Assembly: GCF_000152805.1 (NCBI RefSeq)
Contig: NZ_CH902578.1
Coordinates: forward strand, 3,459,906 to 3,523,905
From: Maritimibacter alkaliphilus HTCC2654
GTDB taxonomy: Bacteria > Pseudomonadota > Alphaproteobacteria > Rhodobacterales > Rhodobacteraceae
Direction: 5' to 3'
DNA: 64,000 nucleotides
The position numbers and the translations under genes were made by a program. Within the stretch, counting starts at the first letter, position 1. Each line of letters opens with the position of its first letter. The notes beneath the pieces were generated by a model. The model did not search any database, was not told the DNA's origin, and saw nothing but the letters and a program-made list of their open reading frames with translations. Positions 1 to 64,000 of the stretch are shown in pieces.

Positions 1-864
1 ACGCGTAGACCTTCGCGGCTGTCGCGCTGGTTCTGGTCGTTGGCCCTGTCGCTTGTGGGGTTCGCCGCATCCGTCGCGGCTTGGGAATTCGTGACAACGC
101 TGCTGGAACGCAACCCGGTGCTGGGCCTGATCGCTACCGTGCTGACGGTCGCCTTCGTCGTGGTCCTGCTTATCATCGCACTGAGGGAACTGGCGGCCTT
201 CGCCCGACTGCGGCGCGTCGACGACATCCACGCGGCGGCGGATGCGGCACTGACCCATGCCAATCTGGCCGAGGCGAAGGGCGTCATCGAGCGGCTGCGC
301 CGTCTCTTCCGTGGGCGCGAGGATCTGCGCTGGGGGCTGGATCGTCTGGCCGAACGTGAGGGCGACGTCTTCGACGCGGATGGGCTGATCCATCTGGCCG
401 AGGCCGAGTTGCTTGGGCCATTGGACGAATTGGCCAAACGCGAGGTCGAGGCGGCGGCGCGGCAAGTCGCCACGGTGACGGCCATCGTCCCGCTCGCTCT
501 GGCGGATGTGGTGACGGCGCTCACCTCGAACATCCGGATGATCCGCCGGATCGCGGAGATTTACGGCGGCCGCGCGGGTGCGCTTGGCGCTTGGCGGCTG
601 ACCCGCGCGGTGATGACACATTTGGTTGCCACAGGGGCCGTCGCGGTGGGCGATGACCTGATCCAATCGGTCGCGGGCGGCACGGCGCTCTCGCGCATCT
701 CCCGCCGCTTCGGCGAGGGCGTCGTGAACGGCGCGCTGACCGCGCGTGTGGGCGTGGCCGCGATGGAGGTGTGCAGGCCCCTGCCGTTTTCGCGCGAGAA
801 GAAGCCCTCGGTCACGCGGTTGGTGCAACGGGCGCTGACGGGGCTGTTCGGCTCGAAAAGCTGA
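1..864 (+). CDS. YcjF/TIGR01620-type DUF697 membrane protein, 5' truncated by the window
   Basis: The frame is open to base 1, so the N-terminus lies outside the window; the first visible internal start (TTG at 40) is probably not the real one. Two hydrophobic segments follow early (about residues 14-33 and 44-64 of the visible frame), then a charged helical stretch and a C-terminal hydrophobic/amphipathic DUF697 region containing ALADVVTALTSNIRMIRRIA and IYGGR. This layout matches the YcjF-like inner-membrane family, whose members often sit beside a YcjX-type GTPase; the partner would lie upstream and cannot be seen. Biochemical role unknown. The family call is by pattern, fairly sure. Confidence 0.75.
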   Translation, partial: TRRPSRLSRWFWSLALSLVGFAASVAAWEFVTTLLERNPVLGLIATVLTVAFVVVLLIIALRELAAFARLRRVDDIHAAADAALTHANLAEAKGVIERLRRLFRGREDLRWGLDRLAEREGDVFDADGLIHLAEAELLGPLDELAKREVEAAARQVATVTAIVPLALADVVTALTSNIRMIRRIAEIYGGRAGALGAWRLTRAVMTHLVATGAVAVGDDLIQSVAGGTALSRISRRFGEGVVNGALTARVGVAAMEVCRPLPFSREKKPSVTRLVQRALTGLFGSKS

Positions 865-1034
865 CAGTTGCGGACCGTCGCCAAGGGGCGCTATACCCCC
901 GCCCATGATGCATACGGCGATCATCATTCGAATTAGCGGCCCGGCTCTCACCTGAGACGCCGGGACAAGGCGTATGGACCCCGCGCCGCCCTTCCCCTAC
1001 ACACACCGCGACCAGAATTCGAAGGACACACCCG

Positions 1035-4025
1035 ATGTGCGCCGACACGCCTGACTACAAAGATACCCTGAACCTGCCCGAGACGGATTTCCCGATGCGC
1101 GCGGGCCTGCCGAACCGTGAACCCGGCTGGCTGGACCGCTGGGAAAAGATCGGCGTTTACGACCGCCTGCGCGAGAAAGAGGGGCGCCCGCCCTTCACGC
1201 TGCACGATGGCCCGCCCTATGCGAACGGTCACCTGCATATCGGTCACGCGCTGAACAAGATCCTCAAGGACATGATCGTGCGCAGCCAGCAGATGCTGGG
1301 CCATGACGCGCGTTACGTGCCGGGCTGGGACTGTCACGGCCTGCCGATCGAATGGAAGATCGAAGAGCAGTATCGCAAGAAGGGCAAGAACAAGGACGAA
1401 GTGCCGGTCATCGACTTCCGTCAGGAATGCCGCCGCTTCGCCGAGGGCTGGATCGACATCCAGCGTGAGGAGTTCAAGCGTCTCGGCGTGACCGGCAACT
1501 GGGCCGATCCGTACCTGACGATGGATTACCACGCCGAGGCCGTGATCGCGGAAGAGTTCATGAAGTTTCTCATGAACGGCACGCTCTATCAGGGGTCGAA
1601 GCCCGTGATGTGGAGCCCGGTGGAGAAGACCGCGTTGGCCGAGGCCGAGGTCGAGTATCACGACAAGGAAAGCTTCACGATCTGGGTGAAATTCAAGGTC
1701 ACCGACTTCAATGTGAAGGACGAGGATCGCATGTCCGAGGAAGAGACCTCGGAAATGCGCGAGGCCGTGGCGCAGACGATCGCCGAGACGCGCGAGAAAT
1801 TCCTCGGCGCGAACGTTGTGATCTGGACGACGACGCCTTGGACCATCCCGTCGAACAAGGCGGTCGTGTTCGGGGCCGACTATCAATATGGCCTCTACGA
1901 AGTCACCGACACGCCCGACGAATGTTGGGCAAGGGTGGGCGAACGCTTCATCCTTGCCGACAAGCTGGCCGCGCAGACCTTTGCACGCGCTCGCCTGGAG
2001 GAAGGTCAGTGGAAACGCGTCTCCGACGTGACGGCGCATCAACTGGCCGCCATGACGCTGGCCCACCCGCTTGCCGGGGCCGAAGGGTCGAACGGCGAAT
2101 GGGACCAGCCGCGCGATTTCCGGGCCGCCGATTTCGTGACGGACGAGGAAGGTACCGGGTTCGTCCATTGTGCGCCGTCGCACGGGATGGAGGAATACGA
2201 GCTTTACCGCGATCTCGGGATGCTCGATCAGGTTATCACCTACAACGTGATGGACGACGGCGGCTTCCGCGCCGATCTGCCGTTCTTCGGCGGCAAATAC
2301 ATCCTGAACCGCAAGGGCGGGGAGGGCGATGCCAACAAAACCGTCATCGACAAGCTGGTCGAGGTCGGCGGGCTCTTGGCACGTGGCAAGATCAAGCACA
2401 GCTATCCGCATAGCTGGCGCTCCAAGGCTCCGGTGATCTATCGCAACACTTCGCAGTGGTTCGCCGCCGTCGATGCCAAGCTTGACGACGGGATGGGGCA
2501 GTATGGCGACACGATCCGTTCGCGCGCGTTGACCTCGATCGACGAGCTGGTGAAGTGGACGCCGCAGACCGGGCGCAACCGGCTGTATTCGATGATCGAA
2601 AGCCGCCCCGACTGGGTGTTGTCGCGCCAGCGCGCCTGGGGTGTGCCGCTCACCTGTTTCACCAAGAAGGGCGCGCTGCCGACCGATCCCGACTTCCTGC
2701 TGCGGGACGAGACCGTGAACGCGCGGGTCGTGGCCGAGTTCGAGGCCAAGGGCGCGGATGTCTGGTATGAGGACGGGTTCAAGGACCGCGTGCTCGGCAA
2801 TGTCGTGAACCCGGACGACTACGAACAGGTGTTCGACGTGCTCGACGTGTGGTTCGACTCTGGCTCGACTCATGCCTTCGTGCTGCGCGACCGCCCGGAC
2901 GGGACCGAGGACGGGATCGCGGATCTGTATCTCGAAGGCACGGACCAGCACCGTGGCTGGTTCCACTCGTCGCTGCTTCAGGCCTGCGGGACCAAGGGCC
3001 GCGCGCCTTATCGTGGGGTGCTGACGCATGGCTTCACGCTCGACGAGAAGGGCATGAAGATGTCCAAGTCGCTGGGCAACACCATCGCGCCCGAGGATGT
3101 GACCAAACAGTATGGCGCGGACATCCTGCGCCTGTGGGTTGCGCAGTCGGATTACACCGCCGACCTGCGGATCGGGCAAGAAATCCTGAAAGGGACCGCC
3201 GACAGCTATCGCCGTCTGCGCAACACGATGCGCTTCATCCTCGGCAACCTCGCGGGCTTCTCGGACGAGGAAAAGGTCGATGTGGCGGACATGCCTGAGT
3301 TGGAACGCTGGGTGTTGCACCGGATCGCGGAACTTGACGAAATCGTACGTCAGGGCTTTGCCGACTACGATTTCCAGGGGCTATTCCAGCAGGTTTTCAA
3401 CTTCGCGACCGTGGACCTGTCGTCGGTGTATTTCGACATTCGCAAGGATGCGCTCTACTGCGACGCGGACGATAGCACGCGCCGCCGCGCCGCGCGCACC
3501 GTGCTCGACATGCTGTTCCATCGTCTGACCACGTGGCTCGCGCCGATCCTGGTGTTTACGATGGAAGAGGTCTGGCTGGAGCGGTTCCCCGGTGACGAAA
3601 GCTCGGTCCACCTCGTCGATATCCCGGAGACGCCGGCGGCGTGGAAGGACGAGGCGCTGGCGGCCAAGTGGGCCGGTATCCGCAAGGTGCGGCGCGTCGT
3701 GACCGCCGCGCTCGAGGTGCAACGCCGCGACAAGGTCATCGGGGCGTCGCTCGAGGCCGCTCCGGTGGTGCATGTCGAGGACGGCGAGGTCGCCAAGGCG
3801 CTGGGCACCGTGCATTTCGCCGACATTTGCATCACCTCGGACGTGTCGGTGACGACCGACCCCGCGCCCGCCGAAGCCTTCCGCCTGCCGGATGCGCCGG
3901 GCGTGGCTGTGGTGTTCGAGACGGCGGATGGCGAGAAATGCCAGCGCTGCTGGAAGATCCTGCCGGACGTGGGCACCCATTCGCACGACGGCGTCTGCGG
4001 GCGCTGCGACGAGGCGCTGGGGTGA
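1035..4025 (+). CDS. ileS: isoleucyl-tRNA synthetase
   Basis: Class Ia synthetase of 996 residues that charges tRNA-Ile in the cytosol. The HIGH signature is HLHIGH at about residues 66-71 and the KMSKS loop is at about 675-679. The editing (CP1) domain lies between them, including the [12 protein letters not shown] segment. The C-terminus has a CQRCWK...CGRCDE zinc ribbon, typical of the bacterial full-length form. The ATG at 1035 follows AAGGACACACCCG. The last bases overlap the GTG of ogt (GTGA), so the two are probably translationally coupled. A 790-residue open frame on the opposite strand is a coding shadow. Confidence 0.98.
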
Positions 4026-4474
4026 CCATCCGCGTCGAGAGCCCGGTCGGCCCGCTTTATGTGAGCGAGGGCGACGGGGCGATCACGCGGGTGTCCTGGC
4101 GCTCGGCGGATCTGGGGGAAGAAACCCCGGTTCTGGCCGAGGCGCGGGCGCAGTTAGGCGAATACTTCGATGGAAAGCGGCAGGCGTTCGACCTGCCGCT
4201 TTTCGTTTCAGGCTCGGACTTCCAACGGCAGGTTTGCGCCGCGATGTCCGCTATCCCGTTCGGGGAAACCCGCACCTATGGCGACATCGCCCGCGACCTC
4301 GGCGTGCCCGCGCAGGCGGTGGGGCAGGCCTGCGGCGGCAATCCGATCCCGGTCATCATCCCGTGCCACAGGGTTCTTGGCGCCAATTCGCTCGGCGGTT
4401 TTTCCGGGGAAGGCGGGGTCGAAACCAAGGTCGCGCTTTTGCGGCATGAGGGTGCCGCGGGGCTGCTGATCTAG
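4022..4474 (+). CDS. ogt: methylated-DNA--protein-cysteine methyltransferase
   Basis: DNA repair protein that transfers the alkyl group of O6-alkylguanine to its own cysteine. The active-site motif IPCHRV is at residues 113-118 (Cys115), and the winged-helix DNA-binding segment [11 protein letters not shown] precedes it. I chose the GTG at 4022, which overlaps the ileS stop as GTGA, giving 150 residues. This is shorter than Ada-type proteins but normal for stand-alone Ogt. The open frame extends further upstream inside ileS, but that part has no family similarity. It converges on pcs with a 4-bp overlap of the two coding ends. Confidence 0.93.
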
Positions 4475-5178
4475 GCGGTTCGCGCGGCGCCGCGCTGCGG
4501 GATGATCTGCTGCGCGATACCGGCGAACAGCAGGTAGACGCTGGTGATAACGATGCCCCAATGCGCCCACAGGCCGGGGGCGAAATCGAACCATGCCGCC
4601 CAGCCTGCAAAGCCCGTCCACGCGATCGCGATGGGAAGCGACAGCTTGCGCCAGCGCACGGTGCGGGCCGGGTGGATGAACTTGAGCGGCGTGAACATCG
4701 CGAAGGCGAGCGCCACGACCAGAACCAGCGTGATCCAGAAATTCGGCTCGGTCGCGAACAGCACCACGACCACCATGTTCCAGCAGCCCGGAAAGCCCGC
4801 GAAGGAGTTGTCCTTGGTCTTCATCCGGCTGTCGGCGAAGTAGAGCGCCGAGGCGTATGTGATGAGGATGATCGCGATCCATCCCGTCCAGCCGGGCAGG
4901 ATGCCGGACTTGAACAGCGCGTAGGCCGGGATGAACACATAGGTCAGATAGTCGATGATGAGGTCCATCAGAACCCCGTCGATCTGCTTGGCGTATCGCT
5001 TCACGTCATAGCGCCGCGCCAGCGGGCCATCGATGCCGTCGACGATGAAGGCGACGACAAGCCAGACATACATCAGGCCCCATTCCTCTTCGACGGCGGC
5101 AAGCATGGCCAGCATCGCGCAGATGGCGCCGATTGCGGTGAAGAGGTGGACGGCAATCGCCTTTAACTCGCGGGTCAT
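4471..5178 (-). CDS. pcs: phosphatidylcholine synthase (CDP-diacylglycerol:choline phosphatidyltransferase)
   Basis: Integral inner-membrane enzyme that condenses CDP-diacylglycerol with choline to make phosphatidylcholine directly. The CDP-alcohol phosphatidyltransferase signature is visible as DGPLAR, then 12 residues, then G-VLM-D-LII-D. The longer spacer is the Pcs variant rather than the PssA/PgsA one. Multiple hydrophobic helices follow, and 235 residues is the usual size. The Pcs pathway is common in Rhodobacteraceae and Rhizobiales. It is convergent with ogt. No regulation is visible. Confidence 0.92.
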   Translation of the reverse strand: MTRELKAIAVHLFTAIGAICAMLAMLAAVEEEWGLMYVWLVVAFIVDGIDGPLARRYDVKRYAKQIDGVLMDLIIDYLTYVFIPAYALFKSGILPGWTGWIAIILITYASALYFADSRMKTKDNSFAGFPGCWNMVVVVLFATEPNFWITLVLVVALAFAMFTPLKFIHPARTVRWRKLSLPIAIAWTGFAGWAAWFDFAPGLWAHWGIVITSVYLLFAGIAQQIIPQRGAARTA

Positions 5179-5226
5179 GCCCGACTTGATGGACGATCAA
5201 CGAAGGCAGGACAAGCCCCGACTGGG

Positions 5227-5556
5227 TCAGCGCAGTTCGCGCATGGTCGCATAAAGCTGATGGATGCCATCGACGGTCGGAGGTATCGGCTGTTGGCTGA
5301 CCGCAGGGGGCGGGGGCAGCGGTGCGCCGTTCAGCGGCTGAAGCTCGGCGGTCCCTGCGCGGCCCTGCACCGATGCGCCCGGTCCGGAGGCGCTGGTGAC
5401 CGGACCGCCCGCGTCAGGCGCCGCCCCGCGTGCCGTTTTTTCCATCGCATCGGTGAAATTGCCCGCCTTGCCCTCGGCGGCGATGGTGGTGATGGCGTTC
5501 AGGGCCTTGCCGGCCAACATGAGGGGCACAGCGGCCCCGGCTGCTGCTGCAAACAT
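5227..5556 (-). CDS. small alanine/proline-rich hypothetical protein
   Basis: A 109-residue protein starting MFAAAAGAAVPLMLAG at an ATG with AAAGGACG just upstream; the longer open frame to 5604 has no ribosome site. One N-terminal hydrophobic stretch may be a weak signal or single membrane anchor. The rest is low complexity with a PLPPPPAVSQQPIPP stretch and a C-terminal helix. It lies between pcs and xerC on the same strand. I do not recognise a family; the start signal and conserved position make it likely real. Confidence 0.55.
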   Translation of the reverse strand: MFAAAAGAAVPLMLAGKALNAITTIAAEGKAGNFTDAMEKTARGAAPDAGGPVTSASGPGASVQGRAGTAELQPLNGAPLPPPPAVSQQPIPPTVDGIHQLYATMRELR

Positions 5557-5608
5557 GGCTCGTCCTTTCTGGTCAAGCGAATCTGCCGACCAGCATGGCG
5601 CCAAGCCT

Positions 5609-6550
5609 TCAAGATTTCCCTAACGCGCGCGGATGGGCGCGATCATAGACCTCCATCAGCCGTTGGGTGTCGACCGCCGTATAGGCCTGCGTGGTGGACA
5701 GCGAGGCATGGCCGAGCAGCTCCTGTATCGCCCTGAGGTCGCCGCCCGCGTTCAGAAGATGGGTCGCGAAGCTGTGGCGCATCGCGTGCGGCGTGGCGGT
5801 CGCGGGCAGGCCCAGTTGCAGCCGTGCGCTTTCCATCGCCTTCTGCACAGTGCGCGGACCCAGCGCCTTGCCGCGCGCGCCATAGAACAGGGGCGTGTCG
5901 TCGGTCACCGGGTAGGGGCAGAGGCGGACGTAGCTCGCGACCGCATCGCGCGCGGCGGGCAGGACCGGGACCAGCCGCTCTTTCCCGCCCTTGCCGACGA
6001 TGCGCAGAACGTCGGGCAGGGGGTGGGCGCGTCCCGTCAGGCCCAATGCCTCGGAGATCCGCAATCCGCACCCGTAGAGCAGCGTGACGACGGCGGCGTC
6101 GCGGGCCCCGATCCAGCCGTCGCGGGCCTGAATGGCCGTGGTCGAGATGACCTCTTCCGCGGCCTCCTGCGACACGGGGCGGGGCAGTTTGGCGGTGAAC
6201 TTGGGCGCGCGGGTCGACAGGACGGTCGAGGCATCGAACCCGTCACGGTCCGACAGCCAGCGGTAAAAGCCCTTGACCGCCGACAGGGCGCGGGCGAGCG
6301 ACCGGGCCGACAGGCCGCCGGCGCGTTCCGATGCCATCCATGCGCGCATGTCGGAGATCGTGACGCTGGCGAGCGCAGTGCGCCCGTGCGAGGTGCCGTG
6401 GTGGGCCGACAGAAACGCAAGGAAGCTGACGACATCCTTGCGATAGGCTTCGATCGTATTGGCCGCCGCCCCGTCGAGCGCGCGCAGATGGTCGAGCCAA
6501 CCGGACAGCGCATCGCGCGCGCCATCGGATATGACGATCCCGTCAGGCAT
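5609..6550 (-). CDS. xerC: tyrosine recombinase XerC
   Basis: Site-specific recombinase expected to act with XerD at dif to resolve chromosome dimers. It has an N-terminal SAM-like core-binding domain (about residues 12-105) and a C-terminal catalytic domain. Visible catalytic residues are Arg164 (GLRISE), Lys187, His255-x-x-Arg258 (HAMRHSFATHLL), His281 (LLGHASLSTTQ) and Tyr290. At 313 residues it has normal length. It lies 71 bp downstream of the DUF484 gene on the same strand, the usual xerC/DUF484 arrangement. A 14-bp palindrome lies 16 bp before the start codon. Confidence 0.93.
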   Translation of the reverse strand: MPDGIVISDGARDALSGWLDHLRALDGAAANTIEAYRKDVVSFLAFLSAHHGTSHGRTALASVTISDMRAWMASERAGGLSARSLARALSAVKGFYRWLSDRDGFDASTVLSTRAPKFTAKLPRPVSQEAAEEVISTTAIQARDGWIGARDAAVVTLLYGCGLRISEALGLTGRAHPLPDVLRIVGKGGKERLVPVLPAARDAVASYVRLCPYPVTDDTPLFYGARGKALGPRTVQKAMESARLQLGLPATATPHAMRHSFATHLLNAGGDLRAIQELLGHASLSTTQAYTAVDTQRLMEVYDRAHPRALGKS

Positions 6551-6565
6551 TCAGTCTTGCGATCT

Positions 6566-6579
6566 TTTCACGCGTGAAA
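6566..6579. promoter_or_regulatory. 14-bp perfect palindrome upstream of xerC
   Basis: TTTCACGCGTGAAA is fully palindromic and lies between the DUF484 stop and the xerC start. Its 12-bp core TTCACGCGTGAA recurs exactly upstream of the MarR_EPS-Sat frame at 48614-48625. It is probably a transcription factor site; the factor is unknown. Confidence 0.45.
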
Positions 6580-6621
6580 CCGGCAGGTTCCGCGCGGTGC
6601 TTGGCCAATACGAACCTCGGC

Positions 6622-7329
6622 TCACGCCAGCCAGCGGCGCATCGTGCGTTCGAACACGCCGCCGAAATAGGTCAGAAGGTCGGTGCCCTGACCCGGCTTG
6701 AACTGGTGCGGGTCTTCGGCGCCCATGACGAGCATACCGGGCAGACGGCCTTCGCCGAGGTCGAGCCGGATCAGCGCCTCGGACCGAATCCAGTAGCCGG
6801 AGTCGCCGAACAGCTTTTTGTCCTGCTCCTGCACCTGGCGCAGCGTGACCGAGGGTCCGCCGTGTTCCCGCGGGCGTCCGATGTAGTCGTCCGAGAAGCC
6901 GCGCGGGGCGGTGACGAGCACGTCGCCCACCTTCTTCAGCGCAGGGTCCGCTTCGGTCATTTCGGTTTCAAGAACCAGCCGCAGGCAATCGACGCGCAGA
7001 ACATCCGCGATATCCGTGCCAAGCTCGTGCAGGAGCGTTTCGAAGTCGTCCTGTTCGAGAATGCGCAGGGTCGCCCGGTGGATGATGTTCATCCCCGCGA
7101 GGTTTTCATAGGCCGCCGCGATCACCGAGCGGTGCGTGTCCTCAAGGCGGTCGAGGCGGCTTTCCAGCCGTTCCATCGCGATCCCGCGCAGATCGACGAT
7201 ATTCGCGCCCATGGCACGTTCGTTCGCCGCGATCAGGGCGCGCATCATGTCGTGATCTTCGAGGATGACCTCTGGCTGGGTCAGAAGCTGCTCGCGCACG
7301 TCTTCGGTAATGGGAGCGTTGCTCGTCAT
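6622..7329 (-). CDS. DUF484 family protein (GAF-like)
   Basis: A 235-residue cytosolic protein with an N-terminal helical segment (PEVILEDHDMMRALI) and a GAF-like C-terminal domain, the DUF484 layout. Members commonly lie next to xerC, as here, but their biochemical role is not established. The ATG at 7329 begins MTSNAPITEDV. It is separated from the transaldolase gene upstream by an intrinsic terminator, so it probably has its own promoter in the roughly 80 bp before the start, and it may be co-transcribed with xerC. Confidence 0.85.
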   Translation of the reverse strand: MTSNAPITEDVREQLLTQPEVILEDHDMMRALIAANERAMGANIVDLRGIAMERLESRLDRLEDTHRSVIAAAYENLAGMNIIHRATLRILEQDDFETLLHELGTDIADVLRVDCLRLVLETEMTEADPALKKVGDVLVTAPRGFSDDYIGRPREHGGPSVTLRQVQEQDKKLFGDSGYWIRSEALIRLDLGEGRLPGMLVMGAEDPHQFKPGQGTDLLTYFGGVFERTMRRWLA

Positions 7330-7410
7330 TCGCCTGTCCTAACTGCCGTTTTTTCGTTTCTTGACAGTGAGTCTAGCAGGTCGCGAATCGGATTTCTGCA
7401 ACTTTTTTAC

Positions 7411-7440
7411 GAAAAACGGGACCATGAGGCCCCGTTTCAT
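7411..7440 (-). terminator. intrinsic terminator after the transaldolase gene
   Basis: Read on the minus strand, AAACGGGGCC-TCAT-GGTCCCGTTT forms a 10-bp stem with one mismatch followed by further Ts (TTC). It lies about 25 bp beyond the stop of the transaldolase gene. Confidence 0.75.
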
Positions 7441-7464
7441 CAGTTTTGTGACATTCGACCCGGT

Positions 7465-8118
7465 TCAGAGGATCTTGATGCCCGCCGCCTTGATGTCGGC
7501 GAGGAAGGCGTCGAGCCCCTTGTCGGTCAGCGGATGGTTCGCCATCGCCTTGATGACGCCCGGCGGTGCGGTCATCACGTCGGCACCGATCAACGCGGCG
7601 TCCTTCACGTGGTTGACGGTGCGGATCGAGGCGGCGAGGATTTGCGTCTCGTAGCCGTAGTTGTCATAGATCGTGCGGATTTCGGAGATCAGTTCCATGC
7701 CGTCCATGTTGATGTCGTCCAGCCGCCCGATGAAGGGCGAGATGAAGGTCGCGCCCGCCTTGGCAGCCAGAAGCGCCTGGTTGGCCGAGAAGCACAGCGT
7801 GACGTTCACCATGTGGCCGTCGTCGGTCAGCGCCTTGCAGGCTTTGAGCCCGTCGAGCGTGAGCGGCACCTTGACCGCGATGTTGCCCGCGATCTCGACA
7901 AGCTTGCGGCCCTCGGCGATCATCTGGTTCGCATCGGTCGCGGTCACCTCGGCAGAGACGGGGCCATCCACGATCTCGCAGATTTCTTTCGTCACCTCGA
8001 GGATGTCGCGCCCCGACTTCTTGATGAGCGAGGGGTTGGTGGTCACCCCGTCGAGCAGGCCGAGATCGTTGAGTTCCCGGATGGCATCGACGTCGGCGGT
8101 ATCGGCAAAGAATTTCAT
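7465..8118 (-). CDS. fsa: small transaldolase / fructose-6-phosphate aldolase family protein
   Basis: TIM-barrel class I aldolase of 217 residues. TTNPSLI follows the first strand and the Schiff-base lysine is Lys83 in AVKVPLT. The short length places it in the TalC/Fsa subfamily (transaldolase or fructose-6-phosphate aldolase), acting at the pentose phosphate/glycolysis junction. Sequence alone does not separate the two activities. The ATG at 8118 ([10 protein letters not shown]) is the conserved family start, and the longer open frame upstream was not used. It is divergent from priA. Confidence 0.9.
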
Positions 8119-8231
8119 GGCAGCGTCCCTGGGTCGGATGGTCGAAAATGTTAGCGGTGTCATACAGGAGGTGATCCGCCGCAGAAAGCCCCCCTTTGCC
8201 GATTTGCGAGGGTTCGCCGGGATCGTCCGAC

Positions 8232-10421
8232 ATGGCTGAGTTTTTCGACGAAGGGGGCCGGGTTTCGGTCCTGACCACTCAGGGCATCGACCGGCTGCTC
8301 ACCTACCGCGCGCCCGAAGGCGGCTGCTGGGAGGGCGCTTTCGTCGAGGTGCCCCTTGGTCCGCGCAAGGTCATGGGCGTGGTCTGGGGTCCGGGCGAGC
8401 AGGGGTTCGACGCCTCGAAACTGCGCGCCGTCATTCGGGTGCTCGACGTGCCGCCGATGCGTGCGGAGATGGCCGAGTTCCTCACTCGTGTCGGGGATTA
8501 CACGCTCACGCCGATGAATTTCATGCTGCGGCTGGCGACCCGCGCGCCCGGCCTCTCCAATCCGCCGTCGATGCGCAAGATCTATCGCTTGGGTCACCAT
8601 GAACCGGACCGCAAGACCGAGGCGCGCGAGCGTGTGCTGGAGGTCTTGGAATCGCAGGCGCATTCAGCCTTCACGCTCAAGGAACTGGCCGAAGAGGCGG
8701 GCGTCACCTCGTCCGTCGTCAAGGGGTTGGTGAAACTCGGCGCGGTCGAGGAAGAGGAAAGCCCCCGCGACCTGCCGTTCCCCCATCTCGACTACACCGC
8801 GCCGGGCAAGGCGCTGACCGGGGATCAGGCGGCGGCTGCCGGTGCGCTGCGCGACGGCGTGCGATCCGGCACGTTCGGTGCGACGCTTCTGCGCGGCGTT
8901 ACCGGATCGGGCAAGACCGAGGTCTATCTGGAAGCGGTGGCCGAATGTCTGGCGCAGGGCCGACAGGCGCTCGTCCTGCTGCCGGAAATCGCCCTGACGT
9001 CGGAATTTCTGAAACGGGTCGAGGAACGCTTCGGCGCGAAACCAGCCGAATGGCATTCCGGTGTGACCATGACCGAACGGCGCCGCGTCTGGCGCATGGT
9101 GGCCGAAGGCGGCGCGCAGATGGTGATCGGCGCGCGCTCGGCCCTGTTCCTTCCGTTTCGCGACATAGGCCTGATCGTCGTGGATGAGGAGCACGACAAT
9201 TCCTACAAGCAGGAGGATGGCGTGCTCTATTCGGCGCGCGATATGTCGGTGCTGCGCGGGTCCATCAACGGCGCACAGGTGGTGCTGGCCTCGGCTACCC
9301 CATCGCTCGAGACATGGGCCAATGCGCAGGCCGGGAAATACAATCGCCTCGATCTGACCAGCCGGTTCGGCCCCGCCGTTCTGCCGGAAATGCGCACCAT
9401 CGACATGCGGCAAGAGGATCTTCCGGGCAATCGCTGGATCTCGCCCACGCTCGCCACCGCCGTGCGTGGCCGGATCGACGAGGGCGAGCAGGCGCTGATC
9501 TTCCTCAATCGCCGTGGCTATGCGCCGGTCACGGTCTGCCGCGCCTGCGGCCACCAGATCGGCTGCGACCACTGCGACGCGCGCATGGTCGAACACCGCT
9601 TCCTAAAACGTCTCGTCTGTCACCAGTGCGGCGAGACGAAACCGATGCCCGAGACATGCCCGTCCTGCGAGACCGAGGGCAAACTCGCCCCCGTCGGGCC
9701 GGGGGTGGAGCGGATGGCCGAAGAAGTGGCTGAGACCTTCCCGGATGCGCGGGTCGCCGTGCTGTCCTCAGACCTCTTTGCAAGCGCCCGCGCGCTCAAA
9801 GCGCAGATCGAGCTGATCGCGGCGGGCGGGGCCGACATCATCATCGGCACGCAGATCGTGGCCAAGGGGCACAACTTCCCGAAGCTCACACTCGTCGGCG
9901 TGATCGACGCGGACCTCGGCCTGCAAGGGTCGGACCTGCGCGCCGCCGAACGCACGTTTCAATTGATCCGGCAGGTCGCGGGCCGGGCCGGTCGCGGCGA
10001 CGTCTCCGGCCTCGCCCTGCTTCAGTCGTTCCAGCCCGAACACCCGGTGATCCGCGCGATCCTGTCGGGCGATGAGGAAGGGTTCTGGAAAGCCGAAGCC
10101 TCGGAACGACAGGCGGCGGGCGTGCCCCCCTACGGGCGTCTGGCGGGCATCGTCATTTCCGCCCCCGACCTCGACGCGGCCATGAACCTGGGCACCGCGC
10201 TCGCCCGGGCCGACGGTCCCATCGTCCAGATCGGCGCGCAGGTCTTCGGGCCGGCCCCCGCGCCCATCGCCCGCATCCGGGGCCGCCATCGCGTTCGCCT
10301 GCTCGTAAAGGCGCCCAAGACCGCCCCCCTGCAAACGGCATTGCGAAAGTGGCTGGCCAACATGGACGTCAAAGGCGACATCCGACTCTCCGTCGATATC
10401 GACCCGCAAAGCTTCTACTGA
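8232..10421 (+). CDS. priA: primosomal protein N' (replication restart helicase)
   Basis: SF2 helicase of 729 residues that reloads the replisome at stalled forks. Walker A GVTGSGKT is at about residues 222-229 and the DEEH box at 318-321. A two-zinc cysteine array follows ([13 protein letters not shown] ... CHQCGE ... CPSC) and then the C-terminal helicase lobe with [12 protein letters not shown]. The ATG at 8232 ([11 protein letters not shown]) fits the short N-terminus of relatives; an in-frame TTG at 8196 is less likely. The gene ends 35 bp before the left end of the integrated element. Confidence 0.97.
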
Positions 10422-10693
10422 ACCGCGTTCCTCTTCTCTGTTTCCGGAAACCTCGGGGGTGTGGGGGCATAACTCGTCTGTCGTTTGCAGCGTGCATTGT
10501 GAACCACCCCGAGGCTGCAGTCACCGTTATTTTTCTGTAGACCGAGAGGTTAGCCGGATAGCGCCAGAAAAGCACTTGGAACGTAGCTTTCGTTTGGCGG
10601 TATGGTGGACTAAGGTAGGAAGACGCTGCACGTCTCTAGCCGTGCCATCAGTGCTTTGGCGCCACAAGAAAGCAGAACAGAAGGTATGGGCGA
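10422..10693. other. priA to methyltransferase intergenic region, left end of the element
   Basis: 272 bp without a convincing gene. It holds the left 14-bp repeat (10456-10469) and then less GC-rich sequence that probably contains the left recombination half-site and the methyltransferase promoter. Reading the minus strand, the first bases (CACCCCCGAGGTTTC) resemble the host intergenic palindrome tails seen at 30070-30102. Confidence 0.5.
10456..10469 (+). repeat. left attachment-site repeat
   Basis: GGGGTGTGGGGGCA, identical to 18395-18408. Here it is followed by TAACTC, so the palindrome arm present at the right copy is missing, as expected for an insertion that split the hairpin. Confidence 0.6.
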
Positions 10694-11923
10694 ATGAACC
10701 AGCTCTCCATCTTTGATCAGGAGAAGTTCGCGGCGACGGCTGAGACCTTCATCGAAGACCTTCGGGCCTTCGATGACTTCGGCCAGCGCACAATGACTGA
10801 GACCGTGGAAGGTATCCCTTACCTGATCAACGAGTTCTGGACGGCAGGGCAACGCCAAGCTCACTCGATCCACGAGGTTTCTTACCGTGCCTGCTTCAAG
10901 GCACAGTTGCCCGAGTTCTTCATCAAGCGTCTCACTAAGCCGGGGGGCGTGGTATTCGACCCGTTCATGGGGCGGGGCACAACGCCCGTGCAGGCGGCGC
11001 TAATGGGCCGTCAGGCCTTTGGCAATGACATCAACCCGTTGTCGGTCCTACTGACCCGTCCCCGGCTGCGCCCGATCACTTTGCAGGCGGTTGCAACGGC
11101 GCTGCAAACCGTTGATTGGTCTCGGGGTGATATTGAGCGCGAAGACTTGCTCGCCTTCTACCACCCCGAAACGCTCAAGAAGCTGGAGGGCCTGCGCCTA
11201 TGGCTGGCTGAACGCGCGCCGCTTGGCAGCGAGAGCGTTGACCCGGTGGCCGACTGGATTCGGATGGTGGCGATCAATCGCCTCTCGGGTCATTCGCCGG
11301 GCTTCTTCTCTGGCCGGTCGATGCCGCCGAACCAAGCAGTGTCAGTCAAGGCACAACTCAAGATCAACGAGAAACTAGGCGTATCGCCGCCAGAGCGCGA
11401 CGTGGTTGCCGTGATACTCAAGAAGTCGAGAACGCTGCTTAAGAACGGCTGTGCCCCTAGCCAAGTGCGTTCAAGCCTTCACACCGGCGCGGCGTGGGAC
11501 TTGCGCGGCGTCGCTGATGCTTCGGTCGATCTAACTGTCACCTCACCCCCATTCCTCGACATCGTGCACTATGCCGCCGACAACTGGCTGCGCTGCTGGT
11601 TTGCAGGCATCGATCCGGAAACCGTCGCCATCGATATGCATCGCACCGAGGAGGCGTGGACCGCGATGGTGCACCGCGTCCTAGCGGAACAGGCCCGCAT
11701 CTTGCGCTCCGGTGGCTACGTCGCCTTCGAGGTGGGTGAGGTGCGTAATGGCAAGGTGCTGCTCGAGCGCCTCGTCTGGAAGGCGGCGGAGGGCTTACCG
11801 TTCAACCGGCTGGGCGTGATGGTGAACGACCAGGAGTTCACAAAAACTGCCAATTGCTGGGGCGTGGCCAACGGCGCGAAGGGCACGAATACGAACCGGA
11901 TCGTGCTCTTGCAACGTCACTAG
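10694..11923 (+). CDS. DNA methyltransferase (N4-cytosine/N6-adenine class)
   Basis: A 409-residue DNA aminomethyltransferase, presumably the modification enzyme of the restriction system next to it. The SAM-binding motif VFDPFMGRGTT is at residues 87-97 followed by NDINPLS, and the catalytic motif TSPPF is at 283-287. The SPPF form is more typical of N4-cytosine than N6-adenine enzymes. Motif I precedes motif IV by almost 190 residues, so the target-recognition region probably lies between them (alpha-like order). The ATG at 10694 has AAGG about 10 bp upstream. Its TAG shares bases with the stop of the convergent endonuclease gene. Target sequence unknown. Confidence 0.88.
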   Translation: MNQLSIFDQEKFAATAETFIEDLRAFDDFGQRTMTETVEGIPYLINEFWTAGQRQAHSIHEVSYRACFKAQLPEFFIKRLTKPGGVVFDPFMGRGTTPVQAALMGRQAFGNDINPLSVLLTRPRLRPITLQAVATALQTVDWSRGDIEREDLLAFYHPETLKKLEGLRLWLAERAPLGSESVDPVADWIRMVAINRLSGHSPGFFSGRSMPPNQAVSVKAQLKINEKLGVSPPERDVVAVILKKSRTLLKNGCAPSQVRSSLHTGAAWDLRGVADASVDLTVTSPPFLDIVHYAADNWLRCWFAGIDPETVAIDMHRTEEAWTAMVHRVLAEQARILRSGGYVAFEVGEVRNGKVLLERLVWKAAEGLPFNRLGVMVNDQEFTKTANCWGVANGAKGTNTNRIVLLQRH

Positions 11924-12516
11924 GGGGTCTGCCAGCTTGAATGATTTCCGCCCGCAAGTAGTTTGTGCGAGGTTGAAGCTTCCAGCCTGATATTCATCGG
12001 TGAAGCGGGATCGAGAAAGTCGAGTCTGAACCCCTCCACGATTGCCCCGCCATTCTGGTATAGCACCGTAGCGACAGCGTGTGCAGGCGGGTTTTCGACG
12101 ATGCCATCTTCGATGAGTCTGCGCATTTTTAGTGGCGAACTGGTCAGGACGCGTCGATTGCCGTCGTTCGGATTCCAGTCGGACGTCGCCTTGAACTCCA
12201 GAAAGTGCCGCTGCCCCTGAATTGTCAATACGGTGTCCGGGTAGCCTTTGCCGGGGGCAATTTCAATTCTGAATGCGTTTGTGAAAGCGGGCGCAATCTT
12301 GGTCAGAAATGCCGCAGCAGCCTTGTTGCCCAAAGATTGATTTGAGCCTGTGAAGTCTGGCATCTGCCAGCCGATGTAGCCTTGAGATTGAATGGCCTGA
12401 CTGATTGCCGCTTGCGCGGCGGCTGCAATGTTGGCGTCCCAAGAAGAAATTAGCGATCGAGCTTGCAGGCCTGAGTATTCCTGCAACTCCTCCAGATAGT
12501 CATCGAAACGCGGCAC
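11920..12516 (-). CDS. PD-(D/E)XK restriction endonuclease (predicted)
   Basis: A 198-residue protein with a nuclease core: Pro93-Asp94 in GYPD, a beta turn, then Glu107-Phe-Lys109 in FLEFKA, a textbook PD...ExK spacing. The N-terminal half is helical. It is convergent with the methyltransferase and shares the CTAG stop bases, so it is the likely restriction subunit. The start is a GTG at 12516 with AAGGAG at a good distance. I do not recognise a specific enzyme family or recognition sequence. Codon use is less GC-biased than the chromosome. Confidence 0.7.
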   Translation of the reverse strand: MPRFDDYLEELQEYSGLQARSLISSWDANIAAAAQAAISQAIQSQGYIGWQMPDFTGSNQSLGNKAAAAFLTKIAPAFTNAFRIEIAPGKGYPDTVLTIQGQRHFLEFKATSDWNPNDGNRRVLTSSPLKMRRLIEDGIVENPPAHAVATVLYQNGGAIVEGFRLDFLDPASPMNIRLEASTSHKLLAGGNHSSWQTP

Positions 12517-12582
12517 GGCCTGCTCCTTGATCCGTGCCAGAAATCATGGCACTTCCTCCTAGGTAGCAGGGAGAAGTGTTTG

Positions 12583-13065
12583 ATGGAAAGACGTTTTAAA
12601 CTCCGCTGGGATGAGGAAGAGCTTGCCCGCGCGTTCCGGGTGACACCCAAGGATGTCCGCGAATACCTGACTGATGGTCGGCGCGTCTCGTTCATCATCG
12701 AGCGGCGTCTAATGTGGGAGAATCCCGGCTGGAAGCTGGCCCCGTCAGAGGGCGCTGGCTATGACCTGCTCGATCCTGAGGGTGGTATGTGGGAGGTGCG
12801 TTCGATCACGCGGCAAGGTGTATACTTTAATCCAAGCAACCAAGTTGGGTCCGGTCGCGCTTTTAATGAAGAAGGTTTTCAAGCCAAACTGGCAGGCATT
12901 AAAGGCTTCATTCTCTCAGACATCGTTGGATTTCCAGAGGTAGATGTATTTGTTGTGCCTGTAGCAAACGTCCTACGCTGGCACCAAAATAGAGATCTAG
13001 GTGCTAATGCCAAAGTATCTCGGACGAAGTTCTTCAATCAACTCGCAGGGGATATTGATTTTTGA
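12583..13065 (+). CDS. hypothetical protein, possible second nuclease-like subunit of the restriction module
   Basis: A 160-residue protein divergent from the endonuclease, sharing a 66-bp promoter region with it. The ATG at 12583 follows GGGAGAAG at a usable spacing; the TTG at 12580 is a poorer choice. The N-terminal part (ELARAFRVTPKDVREYL) looks like a small helix-turn-helix. The middle GYDLLDPEGGMWEVRS has an acidic residue followed about 10 later by E-V-R, compatible with a degenerate PD-(D/E)XK core in which Lys is replaced by Arg. The C-terminus has alternating strands (VDVFVVPVANVLRW). GC content is low. Function unproven; it could be a control or accessory protein. Confidence 0.6.
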   Translation: MERRFKLRWDEEELARAFRVTPKDVREYLTDGRRVSFIIERRLMWENPGWKLAPSEGAGYDLLDPEGGMWEVRSITRQGVYFNPSNQVGSGRAFNEEGFQAKLAGIKGFILSDIVGFPEVDVFVVPVANVLRWHQNRDLGANAKVSRTKFFNQLAGDIDF

Positions 13066-13119
13066 ACTTTAGATGACCTGTTCAATGTGTCGACTGAACA
13101 ACATGAGAATACCAAAAGT

Positions 13120-13141
13120 CCGATGCGGTGTTCCGCATCGG
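13120..13141. terminator. perfect 9-bp hairpin between convergent genes
   Basis: CCGATGCGG-TGTT-CCGCATCGG. The minus-strand side continues ACTTTTGG, the plus side lacks a T run. It lies between the 160-residue gene (+) and the 119-residue gene (-) and may serve as a terminator, best for leftward transcription. Confidence 0.5.
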
Positions 13142-13175
13142 CCCTGATAGATCGCTCGATTGAAGTTGTGACGCC

Positions 13176-13535
13176 TTAGGCGCTGGTAACGGGGGTGTCG
13201 TTGGCGGCATCGCTGCCGCCAACGGGTTTCTTTTTCGCCAGTTTGGCTTCGGCGCGGGCGGCCATCTCCGCGTCAGCCTTCGCGGCTTTCAACAACCCTT
13301 CGTGAACGAGGAGCTGCAGTGCAACTAGACTGAGGGTGGGAACGAGTGCGCTGATGATCTGACTACGCAGCTTTTCATCCACATTCGGAAGAGCGGCGAG
13401 GGTCGTTTCGCCGATTTCCTTGCGGGCTGCGGCTTCTTTCTTGGCTCTTTTTGTGGCCACTTTGGCTCGTTGTCGATCGACACGCGCTTTCATACGTGCT
13501 GTCGAGGCATCATCTTTGTCGATATCTTCAAACAT
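13176..13535 (-). CDS. small charged hypothetical protein of the element
   Basis: A 119-residue protein with a strongly basic, coiled-coil-like N-terminus (MKARVDRQRAKVATKRAKK), a middle helix with hydrophobic residues and a lysine/alanine-rich C-terminus ending PVTSA. The ATG at 13535 has GGAGA upstream. It follows the relaxase remnant on the same strand, where mobilization accessory proteins are often encoded, but no family is recognised. The C-terminal codons contain an 11-bp inverted repeat. Confidence 0.6.
   Translation of the reverse strand: MFEDIDKDDASTARMKARVDRQRAKVATKRAKKEAAARKEIGETTLAALPNVDEKLRSQIISALVPTLSLVALQLLVHEGLLKAAKADAEMAARAEAKLAKKKPVGGSDAANDTPVTSA
13199..13235 (+). terminator. 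intrinsic terminator inside the 3' end of a convergent gene
   Basis: CGTTGGCGGCA-TCGC-TGCCGCCAACG is a perfect 11-bp stem with a 4-base loop, followed on the plus strand by GGTTTCTTTTT. It would stop rightward transcription from the 160-residue gene, yet it encodes the last residues of the 119-residue protein on the other strand. Confidence 0.55.
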
Positions 13536-13617
13536 CAGATGTCTCCGTGATTAAGTGTGTGAGCGATCTGGAGGGGAGTTGATGTCGTTTGAGATGGCCC
13601 CAAGATAATAAATGCTA

Positions 13618-14963
13618 TCACTCGTCGATTTCCTTGCCGCCTTTGCGCGAAGTCTCCGATTTCATGATTGTTTTCGCTGTCAGCTTTGCGTCCGCGAAGT
13701 CGTTCGCCTCGCCCCGGACCCGTTTTTCGATGATCGGCAGAGAAATGCGCGGGACAGCTGCATGCATCGCGTGCAGGAAGGCTTCGGCTTTTCGCGCCAG
13801 GCGTTCCGCGGCTGCCATCCGCTTGGCAGTCTCGTTCTCCGCAGTCCGTTTCGTAGAGGTGACAGAGACGCGAACACGCGCCCCAGTTTGCGGCGAATGC
13901 GCGCCGTCAGAGGCGCCTCGTCTTCTTTCGCCTCTCCGACTGTGCCCTGTGATGCGGCCACGTCGAGAAGGGTTTCGACCTGATTGTTGACGGCCTCTCG
14001 TTCATCCAACCGCGCGGCTTTCGCGTCTGCTGTCACCTGAGCCTTGCGAAAGGCAGATTCGCTTTCGGCGGTGGCGCGTTCCCGGGTCTCTATTTCTGCT
14101 TCGCGCTGCCGTTGCGCGGCCTCACGTCCGGCGAGCGCATGTTCGCGCTCCTTGAGGTCTTTCGCCCGTTTTCGAAGCTGTGCCGCTTCGGCTTCGCGCC
14201 AGACGTGACCGCATTGGTTCTCTCGATACTCGGGCTGGTCCCTGCCGCCTTCTTCGGCCCGGCGCCGCTCCTCTGACCGCCGCTGGCCGCGAGCCAAATT
14301 GAGAGGCGCAAAGTTTTCCGCGATATCGGTTTGTGCGTCTTCGTAGCTCTTGAGCAGCTCGTAGGCTGATGGCACCAGAAGGTGCTGCCAACCGCGCCGT
14401 TTCGAGGTCTTTTCAGCCCAAGGGGCGATCATCGCGTGGATATGGGGCGCGGTTTCGTCGAAATCCGCCCGCGCCGTTATCACCGCGTCGCCGAAGCGCT
14501 CCTTCAGCTACGCGATCGAAGTTTCGACGAAGGCGTCTTCCCTTGCCGACCGCGCCGCGTTGATGAGCAGCGAAGGGTCGTCGAACGCGTTGAACCACTC
14601 TTTGTTCGCGGTGATGATGACCTCGCGGAGCGGACCTTGTTTCGACGCCTTCCACGGATCCTGAGGCCCGCCATCGGCGCGGTCTGCCCAGTCTTTTTTG
14701 CGGCCGAGCGCCTCCAAGGCTTCCAGCTCTTCAGCGAAGTTCGACAGTCGTGCGAGTTCATACCTCTCATTGAACCGTTCGCGCCAATCGGGTTCGCCGA
14801 TCAGGTTTAGACGGTTCGCCATCGCCATGCCCGACTCGCAGTGCTTCGATCCTCGCCCCTTGCGCTCCTCGTGCAAGGCGTAGCCCGCGATGTCGTGGGG
14901 AAACATCGGCTTGAAGCGCAGCACGATGGGAAACTGGCGTTCGGAATTGGCGGGCTGTGCCAT
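13618..14963 (-). pseudogene. MobV/Pre-type plasmid mobilization relaxase, interrupted
   Basis: Reads as one relaxase of about 450 residues broken twice. The first part (14963-14511, MAQPANSERQF...) has its own AGGAGG site and ends at an amber codon TAG at 14510-14508. The same frame continues without a gap into DAVITARADFDETAPHIH, where DETAPHIH carries the HxH metal site of MobV-type proteins. A charged coiled coil (EREHALAGREAAQRQREAE) follows. Near 13855-13870 the coding pattern shifts by one base: the natural-looking C-terminus (KRMAAAERLARKAEAFLHA ... GGKEIDE) lies in the next frame and stops at 13618. Unless stop and shift are bypassed, no full relaxase is made. Confidence 0.72.
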
Positions 14964-14968
14964 GAGGG

Positions 14969-15042
14969 CCTCCTGATCTGGTCGATCAGGAGGTCGGTTC
15001 GTTTCCTCGAAGAGAGAAACGGACGCCTCCGCAGGTCTGCGG
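14969..15042. repeat. cluster of three inverted repeats upstream of the relaxase
   Basis: CCTCCTGATC-TGGTC-GATCAGGAGG (14969-14993) is a perfect 10-bp stem that includes the relaxase ribosome-binding site. CGTTTC...GAAACG spans 15000-15021 and CCGCAG-GT-CTGCGG spans 15029-15042. The cluster could be oriT, an operator, or an RNA hairpin masking the ribosome site. Confidence 0.5.
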
Positions 15043-15201
15043 GGGATCTACTCACTAGCAAAGTGACAGACGGCCCTTCGGTTCTTTCTGTCATTTTCGT
15101 TCGGCAGGGGAAACCCCTGCACCCCGGCACGGCTTGCGCGGCGCTCGAGATGCGCTCCGCCTCTCGAACTCTCCCGGAGCCTCCAGCCGGGCCAAGGGTC
15201 A

Positions 15202-15259
15202 TCGTTCCGCACTCCCCCTTGGATCCCCCTGCGCCCGCGGGAGCGTCGTTCCGCACTCC
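15202..15259. repeat. 14-bp direct repeat in the element's non-coding region
   Basis: TCGTTCCGCACTCC occurs at 15202-15215 and again at 15246-15259, 44 bp apart start to start, in a C-rich stretch. Role unknown; possibly protein-binding sites of the transfer origin. Confidence 0.5.
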
Positions 15260-15455
15260 TCCCCCGAACCCCCACCTGCTCGCGTTCCCCACGCGGGGTC
15301 GAGAGGCTTTCCCCCTCTCGACGCTCTCTCCCTGTGCGCTTGAGGCGCGAGGCGGGCGCAGTCGCGCGCGGCCCTGTCGTGACGCGCGCGCGGCTGACCC
15401 GCTTGGAGTTTAGGGCAGATGGGCGTGCGTCTTCTTTCAACGATTGGAGACGACA

Positions 15456-15944
15456 ATGCTCGACAATACCACCCAAAAACCGAAGCCAGTGAAACACTGG
15501 CAGACGGTGCTTCAGCCGGGGCACATCGTGATGTTCCGGTTTCCGGTGCGCCTGACCGATGACCCGCCGAAGATCCGACCGTGCCTTGTCCTCGACGTGG
15601 TCCGTCGCGGCGGCGAACACTTCGCGGTGCTCGCCTATAACACCAAGGTACAGACGAACGCCAACTGCGGTCATGAAGTCGCGGTCAGTGGCGAGACCCT
15701 GTTGAAAGTGCTGAAGCAGCGCAAGTCCACGCGCTTCGTCGGCGCGCGGCGGATCACCGTTTCGCTCGATCACCACGGCTTCGCATGCAATCGCGATGGG
15801 ACACCGATCCTCAGCGAATTGGTCGGCACCTCCGTCGATCGGATGCTCGCGGTCCGGGCCCACATCAACGCGATCGCGGACATCAAGAGGGAACGCGACG
15901 CCAAAACCGGTCGCCGGAAACCGAAGCAACTCTCCCTGTTCTGA
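15456..15944 (+). CDS. PemK/MazF-like protein
   Basis: A 162-residue protein. Residues about 19-50 contain the signature of the PemK/MazF (CcdB-like SH3) fold: QPGHIVMFRFP, then KIRPCLVLDV. In that family the fold is usually an mRNA interferase toxin. The C-terminal part (RRITVSLDHHGFA, then a basic tail) is longer than typical MazF. The ATG at 15456 has GGAG at a good spacing; the TTG at 15444 is less likely. No obvious antitoxin gene precedes it; a small helical protein follows. Toxin activity is inference. Confidence 0.5.
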   Translation: MLDNTTQKPKPVKHWQTVLQPGHIVMFRFPVRLTDDPPKIRPCLVLDVVRRGGEHFAVLAYNTKVQTNANCGHEVAVSGETLLKVLKQRKSTRFVGARRITVSLDHHGFACNRDGTPILSELVGTSVDRMLAVRAHINAIADIKRERDAKTGRRKPKQLSLF

Positions 15945-16021
15945 AGCTCACCCACTCGACCCGGCCCCTGTTCACGAGGGCCGGGATCGACCGGCTGCCT
16001 TCTGAAAGCAAAGGAACCAGA

Positions 16022-16417
16022 ATGAACACTCAGAAACACAAAATCGAATTCCACTACGAACCACCCGTTCGCGAGGTCGACAACCTCGAAGCGATGATCG
16101 CCGACGCAGCACGAGATGCCCGCGATGGTCTGCGTGGCCTGCATGCACTCAGCTCACGGGCGATCCGCGACAATGAGCTGAACATCAAAACGCTGACCGA
16201 CATCATCGAGCAAAAGCGCATCCTGACCGACCAGTTCCGTCACACGATCCGGCTGATCCTCGCCAATATCGCGCAATCGCATCCCGAGACCGACGAAGAT
16301 CCGGTCGCGGACACCGTGCGCCGAGATCTGCTCAGCGCGAGCTACCTCTCGCAGCGCGTCAGCGATCTGATCGAAGCCGAACAAATGATCGGGAAGAAGC
16401 GCCAGTCACGCAACTGA
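16022..16417 (+). CDS. hypothetical helical protein downstream of the PemK-like gene
   Basis: A 131-residue, mostly alpha-helical soluble protein (AMIADAARDARDGLRGLHAL, DIIEQKRILTDQFRHTIRLI). The ATG at 16022 follows AAAGGAACCAG. It is 77 bp after the PemK-like gene on the same strand and probably co-transcribed. It has no recognised domain, and an antitoxin role cannot be claimed. Confidence 0.6.
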   Translation: MNTQKHKIEFHYEPPVREVDNLEAMIADAARDARDGLRGLHALSSRAIRDNELNIKTLTDIIEQKRILTDQFRHTIRLILANIAQSHPETDEDPVADTVRRDLLSASYLSQRVSDLIEAEQMIGKKRQSRN

Positions 16418-16587
16418 CCGATCCAAAGAAACGCGGCTGTCTTTCCGCGTCAGGACGCGTCGGCACCATCCTTTCTGCTCCCCCAGCCGGTGCGTCCGAA
16501 CTTTTCTCCAAAAATTTTTTCACTCTGAGAAACGTTCCACCCATCTCCTGTCCAGTTGTGAGCCACATGGACGAAGGAGAACAAGAA

Positions 16588-16770
16588 ATGTCACGCGTTA
16601 CTTTGCAAGCCGCCAACCAAAATCCGGGCGGAGAAACGAACCTTGAGACCAACCTACTGGGGTTGATTGAACTGCTCGCGCAGGCGCAGGTGCGCGCCGA
16701 GACGCGCCCTTCCAGCGCATACGGTCGCGTGGCTGCTAACGACAACACCCCAATTTACAAGAAAGGCTGA
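16588..16770 (+). CDS. small hypothetical protein before the recombinase
   Basis: A 60-residue protein starting MSRVTLQAANQN at an ATG preceded by AAGGAGAACAAGA. It ends 3 bp before the recombinase start, so the two form an operon. It has one amphipathic helix (LETNLLGLIELLAQAQ) and a polar tail. It could be a small directionality or control factor by position only. Confidence 0.5.
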   Translation: MSRVTLQAANQNPGGETNLETNLLGLIELLAQAQVRAETRPSSAYGRVAANDNTPIYKKG

Positions 16771-16773
16771 ACC

Positions 16774-18390
16774 ATGACCAAGCGCGCTGTCATTTACGCC
16801 CGCTATTCGACTGGCAAGCAAAAGCAGACGTCCATCGCTGATCAGGTGGCGATGTGCGAGCGTCATTGCGAAAACGCCGGCTGGGAAGTTGTTGGGGTGT
16901 TTAGCGACAGCGAGAAGACTGGCAAACGCACCAAGCGGCCTGGACTTCAGGAAATGATTGAGATGTTGCGCTGCCGCAAAGCCGACGTCGTTCTTATCGA
17001 AGCCGTCGACCGCTTGCACCGCTCCGTGGTCAATGCACTGTCCTACTTCGAGATTACTACCTTCCGAGGGATCGAGCTTTACTCAGTCTCTGAAGGGCAA
17101 CAGGACTTTATCAAGCTCCTGTTCAATGCCCTTGGCGCTCAGTATTATTCGGATAGCGTCGCGGTTCACACGCGACGCGCTCTCGAGTCCCTCGTGCGTA
17201 AACAAGGACGAACGCACGGAATGGCCTTCGGCTATCGCAAAAAAGACGGCGAGACAGGTCTAAACCGCGAGCCGGACCCTGAAACCGCTTGGATCGTGAC
17301 GCGCATTTTTGAAGAAACCGCCGCAGGCCATTCGGCCGAACAGATTGCCCAGCGGCTCAATCAGGAAGGCATCCCAGCGCCAAAGGGTGGGGATTGGTAT
17401 ACATCGACCTTGCGCGGAAACAAGCAGCGCGGCGATGGCATCCTGCGCAATCGAATCTACATTGGCGAGGTCACCTACGGCGCTACGAAGTCCAGCTTCG
17501 ATCCCGAAACTGGCAAGAAATGGGTGGAAGCGACGCCGGACCAAGCGACCACCCTTCAGGTTGAGGATCTGCGGATCATTCCGCAGCCGCTCTGGGACGC
17601 AGCCCACACTCAACTCGAAGCCACCGCTCGTCAGGTCGAGACCATTGGAAATGCTTCAGCCGCGCATCGCACCAAATATCTCTTGTCCGGGCTCTTGGTT
17701 TGCGGCTGTTGCGGTCGCCCTTTCACAATGCAAGCTCAAGGGAAATATTATTGCCGGAACAAGAAGCTCTGTGGCAATCGGACTCCGGTTTTGCGGGAAG
17801 CAATTGAACAGCGTGTGTTCGCTAGCCTGCGCGACCTCTTCCTGACTCCGGAACTCGAAGCAAAGTTCGACGCAACGATCGCTGCTGAACGTCGGAAAAT
17901 GGCGTCCGCATCTGGATCGAACGAGCTTCGAACACTCATCCGTCGCAAAGCCGAAGCAGAAAAGGCCATCACGCAGATCCTGCGCGCGATCGAAAGCGGC
18001 ACGACATTCAAAAGCCTCCTTGAGCGAGCCCAATCCCTTGAGGACGAGATCGCCAGACTCGAACTCCAGATCAACAAGCTGGAGGCAGTGCGGCGCAGTG
18101 CTGAAGCTATGCCAACCCGAGCAGCACCCGTTTACGCCGCCGCTATAGAACGGATGGAGACGCTACTGGCCGATCCTGATTTTGTGCACCAGGCGAGTGG
18201 TCATTTGGCTCAACTGATCCGAAGTATCAGGCTCACGCCGGATCATACAGCGCAAGACGGAATGTCTGCCGAGGTTCATATGGACCTCGGCAGTTGGGTT
18301 TTGGGGGCCGGATATTCAGCAGAGATCGCCGCCCGGTTCTCAAACAATCCGCAAATGACGATTGAGGTGGGGGCAGCGCCCCCCACTTGA
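16774..18390 (+). CDS. serine recombinase (large serine integrase type)
   Basis: A 538-residue recombinase likely to integrate and excise the element. The N-terminal resolvase domain contains YARYST with the nucleophile Ser12, plus EAVDRLHRS. A recombinase domain follows (FGYRKKDGETG ... ILRNRIYIGEVTYG), then a zinc ribbon (CGCCGRPF ... YYCRNKKLCGN) and a coiled coil at about residues 370-450. This matches large serine integrases, which use short asymmetric sites. Its last codons (VGAAPPT) are encoded by a copy of the GTGGGGGCAGCGCC palindrome, and it ends next to the right attachment repeat. Confidence 0.92.
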   Translation: MTKRAVIYARYSTGKQKQTSIADQVAMCERHCENAGWEVVGVFSDSEKTGKRTKRPGLQEMIEMLRCRKADVVLIEAVDRLHRSVVNALSYFEITTFRGIELYSVSEGQQDFIKLLFNALGAQYYSDSVAVHTRRALESLVRKQGRTHGMAFGYRKKDGETGLNREPDPETAWIVTRIFEETAAGHSAEQIAQRLNQEGIPAPKGGDWYTSTLRGNKQRGDGILRNRIYIGEVTYGATKSSFDPETGKKWVEATPDQATTLQVEDLRIIPQPLWDAAHTQLEATARQVETIGNASAAHRTKYLLSGLLVCGCCGRPFTMQAQGKYYCRNKKLCGNRTPVLREAIEQRVFASLRDLFLTPELEAKFDATIAAERRKMASASGSNELRTLIRRKAEAEKAITQILRAIESGTTFKSLLERAQSLEDEIARLELQINKLEAVRRSAEAMPTRAAPVYAAAIERMETLLADPDFVHQASGHLAQLIRSIRLTPDHTAQDGMSAEVHMDLGSWVLGAGYSAEIAARFSNNPQMTIEVGAAPPT

Positions 18391-18418
18391 AGCAGGGGTG
18401 TGGGGGCAGCGCCCCCAC
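18367..18418. repeat. tandem palindromic repeat at the right end of the element
   Basis: GTGGGGGCAGCGCCCCCCAC (18367-18386) and GTGGGGGCAGCGCCCCCAC (18400-18418) are near-identical self-complementary units. The second looks like the host intergenic hairpin; the first lies in the recombinase 3' end. They could act as a terminator for both convergent genes. Confidence 0.7.
18395..18408 (+). repeat. right attachment-site repeat
   Basis: GGGGTGTGGGGGCA, identical to the left copy at 10456-10469. Here the palindrome is complete on the right (GCGCCCCCAC), so this junction retains the host right half. Confidence 0.6.
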
Positions 18419-18454
18419 GCGGGTCGGCTTGCGCCCTGCGCAAGTCGAAACCTC

Positions 18455-19519
18455 TCACGCGGGCTGGCCGATCGGCCCCCGTTGATCGACAAGGAAATCC
18501 GTCGCCATCGCCCCGATCCACATGGAAAAGAGCGCGAGCCATGCGGTGCCGACGAAGATCGACCCGCCGGACACGCCCGCCCCGATGGCGCAGCCGCCCG
18601 CCAGCATCCCGCCGAAGCCCATCAGCGCGGCGCCCGCGAAGGCGCGGCGCATGTTCTGTTCGTTCTCGAATCCCTGAAACCGGAACTCGCGTTTGATCCA
18701 GCTTGCCACGAACGCGCCGATCACCACACCGGGGACAAGTCCGATGTCGAATTCCAGCGCCGGGTTCGGCTCCAGAAAAAACATGAGCGTATTGGCCGAA
18801 GGGCCGGTGAACGTGGCCGAGGTGACCGTGACCGGGTCGAACGCCACCTGACTGAGCGAAAAGGTCAGCACCCATCCCAAAGCGACGGCGAAGCCGACGC
18901 CGGAGGCGAAGACGAGGCGCGCAGCGCCGATCTGGTTGCGCCGCGCCACGACCAGCGCGAGCACCGCGAGCGCGAGGCCAAGGGCGAAGCCCGACCAGTC
19001 CGGCAGGCGGAGCGCGTGCAGCAGGTTCACGTTGGTCCCGCCTTCGGTCATCCAGACCCGCGCAAGGCGGTCGCGCAGCGGGGCGAGCGAGCCGTGCAGC
19101 GACATCTGCGCCACCACGGCGAAGATCAGGCCGGACACGACCGAGCGCAGGTTGCCCGCCGCCGCCAGCACCAGAAGCCGCCCCGAACAGCCACGGGCCA
19201 GCACCATGCCGACCCCGAACATCAACCCGCCGATGATCGCACCGGACCATGATCCGGTGACGGCCATCATCCGGGCGTCCTCGACCCGCATCCATCCCAG
19301 AAGCGACGCGCCCTGAACCCAGGCCAGCGCGGTCGAAAAGGTCAAGAGCCACACCGCGACCGACGGCCCCATCCGGCGCCGCGCGAATTCGACCGTCGCG
19401 GCGCGCAGGCAAAAGCGCGAGCGTTGGGCCGCCACGCCGAAGACGATCCCGGTGACGAGGCCGAACAGCGCCCCGGTCTGGGTCTCTCCAATCCAGTCTA
19501 TGAGCGGAACGATATCCAT
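18455..19519 (-). CDS. YeeE/YedE family transporter (thiosulfate/sulfur compound uptake)
   Basis: A 354-residue polytopic inner-membrane protein with two inverted halves. Each half carries a conserved Cys motif: RSRFCLRAA near the N-terminus, ARGCSGRLL in the first half and AGGCAIGAGVSGG in the second. These are the signatures of the YeeE/TsuA family that imports thiosulfate or related sulfur compounds. The ATG at 19519 follows AGGAGGA. It is divergent from the MFS gene, with an FNR-type box between them 53 bp upstream of its start codon. The substrate is inferred from the family. Confidence 0.85.
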   Translation of the reverse strand: MDIVPLIDWIGETQTGALFGLVTGIVFGVAAQRSRFCLRAATVEFARRRMGPSVAVWLLTFSTALAWVQGASLLGWMRVEDARMMAVTGSWSGAIIGGLMFGVGMVLARGCSGRLLVLAAAGNLRSVVSGLIFAVVAQMSLHGSLAPLRDRLARVWMTEGGTNVNLLHALRLPDWSGFALGLALAVLALVVARRNQIGAARLVFASGVGFAVALGWVLTFSLSQVAFDPVTVTSATFTGPSANTLMFFLEPNPALEFDIGLVPGVVIGAFVASWIKREFRFQGFENEQNMRRAFAGAALMGFGGMLAGGCAIGAGVSGGSIFVGTAWLALFSMWIGAMATDFLVDQRGPIGQPA

Positions 19520-19571
19520 CGCGCGTCCTCCTGTTCGCCGTGTCTTGTGTCATGATCCTGTCCGGCGAGCC

Positions 19572-19585
19572 TTGATTTGGATCAG
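19572..19585. promoter_or_regulatory. FNR/FnrL-type binding site
   Basis: TTGAT-TTGG-ATCAG matches the FNR consensus TTGAT-N4-ATCAA at 9 of 10 positions. It lies in the 186-bp gap between the divergent YeeE-type and MFS genes and could give oxygen-dependent control of either. Confidence 0.6.
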
Positions 19586-19705
19586 ACGCATTCGCGGCAC
19601 TGCATACGTCTCCTGTGCGCGGATGGCTCGGATCAGCGTCGCACTGTGCGGGTCCGAACAGGGATCGGGTCTCGCCAGAGCCTATGTGCGGCCCTATTGA
19701 GGGAC

Positions 19706-20941
19706 ATGCGATTTCACAAGGTCACTCTCGAAGAAGCCAGGAGCCTGCCGATCTGGCGCCAGCCCATCGCGCTTCTGGTGGTGACGGCGGCAGCGATGCC
19801 GATCGCCTTCGCGACGTGGAACGCGCTTCTCAACAACTTCGTCATCGAGGTCGCCGGTTTCACCGGGGTCGAGATCGGGTGGCTGCATTCGGTCCGCGAA
19901 ATCCCCGGCTTCCTCGCCATCGGGGTCATCGCGCTCATCATGTTCGTTCGGGAGCAGGTTCTGGGCCTCGTCGCGCTCCTGCTGCTTGGCGCGGCGACGG
20001 CGGTGACCGCTTGGTTCCCGTCCTTGGGCGGCATCCTCACCATCACGATGCTCTCGTCGATCGGGTTTCACTACTACGAAACCGTGAACCAGTCGCTTCA
20101 ACTGCAATGGATTCCGCGCGAGCGCGCGCCGCAGGTGCTGGGCTGGCTGGTGGCCGTCGCCTCTGCCGCGTCGCTCGCTTCCTACGGGTTGCTCGTGCTG
20201 ACGTGGAAGGCGTTCGATCTGAGTTACAACTTCGTCTATCTCGCGGCGGGCGGGATCGCGACGCTCATGGCGATCGGTGCGCTCATCGTCTTTCCGCAAT
20301 TCGAAAGCCCGGAGCCGCAGCTCAAGACCTTCGTGCTGCGCCGCCGCTACTGGCTTTACTACGCCTTGCAGGCCATGTCGGGTGCGCGCCGCCAGATCTT
20401 CGTCGTGTTCGCGGCCTTCATGATGGTCGAGCGGTTCGGCTTCGAGGTGCACGAGGTCACGGCGCTGTTCATCATCAACTTCGTCGCCAACATGCTCTTC
20501 GCGCCGCTCATGGGTCGGGCCGTGGCGCGGTGGGGCGAGCGGCGGGCGCTCATGTTCGAATACGGGGGGCTCATCCTCGTCTTTCTCGCCTATGGCGGCA
20601 TCTATTACTTCGGCTGGGGCGTGATGCTGGCGGGTGCGCTTTACGTCATCGACCATCTGTTCTTTTCGCTGGCCTTCGCGATGAAGACCTATTTCCAGAA
20701 GATCGCGGATGTGCCGGACATCGCACCGACCGCCGCCGTGGCTTTTACGATCAACCACATCGCGGCGGTGTTCCTGCCGGCGCTTTTGGGCTACCTCTGG
20801 GTGCAGTCGCCGGGTGCGGTGTTCGGGCTGGCGGCGGGCATGGCGGCGGCCTCGCTGATGCTGGCGATGCTGATCCCGCGGCACCCGGAAAAGGGTCACG
20901 AGACCGTGTTGACCGGCACCGCGATCTCGCCCGCCGAGTGA
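19706..20941 (+). CDS. MFS transporter
   Basis: A 411-residue membrane protein with about 12 hydrophobic helices in two blocks, and the short loop [13 protein letters not shown] in the place of the MFS loop motif between helices 8 and 9. Start chosen at the ATG at 19706 ([15 protein letters not shown]) after GAGGGAC; the open frame runs upstream without family features. Substrate cannot be inferred. It lies 34 bp upstream of msrA on the same strand and is likely co-transcribed with it. Confidence 0.85.
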
Positions 20942-20975
20942 TCCGGGCCTATATTGCCGGGCAAAGGAGGACGCG

Positions 20976-21623
20976 ATGTTTGGATTTTTCAAAGACCCCG
21001 AGATGGTGACGGCGGCGGATGCGCTGCCGGGCCGCGACCATGCGATCCCCACGGCGGACGAGCACGCGGTGTTCGGTCGGCCCCTGACGATGGACGTGCC
21101 CGAGGGCATGGAGGTCGCGATTTTCGCGATGGGTTGCTACTGGGGCGTCGAGCGCAAGTTCTGGCAGGTGCCGGGCGTCTGGCTGACCATGGTCGGCAAT
21201 GCGGGCGGCCACACGCCGAACCCGACCTATGAAGAGGTCTGCACGGGCCGCACCGGGCATGCCGAAGCGGTGCGCGTGGTCTATGACCCCAAACAGGTCA
21301 GCTACGAGGAGCTGCTTCAGGTGTTCTGGGAGGGTCACGACCCGACCCAAGGGATGCGTCAGGGCAACGACCGGGGCACGCAGTATCGTTCGGCGATCTA
21401 CGCCGTGAACGACGCGCAACTCGCCGCGGCCAAGGCCAGCCGCGAACGGTTCCAGCCGCGCCTGTCCAAGGCGGGATACGGCAAGATCACCACGGATATC
21501 GAGATGGCCGGACCGTTCTACTGGGCCGAGGACTATCACCAGCAATACTTGCACAAGCACCCGAACGGCTACTGCGGGCTGGGCGGCACTGGGGTCACCT
21601 GTCCGGTGGGCACCGACGCCTGA
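20976..21623 (+). CDS. msrA: peptide-methionine (S)-S-oxide reductase
   Basis: Repairs oxidised methionine using a catalytic cysteine, here Cys54 in AMGCYWGVE (GCFW variant). The conserved YDP and HYQ-type segments (EDYHQQYL) are present, and a C-terminal [10 protein letters not shown] provides resolving cysteines. At 215 residues it is normal length. The ATG at 20976 follows AAAGGAGG. An intrinsic terminator follows. Confidence 0.95.
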
Positions 21624-21647
21624 GCCGGGGCCGATACCTGAAACGAC

Positions 21648-21680
21648 AAAGGCCGCGCGGGTTCTTGCGCGGCCTTTTTC
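21648..21680 (+). terminator. intrinsic terminator after msrA
   Basis: AAAGGCCGCGC-GGGTTCTT-GCGCGGCCTTT followed by TTC; probably shared with the convergent DUF1489 gene, since the reverse reading also ends in Ts. Confidence 0.85.
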
Positions 21681-21702
21681 ATTCGTTCGCGGCGTGCGGG
21701 GC

Positions 21703-22140
21703 TTACAGAATCCCGATCTCGGCCAGCGCGGTTTCCAGCTCGCGCGGCAGTTCGCTTTCACCTTGGCGACCTTTCGGCAGATCGCGCGGCGCGTCCTCGG
21801 GCTTGAGGTAACGCCAGCCCTGAAACGGGCGCCGGGGCGCGGCGTGGGTGCGCACGACCTCACGGTCCAGCACCAGACCGCAGCGGCGGATGCCGTCCTC
21901 GCGCACGACCTCGTCCAGCCGCACGACCCGCTGGCGGGCGAGAATCACGCCCTTGAAGACCCAGTAGAGCGAGCCACCGTTCAGCAGTTCCTCCTCGCGT
22001 TTCGGCCACATGCGGGTGACATGGCGCGGCTCGTAATCCGGGTCGCCCCCGGCGCGCATCTTTTGCCACGCGGTCAGGTCTTCGACCGCTTCCGCACCGA
22101 CGCAGAGTTTCACCAGATTGATATGGCTCACCGTGTTCAC
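21703..22140 (-). CDS. DUF1489 family protein
   Basis: A 145-residue soluble protein of the alphaproteobacterial DUF1489 family: INLVKLCVG near the start, VTRMWPKR and a GSLYWVFKG...ARQRV core, and GWRYL near the C-terminus. Function is unknown. The start is a GTG at 22140; its ribosome site is weak. It is divergent from nrdJ, with the candidate NrdR box between them. Confidence 0.82.
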   Translation of the reverse strand: MNTVSHINLVKLCVGAEAVEDLTAWQKMRAGGDPDYEPRHVTRMWPKREEELLNGGSLYWVFKGVILARQRVVRLDEVVREDGIRRCGLVLDREVVRTHAAPRRPFQGWRYLKPEDAPRDLPKGRQGESELPRELETALAEIGIL

Positions 22141-22152
22141 CTCTTGTTCATC

Positions 22153-22174
22153 CCCCCAAATCTAGTGGTTGGGG
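22153..22174. promoter_or_regulatory. candidate NrdR box upstream of nrdJ
   Basis: CCCCCAAATCTAGTGG (22153-22168) keeps the core C-A-AT-T-G positions of the NrdR box consensus acaCwAtATaTwGtgt. It sits in a larger inverted repeat CCCCAA...TTGGGG (22154-22174). NrdR boxes usually occur in pairs and only one clear copy was found. A TAATACT lies just downstream at about 22198. Confidence 0.4.
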
Positions 22175-22278
22175 ATGACTCGCACCCATCATTAGCGTAA
22201 TACTAGGTCTCCCCCGCTGACTGATTCAACCGGGGGCCGCCGCTTAATCCGCCACGCTGAAGATCAAAAGGCCGTGCC

Positions 22279-24555
22279 ATGACCCGTTTCGCCGCCCCCA
22301 TCGCAGAACAGATCTGGGATATGAAATACCGGCTCAAGGAAGCCGACGGGACGGCGGTGGACAAGACCATCGAGGATACATGGCACCGGATCGCGGATGC
22401 GCTGGCGGACAGCGAGCCGGAGCGGGCGGGGGAGTTCTATGCCGCCCTCGAGGATTTCAAATTCCTGCCTGCGGGCCGGATCACGGCGGGCGCGGGCACG
22501 GCGCGCAACGTGACTCTGTTCAACTGCTTCGTCATGGGCACGATTCCCGACAGCATGGCGGGCATCTTCGACATGCTGAAAGAGGCCGCGCTGACGATGC
22601 AGCAGGGTGGCGGGATCGGCTACGATTTCTCGACGATCCGGCCCAAAGGGGCGGGGGTCAAAGGCGTGGCTGCCGATGCGTCGGGTCCGCTGTCGTTCAT
22701 GGACGTCTGGGACGCGATGTGCCGCACCATCATGTCGGCGGGCAGCCGTCGCGGCGCGATGATGGCGACGATGCGCTGCGACCACCCGGATATCGAGGAT
22801 TTCATCACCGCCAAGTCGGACGCGGCCCGCCTGCGCATGTTCAATATGTCCGTGCTCGTGACCGACCCGTTCATGGAAGCGGTCAAATCCGGCGGCGCGT
22901 GGGATCTGACCTTCGACGGAACCACCTACCGCACAGTCGAGGCACGCGATCTGTGGAACAAGATCATGCAGGCGACCTATGATTATGCCGAGCCGGGCGT
23001 GATCTTCATCGACCGCATCAACCGGATGAACAACCTGGCCTATTGCGAAACGATCGCGGCCACCAACCCCTGCGGCGAGCAACCCCTGCCGCCCTATGGT
23101 GCCTGTTTGCTCGGGTCGATCAATCTTGCCCGACTGGTGGAGCACCCGTTCGAGGAGGCCGCGACGCTCGACTACGATGCGTTGAGCGACCTCGTCACGA
23201 CCGCTGTTCGAATGATGGACAACGTGGTGGATGCCTCGCGCTTCCCGCTGGAGCAGCAGGCGCGCGAAGCCGAGGCCAAGCGCCGGATCGGACTGGGCGT
23301 CACCGGGCTGGCCGATGCGCTGCTGATGCTTGGGCTGCGCTATGGCTCGGACGAGGCTGCCGCGCAGACCGAGGTCTGGATGAAGGCCATCGCGCGTGCC
23401 GCTTACCTCGCCAGTGTCGAGCTTGCGAAAGAAAAAGGGCCGTTTCCGCTGTTCGATGCCGAAGCCTATCTCGCCTCCGGCTCGCTTCAGCATATGGACG
23501 ACGACGTGCGCGAGGCGATCCGCGAACACGGCATCCGCAACGCGCTGCTCACGTCGATTGCGCCCACCGGCACGATCAGCCTTTACGCCGGCAACGTGTC
23601 GTCGGGGATCGAGCCGGTGTTCGCCTATGCCTACACGCGAAAGGTGCTCCAGAAAGACGGAAGCCGGACCGAAGAAGAGGTCGTGGATTACGCCGTGCAG
23701 ATGTGGCGCGACAAGTTCGGCGACGCCGATCTGCCGGATTACTTCGTGAACGCCCAGACGCTGGCCCCGATGGATCACGTCAAGATGCAGGCGGCGGCGC
23801 AGAAATGGGTCGATTCGTCGATCTCCAAGACGATCAACTGCCCCGAGGACATCAGCTTCGAGGGGTTCAAGGACGTCTACATGGAAGCGTGGGAGACGGG
23901 TTGCAAAGGCTGCACCACCTATCGCCCGAACGATGTAACGGGGTCGGTTCTATCGGTGAGCGAGGAGAAGGCCGCCCCCGAAGTCCTCTCCACCACCGAC
24001 GATGAGCCGCGCCAGCCGCACGGCGATGTGGTCTATATCTCCGAGCCGCTGGATCGGCCGCAAGAACTGGACGGGTCGACCTACAAACTCAAGTGGCCGG
24101 ACAGCGAGCACGCGATTTATATCACGATCAACGATCTGGTCGTCGCCGGGCATCGGCGCCCGTTCGAGGTGTTCATCAACTCCAAGAACATGGAGCATTT
24201 CGCCTGGACCGTGGCGCTCACACGCATGATCTCGGCGGTATTCCGGCGCGGGGGCGACGTGACCTTTGTGGTCGAAGAACTCAAAGCGGTGTTCGACCCG
24301 CGCGGCGGTGCTTGGATGCAGGGCAAGTATATCCCCTCGATCCTCGCGGCCATCGGCGGCGTGATCGAGAAACACATGATCGCCACGGGTTTTCTTGCCG
24401 GCGAGGGGATGGGGCTGAAGTCCGACCCTCAGGCCGACGTGGTGAACATCGGTCATCGCCCCGGCCCGGCCTGCCCGTCCTGCGGCCAGTACACCATGCA
24501 GATGATCGAAGGCTGCATGACCTGTTCGTCCTGCGGTCATTCCAAGTGCGGCTGA
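22279..24555 (+). CDS. nrdJ: adenosylcobalamin-dependent (class II) ribonucleoside-diphosphate reductase
   Basis: A 758-residue enzyme that makes deoxyribonucleotides with a B12-generated radical. The N-C-E catalytic triad is visible in NPCGEQPLPP (Asn263, Cys265, Glu267). GGGIGYDFS and the finger-loop region are present. The C-terminus is a zinc-ribbon/thiol-relay tail (CPSCG ... CMTCSSCGHSKCG) as in bacterial NrdJ. The ATG at 22279 follows AAAAGG. A class II enzyme implies dNTP synthesis that does not depend on oxygen but needs cobalamin. No cobalamin riboswitch was seen in the short leader. Confidence 0.95.
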   Translation: MTRFAAPIAEQIWDMKYRLKEADGTAVDKTIEDTWHRIADALADSEPERAGEFYAALEDFKFLPAGRITAGAGTARNVTLFNCFVMGTIPDSMAGIFDMLKEAALTMQQGGGIGYDFSTIRPKGAGVKGVAADASGPLSFMDVWDAMCRTIMSAGSRRGAMMATMRCDHPDIEDFITAKSDAARLRMFNMSVLVTDPFMEAVKSGGAWDLTFDGTTYRTVEARDLWNKIMQATYDYAEPGVIFIDRINRMNNLAYCETIAATNPCGEQPLPPYGACLLGSINLARLVEHPFEEAATLDYDALSDLVTTAVRMMDNVVDASRFPLEQQAREAEAKRRIGLGVTGLADALLMLGLRYGSDEAAAQTEVWMKAIARAAYLASVELAKEKGPFPLFDAEAYLASGSLQHMDDDVREAIREHGIRNALLTSIAPTGTISLYAGNVSSGIEPVFAYAYTRKVLQKDGSRTEEEVVDYAVQMWRDKFGDADLPDYFVNAQTLAPMDHVKMQAAAQKWVDSSISKTINCPEDISFEGFKDVYMEAWETGCKGCTTYRPNDVTGSVLSVSEEKAAPEVLSTTDDEPRQPHGDVVYISEPLDRPQELDGSTYKLKWPDSEHAIYITINDLVVAGHRRPFEVFINSKNMEHFAWTVALTRMISAVFRRGGDVTFVVEELKAVFDPRGGAWMQGKYIPSILAAIGGVIEKHMIATGFLAGEGMGLKSDPQADVVNIGHRPGPACPSCGQYTMQMIEGCMTCSSCGHSKCG

Positions 24556-24640
24556 GCGCGACGCGTTCAACGTAACGACCGCACTTGTCGCCTTGGGGGC
24601 GGCGCGATAGGGATGCGCCACGATATCACGTGAGGTTTCC

Positions 24641-25975
24641 ATGCGCCTGTCCCGCTACTTCCTGCCCGTTCTCAAGGAGACGCCGTCCGAGGCGCAGATC
24701 GCTAGTCACCGCCTGATGTTGCGGGCCGGAATGATAAAACAGCAGGCGGCGGGGATCTATTCGTGGCTTCCGCTGGGCTACAAGGTGCTCAAGAACATCG
24801 AGCGGATCGTGCATGAAGAGCAGCAGCGCGCGGGTCACATCCCGATCCTGATGCCGACGCTGCAATCGGCCGATCTGTGGCGCGAATCCGGGCGCTACGA
24901 CGATTACGGGCAGGAGATGCTGCGCATCACCGACCGCCACGGGCGCGATATGCTCTATGGTCCGACGAATGAGGAAATGGTGACGGATATCTTCCGCGCC
25001 CATGTCGGCAGCTACAAGGATCTGCCGCTCACGCTTTACCACATCCAGTGGAAGTTCCGGGACGAGATCCGCCCGCGGTTCGGCGTGATGCGGGGCCGCG
25101 AGTTCTTCATGAAGGACGGCTACAACTTCGACCTGACCCGCGAAGATGCGCTGCATGCCTATAACCGCCACCTCGTCAGCTACCTGCGCACCTATGAGCG
25201 CATGGGGCTTCAGGCGATCCCGATGCGGGCCGATGGCGGGCCGATCGGCGGCGACTACACCCACGAATTCCTCGTGCTGGCCGAAACCGGCGAATCCGAG
25301 GTGTTCTATGACAGCGAGATCACCGATCTGAAATTCGGTGACCGCGAAATCGACTATGACAGCGTCGAGGCCTGTCAGGCGGTGCTTGAAGAGTTCACCT
25401 CGCGCTACGCCCGCACGGACGAAACCCATGACGAGGCGCTGTTCAACGAAATCCCCGAAGAGCGCCGCCGCGTGGCACGGGGCATCGAGGTCGGCCAGAT
25501 CTTCTACTTCGGCACCAAGTATTCCGAGGCGATGGGTGCCACGGTGCAGGACAGCGACGGCAACAAGGTTCCGGTCGAGATGGGGTCGCACGGGATCGGC
25601 GTCAGCCGCCTTGTCGGTGCGCTGATCGAAGCGAACCACGACGACAAGGGCATCATCTGGCCCGAGGGCGTGACGCCGTTCCACTGCGGGATCGTCAACC
25701 TCAAGCAGGGCGATGACGAGGCCGACGCGGCCTGTGAGACGCTTTACAAGGCGCTGACCGCTGCCGGGCTGGAGCCGCTTTACGACGACCGCAACGAACG
25801 CGCGGGCGGCAAGTTCGCGACGATGGACCTGATCGGTCTGCCGTGGCGCATCACCGTCGGCCCGCGCGGGCTCAAGAACGGTGTGGTCGAGCTGACCTCG
25901 CGCCGCACGGGCGAGAGCGAGGAACTGGCACCCGAGGCCGCCGTCGCCAAGGTGCGCGAGATCTACGGGGTGTGA
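24641..25975 (+). CDS. proS: prolyl-tRNA synthetase (short alphaproteobacterial form)
   Basis: A class II synthetase of 444 residues charging tRNA-Pro. Motif 2 is at [20 protein letters not shown] and motif 3 at [13 protein letters not shown]. The insertion editing domain of the long bacterial form is absent, as is usual in alphaproteobacteria. The C-terminal anticodon-binding domain runs from about 350. The ATG at 24641 follows GTGAGG. The stop overlaps the GTG of the next gene as GTGA. Confidence 0.96.
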
Positions 25976-26460
25976 TTTCGCGGCGCGAGGTCACCGAGCC
26001 GCAAGGGCTGTTTCATCCCTGCCGGGCCTACAGCTACGCGGCCATCGCGTTCATGCTCCATTCGATCGAAGAGTTGGAAGGGCTGGCGGCGTGGGTGGCG
26101 GCGCGGAACCTGCCGGTGGTCATCACCGCACCGCAGCTGTCGCAGGCGATCACGTGGCTCGCCATCGCGGTTCTGGGTATCCTGATCGTCGGGCGGACGG
26201 TGACGAACCGCCCGGTGCAGATCATCGTCGCGGGCGTCGTCGGCGCGCTTCTGGCGAATGTGGTCAGCCACGTGGGCCTCAGCCTCGCGACCTGGACCTA
26301 TATGCCGGGAACGGGCACCGCGCTGGCGTTGGTTCTGCCCGCCTGTCTTTGGCTTTACCGGCACATGGCCCTGGCTGACCCGGCGCGGCTGGTGGCTGCG
26401 GGCATCGGGGTGCTTGCCATGGCGCCGGTCACGTGGGTCGCGCTGGCGCTTGCCGCGTGA
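25972..26460 (+). CDS. HXXEE-domain membrane protein
   Basis: A 162-residue membrane protein with the HxxEE motif (LHSIEELEG, around residues 25-33) and four or more hydrophobic segments. It starts at a GTG overlapping the proS stop, so it is coupled to proS translation. The family's function is unknown. It is the first of three small membrane proteins between proS and lolC. Confidence 0.65.
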
Positions 26461-26515
26461 CTTGACCGACGCCGCGCCAACGCCCAGACTCGCGCCCAAA
26501 AAAGGAGTGGAGCAG

Positions 26516-27010
26516 ATGCGTATTCTGGCCCTTGCAGGCGGCATCGTCGGTGCGCTTGGCCTGTCGCAGTTTCCCGAGTTCTCGCAGCAGTATGTCCAGC
26601 GCCTGTCGGGCGCCGTGGATGAGTTGCGCGCGGTGACCGTCGTGTTCGACGGGGCGGCCAGTGCGGCCGGCCTGACACGTGAAGAGGCGTTGCGCGAAAT
26701 GCAATCGGGCAATTCCGGCCTCGTCGCCAGCGTGGGGTCGGGGATCGGCGAGCGGATCGCGCGGTATGAGCGGCTCAACGCCGATTACGAGGCGCTGGCA
26801 CCCGCCACGCCGGTCGCGCGGCTGGCGAACGTCTGGCGTTTCCGTGATGAGGAACTTGTGGAGCGGACGTGGGAGCATTATCAACCCGCCGTGCCGGTCA
26901 CCGTGGATGGCGCCATCACGGCGGGGATCGGGTTCGTCGCCGGATGGGCGGTTGTCGGCGGTCTGATCGCGCTTCTGCTCAGACCCTTCCGCCGCCGCCG
27001 CTACGCCTGA
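26516..27010 (+). CDS. DUF2937 family membrane protein
   Basis: 164 residues with an N-terminal hydrophobic segment (ILALAGGIVGALGLS), a periplasmic-type helical middle (SQQYVQRLSGAVDELRAVT, as in DUF2937), and a C-terminal membrane helix followed by RPFRRRRYA, which suggests an inward-facing basic tail. The ATG at 26516 has AAAGGAG. Function unknown; in the proS-lolC gene string. Confidence 0.7.
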   Translation: MRILALAGGIVGALGLSQFPEFSQQYVQRLSGAVDELRAVTVVFDGAASAAGLTREEALREMQSGNSGLVASVGSGIGERIARYERLNADYEALAPATPVARLANVWRFRDEELVERTWEHYQPAVPVTVDGAITAGIGFVAGWAVVGGLIALLLRPFRRRRYA

Positions 27011-27021
27011 AAGGAATTGCC

Positions 27022-27411
27022 ATGCCCATGCAGATGCGCTTCGCGCTGATTTCCGCGGGACTTTTGTTCGTCATGCCGCTGCTCGCGGGCATCCTGAAAG
27101 CCAGCGTGTTCTGGTGCCTCGCGATCTACGCGGTCTTCATCCTGAATGCGGCCATCGGGGCCAAGCGGGTAGGGCGCGAAGGCGGGCTGAAATCGATGCA
27201 GACGATTCTCATCACGCAGGGCGTGATGATCCTGATCTTCTATCTCATTGGCCGCTTCATCAACCTGATCGCCATGTCGGGCGACCGGGTGGACCTGACG
27301 CCGCTGCATTACGGGATCTTCGCCGTGATCGCGCTGGCGGCCATCGGGGCCGGCCTGATCGCGTCGAAAAAGCCCGCGACGCCCGCCGAAACGGACACCA
27401 GCGACGCCTGA
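27022..27411 (+). CDS. small four-helix membrane protein
   Basis: 129 residues with about four hydrophobic helices (near residues 7-25, 28-46, 62-82, 96-115) and a short polar tail. The ATG at 27022 follows AAGGAATTGCC, only 11 bp after the DUF2937 stop. It has no recognised family and lies 33 bp before lolC. Confidence 0.65.
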   Translation: MPMQMRFALISAGLLFVMPLLAGILKASVFWCLAIYAVFILNAAIGAKRVGREGGLKSMQTILITQGVMILIFYLIGRFINLIAMSGDRVDLTPLHYGIFAVIALAAIGAGLIASKKPATPAETDTSDA

Positions 27412-27444
27412 GGGCGCGCCGGTTTCAGATCAGAAAGCCCGACC

Positions 27445-28731
27445 GTGGCCAACCGCACAGCCCCGTTTTCCCGTTTCGAATGGATGATCGCCTGGCGCTA
27501 CCTGCGTGCGCGCCGGGCCGAAGGGGGCGTGTCCACGATGACGTGGATATCGCTGATCGGCATCACGCTCGCCGTGGCCGCGCTTATCATCACCCTGGCC
27601 GTGCGCACCGGGTTCCGGGCCGAATTCGTCGACACGATCCTCGGCGCGAACGCCCATGTCACCGTCTATACGGCGGGCGAGGTCACGGCGCAGGGCAACC
27701 TCGACCGGACGCTCAAGGATTATGACGCATGGGCCGACCGGATTGCCGGGGTCGAAGGCGTCACCCGGGCCGCGCCTTTGGTCAAGGGTCAGGTCATGGC
27801 CAACAACCAGGACCGCAACATCGGGGTCCAGATCTTCGGCATCCGCGCCGATGACCTGAAGACCATCCCCGGGATCGTGAACAACGAGACCTCGACCGGG
27901 AATATCGACGATTTTCAGGACGGGGTCGCCATCGGACTTGGCGTCGCGCGGGAACTGGGTCTGGGGCTGGGCGACAAGATCCGGCTCATTTCCCCCAACG
28001 GGGTCAAGACGGCGTTCGGCACCAGCCCGCGCGTCAATGTCTACGACGTGAAGTATATCTTTTCCGCCGGCCGCTACGACATCGACGCCACCCGCGTCTA
28101 CCTGCCCTTCGAAGAGGCGCAGTCCTATTTCAACAAGGAAGGATCGGCGGACGAGATCGAGGTCATGGTCGAGGACCCGGAAGAGATCAACCGCTATGTC
28201 GGTGCGGTGCTGGCGGCGGCTGGCGACGGTTCGCTCGTCTGGACGTGGGAGGACAGTGCGGGATCTTTCCTGCGCGCGCTTGAGATCGAGGACAACGTGA
28301 TGTTCATCATCCTGTCCGTGCTCGTGCTGATCGCGTCGATGAACATCGTCTCGGGCCTCATCATGCTGGTCAAGAACAAGGGGCGCGACATCGGCATCCT
28401 GCGCACCATCGGGCTGACCGAAGGGTCGGTGCTGCGCGTCTTTTTCCTGTGCGGGTCGGTCACGGGCATAGCGGGAACCGTGTTCGGTGTCATCCTCGGC
28501 TGCCTGTTCGCGATCTATATCGACCCGATCTTCGCCTTCGTGAACTACCTGTCCGGCGGCGGGGTCTGGGACCCGTCAATCCGGGGCATCTATGCGCTGC
28601 CCGCCAAGCTGCAACTGGGCGACGTGCTGTCGGCCGTGGGCATGTCGCTGGGCCTGAGCTTCATCGTCACGATCTTTCCGGCCCGCCGTGCCGCCCGGAT
28701 GAACCCGGTGGAGGCGCTGCGCTATGAGTGA
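27445..28731 (+). CDS. lolC: lipoprotein-releasing ABC transporter permease (LolC/LolE family)
   Basis: A 428-residue inner-membrane permease that, with LolD, extracts outer-membrane lipoproteins from the inner membrane. It has an N-terminal membrane helix after [14 protein letters not shown], a large periplasmic domain, and three C-terminal helices ([20 protein letters not shown] onward). The GTG at 27445 has only a weak AGAAAG site. There is a single permease gene, so it may act as a homodimer (LolF-like), or a second copy lies elsewhere. It overlaps lolD by 8 bp. Confidence 0.9.
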
Positions 28732-29407
28732 TGTGCTGACGCTGGAAAGGATCGAAAAGGTCTACAACGCGGGCGAACCGGGCGAGGTCTCGGTGCTGAA
28801 AGGTGCGGATATCGCAATTGCACCCGGTGAGGTCGTGGCCCTCGTCGCGCCCTCGGGCGCCGGGAAATCCACGCTCCTGCACATCGCCGGTCTGCTCGAC
28901 ACGCCATCGGCGGGGCGCGTCGCCATCGGGGGCGAGGACGTGACCGATCTGGGCGACCGCCGCCGCACCGCGCTGCGCCGCTCGAAGATCGGGTTCATCT
29001 ACCAGTTCCATCACCTGCTGCCGGAATTCACGGCGGCCGAGAACATCATCCTGCCGCAGCTTGCGAACGGGGCCGCGCAGGGCACCGCAAAGGCGCGGGC
29101 GGCGATGCTGCTCGACCGTGTGGGCGTCGCGCACCGTGCAAGCCATCGCCCCGCCGAACTGTCGGGCGGCGAGCAACAGCGCGTGGCGTTCTGCCGGGCG
29201 CTGGCGAATGCGCCGGAGCTTCTGCTGGCCGACGAGCCGACCGGGAACCTCGACCCCGAAACCTCGGACCGGGTGTTCGGGGCGCTCATGGATCTCGTAC
29301 GTGAAACCGGGCTGTCGGCCCTGATCGCGACGCACAATCACGACCTCGCCGCGCGGATGGACCGGAACGTGCACCTTGATGGTGGGATGGTCACACTCAA
29401 GACGTGA
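28724..29407 (+). CDS. lolD: lipoprotein-releasing ABC transporter ATP-binding protein
   Basis: A 227-residue ATPase with Walker [10 protein letters not shown] (about 42-50), signature LSGGEQQR and Walker [13 protein letters not shown]. It powers the LolC-type permease encoded just upstream, with an 8-bp overlap that couples them. Full length. Confidence 0.94.
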
Positions 29408-29478
29408 TACGACACATACCTCTTGCCGAATCGAGGTGACCCCCCAATCATTGAGTCGTATTTAGGGGGATACACCAT

Positions 29479-29952
29479 ATGTTGCGTAAACGACTTTCCA
29501 TGCTCGCGCCGATCCTGGCCGCGACGATATTTTCCACGACCACGGCGCCTGCCAGCGCGGAAGAGGTCTTTTCATCATCCAACCGAGCGAAACAGCGGAT
29601 CGTGGTGCGCGTCGACGTCTCGGAGCAGCGGATGACCGTGATCCAGGGCGGTCAAAGGCTTTACGACTGGGATGTGTCGACGGCGCGTGTGGGGAAATAC
29701 ACACCGCGCGGCACGTTCCAGCCGCAGTTCTTCTCGCCCAATCACCGCTCGTCGAAATACGGCGGCGCGCCGATGCCGTGGTCGGTGTTCTACGACGGCG
29801 ACTATGCGATCCACGGCACCGATGCGATCAGCCGGCTCGGCGCACCGGCCTCGGCCGGGTGCGTGCGACTGCACCCGGACAATGCCAAGCTCCTCTACGC
29901 GATGATCTTCGAGGCCGGGAAGGCAGAGACCTTCATCGTCGTTCAGGACTAG
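29479..29952 (+). CDS. periplasmic L,D-transpeptidase (YkuD domain)
   Basis: 157 residues with a signal peptide (RKRLSMLAPILAATIFST, cleavage near ASA-EEV). The YkuD catalytic motif is IHGT (His112) and SAGCVRLH (Ser126, Cys128, Arg130). Such enzymes cross-link peptidoglycan at 3-3 linkages or attach proteins to it. A short promoter region of about 70 bp separates it from lolD. It ends before a block of GC-rich hairpins. Confidence 0.88.
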   Translation: MLRKRLSMLAPILAATIFSTTTAPASAEEVFSSSNRAKQRIVVRVDVSEQRMTVIQGGQRLYDWDVSTARVGKYTPRGTFQPQFFSPNHRSSKYGGAPMPWSVFYDGDYAIHGTDAISRLGAPASAGCVRLHPDNAKLLYAMIFEAGKAETFIVVQD

Positions 29953-29970
29953 GTCCGGTTCGAAAACTGT

Positions 29971-30070
29971 GCGGGCTTGCGCCCGCGCAGGTCTTGCGCC
30001 GCCCCGCCTTCGGCGGGTCGTCGCGATGGGGGGAGGCCAGCCTCCCCCGTCTCGCCCCTCGGGGCGAGAC
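29971..30070. repeat. four consecutive extragenic hairpins
   Basis: GCGGGC/GCCCGC (29971-29986), CCCGCC-TTC-GGCGGG (30003-30017), GGGGGAGGC-CA-GCCTCCCCC (30029-30048) and GTCTCGCCCC-TC-GGGGCGAGAC (30049-30070). They fill the gap between convergent genes and are followed by CCTCCGAGGTATTTGAAGAC, a tail I recognise from Rhodobacteraceae intergenic palindromes. They probably end transcription from both sides. Confidence 0.75.
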
Positions 30071-30107
30071 TCCCCCTCCGAGGTATTTGAAGACCGAAGA
30101 AGCCGGA

Positions 30108-30551
30108 TCAGGCTTTCTGGGTGAGCCAGACTCCGACCGCCATGAGGGCGATGCCTGCGGCACGGGTCAGGCTAATCGGCGAAATGCGCGCGCCAAAGAG
30201 GCCGAACTGGTCGATCAGGGCCGCCGAGACGAGTTGCCCCAGCAGAACGAAGAACACCGCGTTGCCGACGCCGAAGCGGGGCGCGACGAAGGTGATCGAG
30301 AGCACGTAGAAGGCCACGAAGAACCCGCCGGTGAGCAGCACTTTCGGCGCATCCCCGAGCCGCGCGATGGCCGAGGGGCCGGTGAGGAGCGCGGCGATCA
30401 GGCCGATGGTGAAGGCGAGGCCGAAGGTCACGATGCCAGTTGCGAAGGGATTGCCGATCTTCTGACCCAGCTGCGAATTGATCGCGGCGAAGACGGGGAT
30501 GCCGATCCCGGCGATCAGCATGGTCAGGGCGTAGCCGGTCGTGCCGTTCAT
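30108..30551 (-). CDS. small DMT-superfamily transporter (YdcZ/DUF606)
   Basis: 147 residues with about five hydrophobic helices, beginning YALTMLIAGIGIPVFAAINSQLG and containing FGVGNAVFFVLLGQLVSA, typical of the half-size DUF606 transporters. Substrate unknown. It overlaps the thioesterase gene by 4 bp at the end of the phytochrome operon. Confidence 0.8.
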   Translation of the reverse strand: MNGTTGYALTMLIAGIGIPVFAAINSQLGQKIGNPFATGIVTFGLAFTIGLIAALLTGPSAIARLGDAPKVLLTGGFFVAFYVLSITFVAPRFGVGNAVFFVLLGQLVSAALIDQFGLFGARISPISLTRAAGIALMAVGVWLTQKA

Positions 30552-30952
30552 GGGACCATGTAGGTTGCGGTGGCCGTGGCCACGGGTTTGTCGGAGGGTT
30601 CCGCGATCATCGTCGCATCGGCGAAAAGCACGGCCTTTCCGGCCCGCACCACGCGGGCGTGGCAGGCGATCCGCTCGCCCGCGCCGGGCCGGAGGAACAC
30701 GGTGTCGAGGTTGGTGGTCGCCACAGGTTTGAATTCGCCGTAGTGGCCGATGGCGGCGAAGACCATCGCTGTGTCGGCCAGCGTCGCAAGTGCCTGACCT
30801 GAAACGATCCCGCCGACGCGGGCGATTTCGTCCGTTACGGGGATGGACAGGGTCGCGCCTTCCGGCCCGATCGCGTCGATGCGCATGTCGAGCGCACGGA
30901 CCCAGGGGGCGAACATGTCTGCGAGGATTTTTTCGGCGGTTTCAGGCGTCAT
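30548..30952 (-). CDS. PaaI-like hotdog thioesterase
   Basis: 134 residues from the ATG at 30952 (MTPETAEKILADMF); an in-frame TTG at 30988 would add 12 residues and neither start has a strong ribosome site. It has a hotdog fold: IARVGGIVSGQALATLADTAM forms the central helix region and ATTNLDTVFLRPG the following strand. Likely hydrolyses an acyl-CoA; substrate unknown. It follows the PAS protein gene closely and overlaps the transporter gene. Confidence 0.78.
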   Translation of the reverse strand: MTPETAEKILADMFAPWVRALDMRIDAIGPEGATLSIPVTDEIARVGGIVSGQALATLADTAMVFAAIGHYGEFKPVATTNLDTVFLRPGAGERIACHARVVRAGKAVLFADATMIAEPSDKPVATATATYMVP

Positions 30953-30991
30953 GGCGGCCACAATGTCCGCAACGCCCGCGTCGATCAAGCC

Positions 30992-31591
30992 TCAACCTGC
31001 GGGGGTTTCGCTGTCGCGGTCCATGAGGCCGCGCAGATCGTCGATCGCCGCGCTCGCCCGGTCCGCAGCGCCCCCGAGGTCTTCGGCGATCTGGGCGGTC
31101 ATGTCCTGATCCAGCCCGCGTTTCATGAGCCGGGCGGAGGAGGCCGAGACGTTGGCGAGATTGGCGAAGGCGTGTAGCGCGCTGGGCAGGGCCATCACGA
31201 TGTCACGGTCGCGTGCGCCCGCGTCAAAGGTGAGGGCGAGAACGGTCTTGACGCCGCTGCCCTCGGCCATCAGGGGCAGGGTGCGCACGGCGCGCGGTTC
31301 GTCCTCTCCGGCCAACTGCCCGGTGAAGGTCGCGACGGCCCCGTCGAGCGCCTGTTCCAGCGCGGCGCGCGCCTCGGGCGCCGTGTTCTGCGCCCACAGG
31401 GCCGACCAGGATGCGCCGCAGATGTCTTCGGCCTGCTTTCCGATCAGGGCGGCGCCCCGGCGGTTCACGGCGACCACTTCGCCCGCCTCGTCGACGAGTT
31501 TGGCGCAGATGCCGGCCGCGTCTGCAAGAAGGTCAATCAGCGCGTGAAGCACCGATGCGTCGATCGCATTGGATTTGAAGACGAGATCCAA
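30992..31591 (-). CDS. PAS-domain protein downstream of the bacteriophytochrome
   Basis: 199 residues from a TTG at 31591, chosen because AAGGAGG lies 5 bp upstream; the open frame begins 18 bp earlier but would place that site inside the coding region. A PAS-like domain (about 10-110: LVDEAGEVVAVNRRGAALIG) is followed by a helical tail LPSALHAFANLANVSASSARL that looks like a histidine-kinase dimerization helix, without an ATPase domain. It may be a phosphotransfer or partner protein for the phytochrome 75 bp upstream. Function inferred from position only. Confidence 0.6.
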   Translation of the reverse strand: MDLVFKSNAIDASVLHALIDLLADAAGICAKLVDEAGEVVAVNRRGAALIGKQAEDICGASWSALWAQNTAPEARAALEQALDGAVATFTGQLAGEDEPRAVRTLPLMAEGSGVKTVLALTFDAGARDRDIVMALPSALHAFANLANVSASSARLMKRGLDQDMTAQIAEDLGGAADRASAAIDDLRGLMDRDSETPAG

Positions 31592-31666
31592 CTTGTCCTC
31601 CTTGGGCAATAAGTCGGAGCCTCAGTATCGTTTGAGGTGACTAATGACAAGCTTGACGCGAAGATA

Positions 31667-34240
31667 TCAGCGCGACATCGCCTTGGCAAAAGCACTGCGC
31701 AGGCTTTCGTTCGAGAAGGGTTTCTGAACGACGGGGCAGGGTGGATAGCTTTCGATCAGTTCCGGGGTCTCGCCATAGCCCGTGGACAGCACGAAGGGCA
31801 CGCCGAGTTCCGCCAGCCGTTTGGCCACGGGCACGGATTGCTCGTCACCGAGGTTCACGTCGAGCAGCGCGAAGTCGAGCTTGTGACTTTCGACGATATC
31901 GAGCGCCTCTTTCACCGAGGCGGCGATCTTGACGGTCTTCGCCCCGAATTCTTCGAGGATGCCCTGCGCGTCCATCGCGATGATGAGCGTGTCTTCGACG
32001 ATGAGCCCGACCCCCTGAAGCGTGAGTTTCTGCGCGGCCTTCGACGAGGGCGGCGGCGCGGCGGGCGCGTGGTCTTCTTCCTGCACCCCGGCGATGTGGC
32101 CCTTGGGAATGTGGAAATGCGCTTCGACGCCGGAAATCTTGTAGTCGATCCGCGCTTCGCCCTTAAGCTCGTGCGGAATGGACAGCTCGATGATGGTGGA
32201 GCCGAAGCCCCGGCGGCTCGGCGCCTTGACCGGGGGGCCGCCCGCCTCGCGCCAGTCGATCGAGATTCCGCCCTTGGCATCCTCGGTGATCTGGATCGTG
32301 ACCGTGCCGGACTGATCGCAGAGCGCGCCGTATTTCATCGAATTCGTCGCCATCTCGTGAACCACCAGCGCGACGTTCGTGAAGGCGGTGGGCGACAACA
32401 GCGCATCGGGGCCGTTCACGATCACGCGTTGCGACTTGGCCTCGGCATAGGCCTCGAATTCGCAGCGGATCAGTTCCTTGAGCGGCGCCGGCTCCCACCG
32501 GTCGCGGGTGAGCTGGTCGTGGGCGCGGGCGAGGGATTGGATGCGGCCGTCGAGGCGGCTGGTGAAATCCGCGACGCTGCCGGTGTCGGACTTGGTCTGA
32601 GACACCAGCCCCTGCATCAGGTTGAGGATGTTGCGCACGCGGTGATTGAGTTCGGAAATCAGAAGTTGCTGCTGCTCCTGAGCGCGCTTGCGTTCCTCGG
32701 CGGTGGCGTCCGTCACCTTGAGGAAAATCTCGAGCAGCACGACGCGAAGCTGGTCGGCGGCATGTTCGGCGTGATCGGTCCAGGCTTCGGACTTGCCCTC
32801 GACATCCTGTTGCCACGTCTCGAAGCTCTTGCGCGGGGTCAGGCGGGTGCCGTTGGGGCCGACCTCGACCGCCTTGGTCGGGTCTCCGGCCCAGTTCACC
32901 TTTTCCGTCACCGGTCGGCGGCACAGGACAAGGTAGTCGCGCGGAAAGCGCGACACGGGAATGGCAAGGATGCCCGCGGCCCGGTCGACGAAGGAGGCGG
33001 CAACGGGCAGGATACGCGACAGGTCTTCGGTGGAGAAGATGCCGGGGGTCGGCGCATCGTCCAGCAACTTGGCGATATGCTCGAATTCCTCGGCGGTGGG
33101 GGTCGTCCCCGTCGCACTGAATTCGCCGTCGTGATAGAGCACCATGCCGTCGTGCGGGATCACGCGCTGGATGTCGGGAGAGAGCGAGAACAGGCTTTCG
33201 TCAAGCGCCAGACCATCGGCCATATGCGCCATGATCCGGGTCTGAAGCCGCGCGGTATCGTCCTGCGCGCGCGACCGGATGCGGGCCTGATATTGACCCA
33301 GTTCGAACGAAAAGAGGTGCGCGAACAGTTCGACCGCCGTGCGCCGTTCATAGTCGATGTAACGCGGCGAATTGTGGTGGCAGGCGAACAGCCCCCAAAG
33401 CTCGCCGTCCTTCATGATCGACACCGACATCGAGGCTTCGATGCCCATGTTGTGCAGGTATTCGATATGGATGGGCGATACCGCACGGGTCACGGCGAGG
33501 GACAGGTCGATCGGCTTGCCTTCGGCATCCACACCGGGACGGATGACCGATCCGGGGTCTTCGACATCCGCGATCAGGCGCAGGAGCGCGCGTTTGTATA
33601 GCGCACGGGCCTGCACGGGGATATCCGAGGCCGGGAAATTTAGACCCAGATAGCGTGTTTCGCCATCGGACCGGCACTCGCCGATCACGCGGCCCGAATG
33701 GTCCGGCTGGAATTCGTAGACCATGACGCTGTCGAACCCGGCGATCTCGGCAAGGCCACGGGCGGCGTCGCCGGCCAGTTGCGCGAGATCCTTGGTCGTG
33801 TCGATGTTCTGAATGAGGGGATAGACCTCGCTCATCACGTCGCTGCCGCGTTCGGCGGCCTTGGGTTCGAATTCGAGGATCAGGTATTGGTCGCTCTGGT
33901 GCAGAGACAGGTCGAACAGTCGTCCGTTGTTCTTGAGTTCGACGCCGAAAAGGCGGACCGCGGTCTGGGTGATGTCGCCCCGCGTCATGGCGGTGCGGAG
34001 GCGGGCGATGGCGCTGGCGTCGACGATCTCGTCGATGTTCTGGCCGATCACCTCGCCGTCGTGGTGGTCGAGGATCGTCCCAAGGTTTTCCGAGGCGTGC
34101 TGGATGACCCAGTCGGGCGACAGTGCCACGAGCGCGCCGTAGGACTGGACGCGACCGAGCAGGTGGATCGGCTCACGGTCGCAGTTGGTCAGGTCGACGG
34201 GCGTGCCGGGATCGATGTGGCGGATGGTGGGTTCGTTCAC
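31667..34240 (-). CDS. bphP: bacteriophytochrome hybrid histidine kinase (PAS-GAF-PHY-HWE kinase-receiver)
   Basis: 857-residue red/far-red photoreceptor. Cys20 in LTNCDREPIH is in the position that binds biliverdin. The PAS domain is at about 20-125, GAF at 145-320 with FPASDIP at 202-208, and PHY at 330-510. The kinase has LNHRVRN (His533), an N-box VHEMATNSMKYGAL and DWREAGGPP, placing it in the HWE family. A receiver at 743-857 has phospho-acceptor Asp794 and Lys840. The start is a GTG that overlaps the heme oxygenase stop (GTGA), so chromophore enzyme and apoprotein are translationally coupled. Confidence 0.93.
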   Translation of the reverse strand: MNEPTIRHIDPGTPVDLTNCDREPIHLLGRVQSYGALVALSPDWVIQHASENLGTILDHHDGEVIGQNIDEIVDASAIARLRTAMTRGDITQTAVRLFGVELKNNGRLFDLSLHQSDQYLILEFEPKAAERGSDVMSEVYPLIQNIDTTKDLAQLAGDAARGLAEIAGFDSVMVYEFQPDHSGRVIGECRSDGETRYLGLNFPASDIPVQARALYKRALLRLIADVEDPGSVIRPGVDAEGKPIDLSLAVTRAVSPIHIEYLHNMGIEASMSVSIMKDGELWGLFACHHNSPRYIDYERRTAVELFAHLFSFELGQYQARIRSRAQDDTARLQTRIMAHMADGLALDESLFSLSPDIQRVIPHDGMVLYHDGEFSATGTTPTAEEFEHIAKLLDDAPTPGIFSTEDLSRILPVAASFVDRAAGILAIPVSRFPRDYLVLCRRPVTEKVNWAGDPTKAVEVGPNGTRLTPRKSFETWQQDVEGKSEAWTDHAEHAADQLRVVLLEIFLKVTDATAEERKRAQEQQQLLISELNHRVRNILNLMQGLVSQTKSDTGSVADFTSRLDGRIQSLARAHDQLTRDRWEPAPLKELIRCEFEAYAEAKSQRVIVNGPDALLSPTAFTNVALVVHEMATNSMKYGALCDQSGTVTIQITEDAKGGISIDWREAGGPPVKAPSRRGFGSTIIELSIPHELKGEARIDYKISGVEAHFHIPKGHIAGVQEEDHAPAAPPPSSKAAQKLTLQGVGLIVEDTLIIAMDAQGILEEFGAKTVKIAASVKEALDIVESHKLDFALLDVNLGDEQSVPVAKRLAELGVPFVLSTGYGETPELIESYPPCPVVQKPFSNESLRSAFAKAMSR

Positions 34241-34815
34241 GTTGCCGCCTTTGCAAAGGTAAGCCTGCCCGCTTGCGCATAAAGCGCATAGCCTGCCCGG
34301 GTGTCGTCGATCAAGCGCCTTGCGGCGTCGCTGTCGGGGTCCATATCGCCCAGCTTGGCGCAGACCGCCGCCCATTGGCTCCGCCGGTCGGTCGGCTGAA
34401 AGAACCGGGGGAGGGGGGCGATGCCGGCCCGCGTCGCGCGCACACGCATCGCATCCACGCCCATCTGCGAGCCGAGCACGAGATAGGCACCAGCCAGACC
34501 CGACAGCGGGCGCGTTGCCTGCACCACGGGGGCGCGCTGGCTCAGATCCGCACAGTCTTTGGCGAGGCGGTCGATCAGGTCGGGCAGGATCACGGCGATC
34601 TCGGGCGCGCCGGACCCCGCGGTGGCGTCGCGGATGGCCGACAGGGCGGCATGCTGGGCCGCAAGGAACGGCGCCATGTAGGCCTGTGGAGCGTCCATGA
34701 ACGGGGCGAAGAACCGCTCGGAAGCGTCATGGTCCTCGCGCGTCATCTCGCGCAGGGTCACCCGGAACGAGCGACGGGACGGTGCCTCGGCCGCTACCTT
34801 AGTAAGACTGTTCAT
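34237..34815 (-). CDS. bphO: biliverdin-producing heme oxygenase
   Basis: 192 residues. LREMTREDHDASERFF carries the proximal heme-ligand histidine near residue 28, and LAGAYLVLGSQMG is the distal-helix glycine region. It cleaves heme to biliverdin, the chromophore of the phytochrome directly downstream, with which it overlaps by 4 bp. The ATG at 34815 heads the operon; its promoter should lie in the AT-rich 80 bp up to the exoD-like stop. Confidence 0.9.
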   Translation of the reverse strand: MNSLTKVAAEAPSRRSFRVTLREMTREDHDASERFFAPFMDAPQAYMAPFLAAQHAALSAIRDATAGSGAPEIAVILPDLIDRLAKDCADLSQRAPVVQATRPLSGLAGAYLVLGSQMGVDAMRVRATRAGIAPLPRFFQPTDRRSQWAAVCAKLGDMDPDSDAARRLIDDTRAGYALYAQAGRLTFAKAAT

Positions 34816-34897
34816 ATCGGGTAGATGTATCCCAAATCCACGACTTCCCCAAGACCAAGCCGCAAGAAATGTTATTGTTCCATCCCAAAATCAAAAA

Positions 34898-35506
34898 TTA
34901 AGCGAGCAGGTATTGGCCGAGTGCGAAAGCGCCCACGATCGTCGACAGTCCGAGCAACACCAAAAGCCCGTCCCGCGTCACCATCGCGACCGCCATGACG
35001 GCCACCGCGAAGCCGAGAAGGGACGATGTGAAGGGCACAAGCTCCAGCATCGGCATCATCGCCCCGGCCAGCAGGCAGATGATCTGCGGCACGATCAGCA
35101 GGGGTGGCTCGACCAACATGCAGACCCTCTGCCGGGTCACCCGGTCGAGAAACAGCGCGGGCGGGCACAGCCAGTCGAGCGCCTTGCGGATGCGATCCCG
35201 TGGCGCGTGACGCCGCATGATCCAGTCGGGCAGCCAGACGTGATCGCGCCGGGCGATCATCTGGAACGCGATCAGCGCGATCGAAATGCCGCAGATCGAG
35301 GACAGGCCGGGGATACCGCTCGCCGGACTCGCCACGATCATGGCGGGCAGCATCAGAAGCGGTGCGAAGGACGCGCGCCCCATCGCCTCGACCACATCGC
35401 GCACCGACACCTCGTCCCCGTCCAGCGAAAAGCGCGCCCGGTTGAGGATTCCGGCGACGCTTTCGGGCCGGGTGGTGGGGGTCATGTTCGTGTCTGCGGT
35501 CGTCAT
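34898..35506 (-). CDS. ExoD family exopolysaccharide synthesis protein
   Basis: 202 residues from the ATG at 35506 (MTTADTNMTPTT) with AAGGCAGG upstream. It shows the ExoD pattern: a helical start (SVAGILNRARFS), then APLLMLPAMIVASPASGIPG, and several C-terminal membrane helices. ExoD proteins affect exopolysaccharide production and alkaline tolerance in rhizobia; the mechanism is unclear. Confidence 0.85.
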   Translation of the reverse strand: MTTADTNMTPTTRPESVAGILNRARFSLDGDEVSVRDVVEAMGRASFAPLLMLPAMIVASPASGIPGLSSICGISIALIAFQMIARRDHVWLPDWIMRRHAPRDRIRKALDWLCPPALFLDRVTRQRVCMLVEPPLLIVPQIICLLAGAMMPMLELVPFTSSLLGFAVAVMAVAMVTRDGLLVLLGLSTIVGAFALGQYLLA

Positions 35507-35611
35507 AGATGCCTGCCTTGTCCGGGGAGTTAACGCCGCCCGCCCGGAACGGTTCCCCCTTGCGGAACCCGCACGACGGCGCGGCGTTGGGACATCGAAA
35601 GGAGACATTCG

Positions 35612-36133
35612 ATGTCAGAACTCAAGAAAGCCAAGACCGATCCGACCGACGTTTTCTGGGGCACCGCCGAGGACACGCGCTTTGGAATGCTGGGTCTCAA
35701 GGGCAAGGATCAGCACCTTCAGCCCATGACGCATTTCGTGGATCGCGACACCAATTCGCTGTGGTTCATGACCAGCCGCGACACCGACCTCGCAAAGGCC
35801 GCGGGCGAAGGCTGGCAGACCAAGATGAGCGGTGACGGCACCGAAGCGTGGTTCATCCTCGTGTCCAAGGGGCAGGACGTGCAGATCTGCTGCAAGGGGC
35901 GGCTGCACTATTCCGACGAGATGGAGAAGCACAAGGAACTGTGGAACCCGGTCGCGGGCGCATGGTTCGACGGGCCCGAAGATCCGAAGCTCGCCGTCTA
36001 TCGGCTGGAACTGGAAGAGGCCGCGATCTGGGCTTCGACCGATTCCAGCTTCGTCTTCGCTTGGGAAATCGCCAAGGCGCACGCCAAGGACGAAGACCCG
36101 GACGTGGGCACGCATACCGTCATCAACTTCTGA
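35612..36133 (+). CDS. pyridoxamine 5'-phosphate oxidase-like (general stress) protein
   Basis: 173-residue flavin-binding split-barrel protein: DTRFGMLGLKG, then LWFMTSRDTDLAK and ICCKGRLHYSD, as in general stress protein 26-like FMN-binding members. It has no full set of PNPOx catalytic residues, so vitamin B6 oxidase activity is not implied. The ATG at 35612 follows AAAGGAGACATTCG. An intrinsic terminator follows. Confidence 0.82.
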   Translation: MSELKKAKTDPTDVFWGTAEDTRFGMLGLKGKDQHLQPMTHFVDRDTNSLWFMTSRDTDLAKAAGEGWQTKMSGDGTEAWFILVSKGQDVQICCKGRLHYSDEMEKHKELWNPVAGAWFDGPEDPKLAVYRLELEEAAIWASTDSSFVFAWEIAKAHAKDEDPDVGTHTVINF

Positions 36134-36154
36134 AGACGCGCCCGCGCGCGCAGG

Positions 36155-36187
36155 GCCGATCCGTTACTGAAACGGGTCGGCTTTTTT
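36155..36187 (+). terminator. intrinsic terminator between convergent genes
   Basis: GCCGATCCGTT-ACTGA-AACGGGTCGGC, an 11-bp stem with one wobble pair and six Ts. It serves the stress-protein gene; its left arm contains the stop codon of the gene on the other strand. Confidence 0.85.
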
Positions 36188-36733
36188 CGAGTTTCCGCCG
36201 CCCTCGAAAGGGTCGGACCGCGATCCGACCGCGTCGAGGTAGCTTTCGGTGCAGGACATGACCTCGTTCATCGCCATGTTCGTGCCGCGCAGGGAAAAGT
36301 CGCCCAGCTCGGTGCCGCGATAGGTCCAGACCATGTGGTTCGACCGCTGGAACTCCCGCACGAAATTCCCGGCGCTGTCCGAGGTGGCGGGGAACAGGTT
36401 GTAAAGCCCACGTCGCCCGTCGACATCGGTGCCATACATGGTGATGTCCCAGGGCGGGCGGCGGTCGAAGCGGACGACGAGCTGATAGGCCTCGTCCACC
36501 GCGATGGAATCCCAGTGATGGTTCAGGATCGCGACGCGCAGGCCAAGGTCGCTGGTCGATGTGTCCAGACCGAAGAAAACGAAACTGTCGTTGTCGTATT
36601 CCGCGATGGCCGCGCAGGCGCCGTAAGCCTCGTAGAAGTTGACGTCCCACCAGCCGATCGTTTTCCACGTGATGACGTCTTGGGCGGCGGCCGGCGTGGC
36701 GACGACGGCAAAGGCGAGGGCAATGGCGCGCAT
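36164..36733 (-). CDS. secreted hypothetical protein
   Basis: 189 residues from the ATG at 36733, which has GGAG 6 bp upstream; the open frame to 36793 lacks such a site. Signal peptide MRAIALAFAVVATPAAAQD with a clear AxA site. The mature part is beta-rich (WDVNFYEAYGACAAIAEYD, VVRFDRRPPWDITMYG) and ends in a low-complexity SDPFEGGGNSKK tail. It resembles small alphaproteobacterial periplasmic proteins of unknown function. Confidence 0.65.
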   Translation of the reverse strand: MRAIALAFAVVATPAAAQDVITWKTIGWWDVNFYEAYGACAAIAEYDNDSFVFFGLDTSTSDLGLRVAILNHHWDSIAVDEAYQLVVRFDRRPPWDITMYGTDVDGRRGLYNLFPATSDSAGNFVREFQRSNHMVWTYRGTELGDFSLRGTNMAMNEVMSCTESYLDAVGSRSDPFEGGGNSKKADPFQ

Positions 36734-36822
36734 CTGTAGCTCCCGATGGACAAGCGTTTCCATCAGGTTAGCAAGAGTTCGCCGAATCGCCAAACCCGCT
36801 GAACGCGGGTCTGACTGGTGCG

Positions 36823-37218
36823 TCAGTTGAGCAGGTTCGACACGATGCCGATCGCCTCGACCACCGTCTGCGTGTCGCGGATGATGCTGTAGATCTGGTC
36901 GCCCTGACGAACGTAGATCTGGTTCGAGGGAAGCGCGGGCAGGCCGTAGGTGGTGGGCTGTTCGATGATCGTATAGTTGCGGATCACCGTCACGTTTTCC
37001 TCGCGGATGATCGTGACGTCATCGTCGTCATGGCGCTCGCGCTCATAGACGACATCGCCGCCGTTGCGGCAGCTTTCGATCTTCTTGCAGTGACCCGGCG
37101 GGATCTTCCCGACGCCCCAGCCGGTGCCATTGTTGTGGTTGTTCGGTTTCGCCGCGAGCGGTGCGGCCATCGCGACGGCGCAGACGGCGGCGAGAGCGGA
37201 TTTGGTGAGTGTGGACAT
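36823..37218 (-). CDS. secreted small protein with GLPxL...YV...D.IY motif
   Basis: 131 residues with a signal peptide (STLTKSALAAVCAVAMAAP, ALA-AK). The middle is rich in Asp/Arg, and the C-terminal module is YGLPALPSNQIYVRQGDQIY followed by a hydrophobic helix. The same module occurs in the 98-residue protein encoded at 37775-38071. The ATG at 37218 has AGGAGGACA upstream. Function unknown; probably periplasmic. Confidence 0.6.
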   Translation of the reverse strand: MSTLTKSALAAVCAVAMAAPLAAKPNNHNNGTGWGVGKIPPGHCKKIESCRNGGDVVYERERHDDDDVTIIREENVTVIRNYTIIEQPTTYGLPALPSNQIYVRQGDQIYSIIRDTQTVVEAIGIVSNLLN

Positions 37219-37332
37219 GCTGTCCTCCTTTTCCTTTTCGTCTGTTTAACGCAAGGTGGGGCCGAAGGGTTCAGCGGGTGTCCGCGTATGGCGAGGGACC
37301 GCCGATGAACCGGGACGGACGGGAGAAGCGAC

Positions 37333-37728
37333 ATGAAACCAATGCTTTGGCTGGTCCCCGTGGCGATGTTCGTCGCGGGGTGCGAGATGGATGGGACGGC
37401 GGATGGAGCGAAATCCGGCGCCCAGCTTTACGGCGAATACTGCGCGGCCTGTCACGGCCCGTCGGGCACCGGGGGGTTGGACGTGGGCGGCAAGACGACG
37501 CCCGACCTGACCATGCTCGCCAAGAACAACGGCGGCACCTTCCCGATGACCTACGTGATGTCGACCATCGACGGCTATGCCCGCGACGACACGCACGGGC
37601 CGATGCCGCGCTTCGGTGACCTGATCGACAGCCCGGTGGTCAACTGGGTCGATGAAGAGGGTACGCCGACACCCACGCCGCAGGCGCTTATCCGACTGGC
37701 GGAATACGTCGAAGGTCTGCAAGACTGA
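37333..37728 (+). CDS. lipoprotein c-type cytochrome
   Basis: 131 residues with lipobox VAGC (Cys17), so it is membrane-anchored in the periplasm. A single heme site CAACH is at 37-41 and the axial Met is probably Met91 in HGPMPRFGD. It is the size of a class I monoheme cytochrome with family similarity to electron-donor cytochromes. It lies alone on the plus strand between two related secreted-protein genes on the minus strand. Confidence 0.85.
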   Translation: MKPMLWLVPVAMFVAGCEMDGTADGAKSGAQLYGEYCAACHGPSGTGGLDVGGKTTPDLTMLAKNNGGTFPMTYVMSTIDGYARDDTHGPMPRFGDLIDSPVVNWVDEEGTPTPTPQALIRLAEYVEGLQD

Positions 37729-37774
37729 GCCGATCTCCGGCGCGCGCTCTGCGGTCTGAATTGTCGCTGTCTCG

Positions 37775-38071
37775 TCACTGGGTGACGATGGCCCCCTTGG
37801 GCGTCAGGACCGAGGCATTGGCCCGCGCCATGCGGTAGATGTGATCGTCGAACTGCACATACATCTCATGCGCCGAAAGCGGCGGCAGACCATGCGCGGC
37901 GGGGTTCGCGATGATGCGGTAATCCTGCTGCGCGACACCCAGCGCCACCTCGGTCGGCTCAGTGGGCCGGTCGGTCGTGTCCTGCGCGGTGGCGGGGATG
38001 CCCACGAGAAGCCCGAGGCCCGAAAGGCCGAGGCTGAGGGCAATGGCGGAGACGGCGATGGTATTGGTCAT
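37775..38071 (-). CDS. secreted small protein with GLPxL...YV...D.IY motif (second copy)
   Basis: 98 residues with a signal peptide (SAIALSLGLSGLGLLVG ... ATAQD). It has HGLPPLSAHEMYVQFDDHIY, aligning with YGLPALPSNQIYVRQGDQIY of the protein encoded 0.6 kb away. Function unknown. It ends in the gap after the cytochrome gene. Confidence 0.6.
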   Translation of the reverse strand: MTNTIAVSAIALSLGLSGLGLLVGIPATAQDTTDRPTEPTEVALGVAQQDYRIIANPAAHGLPPLSAHEMYVQFDDHIYRMARANASVLTPKGAIVTQ

Positions 38072-38398
38072 GGCTCTTGTCCTGTTGGCAGCGTTTGAGT
38101 GCTAACGTTCCGGGGACGGTGAGCGGTTCCATGCCGAGGGAAAAGAGTGGGCGTGCGAGGCACCGGTTGGCCTTGGACCACGACCCATAACGAGGGCAAT
38201 TACATTTAAGTTTTCGGCGTTGATCGATCTTCGTCTATTTGGAGAATGCTTAGGCAGGCATTTTCACGGCGGTTTGTTCTGGCTGAAGCATTCTGAATTC
38301 ATACGAAAACTAATGAATCAACACGAATGCCTTATTTCTGGGAACTCAATGCTGAATGCATTTCTCGCTCAAACTACCTGTTCAACACTCGTTTCTGT
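38072..38398. other. AT-rich gap without a recognised gene
   Basis: About 330 bp, clearly less GC-rich than its surroundings and continuous in composition with the next gene. A rightward 97-residue open frame from 38220 overlaps that gene and has no ribosome site or family features, so it was not called. I see no repeat or terminator. Confidence 0.5.
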
Positions 38399-39004
38399 CT
38401 ACCAGCTACATGTCTCGCGTAATTCTACGACAGCTGTGTCAAAGCCTCGAGTGTCAAACTTGGCTGTAACAGGTGATTCGTTATATGGTGTCGCCCTGAT
38501 GATTAGTCGTTGACTGCCCAAGAGTTCCTTTAAAAACGGTATAGACCTACCACCATTCCAAAGGCCCAACGCTTTATTGTCCGTGCTTGCGACAAATGAT
38601 CTCGACTGCATTGGCTTTTCATCGACTCTATATTCAATTTTTCCGTATGTCTGAATATCTGCCAGGTGTAGGTCATTGAGAATGAAATAAGCGGAGGTGG
38701 TGTTCTCTTGGCATCGCACTAGCAACGTTGCTGGACCGGGTGCCCCAAAACGCCCTTGTACATTGTCATCACTTTCTATGCGCAAAAAGACTGATTTTTC
38801 GTCCGTTAACGGCGATTGGTCGGTGCGCAAGTTCCATTTTCCATGGCCTTCGAGAGGTCCGGTTTCGTTTGCGTTTACTCCGAAGGCTTTGTCGAAGCAC
38901 TGTAGCCTTGCATCGCTATCACTTATGACTACGCACTCCTCTTGAGCCGATGCAGAACTGCATACCATCGACACCAAAGCGACAACCGCAACGATCATCC
39001 TCAT
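38399..39004 (-). CDS. VasI/TagO-like (type VI secretion-associated) protein, AT-rich
   Basis: 201 residues from the ATG at 39004 with GAGAGG upstream; signal peptide ending ASAQE. Conserved features: DARLQCFDKAF after the signal, a GKWNLRTDQSPLTDEKSV strand, LLVRCQENTTSAYF, and IEYRVDEKPMQSRSF. This pattern matches the VasI/TagO family that accompanies some type VI secretion systems, but none is in view. Base composition and codon use differ sharply from parE next door, suggesting transfer. Confidence 0.6.
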   Translation of the reverse strand: MRMIVAVVALVSMVCSSASAQEECVVISDSDARLQCFDKAFGVNANETGPLEGHGKWNLRTDQSPLTDEKSVFLRIESDDNVQGRFGAPGPATLLVRCQENTTSAYFILNDLHLADIQTYGKIEYRVDEKPMQSRSFVASTDNKALGLWNGGRSIPFLKELLGSQRLIIRATPYNESPVTAKFDTRGFDTAVVELRETCSW

Positions 39005-39017
39005 GCCATTTCCTCTC

Positions 39018-40970
39018 TCAAACATCCAACTCCTCAACAAACCGAGCGTTCTCCTGAATATACTGGAACCGTAGCTCCGGCTTCTTGCCCATCAGGCGTT
39101 CTACCAGGTCGCCGGTCTCGCCGGGTTCGTCCTCGTCGATGGTCACGCGGATGAGTTTCCGGGTGTTCGGGTCCATCGTCGTCTCTTTCAGATCCTTCGC
39201 GTCCATCTCGCCCAGACCCTTGAACCGCTGGACGTCGATCTTGCCCTTGCCGCCCAGACCCTTGGCCATCCACGCATCCTTCTCGGCGTCGTCGGCCACG
39301 TAAAGCCGCTTGGCGCCCTGCGTGAGCCGGTAAAGCGGCGGGCAGGCGAGATACAGGTGGCCGTGGTCGATCAGCGGGCGCATCTGGCTGAAGAAAAACG
39401 TCATCAAAAGCGCCGCGATATGCGCGCCGTCTACGTCGGCGTCGGTCATGATGATGACCTTGTCATAGCGCAGGTCGTCGACGCGGAATTTGATGCCCAT
39501 CCCGACGCCGAGCGCCTGACACAGGTCGTTGATCTCCTGGTTCTGGCCCAGCTTGCTCGACGCCGCGCCGAGCACGTTCAGGATTTTGCCCCGAAGCGGC
39601 AAGAGCGCCTGTGTCTTGCGGTCCCGGCCCATCTTGGCCGAGCCGCCCGCGCTGTCGCCCTCGACAAGGAAAATCTCGGTGCCTTCGCGGTTGGTGGCCG
39701 AACAATCGACCAGCTTGCCGGGCAGGCGCAGTTTCTTGGTGGCCGATTTGCGCTGCGTCTCTTTTTCCTGCCGCCGCCGCAGGCGTTCCTCGGCCCGAAG
39801 CACGAGAAAGTCGAGGATCGCGCCCGCCGATTTCGTGTCGGCGGCGAGCCAGTTGTCGAAGTGGTCACGCACCGCGCCCTCGACCATCTTGGCGGCAGCC
39901 TCGGTGGACAGCCGGTCCTTGGTCTGACCGACGAAGGCCGGGTCGGCGATGAAGGTCGAAACCAGCGCGCAGCCGCCCGTGAGCAGGTCGTCGCGGTTGA
40001 TCTGGGCGGCCTTCTTGTTGCCGACCAGTTCGCCGTAGGCCTTGATCCCCTTGAGGATCGCGGCCCAGAACCCCGCGACGTGGGTGCCGCCCTCGGGCGT
40101 CGGCACGGTGTTACAGTAGGACTGGATGAAGCCGTCGCGCGCGGGCGTCCAGTTGATCGCCCATTCGACATAGCCCGGTTCGCCGAACTTCTCGCGGAAT
40201 TCGACCTTGCCCGCGAACCCGGTGTCGGAATAGGTCGAGGCGGTTCCCAACACCTCTTTCAGATAGTCCTTGAGACCGCCGGGGAAGTGGAACGTCGCCT
40301 CGGTCGGCGTCTCGCCGTCGTCGATGGCCGATTTCCAGCGAATCTCGACGCCGGAATAGAGATAGGCTTTGGAGCGGGCGAGGGTGAAGAGCCGCTTGGG
40401 CTTGAAACGATGCGAGCCGAAGATCTGGTCGTCGGCATGGAACGTGACCGAGGTGCCGCGCCGGTTGGGCGCCGCGCCGACCTTTTCCACGGGGCCAAGG
40501 GGCAGCCCGCGCGAAAAGCGTTGCTCGAACAGTTCCTTGTTCTTGGCGACCTGCACCACGAGGCTGTCCGACAGCGCGTTCACCACCGACGAGCCGACGC
40601 CATGCAGACCGCCGGAGGTCTGATAGGCCTTGCCGGAGAACTTGCCACCCGCGTGAAGCGTGCACAGGATCACCTCGAGCGCCGATTTGCCGGGGAACTT
40701 GGGGTGCGGGTCGATCGGGATGCCGCGCCCGTTGTCGGTGACGGTGACGGAATAGTCCCCATGGAGCTCCACCTCGATCCGGGTGGCGTGGCCCGCCACG
40801 GCCTCGTCCATCGAGTTGTCGAGGATTTCCGCGACCATGTGGTGCAGCGCCCGTTCGTCCGTGCCGCCGATGTACATGCCGGGGCGCTGGCGGACGGGTT
40901 CGAGCCCTTCGAGCACCTCGATGGATGAGGCGTCGTAGTCGTCGGACGGATTGGTGAGGAGATCGCTCAT
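39018..40970 (-). CDS. parE: DNA topoisomerase IV subunit B
   Basis: 650-residue ATPase subunit of topoisomerase IV, which decatenates sister chromosomes. GHKL motifs are visible: EILDNSMDEA, DNGRGIP and GGLHGVGSSVVNALS. The TOPRIM part has EGDSAGGSAKMGRDR and DADVDGAHIAAL. Start MSDLLTNPSDDYD at the ATG at 40970. It is shorter than GyrB and lacks its insertion. An open antisense frame of over 500 codons is a shadow. Confidence 0.95.
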   Translation of the reverse strand: MSDLLTNPSDDYDASSIEVLEGLEPVRQRPGMYIGGTDERALHHMVAEILDNSMDEAVAGHATRIEVELHGDYSVTVTDNGRGIPIDPHPKFPGKSALEVILCTLHAGGKFSGKAYQTSGGLHGVGSSVVNALSDSLVVQVAKNKELFEQRFSRGLPLGPVEKVGAAPNRRGTSVTFHADDQIFGSHRFKPKRLFTLARSKAYLYSGVEIRWKSAIDDGETPTEATFHFPGGLKDYLKEVLGTASTYSDTGFAGKVEFREKFGEPGYVEWAINWTPARDGFIQSYCNTVPTPEGGTHVAGFWAAILKGIKAYGELVGNKKAAQINRDDLLTGGCALVSTFIADPAFVGQTKDRLSTEAAAKMVEGAVRDHFDNWLAADTKSAGAILDFLVLRAEERLRRRQEKETQRKSATKKLRLPGKLVDCSATNREGTEIFLVEGDSAGGSAKMGRDRKTQALLPLRGKILNVLGAASSKLGQNQEINDLCQALGVGMGIKFRVDDLRYDKVIIMTDADVDGAHIAALLMTFFFSQMRPLIDHGHLYLACPPLYRLTQGAKRLYVADDAEKDAWMAKGLGGKGKIDVQRFKGLGEMDAKDLKETTMDPNTRKLIRVTIDEDEPGETGDLVERLMGKKPELRFQYIQENARFVEELDV

Positions 40971-41505
40971 GTGCCGCTGCTCTTTTTGTCGGTTTGTTGC
41001 CGGGCATTATGGCAGGGGTGCGGGCCGGAAAAAAGCGGGAAGCGTGATTCGGGTTTGGGCGCTGGATGGTCCGGTTTTCCGTAGTAAGGTTAGCCATACC
41101 TGAACACTCCATTTCGGCAGGCGTGGATTGTCGCCGGTTCGCGGATAACGGCGATGCAAATAAGGATAATTTGGGGCAAACTTGCGCGTTTTCGTTGACC
41201 GGAGGGGGGCGAAAATGGCACAACACAGGTGTCGCGACGGCTGGCTTGGGGGCTGGCTCGGACCGAAGCGAACGCAGCCTGGTCAGGGGTGCGTGCACAT
41301 GGTCAGCGGCGTTTCCGCGTCAAACGATCCGATCCAGCGTCCCCAGGACGCAAGCCGGCCTTTGGTCAGGACCCGGCACCGGAAAAGGTCGTGCGGAATG
41401 ACAAGTCTGGTGATTTGGGCAATTTGGCGGTCAGGGGTGTCCGCCGGGGGAGCCCAAGGGGGGAAAGACCGGGGTAGGGGTACCCCGGTCTTTCTTTTTG
41501 TAAAA
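40971..41505. other. parE-truA gap holding an orphan terminator and possible small RNA
   Basis: 535 bp with no convincing protein gene. Three overlapping rightward frames exist; the ATG at 41215 even has GGAGG before it, but the product (MAQHRCRDGWLGGWLG...) is low complexity and runs past the terminator into truA antisense. A strong plus-strand terminator closes the region, which favours a non-coding transcript. Confidence 0.4.
41464..41500 (+). terminator. very strong intrinsic terminator with no upstream gene on its strand
   Basis: AAAGACCGGGGTA-GGGG-TACCCCGGTCTTT is a perfect 13-bp stem followed by CTTTTTG on the plus strand. It also lies just past the truA stop in minus orientation, but there the stem is followed by Cs, not Ts. 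Confidence 0.8.
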
Positions 41506-42279
41506 TCAGGTATTTGAGAAGGGGTCGACCGGGTATCCGACCCGCGCGAGGTACAGCCCGTCCGGCGGGCAGACCGGGCCGCAGGCGGCGCGGTCGCGTG
41601 CCTCGAGCGCGGCGGTCACGTCATCTGGCGACCACGATCCGGCACCGACCCGTTCCAGCGTGCCGACGAAGCTGCGCACCTGATTGTGCAGGAAGCTGCG
41701 GGCGCGGACGTGGAAGCGGTATTCGGTCCCGCCCGGGTAGGGCAGGGTTTCGACCCGCAATTCGTCCAATGTCTTCACCGGGCTGTCGGCCTGACACATG
41801 GTCGAGCGAAACGTGGTAAAATCATGGCGGCCGATCAGGCGGTCGGCCCCCGCCTGCATCGCGTCCGCGTCAAGCGCCTGCACGACGCGCCACGCGTTGC
41901 CCCGGTCGTGAACCAAAGGTGCACGGCGCGAAATCAGGCGGAACAGATACTGCCGTTCGATGGCCGAAAACCGGGCGTGAAACCCGTCATCCACGAGCGC
42001 GCAAGCGACGATGGCGACGCGGTCGGGTTTCAGGTGGTAATTCAGCGCCTCGGTCAGGCGAAACGGTGTCCAGTCTTTTTGCAGGTCGCAGGTCGCGACC
42101 TGTCCCAGCGCATGAACCCCGGCATCGGTGCGGCCTGCGGCGGCGATGGAGGGCACGTCGGCCTCCAGCTTGCCAAGCGCGGCCTCGACCGCGCCTTGGA
42201 CGGACGGCTGATCCTTTTGCCGCTGCCAGCCGGAAAAGGGCCGCCCGTCGTATTCGATCTTGAGCGCGTAGCGCGGCAT
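41506..42279 (-). CDS. truA: tRNA pseudouridine(38-40) synthase
   Basis: 257 residues. The catalytic Asp52 is in [14 protein letters not shown]. It modifies U38-U40 of the tRNA anticodon arm. Its ATG overlaps the purK stop by one base (ATGA), so it is the third gene of a purE-purK-truA operon. Confidence 0.95.
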
Positions 42280-43355
42280 CAGCCTGCGGGACCGGTGACC
42301 CGGTTCACGTGGCCCATCTTGCGGCCCGCCTTGACCTCGGATTTGCCGTAGAGGTGGATCGCATTGGCGCTGTCTTGGGCAAGGTCCGGCACTTTGGACA
42401 CGTCGTCGCCGATCAGGTTCGTCATGACAACGTTCGTATGATGCGTCCCATCGCCCAGCGGCCAGCCCGCCACCGCGCGGATGTGCTGCTCGAACTGGTC
42501 GATGGCGCAGCCGTTCTGGGTCCAGTGCCCCGAGTTGTGGACGCGCGGGGCGATCTCGTTCACGACGAGGCCCTGCTTGGTCACGAAGAGTTCGACCCCC
42601 ATGACACCCACGTAATCGAGTTTTTCAAGGATGCGGGCGGCCATGCCCTGTGCCTCGTGCATCGCCTGCACGGACAGGCGCGAGGGCACGGTGGTCGTGT
42701 CGAGGATACCGTCCTTGTGCACGTTCTCACCCGGCGTGAAGCTGGCGAAATCGCCGTTCAGCCCGCGCGCGCCGATCACCGAGACCTCGTAGTCGAATTT
42801 CACGAAACCTTCGAGGATCGCGGGTGCGCCGTTCATGTCGGCGAAGGCCTGTGCGATGTCTTCCGGCCCCTTGAGCCGCGCCTGCCCCTTGCCGTCATAG
42901 CCGAAGCGACGTGTTTTGAGGATCGCGGGCGTGCCGATCTCGGCCACCGCTTCGGTCAGGTCGATCTCGTCATCGACGGCCGCATAGGGCGCGACAGCGA
43001 GGCCGAGGTCCGCAAGGAAAGCCTTTTCCGTAAGACGGTCCTGCGACACGCGCAGCGCGGTACGCCCCGGACGGACCGGCGTGATCGCTTCGACGATGTC
43101 GAGCGCCGAGGTCGGAATGTTCTCGAACTCGTAGGTGATGACGTCGGCGGCTTGCGCGAACGCTTTCAGCGCGGCTTCGTCGTCATAGTCGGCTTTGTGG
43201 TGGTAATTGGCCACATGACTGGCCGGACAATCGCCACCCGGTTCGAAAATGACGGTCTTGAAGCCAAGGCGCGACGCGGCGACGGATAGCATACGGCCAA
43301 GCTGGCCACCACCGAGAATACCGATGGTCGCGCCGGGGGCGAGGGGATCACTCAT
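42279..43355 (-). CDS. purK: 5-(carboxyamino)imidazole ribonucleotide synthase
   Basis: 358-residue ATP-grasp enzyme of purine synthesis: [12 protein letters not shown] at the N-terminus, an ATP-grasp core ([16 protein letters not shown]) and [14 protein letters not shown] near the metal site. It produces N5-CAIR, used by PurE encoded upstream with an 8-bp overlap. Confidence 0.96.
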
Positions 43356-43836
43356 CTTGCGGCTCGTCGGGGATGGAAGCGGACAGGGCCGCGCGCCATG
43401 CGTCGAGGCGCTGGCCGAGCGCGGCGTCGGAAGTGGCGAGGATTCCGGCGGCCATCAGACCCGCATTGGCGGCTCCCGCCGCGCCGATGGCCATGGTCGC
43501 GACCGGGAAGCCCTTGGGCATCTGCACGATGGAATATAGGCTGTCGACACCGGACAACGCCTTGGTCTGGACCGGAACGCCGATCACCGGAACGCGGGTC
43601 TTCGATGCCATCATGCCGGGCAGGTGGGCCGCACCGCCTGCGCCCGCGATGATGACGGACAGGCCCCGTTCGACGGCGGACTTTCCATAGTCCCAAAGGC
43701 GGTCGGGGGTGCGGTGCGCCGAGACGATCTTTTTCTCATAGGCGATGCCCAGTTCGTCCAGAATGTCGGCGGCGAGTTTCATGGTGGGCCAGTCCGACTG
43801 GCTGCCCATGATGATTCCCACTTTCACGTCGGTCAT
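43348..43836 (-). CDS. purE: 5-(carboxyamino)imidazole ribonucleotide mutase
   Basis: 162 residues of class I Pur[18 protein letters not shown] and [10 protein letters not shown] are the substrate-binding loops. It converts N5-CAIR to CAIR in purine synthesis. First gene of the purE-purK-truA string; the ATG at 43836 follows a GGGAGAG element. Confidence 0.96.
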
Positions 43837-43879
43837 ACGGCTCTCCCTCAGGAATGGCCGTTATAGACCCTTCAGGGCC

Positions 43880-44119
43880 TCATGCAATGATGTCGGGGAG
43901 AAGGACGTCTTCAATCCGGGCGATCTTGTCCTTCAGCAGCAGTTTCTGCTTCTTGAGACGCCGGATGGTGAGCACGTCGGCCCGTCCCTCGGCCTCCAGT
44001 GCCGTGATCGCCTCGTCCAGATCGCGATGTTCGCGGCGCATGACCTCAAGCTCGACACGAAGCACGTCCTCATGCTTCATCTCGTAGGAATTGCTCATGG
44101 GTTTCGAGTCGTCCTTCAT
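43880..44119 (-). CDS. DUF465 (YdcH-like) small helical protein
   Basis: Up to 79 residues; an ATG at 44098 (MSNSYEMKHED) is an equally plausible start, giving 72. It is a helical hairpin with the DUF465 pattern LRREH-type (VMRREHRDLDEAI) and RRLKKQKLLLKDKI. Function unknown. It is transcribed leftward just upstream of purE and may be part of that operon. Confidence 0.8.
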   Translation of the reverse strand: MKDDSKPMSNSYEMKHEDVLRVELEVMRREHRDLDEAITALEAEGRADVLTIRRLKKQKLLLKDKIARIEDVLLPDIIA

Positions 44120-44287
44120 CGCGCGACCAATTTAACCCCTCGGTGGGTTTTCTCAAAGCTTTTCGCGCGGGTTCGCCTTTGGGCGCCAAGGTCTTGCGCC
44201 GATATGCCCCGCCACCCATATTGAAGGCGTGGGTTGCCGCTTCGGGGCCCACGACCTGCACATCGCTTTCAAGGCAAAGGACGTGTG

Positions 44288-44701
44288 ATGACGAAGATGA
44301 CGCTGGGGGCCCACCCGTATTTTCTGGGCTTTGATCAGCTCGAACGCATGATCGAACAGGCCGCCAAGAGCGGCACGGAAGGCTACCCTCCTTTCAACAT
44401 CGAACAGGTGAGCGAATTCGCTTACCGCATCACACTCGCCGTGGCGGGGTTCTCGGAGGACGATCTGGCGATCACCATCGAGGACCGCAAGCTGGTCGTG
44501 CGGGGGCGTCAGCCGAAACCGGACGACAGCCGTGTGTTCCTGCACCGGGGCATTGCCGGGCGGCAGTTCATGAAAAGTTTCGTGCTGGCCGATGGTGTGG
44601 ATGTGGTCGGTGCGCGGACCGAGAACGGGCTGCTGCATGTCGATCTCGAGCGGTCGGAGCCCGATCCGGTGGTGCAGACCATCCAGATCACGAAAGGCTG
44701 A
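44288..44701 (+). CDS. Hsp20/alpha-crystallin small heat-shock protein
   Basis: 137 residues; the alpha-crystallin domain runs from YPPFNIEQ to about 125, with FAYRITLAVAGF, KLVVRGRQ and ENGLLHVDLER (the GxL motif as GLL). ATP-independent chaperone holding unfolded proteins. The ATG at 44288 follows AAAGGACG. It is followed by the DUF1150 gene, a pairing usual in alphaproteobacteria. Confidence 0.92.
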   Translation: MTKMTLGAHPYFLGFDQLERMIEQAAKSGTEGYPPFNIEQVSEFAYRITLAVAGFSEDDLAITIEDRKLVVRGRQPKPDDSRVFLHRGIAGRQFMKSFVLADGVDVVGARTENGLLHVDLERSEPDPVVQTIQITKG

Positions 44702-44763
44702 GGGATCATTTCCCTGCCGCGACGCGTTGGGGATGAAACGCCCCCACAGGAAAGGAGTGCGTC

Positions 44764-44991
44764 ATGGATACGAAATTCGAGCAACTGAGCGAGACGCCCG
44801 AGACCATCGTCTACGTGCGGGAGGTGCTGGTGGCAGACCTGCCGTCCGATATTCAGGACCAGGTAGAAGGGGCCGAGAAGCTCTACGCCGTGCACTCGTC
44901 GGAGGGCGAACGCCTTGCCTTGGTGGGGGACCGCAATCTGGCTTTCACGCTGGCGCGGCAAAACGACCTCTCGCCGGTGGCGGTGCACTGA
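44764..44991 (+). CDS. DUF1150 family protein
   Basis: 75 residues with VYVREVLVADLP and LYAVHSSEGERLALVGDR, the DUF1150 pattern. Unknown function; nearly always adjacent to hsp20, as here 62 bp downstream with an AAAGGAG site. Confidence 0.88.
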   Translation: MDTKFEQLSETPETIVYVREVLVADLPSDIQDQVEGAEKLYAVHSSEGERLALVGDRNLAFTLARQNDLSPVAVH

Positions 44992-45054
44992 ACCTAGCGC
45001 AGGGGCCCATCTGGGCCTCTGCCTCTGGCCGAGGGCTTCGGCCGTTTCCCAACA

Positions 45055-45678
45055 TTACAGGTCGGGCCAAGTCCCTGCGAGCCGCGCCGCCGCGCGGTTT
45101 GCGTCGTCACGGTCCGGGCGGGATTGAAGCGCACCGGGATCGGCGAGGGGCATCATCTTGCGCCGCGCGGCCGGGACGGCTGTGATGGCCGGAAGATGCG
45201 CCGATATCCACACATCATCCGCAACCCAAGCGTCCGGCGGTGGATCCGGGATGGCGCGCGCCAGCATCGACGGGATCAGCGCGCCCGCGAATCCTTGCAG
45301 GACCGTTCCACGATAGCCGATGCGCCGGGCATCCCAGGTCGAGGCGGCGAGAGCGCCGGGGGCGGTGGCGCGGGTGGCGAGGAACGTCGCGGCCCAGTCG
45401 GGCGCATAAAGCCAGTCGTCGTCGCAGATCAGGATATCCCCGTCGAACTGCTTCGCTGCGGGAAGCAGCTTGCCGATCGGGCCCATGTCCGTCTCGGTCT
45501 CGATCAGCGTGACGCCGAAGGGGATGGCGGGCAGGGGTGCAGGGTCGAACCGCGCCCAGTGTCGGGGGATTGTCAGGAAAACCGTGGCCGGTGCCGCCGT
45601 CTGGCCGACCAGCGCGGCGAGCACGCGGAGGAGCGTGGCAAAGCGCGGCGGAATGGTCGTCAGCGAGATCGCGTACAT
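45055..45678 (-). CDS. glycosyltransferase family A-like protein
   Basis: 207 residues from the ATG at 45678 (MYAISLTTIPPRF); a longer frame exists upstream. It has a GT-A-type nucleotide-sugar pattern: VGQTAAPATVFLTIP, GPIGKLLPAAK and the DxD-like ILICDDDW. Such short proteins may act on surface polysaccharides, but substrate and activity are unknown. It stands alone. Confidence 0.65.
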   Translation of the reverse strand: MYAISLTTIPPRFATLLRVLAALVGQTAAPATVFLTIPRHWARFDPAPLPAIPFGVTLIETETDMGPIGKLLPAAKQFDGDILICDDDWLYAPDWAATFLATRATAPGALAASTWDARRIGYRGTVLQGFAGALIPSMLARAIPDPPPDAWVADDVWISAHLPAITAVPAARRKMMPLADPGALQSRPDRDDANRAAARLAGTWPDL

Positions 45679-45736
45679 GGGGCGAACAGACCCGAAATCA
45701 CGCGCCGCCGCAACGCGCCGGGACACCCACGCGAAT

Positions 45737-45758
45737 AATATTCCATTTCATGAATATT
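45737..45758. promoter_or_regulatory. BigR/SqrR-like operator upstream of the rhodanese gene
   Basis: AATATTC-N8-GAATATT, a 7-bp perfect inverted repeat with 8-bp spacer, containing the ATTC-N8-GAAT core known for the sulfide-responsive ArsR-family repressors SqrR/BigR. It lies 44 bp before the rhodanese ATG. The regulator gene is not in the window. Confidence 0.55.
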
Positions 45759-45802
45759 GCGTGCTAGCGTGGCGCCGAACGGTCTTGGAACGGGAGGGTA
45801 TC

Positions 45803-46387
45803 ATGCGGGTTTTGACAGTGGCATTTCTGGTGGCGGCATCGACGGCGGGGGCGGACCCGGTGGGGATCACGCCCGACATGATGAGCGTCACGGTGGATAC
45901 CGCATCCGGCCCCGTCGAGATCATGCGCGAACAGGACAACGACGCGGTGATCGAAGGCGATTTCGCCCGCATCGCTCGGCCCTGCCCGAATTTCTGCATT
46001 CAACCCATGGTTCCCGCGCCCGGCGTGACGCCGGTCGGGGAGTTGGAAATGCTCGGCTTCCTGACAGACCCGAACGTGGTGGTGATCGACGGCCGCGTGC
46101 GCCCCGACTTCGATACCGGAGCGATCCCCGGCGCGGTCAATGTCCCCTACACCGAGGCCGCCGACCGTCTAGGCGAGTTGGGCTGCGAGCCGGATTTCGA
46201 CGGCTGGATCTGCGACGGCGAGGGGGTGAAGTCGGCCGCTTTGTACTGCAACGGCCCGTGGTGCGGCCAATCCCCGACGGCGGCGCGGCGCATGATCGAA
46301 GCGGGATTCCCGGCGGAAAAACTGTTCTACTATCGCGGCGGGATGCAGATGTGGCGGATGCTGGGGCTGACGGTGACGGGGGAGTGA
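45803..46387 (+). CDS. periplasmic rhodanese-like sulfurtransferase
   Basis: 194 residues with a signal peptide (MRVLTVAFLVAASTAGAD). The rhodanese fold is shown by VVVIDGRVRPDFDTGAIPGAVNVPY, and the active-site loop begins at Cys in YCNGPWCGQS with two cysteines. It probably transfers sulfane sulfur in the periplasm. The ATG at 45803 follows GGGAGG. The AT-rich operator upstream suggests induction by sulfide or polysulfide. Confidence 0.85.
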   Translation: MRVLTVAFLVAASTAGADPVGITPDMMSVTVDTASGPVEIMREQDNDAVIEGDFARIARPCPNFCIQPMVPAPGVTPVGELEMLGFLTDPNVVVIDGRVRPDFDTGAIPGAVNVPYTEAADRLGELGCEPDFDGWICDGEGVKSAALYCNGPWCGQSPTAARRMIEAGFPAEKLFYYRGGMQMWRMLGLTVTGE

Positions 46388-46454
46388 GGAGGATAACGCC
46401 CTGAGCGGACATCCAATCCAAGTGCGGGGAACGTCCGCCCTCAGCCAATCCCGA

Positions 46455-46486
46455 ACAAAAAACCGGGACCCTTCGGCCCCGGTTTC
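46455..46486 (-). terminator. intrinsic terminator after sat-cysC
   Basis: On the minus strand AACCGGGGCC-GAAG-GGTCCCGGTT forms a 10-bp stem with one mismatch followed by TTTTG. Confidence 0.85.
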
Positions 46487-46512
46487 CATTCTTCCCTAAC
46501 TCACCGCAGAGC

Positions 46513-48225
46513 TTACTGCCCCGCGATCAGACCCATGCTTTCGAGCTTCAGGATCACCTGATGCGCGCAGTTGTCGACGTCGACGTTCTCGGTCTCGACG
46601 CTCAGCTCGGGGTTCTGCGGCACGTCGTAGGGGTCCGAGATGCCGGTGAACTCCTTGATCTTGCCTTCGCGGGCGAGTTTGTAGAGGCCTTTGCGGTCGC
46701 GGCGTTCGCATTCTTCGATGCTGGTGGCCACGTGGACTTCGACGAAGGCGCCGTATTGCTCGATCTCTTCGCGGACGTGGCGGCGGGTGGCTGCGTAGGG
46801 CGCGATGGGGGCGCAGATGGCGATGCCGCCGTTCTTGGTGATCTCGCTCGCCACGTAGCCGATGCGCTTGATGTTCAGGTCGCGGTGCTCTTTCGAGAAA
46901 CCAAGCTCCGACGACAGGTTCTTGCGCACGATGTCACCGTCGAGCAGCGTCACGGGGCGGCCGCCCATCTCCATCAACTTGACCATGAGCGCGTTGGCGA
47001 TGGTCGATTTGCCGGAGCCGGAGAAGCCCGTGAAGAACACGGTGAAACCCTGCTGCGAGCGCGGCGGTTTGGTACGGCGCAGTTCGCGGACCACTTCGGG
47101 GAACGAGAACCACTCGGGGATTTCCAGACCCTCTTGCAGGCGGCGGCGCAGTTCGGTGCCGGAGATGTTGAGGATGGTGACGTTGTCCTTGTCCTCGATC
47201 TCGTCGTTCGGCTCGTACTGGGCGCGTTCCTGCACGTAGACCATGTGTTTGAAGTCGACCATCTCGATGCCGATTTCGTCCTGGTATTCGCGGAACAGGT
47301 CCTGCGCGTCGTAGGGGCCGTAGAAATCTTCGCCGGCCGAGTTCTTGCCGGGGCCGGCGTGGTCGCGGCCGACGATGAAGTGGGTGCAGCCGTGGTTGGC
47401 GCGGATCAGGCCGTGCCAGACGGCTTCACGCGGGCCGGCCATGCGCATGGCGAGGTTCAGAAGCGACATGGTGGTCGTCGACTGCGGGTATTTGTCGAGC
47501 ACGGCCTCATAGCAGCGCACGCGGGTGAAGTGGTCGACGTCGCCCGGTTTGGTCATGCCCACGACCGGGTGGATCAGCAGGTTGGCCTGCGCTTCCTTGG
47601 CGGCGCGGAAGGTCAGTTCCTGGTGCGCACGGTGGAGCGGGTTGCGGGTCTGGAACGCGACGACCCGGCGCCAGCCCATCTTGCGGAAGAAGGCGCGCAT
47701 TTCATTGGGCGTGTCGCGGCGGGCGCGGAAGTCGTAGTGGACGGGCTGCTGGATGCCGGTGACGGGGCCACCGAGATAGACTTTGCCGGCCTTGTTGTGC
47801 AGGTAGTTGACCGCCGGGTGCGCGTCGTCGTCGGCGCCGAACACCTTTTCGGCCTCGCGCGATTTGTTCGGCACCCAGTTGTCGGTGACGGTCATGGTGG
47901 CGAGGATCACGCCTTCCTGATCGCGCAGCGCGATGTCCTGACCTTCGGTGAGGTTGGCGGCGAAATCCTCGGACACGTCGAGCGTGATCGGGATCGGCCA
48001 GAGGGTGCCGTCGGCGGTGCGCATGTTTTCGACGACGCCGTTGTAATCCTCTTCGGACAGGAAGCCCTTGAGCGGGTTGAAGCCCCCGTTCATCAGAAGT
48101 TCGAGGTCGCAGATCTGGCGCGGCGTCAGGTCCCAGGACACGAGGTCGGCGGCTTCGACCTTCAGTTTCTGGGCACTTTCGTAGGATACGTAGAGTTCCG
48201 GGATCGGGGCGAGGTTATTCAGCAT
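46513..48225 (-). CDS. bifunctional sulfate adenylyltransferase / adenylylsulfate kinase
   Basis: 570 residues from the ATG at 48225 (MLNNLAPIPELYVS), which has AGGAG 7 bp upstream. The N-terminal ATP sulfurylase part has FQTRNPLHRAHQEL and GRDHAGPG; the C-terminal APS kinase has Walker A GFSGSGKST and DGDIVRKNLSSELGFS. It makes PAPS from sulfate in two steps, for sulfonation or assimilation. Unusually, the reading frame stays open upstream without a stop into a MarR_EPS-type regulator, up to an ATG at 48591, so a 692-residue fusion could also be made. Confidence 0.93.
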   Translation of the reverse strand: MLNNLAPIPELYVSYESAQKLKVEAADLVSWDLTPRQICDLELLMNGGFNPLKGFLSEEDYNGVVENMRTADGTLWPIPITLDVSEDFAANLTEGQDIALRDQEGVILATMTVTDNWVPNKSREAEKVFGADDDAHPAVNYLHNKAGKVYLGGPVTGIQQPVHYDFRARRDTPNEMRAFFRKMGWRRVVAFQTRNPLHRAHQELTFRAAKEAQANLLIHPVVGMTKPGDVDHFTRVRCYEAVLDKYPQSTTTMSLLNLAMRMAGPREAVWHGLIRANHGCTHFIVGRDHAGPGKNSAGEDFYGPYDAQDLFREYQDEIGIEMVDFKHMVYVQERAQYEPNDEIEDKDNVTILNISGTELRRRLQEGLEIPEWFSFPEVVRELRRTKPPRSQQGFTVFFTGFSGSGKSTIANALMVKLMEMGGRPVTLLDGDIVRKNLSSELGFSKEHRDLNIKRIGYVASEITKNGGIAICAPIAPYAATRRHVREEIEQYGAFVEVHVATSIEECERRDRKGLYKLAREGKIKEFTGISDPYDVPQNPELSVETENVDVDNCAHQVILKLESMGLIAGQ

Positions 48226-48591
48226 CAGAGTACTCCTGTATTTAATGGGGGTCGGGCCGGCGGGCGTGCCGGTGAGTTCGGCGTGAAGTGCGGCGTATTC
48301 GGTGTATTTACGCGCGAGAAACGGGTCGATGAGGCGGGCTTTGGTGGCCGCGCCACGGGTGGTGAGGGCATAGACGAAACGCTGGCGCCGATCCGGCCCC
48401 TTGCGGTCGGTGATCTTCACCAGCCCCGCCTCGGTCGCCGCGCGAAGCTGGGCGTTGAGCGAGCCGAGCGAAATGCCGAGCGCCGCCGCCGTCTCGCGCT
48501 GCGACGCTTCAGGTGCCGCGTCGAGTTGACGGAGCAGCAGGAAAAGCTGGTCGTCCTCGGGCAGGTCGGGAAGGGCAGGGGCGGCGGTCAT
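48226..48591 (-). CDS. MarR_EPS-type HTH regulator in frame with Sat-CysC
   Basis: 122 codons from the ATG at 48591 that run into the sulfate adenylyltransferase frame with no stop codon. Residues about 15-100 match the EPS-associated MarR family: LFLLLRQLDAAPEASQRE, AAALGISLGSLNAQLRA and a winged segment ending KARLIDPFLARKYTEYAAL. A linker GTPAGPTPIKYRST follows. Either a regulator-enzyme fusion exists, or the regulator is a domain of a long form while most enzyme starts at the internal ATG. A 14-bp palindrome lies 22 bp upstream of the start codon. Confidence 0.7.
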
Positions 48592-48612
48592 GGCGTGTCG
48601 GGTTCAAAGTGT

Positions 48613-48626
48613 GTTCACGCGTGAAC
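48613..48626. promoter_or_regulatory. 14-bp palindrome upstream of the MarR_EPS-Sat frame
   Basis: GTTCACGCGTGAAC, perfectly palindromic, 22 bp before the HTH start codon: a good position for autoregulation. It shares the core TTCACGCGTGAA with the palindrome before xerC (6566-6579). Confidence 0.5.
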
Positions 48627-48715
48627 GCATAGGAGATTTTGCAGGTGCAGAAAAGAGGAAATGCGGCGCTAACGTCCCGAATTTCGGGTGTGGCGTGGGA
48701 CGTTGTTTTGGCCTG

Positions 48716-49804
48716 TCAACCCTGCGCCTCGCCCACGAGACCAGCGTTCTGGTTCCGTATCGCCGCCGCCGCGTCGTCGTAGAGGAACGGCAGGAACGCA
48801 TAGCGGCTGCCGCGCGTCACCGTGGAGACGGCGTGCAGGAGCGAGCAGGAAAACACCACCGCACCGCCCGGCGGGGCCTTGAAGCTTTGCGGGCCGTATT
48901 CGGGAAAGCTCACTTCGCCGCCCTCGAAGTCGTCGTTCAGGTTTATCGAGACGGCGAACCGGCGATGCGCCGTGCCGGAGGTGGTGTTGTCGCGGTGCGG
49001 GTTGAAATGCCCGCCTTCCTCGGCGCCGTAGCAGGAGACGATGTAACGCTCCATCCGCGTGACGTGGAACTGATGCACCTTGGCGATCTCGGGCACGACG
49101 CGGTTGACTATGCGGTTCTGGATCGTGCCGATCAACGCCTCGTCCGTCAGGGTGATGTCGCGCCGGACCTTGTGGCTGGCGTCCTGTTTATAGACGGTGC
49201 GCCCGTTTTCCTGCGTCATGAAGCCCGAGCTTTGCCCGCCGGTTTCGTCGAACAACTCGATCAACCGCGTGCACAACTCCGGCTCGAACACGCGGGGCAG
49301 GTAAAGCACGGGAGCCTGCAAGGGGATGCCCGCGAAGCGGTCGGGCGGAGGTTGCTGGGCGAGCAGGTCGAGCGCGGCCTCGTGTCCCGCGCCGTCCGGT
49401 CCGAACCGAAGCGAGGCGATCACGCGCAGGGTCGGGTCGATCAAGACCCAGAGGCCGCGTTTGTCGCCCTTGTCGTTGGCGGCGCCGTAAAGGCGGCTGA
49501 TCACGAGGTCGAAGTCCCAGAACTGCCGATAACCCGGAAAGCGATGGGACACGCGGCCCTCCGCCTCGTCCGCCGGGGAGGTGCTGACGCCAAAGAAGCT
49601 GGCGAAGCGGTCGTCGAACAGGTCGGGGCGATCATGGGCGGCCGCCAGCGCGGCGCGGGCCACCGGGTGTGCCGCGTCGTGAAAGAAACACAGCAGCAGA
49701 TAGCGGCCTGCGGAGGTGTCGAAGGTGAAGCGCGGGTTGCGGGTCGAGCGGGCTTTGAAGAACGGGGCGGGGTGCCCCGGCCCCGGCGACATGAATTCGG
49801 TCAC
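48716..49804 (-). CDS. peroxiredoxin-like domain fused to 2OG-Fe(II) oxygenase (prolyl 4-hydroxylase type)
   Basis: 362 residues. Residues 8-150 resemble a thioredoxin-fold peroxiredoxin (APFFKARSTRNPRFTF, LWVLIDPTLRVIASLRFG) but lack the catalytic TxxC cysteine. Residues 165-350 are a P4Hc oxygenase with iron ligands His270-x-Asp272 (NPHRDNT) and His324, and Arg334 for 2-oxoglutarate. It probably hydroxylates a peptidyl or small substrate. The GTG at 49804 follows GAGGACATTTGA; an ATG four codons on is possible. Confidence 0.82.
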   Translation of the reverse strand: MTEFMSPGPGHPAPFFKARSTRNPRFTFDTSAGRYLLLCFFHDAAHPVARAALAAAHDRPDLFDDRFASFFGVSTSPADEAEGRVSHRFPGYRQFWDFDLVISRLYGAANDKGDKRGLWVLIDPTLRVIASLRFGPDGAGHEAALDLLAQQPPPDRFAGIPLQAPVLYLPRVFEPELCTRLIELFDETGGQSSGFMTQENGRTVYKQDASHKVRRDITLTDEALIGTIQNRIVNRVVPEIAKVHQFHVTRMERYIVSCYGAEEGGHFNPHRDNTTSGTAHRRFAVSINLNDDFEGGEVSFPEYGPQSFKAPPGGAVVFSCSLLHAVSTVTRGSRYAFLPFLYDDAAAAIRNQNAGLVGEAQG

Positions 49805-49989
49805 TCAAATGTCCTCGCACTGCCTGCGGATGATCTTGGCGCAACGCGCGGGTCTGTCAATTGCGATGCGCGGGGGCCGGGCTGGGGCAGGGCCGCTCAC
49901 GACAGCGTGATGAAACCGCCGCAACTCTTCGCCGTCGGCTGCGTGGCTACAGGCATCGAAACCGAAACAGACCAACTGGAGGAAAACAG

Positions 49990-50553
49990 ATGTTCAAGAC
50001 AACCGTTGCCGCCGCCGCGCTCGCCGCCATGACCGTTCCGGCGCTTGCCGCAAGCCACGAAGAAGGCGGAAACCCGATGGTGGGTGGCGCTGAAATGTTC
50101 GCCGACAAGAACATCGTCGAGAACGCGATGAACTCGGCCGACCACACCACGCTCGTCGCCGCCGTGCAGGCCGCCGGACTGGTGGAGACGCTTCAGGGCG
50201 AAGGCCCGTTCACCGTGTTCGCACCGACCAACGCCGCGTTCGAGGCTCTGCCGGAAGGCACGGTCGAAGACCTGCTGAAGCCGGAAAACAAAGAGCAGCT
50301 TACGAAAGTGCTGACCTGTCATGTCGTCGCGGCCGACGCGATGTCGGACGCCATCAAGGGCATGATCGACGACGACGGTGGCGAGCACCCGGTGCCGACC
50401 GTGGGCGGTTGCACGCTGCAAGCCACCTATGACGGCGACGAAATCATGATCGAGGACGAAAACGGCAACGTCGCCAACGTCACGATCGCGGATGTCGACC
50501 AGTCGAACGGCGTGATCCACGTGATCGACAAGGTGCTTCTGCCCGCGATGTAA
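49990..50553 (+). CDS. secreted fasciclin (FAS1) domain protein
   Basis: 187 residues with signal peptide (MFKTTVAAAALAAMTVPALAAS). One FAS1 domain: NIVENAMNSADHTTLVAAVQ, then GPFTVFAPTNAAFEALP (H1 motif) and NGVIHVIDKVLLP (H2 motif). FAS1 proteins mediate adhesion. The insertion GMIDDDGGEHPVPTVGGCTL is acidic. The ATG at 49990 follows GGAGGAAAACAG and an intrinsic terminator follows the gene. Confidence 0.92.
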   Translation: MFKTTVAAAALAAMTVPALAASHEEGGNPMVGGAEMFADKNIVENAMNSADHTTLVAAVQAAGLVETLQGEGPFTVFAPTNAAFEALPEGTVEDLLKPENKEQLTKVLTCHVVAADAMSDAIKGMIDDDGGEHPVPTVGGCTLQATYDGDEIMIEDENGNVANVTIADVDQSNGVIHVIDKVLLPAM

Positions 50554-50585
50554 GCCGCGCAACCCACACTCACGGCTTAACGGAA

Positions 50586-50620
50586 GGTCGCCCGGATTAT
50601 TCGGTCCGGGCGGCCTTTTT
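50586..50620 (+). terminator. intrinsic terminator after the fasciclin gene
   Basis: GGTCGCCCGGA-TTATTCGG-TCCGGGCGGCC followed by five Ts. Confidence 0.85.
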
Positions 50621-50693
50621 CGTTGGTGGCGCCGTAACGGCACCGGGCCGAGGGGGCCAAATTTTCGCCACGCTTTGTGACTATGCGTTCACC

Positions 50694-51182
50694 ATGACAC
50701 AGGTTTCGTATATTCCCGACGCTTTCGGCCCCGCTCCGCTCAGGACCTGGGGATTCTGGGCGATCGTCACCGGCGCGCTGGCCGTCATGGTCGTGTGTTT
50801 CTACATCTACGGCCCGACGCTGGAACCGCAGCCCTCGGCTGCGCAACAGATCGGTGAAATCGCGGGAGAGATGAAGCGGGCCGCGTGGCGTGCTTTCCTC
50901 GGGATGGAGGCGGAAGCGGCGGCACCTGCGCCGGAGCCTTCGCTTTTCATGCGCTACCTGCCGTTCGCCGGCCCTGCGCTTGGGCTTGTCGCGGTCGTGC
51001 TCTCGGCGGTCTCGCTTATCCGGCGGGAGGACCGCAAACTTGCCGGATATGGTGTCGCGCTGGGTGGCGGGGCCGTGCTGTTTCAGGTGTTCTGGTGGTT
51101 TGCCGCGCTGATCGTCTGCGCGATCCTTTTCGTGAAAATCATCGAGAATCTCGACGGCTTCTTCAGCTTGCCGTGGGACTGA
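50694..51182 (+). CDS. hypothetical inner-membrane protein
   Basis: 162 residues with three to four hydrophobic helices (about 20-40, 87-108, 118-146) and a short periplasmic or cytosolic loop of negatively charged residues (GMEAEAAAPAPEPS). No family recognised. It has a weak ribosome site before the ATG at 50694 and converges on trxB. Confidence 0.65.
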   Translation: MTQVSYIPDAFGPAPLRTWGFWAIVTGALAVMVVCFYIYGPTLEPQPSAAQQIGEIAGEMKRAAWRAFLGMEAEAAAPAPEPSLFMRYLPFAGPALGLVAVVLSAVSLIRREDRKLAGYGVALGGGAVLFQVFWWFAALIVCAILFVKIIENLDGFFSLPWD

Positions 51183-51210
51183 CGGGGGCCTGACCGCCGC
51201 CGCCCGCGAC

Positions 51211-51243
51211 GAAAAACGCCCCCGCAGAGGATGCGAGGGCGTT
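51211..51243 (-). terminator. intrinsic terminator after trxB
   Basis: On the minus strand AACGCCCTCGCA-TCCTC-TGCGGGGGCGTT, a 12-bp stem with one mismatch, followed by TTTCG. Confidence 0.8.
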
Positions 51244-51269
51244 CGTGATGTCGTGTCTTTCGCGGGGCG

Positions 51270-52256
51270 TCAGACCGGGGCTTTTTCCGCTTCGACCGCA
51301 GCGGCGGGTTCCGCCTCTTCATGCTCGGCGAGGAATTTCTCGGCGTCGAGCGCGGCCATACAGCCCATGCCCGCGCTGGTCACGGCCTGCCGGTAGATGT
51401 GATCCGTCAGGTCGCCCGCGGCGAACACGCCGGGGATCGAGGTGCGGGTGGTCCCCGGCTCGACCTTTACGTAGCCGCCGTTGTGCAGCTCGAGCTGGTC
51501 TTTCACCAGCTCCGAGGCAGGCGCGTGGCCGATGGCGATGAACACCCCCTTGGCGTCCAGTTCGGTCACCGCGTCGGTCTTGACGTTGCGGACCTTCACG
51601 CCTTCGACGCCCAGCGGCATGTCGGTGCCCGTGACTTCTTCGAGCACGTGGTCCCACATCACCTCGATCTTCGGGTTCTTTTCCAGACGGTCGATCAGGA
51701 TCTTCTCGGCCCGGAATTCGCCACGGCGATGGATGACGGTGACCTTGGAGGCGAAGTTCGTCAGGAACAGCGCCTCTTCCACGGCGGTGTTGCCGCCGCC
51801 GACCACGATGATCTCCTGCCCGCGATAGAAGAAGCCGTCGCAGGTGGCGCAGGCGGAAACGCCGAAGCCCTTGAACTTCTCTTCCGTCTCGAGCCCAAGC
51901 CATTTCGCGCGTGCGCCGGTGGCCAAGATCACTGCCTCGGCCTCATAGGTCGCACCGCTGTCGGCCTTGGCCACGAAGGGCCGCTTGGACAGATCGAGAT
52001 CGGTGATGATGTCGGTCACGATCTCGGTCCCCATCGCGCGGGCGTGGGCTTCCATGTTCACCATCAGTTCAGGCCCCTGAATCTCGGTGAAGCCCGGATA
52101 GTTCTCGACCTCGGTCGTGGTGGTCAGCTGGCCGCCCGGCTCCATCCCCTGCACGAGGATCGGTTTCAGCATGGCGCGTGCGGCGTAGATTGCGGCGGTG
52201 TAGCCCGCCGGGCCCGATCCGATGATAAGGACGCGGGTGTGATGAGTGCCGGACAT
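51270..52256 (-). CDS. trxB: thioredoxin-disulfide reductase
   Basis: 328 residues from the ATG at 52256. FAD site [12 protein letters not shown], redox pair CATC (Cys136, Cys139) and NADPH site [12 protein letters not shown]. It reduces thioredoxin with NADPH. The C-terminus carries an extra acidic/alanine-rich tail ([15 protein letters not shown]) beyond the usual end. The frame is open further upstream but the family start is [13 protein letters not shown]. Divergent from an Lrp-type regulator. Confidence 0.94.
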
Positions 52257-52360
52257 GACGAATCCCTTCGAATTTCTCGTTTCCCAGCATATAGGGGGAG
52301 GGACATGGTGCCGAAACCCCTTGCGACACCTTGCCGGTTCGGCGCGCGGTCCCGACAGGA

Positions 52361-52390
52361 TATTGCGCAAGTGCGAAATATTATTGCGCA
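52361..52390. promoter_or_regulatory. direct repeats between trxB and the Lrp-type gene
   Basis: TATTGCGCA occurs at 52361-52369 and 52382-52390, 21 bp apart (two helical turns), within the 181-bp divergent promoter region. Phased repeats of this kind suit an Lrp/AsnC multimer. Confidence 0.4.
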
Positions 52391-52437
52391 GCCGGGGCCG
52401 TAGCGGTAAGGTTCGCGAAACCGCAGGGGAACGGCAC

Positions 52438-52938
52438 ATGGCGCATTCAAAACTCGACCCGATCGACCGGATGATCCTGGCCGAGTTGCAGGCCGACGGA
52501 CGCATGACCAACGTCGAACTGGCCAAGCGCGTCGGGATCTCGGCGCCGCCCTGCCTGCGCCGTGTGCGCACGCTTGAGGAGGCGGGCTACATCAAGGGCT
52601 ATCACGCCGACGTGGACAGCCGCGCGCTGGGCTTCGAGGTTCAGGTGTTCGCGATGGTCGGACTTGTCAGTCAGGCCGAAGCGGACCTGTCCCGGTTCGA
52701 GCAACGCTGCCGCGACTGGCCGCTCGTGCGCGAATGCCACATGCTGAACGGCGAGGTGGATTTCATCCTGAAATGCGTGGCACCCGACCTGTCGACCTTC
52801 CAGAGCTTCCTGACCGAGCAACTGACGGCGGCCGAGAACGTGGCGAGCGTAAAGACCTCGCTCGTGATCCGCGACGCCAAGGACGAACCGGGCGTGCCCT
52901 TCGACGTGCTGGAAGCGCGGATGACGGCGCAGGCGTAA
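52438..52938 (+). CDS. Lrp/AsnC family transcriptional regulator
   Basis: 166 residues: N-terminal HTH ([20 protein letters not shown], then [19 protein letters not shown]) and a C-terminal RAM ligand domain ([30 protein letters not shown]). The ATG at 52438 has AGGGGAACG upstream. It sits divergently from trxB, an arrangement seen in Rhodobacteraceae, and may control both promoters. Ligand unknown. Confidence 0.9.
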
Positions 52939-53035
52939 AAGCCACAGGCGGCGATTTGTCCGCAGCTTGCGGCTTGTGAGATTGAACGGTCCGGTTAAGG
53001 TCATCTGCGGGACGAAGCGCAGAGGGGAACCTGCC

Positions 53036-53623
53036 TTGAAGAAACTTGTTCGCAATCTGGCCTGCGTCGGTGCCGTCGCGGCGCTTTCGGGGTGTATGGG
53101 AACCGGAACGACGTCCGTCGCTACCCTCTACAATATTGGCGAGATTTTTGACCCGAATGCGCCAGCTTGGGATCTCAATTCTTACATCCCCGACCCCAAT
53201 GAAAACACCACGACCGTAACAAACTCCTTTCAGGACACGTCCTTCAAGACCATTTTCGACGGCGTGAGGTCTGCGGACAACAAGGCGCTCCTAACTTGGA
53301 ACGACAAGTTGGATCAAGTTGCCCAATCCTACGCAGGCTACTTGGTGGATACAGGTCAATTTACCCATAATGGCGGTGGGACCGACATTGAAACAAGAGT
53401 ATCCGCGTCCGGTTACGATGCCGAGTGGGTCGGCGAGAACTTAGCTAGAGGGCAGCAAACTGAGCAGGCTGCTATGACGGCATGGGAGAATTCCACTGGG
53501 CACCGAGAAAACTTGTTGCATGAAATGGCAGAGGAATTTGGATTAGGCATTTCCGGAACAGGGCAAGACCTCACGTGGGTTTTGGTTTTGGCGAACCCGT
53601 GTCTCCCTGGCGAGTCCTGTTGA
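53036..53623 (+). CDS. CAP/SCP-domain lipoprotein
   Basis: 195 residues from a TTG at 53036 with GAGGGGAAC upstream; lipobox LSGC (Cys20). The CAP domain has HNGGGTDIETRVSASGYDAE, VGENLARG and WENSTGHRENLL, conserved histidine and glutamate positions of the bacterial YkwD-like group. The gene is AT-richer than its neighbours. It is the first of three envelope lipoproteins in a row; function unknown. Confidence 0.8.
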   Translation: MKKLVRNLACVGAVAALSGCMGTGTTSVATLYNIGEIFDPNAPAWDLNSYIPDPNENTTTVTNSFQDTSFKTIFDGVRSADNKALLTWNDKLDQVAQSYAGYLVDTGQFTHNGGGTDIETRVSASGYDAEWVGENLARGQQTEQAAMTAWENSTGHRENLLHEMAEEFGLGISGTGQDLTWVLVLANPCLPGESC

Positions 53624-53860
53624 GTTCCATTCGGCTTAGTGCGTAGAGCGCGTCGCCAGCTGGCCCATCCCGCCCGCGCGCTCCCTCAGATGTGATCGCG
53701 GCGCGTTGCTCCACGAACACGGATTCGGGCGTCGAGGCGAGATTCTTTGGCCATTGCCATTGAATTTCTTAGGCTATTCCCCGTTAACTGGCACGCGGAG
53801 AACAGTTTTTTTCGCGCGAGTCGCTCTGTCAGGCGGCGGGCTTATCCGGGGGATGTTGAA

Positions 53861-54577
53861 TTGATTGGCAAGCGTATCGTGAAACTTGTGGCCGGGCTTG
53901 CGCTGGCCGGGGTCCTCGCGGCCTGTGAAACCGTGCCCACGGAAACCGCCGTCACCTCGAATGGCGAGGTGCTTCCGTTCGTGTCGCCGCGCACGCTGTC
54001 GATGTATCGCGAATTCGACGACGGCCAGTTCGTCGTGCCCGCCGTGCCGCGCCAATACCTGTCGGAAGAGGTCGCGCGGCAATACGTGCCGTATTACTCG
54101 CCCTATGCCGAGGGCACGATCGTGGTCGATCCGTATGCCTTCAAGCTTTACCTGATCTCGGGCCCGAACGAGGCGATGCGTTATAGCGTGGGTGTCGGCA
54201 AGGCGGGCTTCGGGCTGACGGGCGAGGCGCGGGTCAACCACCAGAAGGATTGGCCCTACTGGACGCCGACCGCCAACATGCTGCGGCGCGAGCCCGAAAA
54301 ATACGGTCCTGTGCGTGGCGGTATGGAGGGGGGCCTCGACAACCCGCTGGGCGCCCGGGCGCTTTACCTCTATCGCGGCGGGCGCGACACGCTTTATCGC
54401 ATTCACGGCACGCCCTACCCGTGGACCGTGGGCGGACAGGAATCGGGCGGGTGCATCCGCATGTTCCATCAGGATGCTATTCACCTTGCAGCCAATGTCG
54501 AAAACGGCACGCGGGTCGTCATCCTGAGCCAGAGCCAGACCGGCATGTACACGGTGGCCGAGGACGTGGCCTCCTGA
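53861..54577 (+). CDS. L,D-transpeptidase lipoprotein (ErfK/YbiS-like)
   Basis: 238 residues if the TTG at 53861 starts it; no strong ribosome site, and a nearby GTG is possible. Lipobox LAAC (Cys22). The YkuD domain lies in the second half: IHGTPYPW (His182) and SGGCIRMF (Cys198, Arg200). It probably links peptidoglycan peptides or attaches proteins to the wall from the outer or inner membrane. A second L,D-transpeptidase is at 29479-29952. Confidence 0.85.
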   Translation: MIGKRIVKLVAGLALAGVLAACETVPTETAVTSNGEVLPFVSPRTLSMYREFDDGQFVVPAVPRQYLSEEVARQYVPYYSPYAEGTIVVDPYAFKLYLISGPNEAMRYSVGVGKAGFGLTGEARVNHQKDWPYWTPTANMLRREPEKYGPVRGGMEGGLDNPLGARALYLYRGGRDTLYRIHGTPYPWTVGGQESGGCIRMFHQDAIHLAANVENGTRVVILSQSQTGMYTVAEDVAS

Positions 54578-54673
54578 CAGCGGATCGCCGCCGGACCCCA
54601 CGCGAACGTGCGTGCGTGATGGTGGGACTCTGTGTATGATCTGCCGCAAAACATAATGCGAGCAGGCAACCCT

Positions 54674-55516
54674 ATGACACGACCCATCCGGCGGCGCGCC
54701 GCCGTCACCCTTTCCTTGTGCGCCGTTCTCGTCCTGGCGGCCTGCGGGTCATCCTCGACACGCGGGCGCATGGCGAACCCAAGGCCGCTTTTACCCGAAA
54801 ACTATCAGGCTGCGGGCATCCCGTCGCAATTCGGCGACACCGACCCGATCGACTGGACCGAGCATGACATCCGGCCCTCGGCCTATCCGGTGCACGGGAT
54901 CGACGCCTCGCGGTATCAGGGCGACATCGATTTCGCGACGGCACGGGCGAACGGGGTGAACTTCGCATGGCTGAAGGTGACGGAGGGGGGCGATCACCTC
55001 GACCCCGGATACGAGATCAACGCGCCGCGCGCGCGGGCGGCGGGCGTGCCTGTGGGCGGGTATCACTTCTATTACTTCTGCCGGACCCCGGCAGAGCAGG
55101 CCCGGTGGTTCATCAAGAACGTCCCGCGTGTGGCGGGCGACCTCCCCCCGATGCTGGACATGGAGTGGAACCACCAATCGCGGACCTGCAACCGTCGCCC
55201 GGACGCCGAGACCGTGCGCGACGAGATCCGGCAATACGCGGCCATCGTGACCAGCCACTACGGCACGCCCCCCGTGATCTACGTGACACCCGATTTCTAT
55301 GCCGAGAACGAGCTGGGCAAGCTTGCCGGGTACGAGTTCTGGCTGCGCTCGGTCGCGGCGCATCCGTCGGAGCGGTATCCCGACGAACGCTGGACGTTCT
55401 GGCAATACTCCGGGACCGGGGTCGCCAAGGGCGTGAAGGGGAACGTGGACCTCAACGCCTTTGCGGGCAGCGTGGAAAGCTGGGTCGGCTGGCTTACGGG
55501 GCGGCGTCAGCAGTAG
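54674..55516 (+). CDS. GH25 lysozyme-type lipoprotein
   Basis: 280 residues with lipobox LAAC (Cys24). The GH25 fold: HGIDASRYQGDIDF (Asp77), WLKVTEG, and the catalytic DMEW (Asp162, Glu164), with FWQYSGTGVAKGVKGNVDLN closing the barrel. It should cleave the glycan of peptidoglycan (N-acetylmuramidase). The ATG at 54674 is preferred to an upstream frame. It follows the L,D-transpeptidase gene by 96 bp. Confidence 0.9.
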   Translation: MTRPIRRRAAVTLSLCAVLVLAACGSSSTRGRMANPRPLLPENYQAAGIPSQFGDTDPIDWTEHDIRPSAYPVHGIDASRYQGDIDFATARANGVNFAWLKVTEGGDHLDPGYEINAPRARAAGVPVGGYHFYYFCRTPAEQARWFIKNVPRVAGDLPPMLDMEWNHQSRTCNRRPDAETVRDEIRQYAAIVTSHYGTPPVIYVTPDFYAENELGKLAGYEFWLRSVAAHPSERYPDERWTFWQYSGTGVAKGVKGNVDLNAFAGSVESWVGWLTGRRQQ

Positions 55517-55545
55517 GCGCGCGGCGCGGCGTGATGGTGCGATTC

Positions 55546-55577
55546 AAGATACTAGAATCCTAGTATTCTAGTATCTT
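55546..55577. repeat. perfect 13-bp AT-rich inverted repeat
   Basis: AAGATACTAGAAT (55546-55558) and ATTCTAGTATCTT (55565-55577) separated by CCTAGT, with further internal CTAG pairs. It stands out in a GC-rich genome and lies just past the GH25 gene. It may be its terminator, or a protein site. Confidence 0.6.
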
Positions 55578-55648
55578 TGGCGGGGCATTTTCGGATTTTG
55601 AATCAGAGTGTTACCTGCGAATTTCCGCCCGTTTGCCCGGCAAGAAAC

Positions 55649-55677
55649 GAAAAAAGCCGCCCCATGCCGGGGCGGCT
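55649..55677 (-). terminator. intrinsic terminator after the 38-residue gene
   Basis: On the minus strand AGCCGCCCC-GGCAT-GGGGCGGCT followed by TTTTTCG. Confidence 0.85.
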
Positions 55678-55698
55678 CTTTCATCGATATCGACCGCG

Positions 55699-55815
55699 TC
55701 AGGCCGCTTTGGCCCGCAGGCGCACCTGCTTGCGGTTGCCGCGATGGAACGGGAGATCGATCTTCTCCGTTTTGGCGGTTTCGACAATCGACTTGATCCA
55801 GCGTTGCTTCGACAT
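55699..55815 (-). CDS. 38-residue basic small protein
   Basis: MSKQRWIKSIVETAKTEKID at the N-terminus continues to a basic end KQVRLRAKAA, 38 residues in all. The ATG at 55815 is preceded by GAGAGGCCGAAT, and an intrinsic terminator follows the stop, so it is a complete transcription unit. I recall similar short proteins in Rhodobacteraceae without known function; size and charge suggest binding to nucleic acid or ribosome. Confidence 0.7.
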   Translation of the reverse strand: MSKQRWIKSIVETAKTEKIDLPFHRGNRKQVRLRAKAA

Positions 55816-55975
55816 ATTCGGCCTCTCGTCTCTCGCGGGGTCGGCACCCCGGCGTGTTTCGTTTCGTTGAGACCATGAAGCGCCTGAAATTGGGCGAGTC
55901 TGGGGCAGGTTCGGGGAAAGATACGGCCCGTTTGGGGGCCATTTTGGAAACAATCGCGCCAGACTGTTTCGACTG

Positions 55976-56734
55976 TCAGAGGCGGATCGCGGAAATCAGG
56001 CGGCCATAGTCGGCCTCGTTCCGGTGAACCGACCGGCGATAGGAATAGAAACGGGCCGGGTCGGCATAGGTGCAATGCCGGGTCCATTCGGCGTGGCCCA
56101 CGCCGGCCTCGCGCAAGCGGTGCAGGCCGAAGGCGGGCAGGTCGAACTGCACGCGGTCGCCCGCGCCGCCCGCGAAGAAGCGGCCGTTTTCCGGGTCTTC
56201 GTCCATGAAACGCTCCATGAACTCCGGCCCGACCTCGTAGTTCGGCTGGCTGATGGTGGGGCCGATGACGGCATGGATGTTCTCGCGCGTGGCCCCCAGT
56301 GCGACCATCGCATCGACGGTCGCCTCCAGCACGCCTTCGATGGCGCCGCGCCAACCGGCATGTGCGGCACCCACGACGCCAGCCTCGCGATCCGCGAACA
56401 GCACGGGTTCGCAATCGGCGGTGAGCACCGTCAGCACGATGCCGGGGGTGTTCGTCACCAGCCCATCCGCCTTGGGCCTGTCGCCGGTCTGCGGTTCCGT
56501 CACGGTCACGACGTCGGGGGAGTGGACCTGATGAACGCCCGCGATGTCCACGGGTTCCGCCCCCATGGCCGCCGCCATGCGCGCGCGGTTCATCGCCACG
56601 GCGTCGGCCTGATCGTCGGACCCGCCGCCGCAGTTCAGCCCGGCATAGACGCCCGACGACGCGCCGCCCTTGCGGGTGAAGAACCCGTGGCGGATACCGT
56701 CCAATGCGCTTGCGGTGATGATTTCGAGGTTCAT
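55976..56734 (-). CDS. pgeF: peptidoglycan editing factor PgeF (YfiH, laccase domain)
   Basis: 252 residues with HGFFTRKGGAS, VHSPDV-type HQVHSPDV, TADCEPVLFAD and AHAGWRGA, the conserved His/Cys metal-binding set of the YfiH family. Members were called polyphenol oxidases and are now linked to removing misincorporated amino acids from peptidoglycan precursors. Its ATG overlaps the stop of the upstream methyltransferase gene (ATGA). Confidence 0.92.
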   Translation of the reverse strand: MNLEIITASALDGIRHGFFTRKGGASSGVYAGLNCGGGSDDQADAVAMNRARMAAAMGAEPVDIAGVHQVHSPDVVTVTEPQTGDRPKADGLVTNTPGIVLTVLTADCEPVLFADREAGVVGAAHAGWRGAIEGVLEATVDAMVALGATRENIHAVIGPTISQPNYEVGPEFMERFMDEDPENGRFFAGGAGDRVQFDLPAFGLHRLREAGVGHAEWTRHCTYADPARFYSYRRSVHRNEADYGRLISAIRL

Positions 56735-57789
56735 GTCTCGAGCCCCGGCAACATGGCTGCCCCTTCCGGCACGAATGCGAGTGTCTTGAACAGGGTTCCC
56801 ATTTCATCGGGGTGCGTCAAGCGGCGATGCGCGGCGACGTGGCGGGTGAGCGGTTCTCCCTCCAGCCGGGCGGCAAGGGCTTGGGCGCGCGCCGTGATGC
56901 CGAGCCGTTCCAGAAAGACCCCCTGTGGCGTGAGGCGGGAATGGGTGAGGCGGGTGGCGGCCAGCGCCAGTGCCTCGAAATCCACATGCGCGGTCAGGTC
57001 CGCCGCGCCGGGATTGGCGAGCGGATCGGCGGCTTCGTGCTTGGCGACGGCCTGAAGCGTGTCGCCGAGCGAATGCCAGTCGCCATAGTCGATGACGAGG
57101 GCGGCACCGCCCTGCGCGGCGATACGCCGGTCGATTTCCGCCATGACGGCATCGGCTGCGGGGCGCAGTTCGACGAGGTCGCCCGGTTGTGCGTCGGTCC
57201 ACCGGTCGAGTGGTGCATGAGCGGTCGGACCACCGAGGCCGAAAGTGAGCGCACCGTCTTTCAGCCCCACCTGCCGCTCGCGCCAGTCGTCCGCGTCGCG
57301 CTGGAACTGGCGCACGGGCAGGGCGTCGAAGAATTCGTTGGCGACGAGGAAAAGGGGGCCGTCCGGCGCATCCTCCAAACTGTCCACCCAAGTGACGCCA
57401 TAGCCCGTGAGCGTCGCCTGCTGGCGTTCGCGCAAACGGGGCGAGGCTTCGACGAGCACGATCCGCGCGGCGTCGTGAAACCCCGGCACGCCCCGCGTGG
57501 CGCGCAGGATGTCGGCCATGAGGGTGCCGCGACCGGGGCCAAGCTCGGCCAGAACGAAAGGGGCGGGCGATCCCTGATCCATCCAGCCTTGTGCCAGACA
57601 CAGCCCGACCAGTTCCCCGAACATCTGCGAAATCTCGGGGGCCGTGGTGAAATCGCCCGCCGAGCCGAAAGGGTCGCGCGTCGTGTAATAGCCGTGCTCG
57701 GGATCGAGCAGGCATTCGGCCATGAAATCGGCCACGCTCATCGGTCCGGTGCCTTCGATCCGGGCGCGGAGTTTGTCGGCGAGGCTCAC
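56731..57789 (-). CDS. SAM-dependent methyltransferase, MidA/NDUFAF7 family
   Basis: 352 residues from a GTG at 57789 that overlaps the lgt stop (GTGA). It contains FMAECLLDPEHGYYTTRDPFG, the SAM site LAELGPGRGTLMADIL and ANEFFDALPVRQF. Mitochondrial NDUFAF7 methylates a complex I subunit; the bacterial role is less clear. The longer frame upstream runs antiparallel in frame space through lgt and was rejected. Confidence 0.9.
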   Translation of the reverse strand: MSLADKLRARIEGTGPMSVADFMAECLLDPEHGYYTTRDPFGSAGDFTTAPEISQMFGELVGLCLAQGWMDQGSPAPFVLAELGPGRGTLMADILRATRGVPGFHDAARIVLVEASPRLRERQQATLTGYGVTWVDSLEDAPDGPLFLVANEFFDALPVRQFQRDADDWRERQVGLKDGALTFGLGGPTAHAPLDRWTDAQPGDLVELRPAADAVMAEIDRRIAAQGGAALVIDYGDWHSLGDTLQAVAKHEAADPLANPGAADLTAHVDFEALALAATRLTHSRLTPQGVFLERLGITARAQALAARLEGEPLTRHVAAHRRLTHPDEMGTLFKTLAFVPEGAAMLPGLET

Positions 57790-58676
57790 GTCCGGCTGCG
57801 GCGGGCCGCCCAGATCAGGGTGGCGATGCCGACGAGGATCATGGGGGTGGACAGAAGCTGGCCCATCGTGATGCCGAAGGACGGCGAACCGATGACGTAA
57901 CCCATCGGATTGTCCAGCGTGATGAACTGCGCGTCCGCCTGCCGGAAGAATTCGACGATGAACCGGGCAAGGCCGTAGCCCAGAAAGAACAGGCCCGCGA
58001 GCATGGCGGGGCGTTTCAGCCAGCCGCGTTTGAAGGCAAGGTACAAAAGAACCGTGCCAAGGATCACGCCTTCGAGAAGCGCCTCGTAAAGCTGCGAGGG
58101 ATGGCGGGCACAGACCTTGCCCGCCGTGGCGCAGGCCTGTGCGGCGGGGCCGGGGAAGACCACGCCCCAAGGCGCATCGGTCGGGCGGCCCCAAAGCTCG
58201 CCGTTGACGAAATTCGCGATCCGCACGAGGGCGAGGGCCGGGGGCGTGGCGATGGCCAGAAGATCGGCGACGGAGGCGGTGACCAGACCGTGCTTGCGCG
58301 AAAACAGGATCACGCCGACGACCACACCAAGAAACCCGCCGTGGAACGCCATGCCGCCCTGCCAGATCTTGAAGATGTCGAGCGGGTTCTGGAGGTAGTA
58401 TCCGGGTTGGTAGAACAGCACGAATCCAAGCCGTCCGCCAAGGATGATACCCGCGACCATCCACGTCACGAGCTCTTCGAGCTGGGCGCGCGTCATGGCG
58501 GGGTTTTCGTCACGCCACAGCGGCGGGCGCGAGATCGCCATGCGGATGATCCACCACCCGATCCCGATGCCGACGATATAGCCCAGCGCATACCAGCGAA
58601 TCGCGAAATGCAGTCCGAACAGGTCGAATGCGAACGCCTCTGGCGACAGGTTCGGAAATTGGATTGCAGCCCACAT
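57786..58676 (-). CDS. lgt: prolipoprotein diacylglyceryl transferase
   Basis: 296-residue inner-membrane enzyme that adds diacylglycerol to lipoprotein cysteines, the first step in making lipoproteins such as the three encoded nearby. RIANFVNGELWGRPTD is the signature, with HPSQLYEALLEG and GYGLARFIVEFFRQ further on and about seven helices. First gene of the lgt-midA-pgeF overlap operon; divergent from ubiK. Confidence 0.95.
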   Translation of the reverse strand: MWAAIQFPNLSPEAFAFDLFGLHFAIRWYALGYIVGIGIGWWIIRMAISRPPLWRDENPAMTRAQLEELVTWMVAGIILGGRLGFVLFYQPGYYLQNPLDIFKIWQGGMAFHGGFLGVVVGVILFSRKHGLVTASVADLLAIATPPALALVRIANFVNGELWGRPTDAPWGVVFPGPAAQACATAGKVCARHPSQLYEALLEGVILGTVLLYLAFKRGWLKRPAMLAGLFFLGYGLARFIVEFFRQADAQFITLDNPMGYVIGSPSFGITMGQLLSTPMILVGIATLIWAARRSRT

Positions 58677-58813
58677 GGCCGTTTGGTGCGCCGCTCGCGC
58701 GGCAGTGTCAACCTGTCACGCTCTGTTGAGAATCGCGGCCATCTTGCCCATATAGTGAACAAGCACCGGCCCAAGGGCGTTCATTCATGAGGGCCGGGCA
58801 ACAGGAGATCGAA

Positions 58814-59080
58814 ATGCAGACGCGAAACAAGGTGCTGGACGACCTGTCTCAGCTCATGACCAATGCAATGGGCGTGGCGCAGGGGGCGCGGACCGAAGCC
58901 GAGACGGCGATGAAAAGCTGGATGGACCGCTGGCTCGCCGACCGGGATTTCGTGACGCGCGAGGAATTCGACGCGGTGCGCGCGATGGCGCAGAAAGCCC
59001 GCGAGGAGAACGAAGCCCTGAAGGCCCGCATCGAAGCGATGGAAGCGGGGGCTGCAAAAAAGCCCGCGGCGAAAGAGTGA
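58814..59080 (+). CDS. UbiK-like accessory factor (BMFP family)
   Basis: 88 residues from the ATG at 58814 with AGGAGATCG upstream: MQTRNKVLDDLSQLMTNAM, a central helix and a C-terminal coiled coil (REEFDAVRAMAQKAREENEAL) with a basic end. This is the BMFP/UbiK layout, proteins supporting ubiquinone synthesis and binding membranes. It overlaps the CAP-domain gene start. Confidence 0.85.
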   Translation: MQTRNKVLDDLSQLMTNAMGVAQGARTEAETAMKSWMDRWLADRDFVTREEFDAVRAMAQKAREENEALKARIEAMEAGAAKKPAAKE

Positions 59081-59547
59081 TGCCTTACGTCACGGCCCTG
59101 GTTGCGGCCGTGGCGATCAGTCTTTCGGCAACGGTCGCTTCTGCCTGTAACCTTCCCCCCAATGCGGCGAGCCTTATGGCCGACGCCGGATCGCAGATGA
59201 ATTCCGTGCGATCCGCGAACGGGCGCGCGACCCTGAGACGGGATGCGCGGCTGGACCGGGCGGCCCAGCGCCACGCCTGCTGGATGTCCACGAACGGCAC
59301 GTTTTCGCATCAGGGCGGCGGCAACTCGAGCCCGAGCGACCGGATCGCAGCGACCGGGTATCCCGCGCGCATGACCTCCGAGAATATCGCGCAGGGCCAG
59401 TCGTCCGGGTCCGAACTCATGTCGGACTGGATGATGTCGCAGGGCCACCGCGAGAACATCCTGCGCCGCGCCGCACAGGATTACGGCGTCGGCGTCGCGC
59501 TTCTGAGCGGTCGCGTGGTCTGGGTCATGCTCTACGCCGCGCAGTAG
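59080..59547 (+). CDS. secreted CAP/SCP-domain protein
   Basis: 155 residues from the ATG at 59080, which overlaps the ubiK stop; a GTG one codon earlier is possible. Signal peptide to SATVASAC. CAP motifs: QRHACWMSTNGTFSHQGGG, SENIAQGQ and MSQGHRENILRR. It is related to the CAP lipoprotein at 53036-53623 but more GC-rich and without a lipobox-type anchor, although Cys follows the signal region. Confidence 0.85.
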   Translation: MPYVTALVAAVAISLSATVASACNLPPNAASLMADAGSQMNSVRSANGRATLRRDARLDRAAQRHACWMSTNGTFSHQGGGNSSPSDRIAATGYPARMTSENIAQGQSSGSELMSDWMMSQGHRENILRRAAQDYGVGVALLSGRVVWVMLYAAQ

Positions 59548-59630
59548 CCGGCGTTTCACGAAACCCGCATTCGTGAGGCATACTCTGTGGCTTTGTGTGC
59601 CTTTGCTTGGCTTATTTCGATCCCGAGCGT

Positions 59631-60437
59631 CTATTTCAGGATCGGGGGCTTCGACGGGTCGGACCCCGGAGCCTTGCGTTCCACGGGTTCGGGCGCTTCG
59701 GGTTCCGGCATGTCGAAGCGCAGGCCGACGCGCGCCAGCCGTTTGGCGACCGGATCGCTTGTATCGAAGAACGCGACGTCCAGCCGCTGATCGGCCCCGG
59801 AAAACGTCATCGCCTCCTGCGCGGCGCGGGCCAGCGGTTCGTGTGCATCCGGGTCGGCGTCGATGAACGCCAGAACCAGCCCCTGACTGTCATCGTCATA
59901 CACCGCGCGGGCGAGCGTCGCGTGGTCGCAGAACCGGCCCGCCGCGGCAAGCTTGCCCTGTAGCCCGGTGATGAGCCGGTCGGTCAGACCCGTGGGCGGT
60001 TCGAGCGCGCGGACCTGGCTTTCCACCTCTTCCGGCGCGGGGCCAAGTGTCTGGGCGAGCCAGTCGACGGCGGCGGCCGGGATCAGGATGGAGGAGGGCG
60101 CGGCGCCGAGGTTGACGCCCAGACCGATGCCAGATCCCGCGATCATCGCCGCGACGACGCGACCGGGCAGGGCGGCGTAGGGCGCCGGTCCTTCCGAGAA
60201 CGTGGACAGCCGATCCTCCCGGTCGAACACCAGCACGTAGCGGTCGGGCGGCTCGCCCTCGGCCGCTTCCAGTTCGAAAATCTCAGGGTTCACCGAGTCG
60301 CCCCGCGATTCTTCCTTGAGCAGCAGGAACAGTTCGTCATCCGCCAGACGCTCGTAAAACCCGAGCCGGGCGGCGTCGTCATCGAGGTCGGCCTGCATCG
60401 CCGCATGGGCGATATCGAGCGGTGTCTCTTCGGTCAT
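59631..60437 (-). CDS. SseB family protein
   Basis: 268 residues from the ATG at 60437 (MTEETPLDIAHAAMQADL). The N-terminal half has the SseB N-domain (FYERLADDELFLLL, RYVLVFDREDRLSTFS) and the C-terminal half an SseB C-domain (VYDDDSQGLVLAFIDADPD). Function in this group is unknown. It overlaps the glycosylase gene upstream by 4 bp. Confidence 0.82.
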   Translation of the reverse strand: MTEETPLDIAHAAMQADLDDDAARLGFYERLADDELFLLLKEESRGDSVNPEIFELEAAEGEPPDRYVLVFDREDRLSTFSEGPAPYAALPGRVVAAMIAGSGIGLGVNLGAAPSSILIPAAAVDWLAQTLGPAPEEVESQVRALEPPTGLTDRLITGLQGKLAAAGRFCDHATLARAVYDDDSQGLVLAFIDADPDAHEPLARAAQEAMTFSGADQRLDVAFFDTSDPVAKRLARVGLRFDMPEPEAPEPVERKAPGSDPSKPPILK

Positions 60438-61027
60438 GGGTTCAACGCCTCCGCCACACGGGTTCTGAGGACCGGAAGAAGATCGGCCTCGAACCACGGG
60501 TTTTTCCTGAGCCACCCGGTATTGCGCCAAGACGGATGAGGCAAGGGCAGTATGTCCGGCAGATGGTCACGCCAGCCGCGCACCGTGTCGGTCAGGCTGG
60601 CGCGCGTGCCAAGATAGCGGCGCTGGGCATAGGCCCCGACAAGCAGCGTCAGGGTCGGTGCAAGCGTGGCGTCGACCGCGTCGTGCCATGTTTCGGCGCA
60701 GACCCGAGGTGGGGGAAGGTCCGACCCACGCGCGTCGTAGCCGGGAAAGCAGAACGCCATCGGCGTGATCGCGATGCGTGCGCGGTCATAGAAGGTGTCG
60801 CGGTCCACGCCCATCCAGTCGCGCAGCCGGTCGCCGGACGGGTCATTGAACGGAATCCCGCTTTCGTGAACCCGCAGTCCCGGCGCCTGTCCGATCACGC
60901 GCAGGCGCGCGGACGGGTCGAACCACGCCACGGGGCGCGGCTCATGCCCGGTCGCCGTCGCGCGAAATGCGGCGGCGCAAATGCGGCATTTCCTGATCTG
61001 ATCCGCGAGGGGGTCGGTGCCTTGCAT
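60434..61027 (-). CDS. uracil-DNA glycosylase family protein
   Basis: 197 residues with the UDG-superfamily pattern VIGQAPGLRVHESGIPFND (active-site loop) and LPHPSWRNTGW (base-flip loop). Two N-terminal cysteines (CRIC) are visible but a full iron-sulfur set is not clear. It would remove damaged bases; substrate preference unknown. The ATG at 61027 heads a two-gene operon with sseB. Confidence 0.88.
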   Translation of the reverse strand: MQGTDPLADQIRKCRICAAAFRATATGHEPRPVAWFDPSARLRVIGQAPGLRVHESGIPFNDPSGDRLRDWMGVDRDTFYDRARIAITPMAFCFPGYDARGSDLPPPRVCAETWHDAVDATLAPTLTLLVGAYAQRRYLGTRASLTDTVRGWRDHLPDILPLPHPSWRNTGWLRKNPWFEADLLPVLRTRVAEALNP

Positions 61028-61217
61028 AACAGGAGGTTAAGCGTGACGAGCCGCGTCAACAATACGCCGGACACGCACAGAACTTTTCACGAATTGTCCA
61101 CCGTCGTGCCCCAATTCGGTCCCTAAGGGCAGGATATCCATAGTGCGTGCCGTCCCGACGGGGTCGGAATTCGTACGAGTCTTTGGGATCGGTTTACCCC
61201 CAGGATTTGAGGGCAAA

Positions 61218-62294
61218 ATGTCAACGAGCAGGCTGAGCGCCTATTACATCGGCACCTATGCCGATCTGGACCTCGCGGAAGGCGACACGGTTGCAAAGAC
61301 CGCCGGTCGGCTCGTGGGGTTTCGGCTTGGCGATGCCCAGCACCCGGCGCATTCCCGCGAAAACACGTTGATCCTGACCGATTGCGGCGCGGATCGCGCG
61401 GACACCCTGACCTGGGGTGGACGCAGCGCCGACATGCTGGCTTCGCTCCACGTGTCGGTGAAGCTGACCTATACGGATCGCAAGACCGATACGACGTGGA
61501 TGATCGTGTTGCAGGACGATGCGGGGCGCGTGTTCCTGACACCGTTCGCGGACGGGTCCGAGTTCTCCGAAGCCTTCGTCGAGAAGCCGATCCAGACCAT
61601 CGAAATCGAGACGATCACGGGTGAACATTACCGCGCGGCGGTCAAGAAACTAGCCGATCAGGGTTACGTCTGTTTCGGCTCGGACACGCGGATCGAAACG
61701 CCTGACGGACTGCGCAAGGTCGTGCGCCTGAAGCCCGGCGATCTCGTGAACACTGTCGATCACGGCCCGCAGCCGATCCGCTGGGTCGCGATGCGCCGTC
61801 TGGGGCCGCTGGAACTGCGCGCCAATCCGGCGATCCGCCCGATCCGGGTCAAGAAGGGCGCGCTGGGCCACGGCTTGCCGGAGCGCGACGTGCTGCTTTC
61901 GCCGCAACACCGGGTTCTGGTGCGCTCGCGCCTTGCCATGCGGATGTTTGGGACGACCGAGGTGCTGGTGGCGGTGAAATCGCTTCTGGGCCTGCCCGGT
62001 TTCGAGGTGGCCGAAGATGTGGGCGGCGTCATCTACGTCCACCTCCTGTTCGACGATCACGAGGTCATCATGGCCGATGGCGCACCGATGGAGAGCCTGT
62101 TTCTGGGGACCGGCGCGCGGGAAGCGGTCGGGCAGGAGGCGCTGGAGGAAATCCGCGCGATCATGCCCGAACTGGTCGATATGATGGTCGCCGGGAACGG
62201 CAGCCCGGCCCGCCCGCTGACCGACAGCGACCGGGCCGCCGAGATGGGGCAGATCCACCGGCAAAGCGATGTCGCGCTGATCGCGGGGTTCTGA
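61218..62294 (+). CDS. Hint-domain-containing protein
   Basis: 358 residues from the ATG at 61218 after GAGGGC. N-terminal about 140 residues of unknown beta-rich type; then a Hint_2 domain beginning at Cys152 (GYVCFGSDTRIETPDG) with VRLKPGDLVNT, LLSPQHRVLV and FDDHEVIMADGAPMESL. These domains are frequent in Rhodobacteraceae proteins; whether this one cleaves itself is not known. It stands alone. Confidence 0.88.
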   Translation: MSTSRLSAYYIGTYADLDLAEGDTVAKTAGRLVGFRLGDAQHPAHSRENTLILTDCGADRADTLTWGGRSADMLASLHVSVKLTYTDRKTDTTWMIVLQDDAGRVFLTPFADGSEFSEAFVEKPIQTIEIETITGEHYRAAVKKLADQGYVCFGSDTRIETPDGLRKVVRLKPGDLVNTVDHGPQPIRWVAMRRLGPLELRANPAIRPIRVKKGALGHGLPERDVLLSPQHRVLVRSRLAMRMFGTTEVLVAVKSLLGLPGFEVAEDVGGVIYVHLLFDDHEVIMADGAPMESLFLGTGAREAVGQEALEEIRAIMPELVDMMVAGNGSPARPLTDSDRAAEMGQIHRQSDVALIAGF

Positions 62295-62369
62295 GGCGAC
62301 ATCGGGCGGCATTGAGCCTGACCTGACGTTTCGCTACACGGGCTGAAACCCTGTGGAGACGTCGCGCGC

Positions 62370-63668
62370 ATGTATCGGGTCTGGAACTTCATCGCCAATT
62401 ACTCGGTCCTGCTCGTCGGCGGCGCGTTGATCGCGCTCGTCTGGGCGAACCTCGACACCGAAAGTTACCGCCATTTCATCCACTATCCGCTGTGGTTCAA
62501 CGGCTGGATCGGTCTCGACCTGCATGCATGGGACGCGGCTTTCGGGCCCGAAGCGGGACGGTTCGAAACCGGCGATGTCGAGAGCGTGCTGACCGTTCAG
62601 ACGCTCGTGAACGATCTGCTGATGGCGTTTTTCTTCGCTTTCGCGGGCAAGGAGGTGTGGGAGGCGCTGATCCTGAAACGCGGTGCCCTGCGGGGTCGCA
62701 AGGCCGCCACGCCCCTGATCGCGACCCTTGGCGGGATGCTTGGACCGATTGTCGTCTTTCTCTCGCTGGCTTCCCTCATGGGGTCCGACATCTATGACGC
62801 GGTGGCCCGTGGCTGGGCGGTTCCGACCGCTTCGGACATCGCGTTTTCCTATATCGTCGGGCGGGTCGTGTTCGGGGCCGGGCACCCGGCGCTCAGGTTC
62901 CTGCTGCTTCTGGCCATCGCCGACGATGCGGGCGGGCTCGTCATCCTCGCCCTGTTCTACCCGCCGGGCGACTTCGCGCCGGAATGGCTTGCCGTGTCCC
63001 TGTTCGCTTCGGTCTTCGTCTATCTGGCCTTCAACCTGATCCCGCGCCGGATGGATCGGGGCGACCAGACGCGGGCGCGGTCGACATGGGTGCGCCTGAA
63101 CCTCAAATGGTATCCCTACGCCATTGCCGGGATCGTCAGCCTGCTCGCCTTCACGCAGTCGGGCCTTCACCCCGCGCTCGGGCTGCTGCCCGTCATTCCG
63201 GCCATTCCCCATGCCGACCGGGCCTTCGGTATCTTCGCCGAGGCCGAAACGCATCTGCACGACATCCTAAACCAGATCGAACATGCGCTACAGATCCCGG
63301 TCGAATTGATCCTGTTCCTGTTTGGGCTGGTGAACGCCGGGGTGGCGTTTGCCGCCTTGGCCGAGCCGACATGGCTGGTTCTGGGCGGGCTGGTCATCGG
63401 CAAGCCCGTCGGCATTTTCCTGTTCGGGCTTGTCGCGGCGCGGCTCTTGCGGCTCGGCTTGCCAGAAGGAATGCGCGTGGCCGATCTTTTCATCGTCGGT
63501 ATCGTCGCCGCGATGGGGTTCACGGTGGCGCTGTTCTTCGCGGCAGCGGCCTTCGACCCCGGTCCGGTGCAGGACGCGGCCAAGATCGGCGCCTTCTTCA
63601 GTCTGGGGGCCGCGATCCTTGCCATTGCACTGGGTAAATTGTTGCGGGTCGAGAAACGCCGGGCCTGA
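62370..63668 (+). CDS. nhaA: Na+/H+ antiporter NhaA
   Basis: 432-residue membrane protein with about 12 helices. The ion-binding pair is in AIADDAGGLVI, the NhaA Asp-Asp motif in a varied context. Other family marks: PTASDIAFSY, GKPVGIFLFG and GIVAAMGFTVALFFA. It exports Na+ in exchange for protons, regulating pH and salt. The ATG at 62370 (MYRVWNFIANY) is the natural start. Confidence 0.9.
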   Translation: MYRVWNFIANYSVLLVGGALIALVWANLDTESYRHFIHYPLWFNGWIGLDLHAWDAAFGPEAGRFETGDVESVLTVQTLVNDLLMAFFFAFAGKEVWEALILKRGALRGRKAATPLIATLGGMLGPIVVFLSLASLMGSDIYDAVARGWAVPTASDIAFSYIVGRVVFGAGHPALRFLLLLAIADDAGGLVILALFYPPGDFAPEWLAVSLFASVFVYLAFNLIPRRMDRGDQTRARSTWVRLNLKWYPYAIAGIVSLLAFTQSGLHPALGLLPVIPAIPHADRAFGIFAEAETHLHDILNQIEHALQIPVELILFLFGLVNAGVAFAALAEPTWLVLGGLVIGKPVGIFLFGLVAARLLRLGLPEGMRVADLFIVGIVAAMGFTVALFFAAAAFDPGPVQDAAKIGAFFSLGAAILAIALGKLLRVEKRRA

Positions 63669-63863
63669 ATCGGGCGCGTCGTGTACGATCCGGACCAAAG
63701 ATCACCGGGTATTGTGCCGTTTTCCGGCCCAATTCCGAGACAAAGCGTTGTATTGAAGGCGTTTGATCCGACATAATGACGCCAGATTGGCCTAATATAG
63801 CGTATCCTTAACGCGGCCCGGACTACACCGGGCCCTGGGGCAGCAGCAGTCACCGGGGTTCGA

Positions 63864-64000
63864 ATGATCGAATTCGACAATGTATCCAAGTCCTTCTGGA
63901 CCGGAAAACAGCGCAAGGTCATCCTCGACCATGCGTCGTTCCGGGTGGAGCTTGGCAACTCGCTTGGGATTCTCGCGCCCAACGGCACCGGCAAGACGAC
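63864..64000 (+). CDS. KpsT-like polysaccharide-export ABC ATPase, 3' truncated by the window
   Basis: Only the first 45 codons are present: MIEFDNVSKSFWTGKQRKVI at the start and a Walker A APNGTGKTT at the end. The VSKSFW and short N-terminus resemble KpsT-type ATPases of capsule export. The ATG at 63864 has GGGGTTCGA upstream. The rest lies beyond base 64000. Confidence 0.75.
   Translation, partial: MIEFDNVSKSFWTGKQRKVILDHASFRVELGNSLGILAPNGTGKT

Follow-up and report, generated by a model that had tools for sequence, protein, structure and literature searches.

How did an 8-kb block of accessory genes come to lie between priA and yeeE in Maritimibacter alkaliphilus HTCC2654, and which part of the intergenic DNA served as its target? 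In the stretch of 64,000 nucleotides analysed here (the window), GGGGTGTGGGGGCA is found on both sides of this block, at 10456-10469 and 18395-18408, and the original prediction regarded these copies as a 14-bp target repeat of an element that splits a host hairpin. Both flanking genes named there were found, namely priA and a sulphur-transport gene (PF04143) fitting yeeE, and the G+C content between the two copies is mostly below that of the flanks. As the best explanation, to which we assign a probability of about 0.87, we propose that the block integrated by means of a large serine recombinase that uses repeated extragenic hairpins as landing sites, and that its right end in the window is hairpin 1 of the following features.

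10441..10469, plus strand: left junction (attL side), composed of a host repeat tail (..AAACCTCGGGGGTG) and the half of a hairpin that breaks off after GTGGGGGCA, with the core GGGGGC at 10463-10468
10470..10502, plus strand: left end of the element, with a TAA stop (10470-10472) and then the left attP arm (CTCGTCTGTCGTTTG)
10694..11923, plus strand: type II DNA methyltransferase (PDLC03325, E 1.2e-225, whole length; PF01555)
11920..12516, minus strand: 198-aa protein, no family found in profile searches
12580..13065, plus strand: type II restriction enzyme (PDLC03550, E 2.2e-98)
13680..14963, minus strand: MobV-like relaxase gene in two pieces (14508-14963 and 13680-14483), interrupted by the in-frame stop 14508-14510
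15444-15944 and 16022-16417, plus strand: two small frames, no convincing family in profile searches
16774..18390, plus strand: large serine recombinase (PF00239, PF07508, PF13408)
18367..18386, plus strand: hairpin 1, putative attR, with a geometry common to relatives; core GGGGGC at 18369-18374
18400..18418, plus strand: hairpin 2, putative neighbouring host repeat and right end in the original prediction; similarly spaced tandem hairpins occur at the G006 junction

The accessory character of the block had been recognised correctly, since its genes are those of a serine recombinase, a type II restriction-modification pair (methyltransferase and restriction enzyme) and a MobV-like relaxase, the last one broken, beside the small proteins without a recognised family. 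The resolvase catalytic, Recombinase and zinc-ribbon domains of the recombinase (PF00239, PF07508 and PF13408) all exceed the cut-off. Its length is 538 aa in the integrated form and 534 aa with the ends joined, the last four residues and the stop being encoded past the core. Neither a DEDD transposase nor a conjugation apparatus was recognised among the scanned frames of the element. The second relaxase piece matches NF041497 at E 1.1e-5, which is under the curated cut-off of that model, and the two pieces align to residues 9-122 and 157-347 of the relaxase frame of a related element in the Thioclava genome G300, which is open (PF01076). We regard the block as an integrative element with a type II restriction-modification system, one that was probably once mobilizable. 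It resembles integrative and mobilizable elements in combining an integrase and cargo with no recognised conjugation apparatus; a relaxase gene is there too, but only as two pieces, and this break makes its present mobility doubtful.

The left copy of GGGGTGTGGGGGCA ends abruptly after GGGGGCA and the right copy runs into the complete hairpin GTGGGGGCAGCGCCCCCAC, as originally described; the resemblance noted to positions 30070-30102 is fair by eye, a CCGAGGTATTT-type tail being present at that place too. A second complete hairpin, GTGGGGGCAGCGCCCCCCAC, which had not been listed, lies 33 bases before the right-hand one, and the recombinase frame terminates within it, so that two hairpins (18367-18386 and 18400-18418) are present at the right end of the block. 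No known RNA family was detected at the hairpins at the gathering threshold (window positions 8000-32000). Because at least two matches to GGGGTGTGGGGGCA, with two mismatches allowed, were also obtained in 12 of 100 shuffles, this repeat alone is weak evidence, and the case is carried by comparison with relatives.

The comparison of the priA-yeeE junction that the original prediction had proposed was made by searching seven other genomes of the genus, leaving out the junction of G004, in which priA is split between contigs. G001 (PriA 91% identical) has a single hairpin at the same junction with conserved flanks on both sides, and the tail and hairpin of the window's left junction are present in this element-free relative. 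At this junction we also found one hairpin in G007, three tandem hairpins with a CTTGAA spacer resembling the window's in G006, and other palindromes in G003; there was no hairpin in G005, and in G002 no sulphur-transport gene was found within 1.5 kb of priA. The recombinase search gave no match in G003, G006 and G007, and only weak and distant matches in G001, G002, G004 and G005, except a 69%-identical terminal piece in G002. These results together indicate that the element is not core and that hairpins are common at the priA junction.

Of 394 genomes drawn from across the family, 30, counting that of the window, contained a recombinase match at E 1e-70 or better, and the closest other recombinase, 48% identical, was that of G300. 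Matches at E 1e-60 or better were obtained in 11 of 16 Thioclava genomes. All of the 11 Thioclava copies (one in G300, four including a partial one in G441, and two each in G443, G451 and G453) have a recombinase frame that directly enters GGGGGC[G/T]CTGCCCCC, followed by the CCCCCGGGATATTT tail, in a single orientation (11/11). Together with the window copy, 12/12 read-through frames meet the hairpin at the same base. A thirteenth junction is provided by the decayed copy in G002, whose recombinase end enters a single hairpin without a spacer; a half hairpin and repeat tail lie 1,522 bases left of its right end, matching the window geometry, and joining its ends restores one hairpin. This copy is exceptional in that its left attP arm is unrecognisable and its recombinase frame lacks the stop after the core. 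In G448, G444 and G118 the hairpin is located 235, 235 and about 130 bases, respectively, beyond the recombinase stop, adjoined by an arm that is common to the three and similar to CGACAATTAACGGTCGGGCA. Thus, 16 right-hand junctions of the recombinase clade (12 read-through copies, G002, G448, G444 and G118) lie in the same palindrome. Outside this count, a hairpin is also present in G440, where it follows a partial recombinase at a distance of about 130 bases and has no recognisable arm.

On the tree, from which seven poor rows (short, gappy or with a very long branch) of the first version were dropped to leave 23 of 30, the 14 rows of hairpin users fall together with G136, G447 and G014 in a group of 17 rows, a side of the tree with full support. 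No clean hairpin was found for these last three (891 bases were seen past the stop in G447), though they lie on the same supported side, and left ends sought in G014 and G136 were not found. The hairpin-user label needs four changes on the tree, and hence the users are not strictly one clade. A hairpin was present in 0/27 other loci of the 394-genome draw, for 13 of which the downstream sequence available was less than 400 bases; these 27 take in G136, G014 and two incomplete loci, while two further G367 matches were left out (the recombinase matches of G367 and G267 are incomplete). Among plasmid records, 314 had a recombinase match, none of them at 60% identity or more, and a search for close relatives among genome contigs gave one unrelated partial match only.

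Close copies of the recombinase are found at different places in Thioclava. Seven of these recombinases are 92-100% identical to that of G300 and have mutually different right flanks; when 14 right flanks were compared pairwise, common stretches extended over only 41-132 bases, adjoining or within repeats. This agrees with the definition of multi-targeting in PMC10083194, by which recombinases of 90% identity or more are inserted next to over three distinct target genes, as judged here from the flanks and not by the clustering of that paper. The copies G443a and G451a have a left flank in common over about 20 kb and different right flanks, and since a repeat-bounded segment of about 12.8 kb there is inverted between the species, they may represent a single insertion. 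G300 and G441b, which are oppositely oriented, seem to occupy one and the same intergenic region.

The left and right ends could be placed for seven read-through elements (the window's, which measures 7,906 bases between the cores if hairpin 1 is taken as the right end, and six from Thioclava, of 6,150 to 17,631 bases) and also for G118 (16,553 bases) and G448 (8,460 bases); in five read-through copies no left end was found, for some of them for want of sequence. When the flanks of the six Thioclava elements were joined and compared with the 16 Thioclava genomes, four of the six matched continuous sequence across the junction in sister species. Such empty sites were found for G443a in G453 and G449, for G443b in G449, G453 and G451, and for G451a in G447. 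For G451b the match is clean in G443, less long on the left and with another stem in G449, and with another repeat in G447; there is also a match in G453, its junction unaligned. At the G300 site the left flank and an intact repeat are present in G448, with divergence beyond, and the search with G441a gave no more than a diverged site. The aligned empty-site junctions contain no duplicated bases. These sites, together with the relatives at other hairpins and the many repeats per genome, agree with the originally suggested integrase with repeated hairpin targets. The 14-base target duplication was rejected: the host hairpins have that sequence in common, and the sequence common to both element ends is only 9 bases long in the window (GTGGGGGCA) and 6 bases long in G300 (GGGGGC). 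GGGGTGTGGGGGCA stands where it was reported, but its reading as a target repeat is not supported.

As to the supply of targets, the complete genome to which the window belongs has a single exact copy of the 19-base hairpin and 18 copies of its 15-base heart GGGGGCAGCGCCCCC; in eight genomes of the genus, GGGGGCAGCGCCCCC occurs 72 times against 1 for a reversed control pattern, and GGGGGC[G/T]CTGCCCCC occurs 726 times in the 16 Thioclava genomes against 0 for the control. In the richer Thioclava genomes an exact hairpin is met about once every 50-60 kb. The repeat-poor G445 and G450 gave no recombinase match at E 1e-60, and G446 and G452 have only 37-38% identical ones; because the repeat-richer G449, G442 and G454 likewise have no match at that threshold, a link between repeat number and recombinase presence is only a hint.

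Which of the two hairpins is the right end of the window element can be judged from the same comparisons. With the same element and recombinase, the end might instead be hairpin 2, with 14 common bases, hairpin 1 and the spacer then belonging to the element. This would give a longer match than the 9 bases of the hairpin 1 ends, and the join would be a single hairpin very like the G001 junction, which it fits better than the hairpin 1 join does. Against it, the hairpin is entered at the recombinase end in 12/12 read-through copies, as at hairpin 1; the related recombinase end in G002 enters a single hairpin, where the spacer is absent; and a tandem array with a similar spacer exists at the same junction in G006. 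In addition, in the joined ends the TAA or TAG of the recombinase directly follows the core in 7/7 intact read-through elements with both ends, and this arrangement is compatible with hairpin 1 only. We therefore place hairpin 1 far ahead and regard hairpin 2 as an improbable right end. With hairpin 1 as the end, the element does split an intergenic hairpin as was predicted, and the joined flanks would most likely hold two tandem hairpins, as in the array of G006, rather than the one that had been proposed.

The position of the crossover was considered from the joined ends, whose common core is GGGGGC(A). Serine recombinases leave their target unduplicated, and in serine integrases strand exchange takes place in the middle of the attP dyad. 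A short common core without target duplication, as in conservative exchange, was observed here, and the joined attP has an imperfect dyad whose best axis is at GG^GC in 9/9 sites (shuffle p from 0 of 2000 to 0.02); among the nine, the dyad of the window, centred on GGGG^GC, has the weakest support (p 0.02). From this axis we infer that the crossover is at the GG step of GGGGGC, on which the dyad is centred. No attB dyad centred on the crossover was detected, the best axis being variable and without significance (shuffle p 0.06 to 0.92), and the hairpin's own axis is about 4 bases from the putative crossover. The palindrome may thus be used as a repeated sequence and not as a folded shape. Recognition of a folded (cruciform) hairpin instead of its double-stranded sequence would suit the presence of the palindrome at all 16 junctions and the stable folding of single hairpins. 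We think it quite unlikely, since the putative crossover is off the hairpin axis and always in GGGGGC, the attP dyad is ordinary, and the one orientation of 11/11 Thioclava copies to the repeat tail suggests reading of the sequence. That the hairpins are coincidental, the recombinase inserting loosely in intergenic DNA where repeats are frequent, is close to refuted: repeats are indeed common and for three members of the clade insertion at a hairpin is not clear, but the hairpin density of the richer Thioclava genomes cannot by chance give 12/12 frames at the same hairpin base, and the other loci lack the hairpin in the downstream sequence available.

In the mechanism that we favour, the recombinase would recombine attP of the circular element with copies of the extragenic hairpin GGGGGCAGCGCCCCC, or GGGGGC[G/T]CTGCCCCC in the Thioclava relatives. 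Exchange would take place at the GG step, about 4 bases off the hairpin centre, and would leave part of the hairpin at each element end with no target duplication. In the window, hairpin 1 would be the right end and hairpin 2 a host repeat, with two tandem hairpins in the joined flanks, and the circle junction would read GTGGGGGCATAA straight after the recombinase frame. The anatomy, the insertions at other hairpins, the continuous empty sites and the attP dyads are visible in the compared genomes; recombinase activity, the exact crossover, circle formation and transfer are predicted from them.

Multi-targeting large serine recombinases are known (PMC10083194), and it is suggested there that such enzymes may have evolved toward sequences occurring at several sites. 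The present enzymes are similar to them in their serine recombinase domains and in having close copies beside many different genes. DUF4368, common in the multi-targeting clade (63%) and not obligatory there, was not found in the window's recombinase, unlike in many members of that clade, and the target here is a GC-rich extragenic palindrome with the core GGGGGC, whereas in the example of PMC10083194 the core is TT and the ends are T- and A-rich; the main text of that paper mentions neither palindromes nor Rhodobacter. Repeated extragenic palindromes are a regular target also of IS110/IS1111 elements, such as IS621, ISPpu10 and ISPa11, which target REP sequences (PMC11187229). Those elements are small and use a DEDD transposase with a guide RNA, in contrast to the large serine recombinase and 6-18 kb elements described here. 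By literal term matching in the open-access literature, we found no report of a serine recombinase with extragenic palindromes as regular targets. If our reading is right, these elements provide a natural serine recombinase clade whose target is well defined, rich in GC and present in many copies, and for which numerous natural attP/attB pairs are open to testing. That would account for how islands carrying defence genes come by many harmless landing places between genes in one genome, and extragenic palindromes would receive large elements besides small insertion sequences.

The attP core would lie on the recombinase stop codon, the circle encoding ..GA followed by a stop and the integrated copy reading on into the target. 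Protein ends that change upon integration are known in mycobacteriophages (PMC4557955), in whose integration-dependent immunity the attachment site is in a coding frame and integration changes the protein C-terminus (PMC9262239). There, the repressor is altered by tyrosine integrases with tRNA targets, whereas the change predicted here is in the recombinase's own stop, at a hairpin target. We mention as a speculation, itself rather unlikely, that this arrangement is a switch, in which the tail coded by the target hairpin alters the stability of the recombinase or the direction of recombination; if so, integration itself changes the recombinase's behaviour. In the joined form, the C-terminus is ..EVGA in the window and ..RQGA in the six other elements, and the integrated frames of these seven read-through elements continue for a further 4 to 105 residues.

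The cargo of the integrated elements differs: restriction-modification genes are carried by the window's element, whereas the related element of the Thioclava genome G300 (L133:13024-16769) encodes an OLD-like nuclease (PF20469 and PF13304) and an AIPR protein (PF10592), two products whose domains are suggestive of phage defence. For the 198-aa frame at 11920-12516 of the window, which adjoins the methyltransferase on the opposite strand, no known family was found.

A reversed match links G441:C18:4722-6725, from another Thioclava genome, with G300:C1:54814-55059: the sequence to the right of one element copy in G441 corresponds to that on the left of the element in G300, and therefore the two seem to have entered the same intergenic region in opposite orientations. 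A segment of about 12.8 kb also lies in opposite orientation in different Thioclava species (G451:C1:1329500-1344000 versus G453:C64:482500-497500). Inverted copies of the hairpin repeat are present at both of its borders, and the species that differ include cases with and without the element; a repeat-mediated inversion is suggested.

The genome of the window has a second large serine recombinase (G000:C4:3009463-3010857; 33% identical), whose frame enters a tRNA-Met gene and has the C-terminal end ..GGLEPPTPAL. This tRNA gene is likely its attachment site, and the recombinase is a further example of a frame that spans such a likely site.

Follow-up and report, generated by a model that had tools for sequence, protein, structure and literature searches.

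The textbook type II restriction-modification system consists of one endonuclease and one methylase. Active-site residues are spaced D-X9-E-X-K in PvuII and D-X12-(D/E)-X-K in HincII. RsaI, from Rhodobacter blasticus 28/5 and available as a commercial enzyme, belongs to the same bacterial order as the organism studied here; M.RsaI modifies GTAC as N4-methylcytosine (PMC6256690) and R.RsaI cuts at GT/AC to leave blunt ends (PMC4357717). A different organization, with two different nuclease genes per locus, is found in the Type IIT or heteromeric systems BbvCI, Bpu10I, BspD6I and BslI; Type IIT enzymes, which have two different catalytic sites, are generally associated with asymmetric sites and two methyltransferases (PMC4081073).

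The locus described here lies in a 64,000-nt stretch of Maritimibacter alkaliphilus HTCC2654 DNA (NZ_CH902578.1, GCF_000152805.1, positions 3,459,906-3,523,905 of the forward strand), referred to below as the window. Like RsaI it encodes a small endonuclease, related to a phage gene product annotated as R.RsaI, and an amino-methyltransferase with an SPPF motif, but it adds a third gene; the identity and site proposed for the two RsaI-like genes draw on the phage homologue, PADLOC and the literature. With the Type IIT and heteromeric systems it shares the presence of two different nuclease genes, but it has one methyltransferase, and relatives can do without one of the nucleases and may carry an unrelated gene at that position.

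Results

A conserved three-gene module

A preliminary description of this DNA proposed a restriction-modification module of one methyltransferase and two nuclease-like proteins, and this was borne out: the three open reading frames were found where it had placed them (Table 1), with motif I preceding motif IV (SPPF) in the 409-aa methyltransferase, PD...EFK in the 198-aa protein and D...EVR in the 160-aa protein. The methyltransferase and 198-aa genes are convergent and their stop codons overlap by 4 bases (CTAG). The 198-aa reading frame has a GTG start codon with AAGGAG upstream, and the 160-aa reading frame starts with ATG; the 161 aa of the ORF list result from an in-frame TTG located one codon before it. 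The same arrangement was present in a Maritimibacter MAG (L001; 85-89% identity, being about 86, 86 and 89% for the methyltransferase, 198-aa and 160-aa proteins, respectively), in another Rhodobacteraceae MAG (L002; genes 88-91% identical, the 198-aa gene interrupted) and, far more diverged, in L013 (66, 35 and 48% identity in the same order), and because of this conservation the three reading frames are not attributable to chance. Codon comparison indicated purifying selection on all three genes, with a dN/dS of about 0.05 for the methyltransferase; for the 198-aa gene dN was 0.089 between the window and L001, where dS was saturated, and 0.06 for the first 124 codons against L002. The three genes are thus confirmed as real, intact and conserved. 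An inverted repeat in the divergent gap between the nuclease genes, mostly preserved in L001 and L002, is a possible operator through which the two may be co-ordinated.

Table 1. Features of the module and of the island that carries it (positions in the window)
Feature	Position	Strand	Evidence or remark
Island, about 8 kb	10456..18408		14-bp direct repeats; empty site in sister genomes
14-bp direct repeat GGGGTGTGGGGGCA	10456-10469, 18395-18408		Island ends
DNA methyltransferase, 409 aa	10694..11923	+	Pfam and PADLOC matches
Second, accessory nuclease-like protein, 198 aa	11920..12516	-	PD94-X12-E107-F-K109; weak predicted fold
Inverted repeat GTGCCA-N7-TGGCAC	12534..12552		Divergent gap between both nuclease genes
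Core restriction endonuclease, 160 aa	12583..13065	+	PADLOC REase_II, Syn19 homologue, AlphaFold2/Foldseek
Large serine recombinase, 538 aa	16774..18390	+	Pfam matches

The methyltransferase and the 160-aa endonuclease form an RsaI-like core

The methyltransferase, in which motif I (FDPFMGRGTT) is followed by motif IV (TSPPF), matched Pfam N6_N4_Mtase (E 4.8e-16) and, over its full length, PADLOC MTase_II PDLC03325 (E 1.2e-225), and is an enzyme of the N6/N4 type that likely produces m4C, by analogy with M.RsaI. The 198-aa protein had initially been taken for the endonuclease of the system and the 160-aa protein for an oddity; the reverse is the case, since the 160-aa protein falls in a known type II family (PADLOC REase_II PDLC03550, E 2.2e-98). 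Homologues of the latter were identified by tblastn of phage records in cyanophage Syn19 (E 1e-7) and its relatives. The Syn19 homologue was annotated by its depositors as the R.RsaI endonuclease, is directly followed by another methyltransferase gene and matched the same PADLOC model (E 1.6e-11). The active-site pattern of the 160-aa protein is D61-X9-E71-V-R73, and when twelve homologues with identities as low as 26% were aligned, D61 and E71 were invariant and position 73 was K or R. A confident AlphaFold2 model (pLDDT 88) gave PvuII as the top PDB match in Foldseek (E 1.8e-3, TM about 0.5), followed by NhoI and Eco15I. The likeness to these three enzymes lies in the predicted fold and the D-X9-E-X-K/R spacing; there is no sequence-level match to them, and the 160-aa protein has Arg where the catalytic Lys would stand, although distant homologues retain the Lys. 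Judged by its modelled fold and the order of its active-site residues, the 160-aa protein is a PvuII-fold PD-(D/E)XK endonuclease. By sequence homology and the linked methyltransferase gene, it forms with the methyltransferase a two-gene type II core of known kind, which is taken as RsaI-like because of the PADLOC models, the Syn19 annotation, the PvuII-like fold and the RsaI literature. A further homologue of the 160-aa type, with 45% identity, was found on a phage-like contig (L021, 921-1484), with no methyltransferase recognised within the 7.4 kb covered.

The site of the core is probably GTAC modified as N4-methylcytosine, an assignment based on the GenBank annotation of the phage homologue, the PADLOC class and the literature. 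Of all 256 tetramers, GTAC was the most depleted in the window (22 occurrences against 77 expected, O/E 0.29). As two relatives without the system were equally depleted, this depletion is lineage-wide, lends the assignment no support and was rejected as proof of specificity.

All loci with the module carry one methyltransferase gene of ordinary size. At another locus (L078, 4564-6476), which lacks a 160-aa gene, the partner of a methyltransferase sharing 57% identity with the window enzyme is a type II endonuclease of another kind, 227 aa long; the 227-aa enzyme matched PADLOC PDLC03511 (E 1.5e-27) and has the same D-X12-E-X-K spacing as the 198-aa protein. This pairing indicates that the methyltransferase family can protect against unrelated endonucleases and, together with more distant methyltransferases that sit on plasmids without a recognisable partner, that the family changes partners.

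The 198-aa protein has no described family

Profile searches, proposed in the preliminary description for both small proteins, placed the 160-aa protein in a described family and the 198-aa protein in none. The latter had no match in Pfam, NCBIfam, PADLOC or PDB sequences, and only a weak match to a DNA metabolism family in PHROGs (E 0.0047). Curated sequence libraries thus do not recognise this protein. The L013 protein, at 35% identity, keeps G63-N64-K65, Y92-P93-D94, E107, K109 and a C-terminal LEASTS motif. In a low-confidence model (mean pLDDT 54, built from three sequences) the order of secondary structure elements, comprising helices, three strands, a helix and two strands, corresponds to a PD-(D/E)XK core, and the acidic residues and lysine are predicted to lie on the second and third of the three strands. 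Foldseek with this model returned R.SwaI first (E 2.5e-4, the sole match below 0.001), then HincII (0.03-0.07), with EcoRV and NlaIV lower. The resemblance to SwaI and HincII, which extends to the D-X12-(D/E)-X-K spacing, is weak because of the quality of the model and the three sequences behind it; the 198-aa protein has no sequence match to these enzymes, falls outside their sequence family and comes without a methylase of its own.

The absence of a dedicated methylase would be explained if the 198-aa protein were a modification-dependent (Type IV-like) nuclease, or one acting at hemimethylated sites, that polices foreign or altered methylation. Such switches exist in small PD-(D/E)XK enzymes, the PvuII-like relatives of the core enzyme, NhoI and Eco15I, having been solved with methylated targets. 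This role is nevertheless unlikely: the gene always adjoins a methylase, and the nuclease would need to disregard what this methylase produces; the protein shows no modified-base reader domain; and the nearest predicted folds, SwaI and HincII, cut unmodified DNA. A repair or resolvase-like companion protecting the host or the island, of the Vsr or Holliday-junction type, would be in keeping with the PHROGs match and with weak viral-structure matches that include Holliday junction resolvases. Vsr solves the T:G problem of 5-methylcytosine methylases, and N4-methylcytosine creates no such problem. As the PDB matches of the model are led by sequence-specific restriction enzymes and loss of the gene is tolerated in relatives, a role of this kind appears improbable.

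The second nuclease-like gene is dispensable and exchangeable

The methyltransferase and 160-aa genes occurred together at eight independent loci, namely the window, L001, L002, L013, L008, L010, L018/L019 and L009. The 198-aa gene was present at only four of these (the window, L001, L002, where it is broken, and L013), beside both core genes in each case. The co-occurrence that the preliminary description proposed to survey thus holds in one direction: the 198-aa gene was never found without the 160-aa gene (4/4), and the 160-aa gene was often found without it. In L002 the 198-aa gene is split by two tandem identical insertion-sequence copies (6385-8053) and both partner genes are intact. L009, a close relative, contains the core pair only, the two genes lying 54 bases apart. 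In L008, L010 and L018/L019 the place of the 198-aa gene between both core genes is taken by a different PD-(D/E)XK-like gene, encoding a 180-aa protein with D66, E72 and K74 that is unrelated to the 198-aa protein by profile comparison. The distant locus L013 has both extras, the 198-aa gene and, behind the 160-aa gene, a 180-aa gene. A second nuclease-like gene is therefore present, or was once present, at seven of the eight loci, and it is not always the same gene. These observations show that the 198-aa gene is dispensable and strictly associated with the core; the protein trees were too poorly resolved to order its gain and loss.

Relatives of the 198-aa protein were absent from plasmid and phage collections and, beyond L013, from viral contigs. 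Among sampled genomes (296 of the taxonomic family, 385 of the class and 398 of the phylum) the 198-aa family was found only in the host and the L001 genome, and profile searches of the class and phylum sets returned the host itself only. The 198-aa gene has no other methylase as a companion, since all four of its loci hold the core genes and it was found in no genome without them. No homology is claimed between the 198-aa protein and the 180-aa, 160-aa or L078 227-aa proteins, hhalign probabilities being 1-5%; for the 227-aa enzyme 1 of 200 shuffled sequences scored higher, a relation indistinguishable from chance. In sequence comparisons the 198-aa and 180-aa proteins are two families without a close described relative.

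The distribution of the genes bears on the earlier suggestion that the 160-aa and 198-aa proteins are required subunits of one heteromeric endonuclease, an organization known from BbvCI and from BslI, an alpha2beta2 enzyme. The conserved divergent arrangement, the restriction of the 198-aa gene to loci with the 160-aa gene (4/4) and the retention of catalytic residues in both proteins would fit such an enzyme, and heteromers acting at palindromic sites, such as BslI, exist (PMC4081073). The proposal is contradicted, however, by the core pair of L009, by the insertional loss in L002 and by the unrelated gene in L008, L010 and L018/L019, where the 198-aa gene is absent. Cyanophage homologues of the 160-aa protein likewise pair with another methyltransferase and have no 198-aa gene. 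Two methyltransferases would be expected for a Type IIT system and one is present; the two nuclease genes do not always occur together, as they would in a Type IIT or BslI-like system, nor are there two or fused methyltransferases; and the models of the two proteins appear to resemble different fold subclasses. Because the core exists without the 198-aa gene, an obligate heteromer is given little credence. The broken gene in L002 and the missing gene in L009 could also be read as signs that the 198-aa gene is left over from some other restriction system and is carried along without a function here. This is very unlikely, as the gene has an unbroken reading frame and a low dN in both the window and L001, its catalytic residues are kept down to 35% identity, and it occupies the same slot at all of its loci.

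The system is carried by more than one mobile vehicle

In the window the module lies beside priA at the left end of the island; in sister genomes the priA junction is empty apart from about 0.1 kb, and the 160-aa gene was absent from seven other genomes of the genus. The serine recombinase matched Pfam Resolvase (E 1.7e-26), Recombinase (E 6.6e-23) and Zn_ribbon_recom (E 3.7e-8). The core pair with the 180-aa gene was found in lambda-like prophages, following the terminase gene in L008 (937-3245), preceding the portal gene in L010 (656-2964) and lying between the two in L019 (4047-6483). The presence of a recombinase island here and of lambda-like prophages in relatives indicates that the system is mobile by more than one vehicle. 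The island also contains a region (15444-15944) that weakly matches PemK/MazF-like toxins (E 0.0018, short of the Pfam cut-off), for which no antitoxin was identified, and a fragment (13680-14483) with a weak match to Mob_Pre, a relaxase-type family (E 0.05), which is perhaps a broken mobilisation gene.

Discussion

The account preferred for this locus, to which an even chance is given, is that of an RsaI-type type II system with an optional, independent 198-aa nuclease acting under the same methylation. The methyltransferase would protect a short palindromic site, probably GTAC via N4-methylcytosine, and the 160-aa PvuII-fold enzyme would cut the unmodified site as a homodimer. The 198-aa protein would be a separately folding PD-(D/E)XK endonuclease similar in class to the blunt cutters SwaI and HincII, most likely acting alone and blocked by the methylation of its neighbour. 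It would thus add another, unrelated cutter to a system guarded by a single methylase and would not be a required subunit. A lone endonuclease would be lethal unless a neighbour protects, and no other methylase travels along; the site of the 198-aa protein would therefore be the same as, or contain, the site methylated by its neighbour. The 180-aa protein is presumed to be functionally equivalent to the 198-aa protein. A broader scheme is put forward more tentatively, as possible but doubtful, in which a slot beside the RsaI-type pair is filled by either the 198-aa or the 180-aa protein, so that one methylase guards two independent cutters through shared N4-methylcytosine.

The core of this system is of a known kind, and the extra, exchangeable nuclease is new. 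The 198-aa and 180-aa families could be assayed at once, since the methylase likely to protect against them adjoins. If the broader scheme is true, a phage or inhibitor escaping one enzyme would still be cut by the other. Repeated gain, loss or exchange of a second, unrelated nuclease by a known pair would illustrate how such systems keep one step ahead of escaping phages, and also how new endonucleases originate under cover of an existing methylase.
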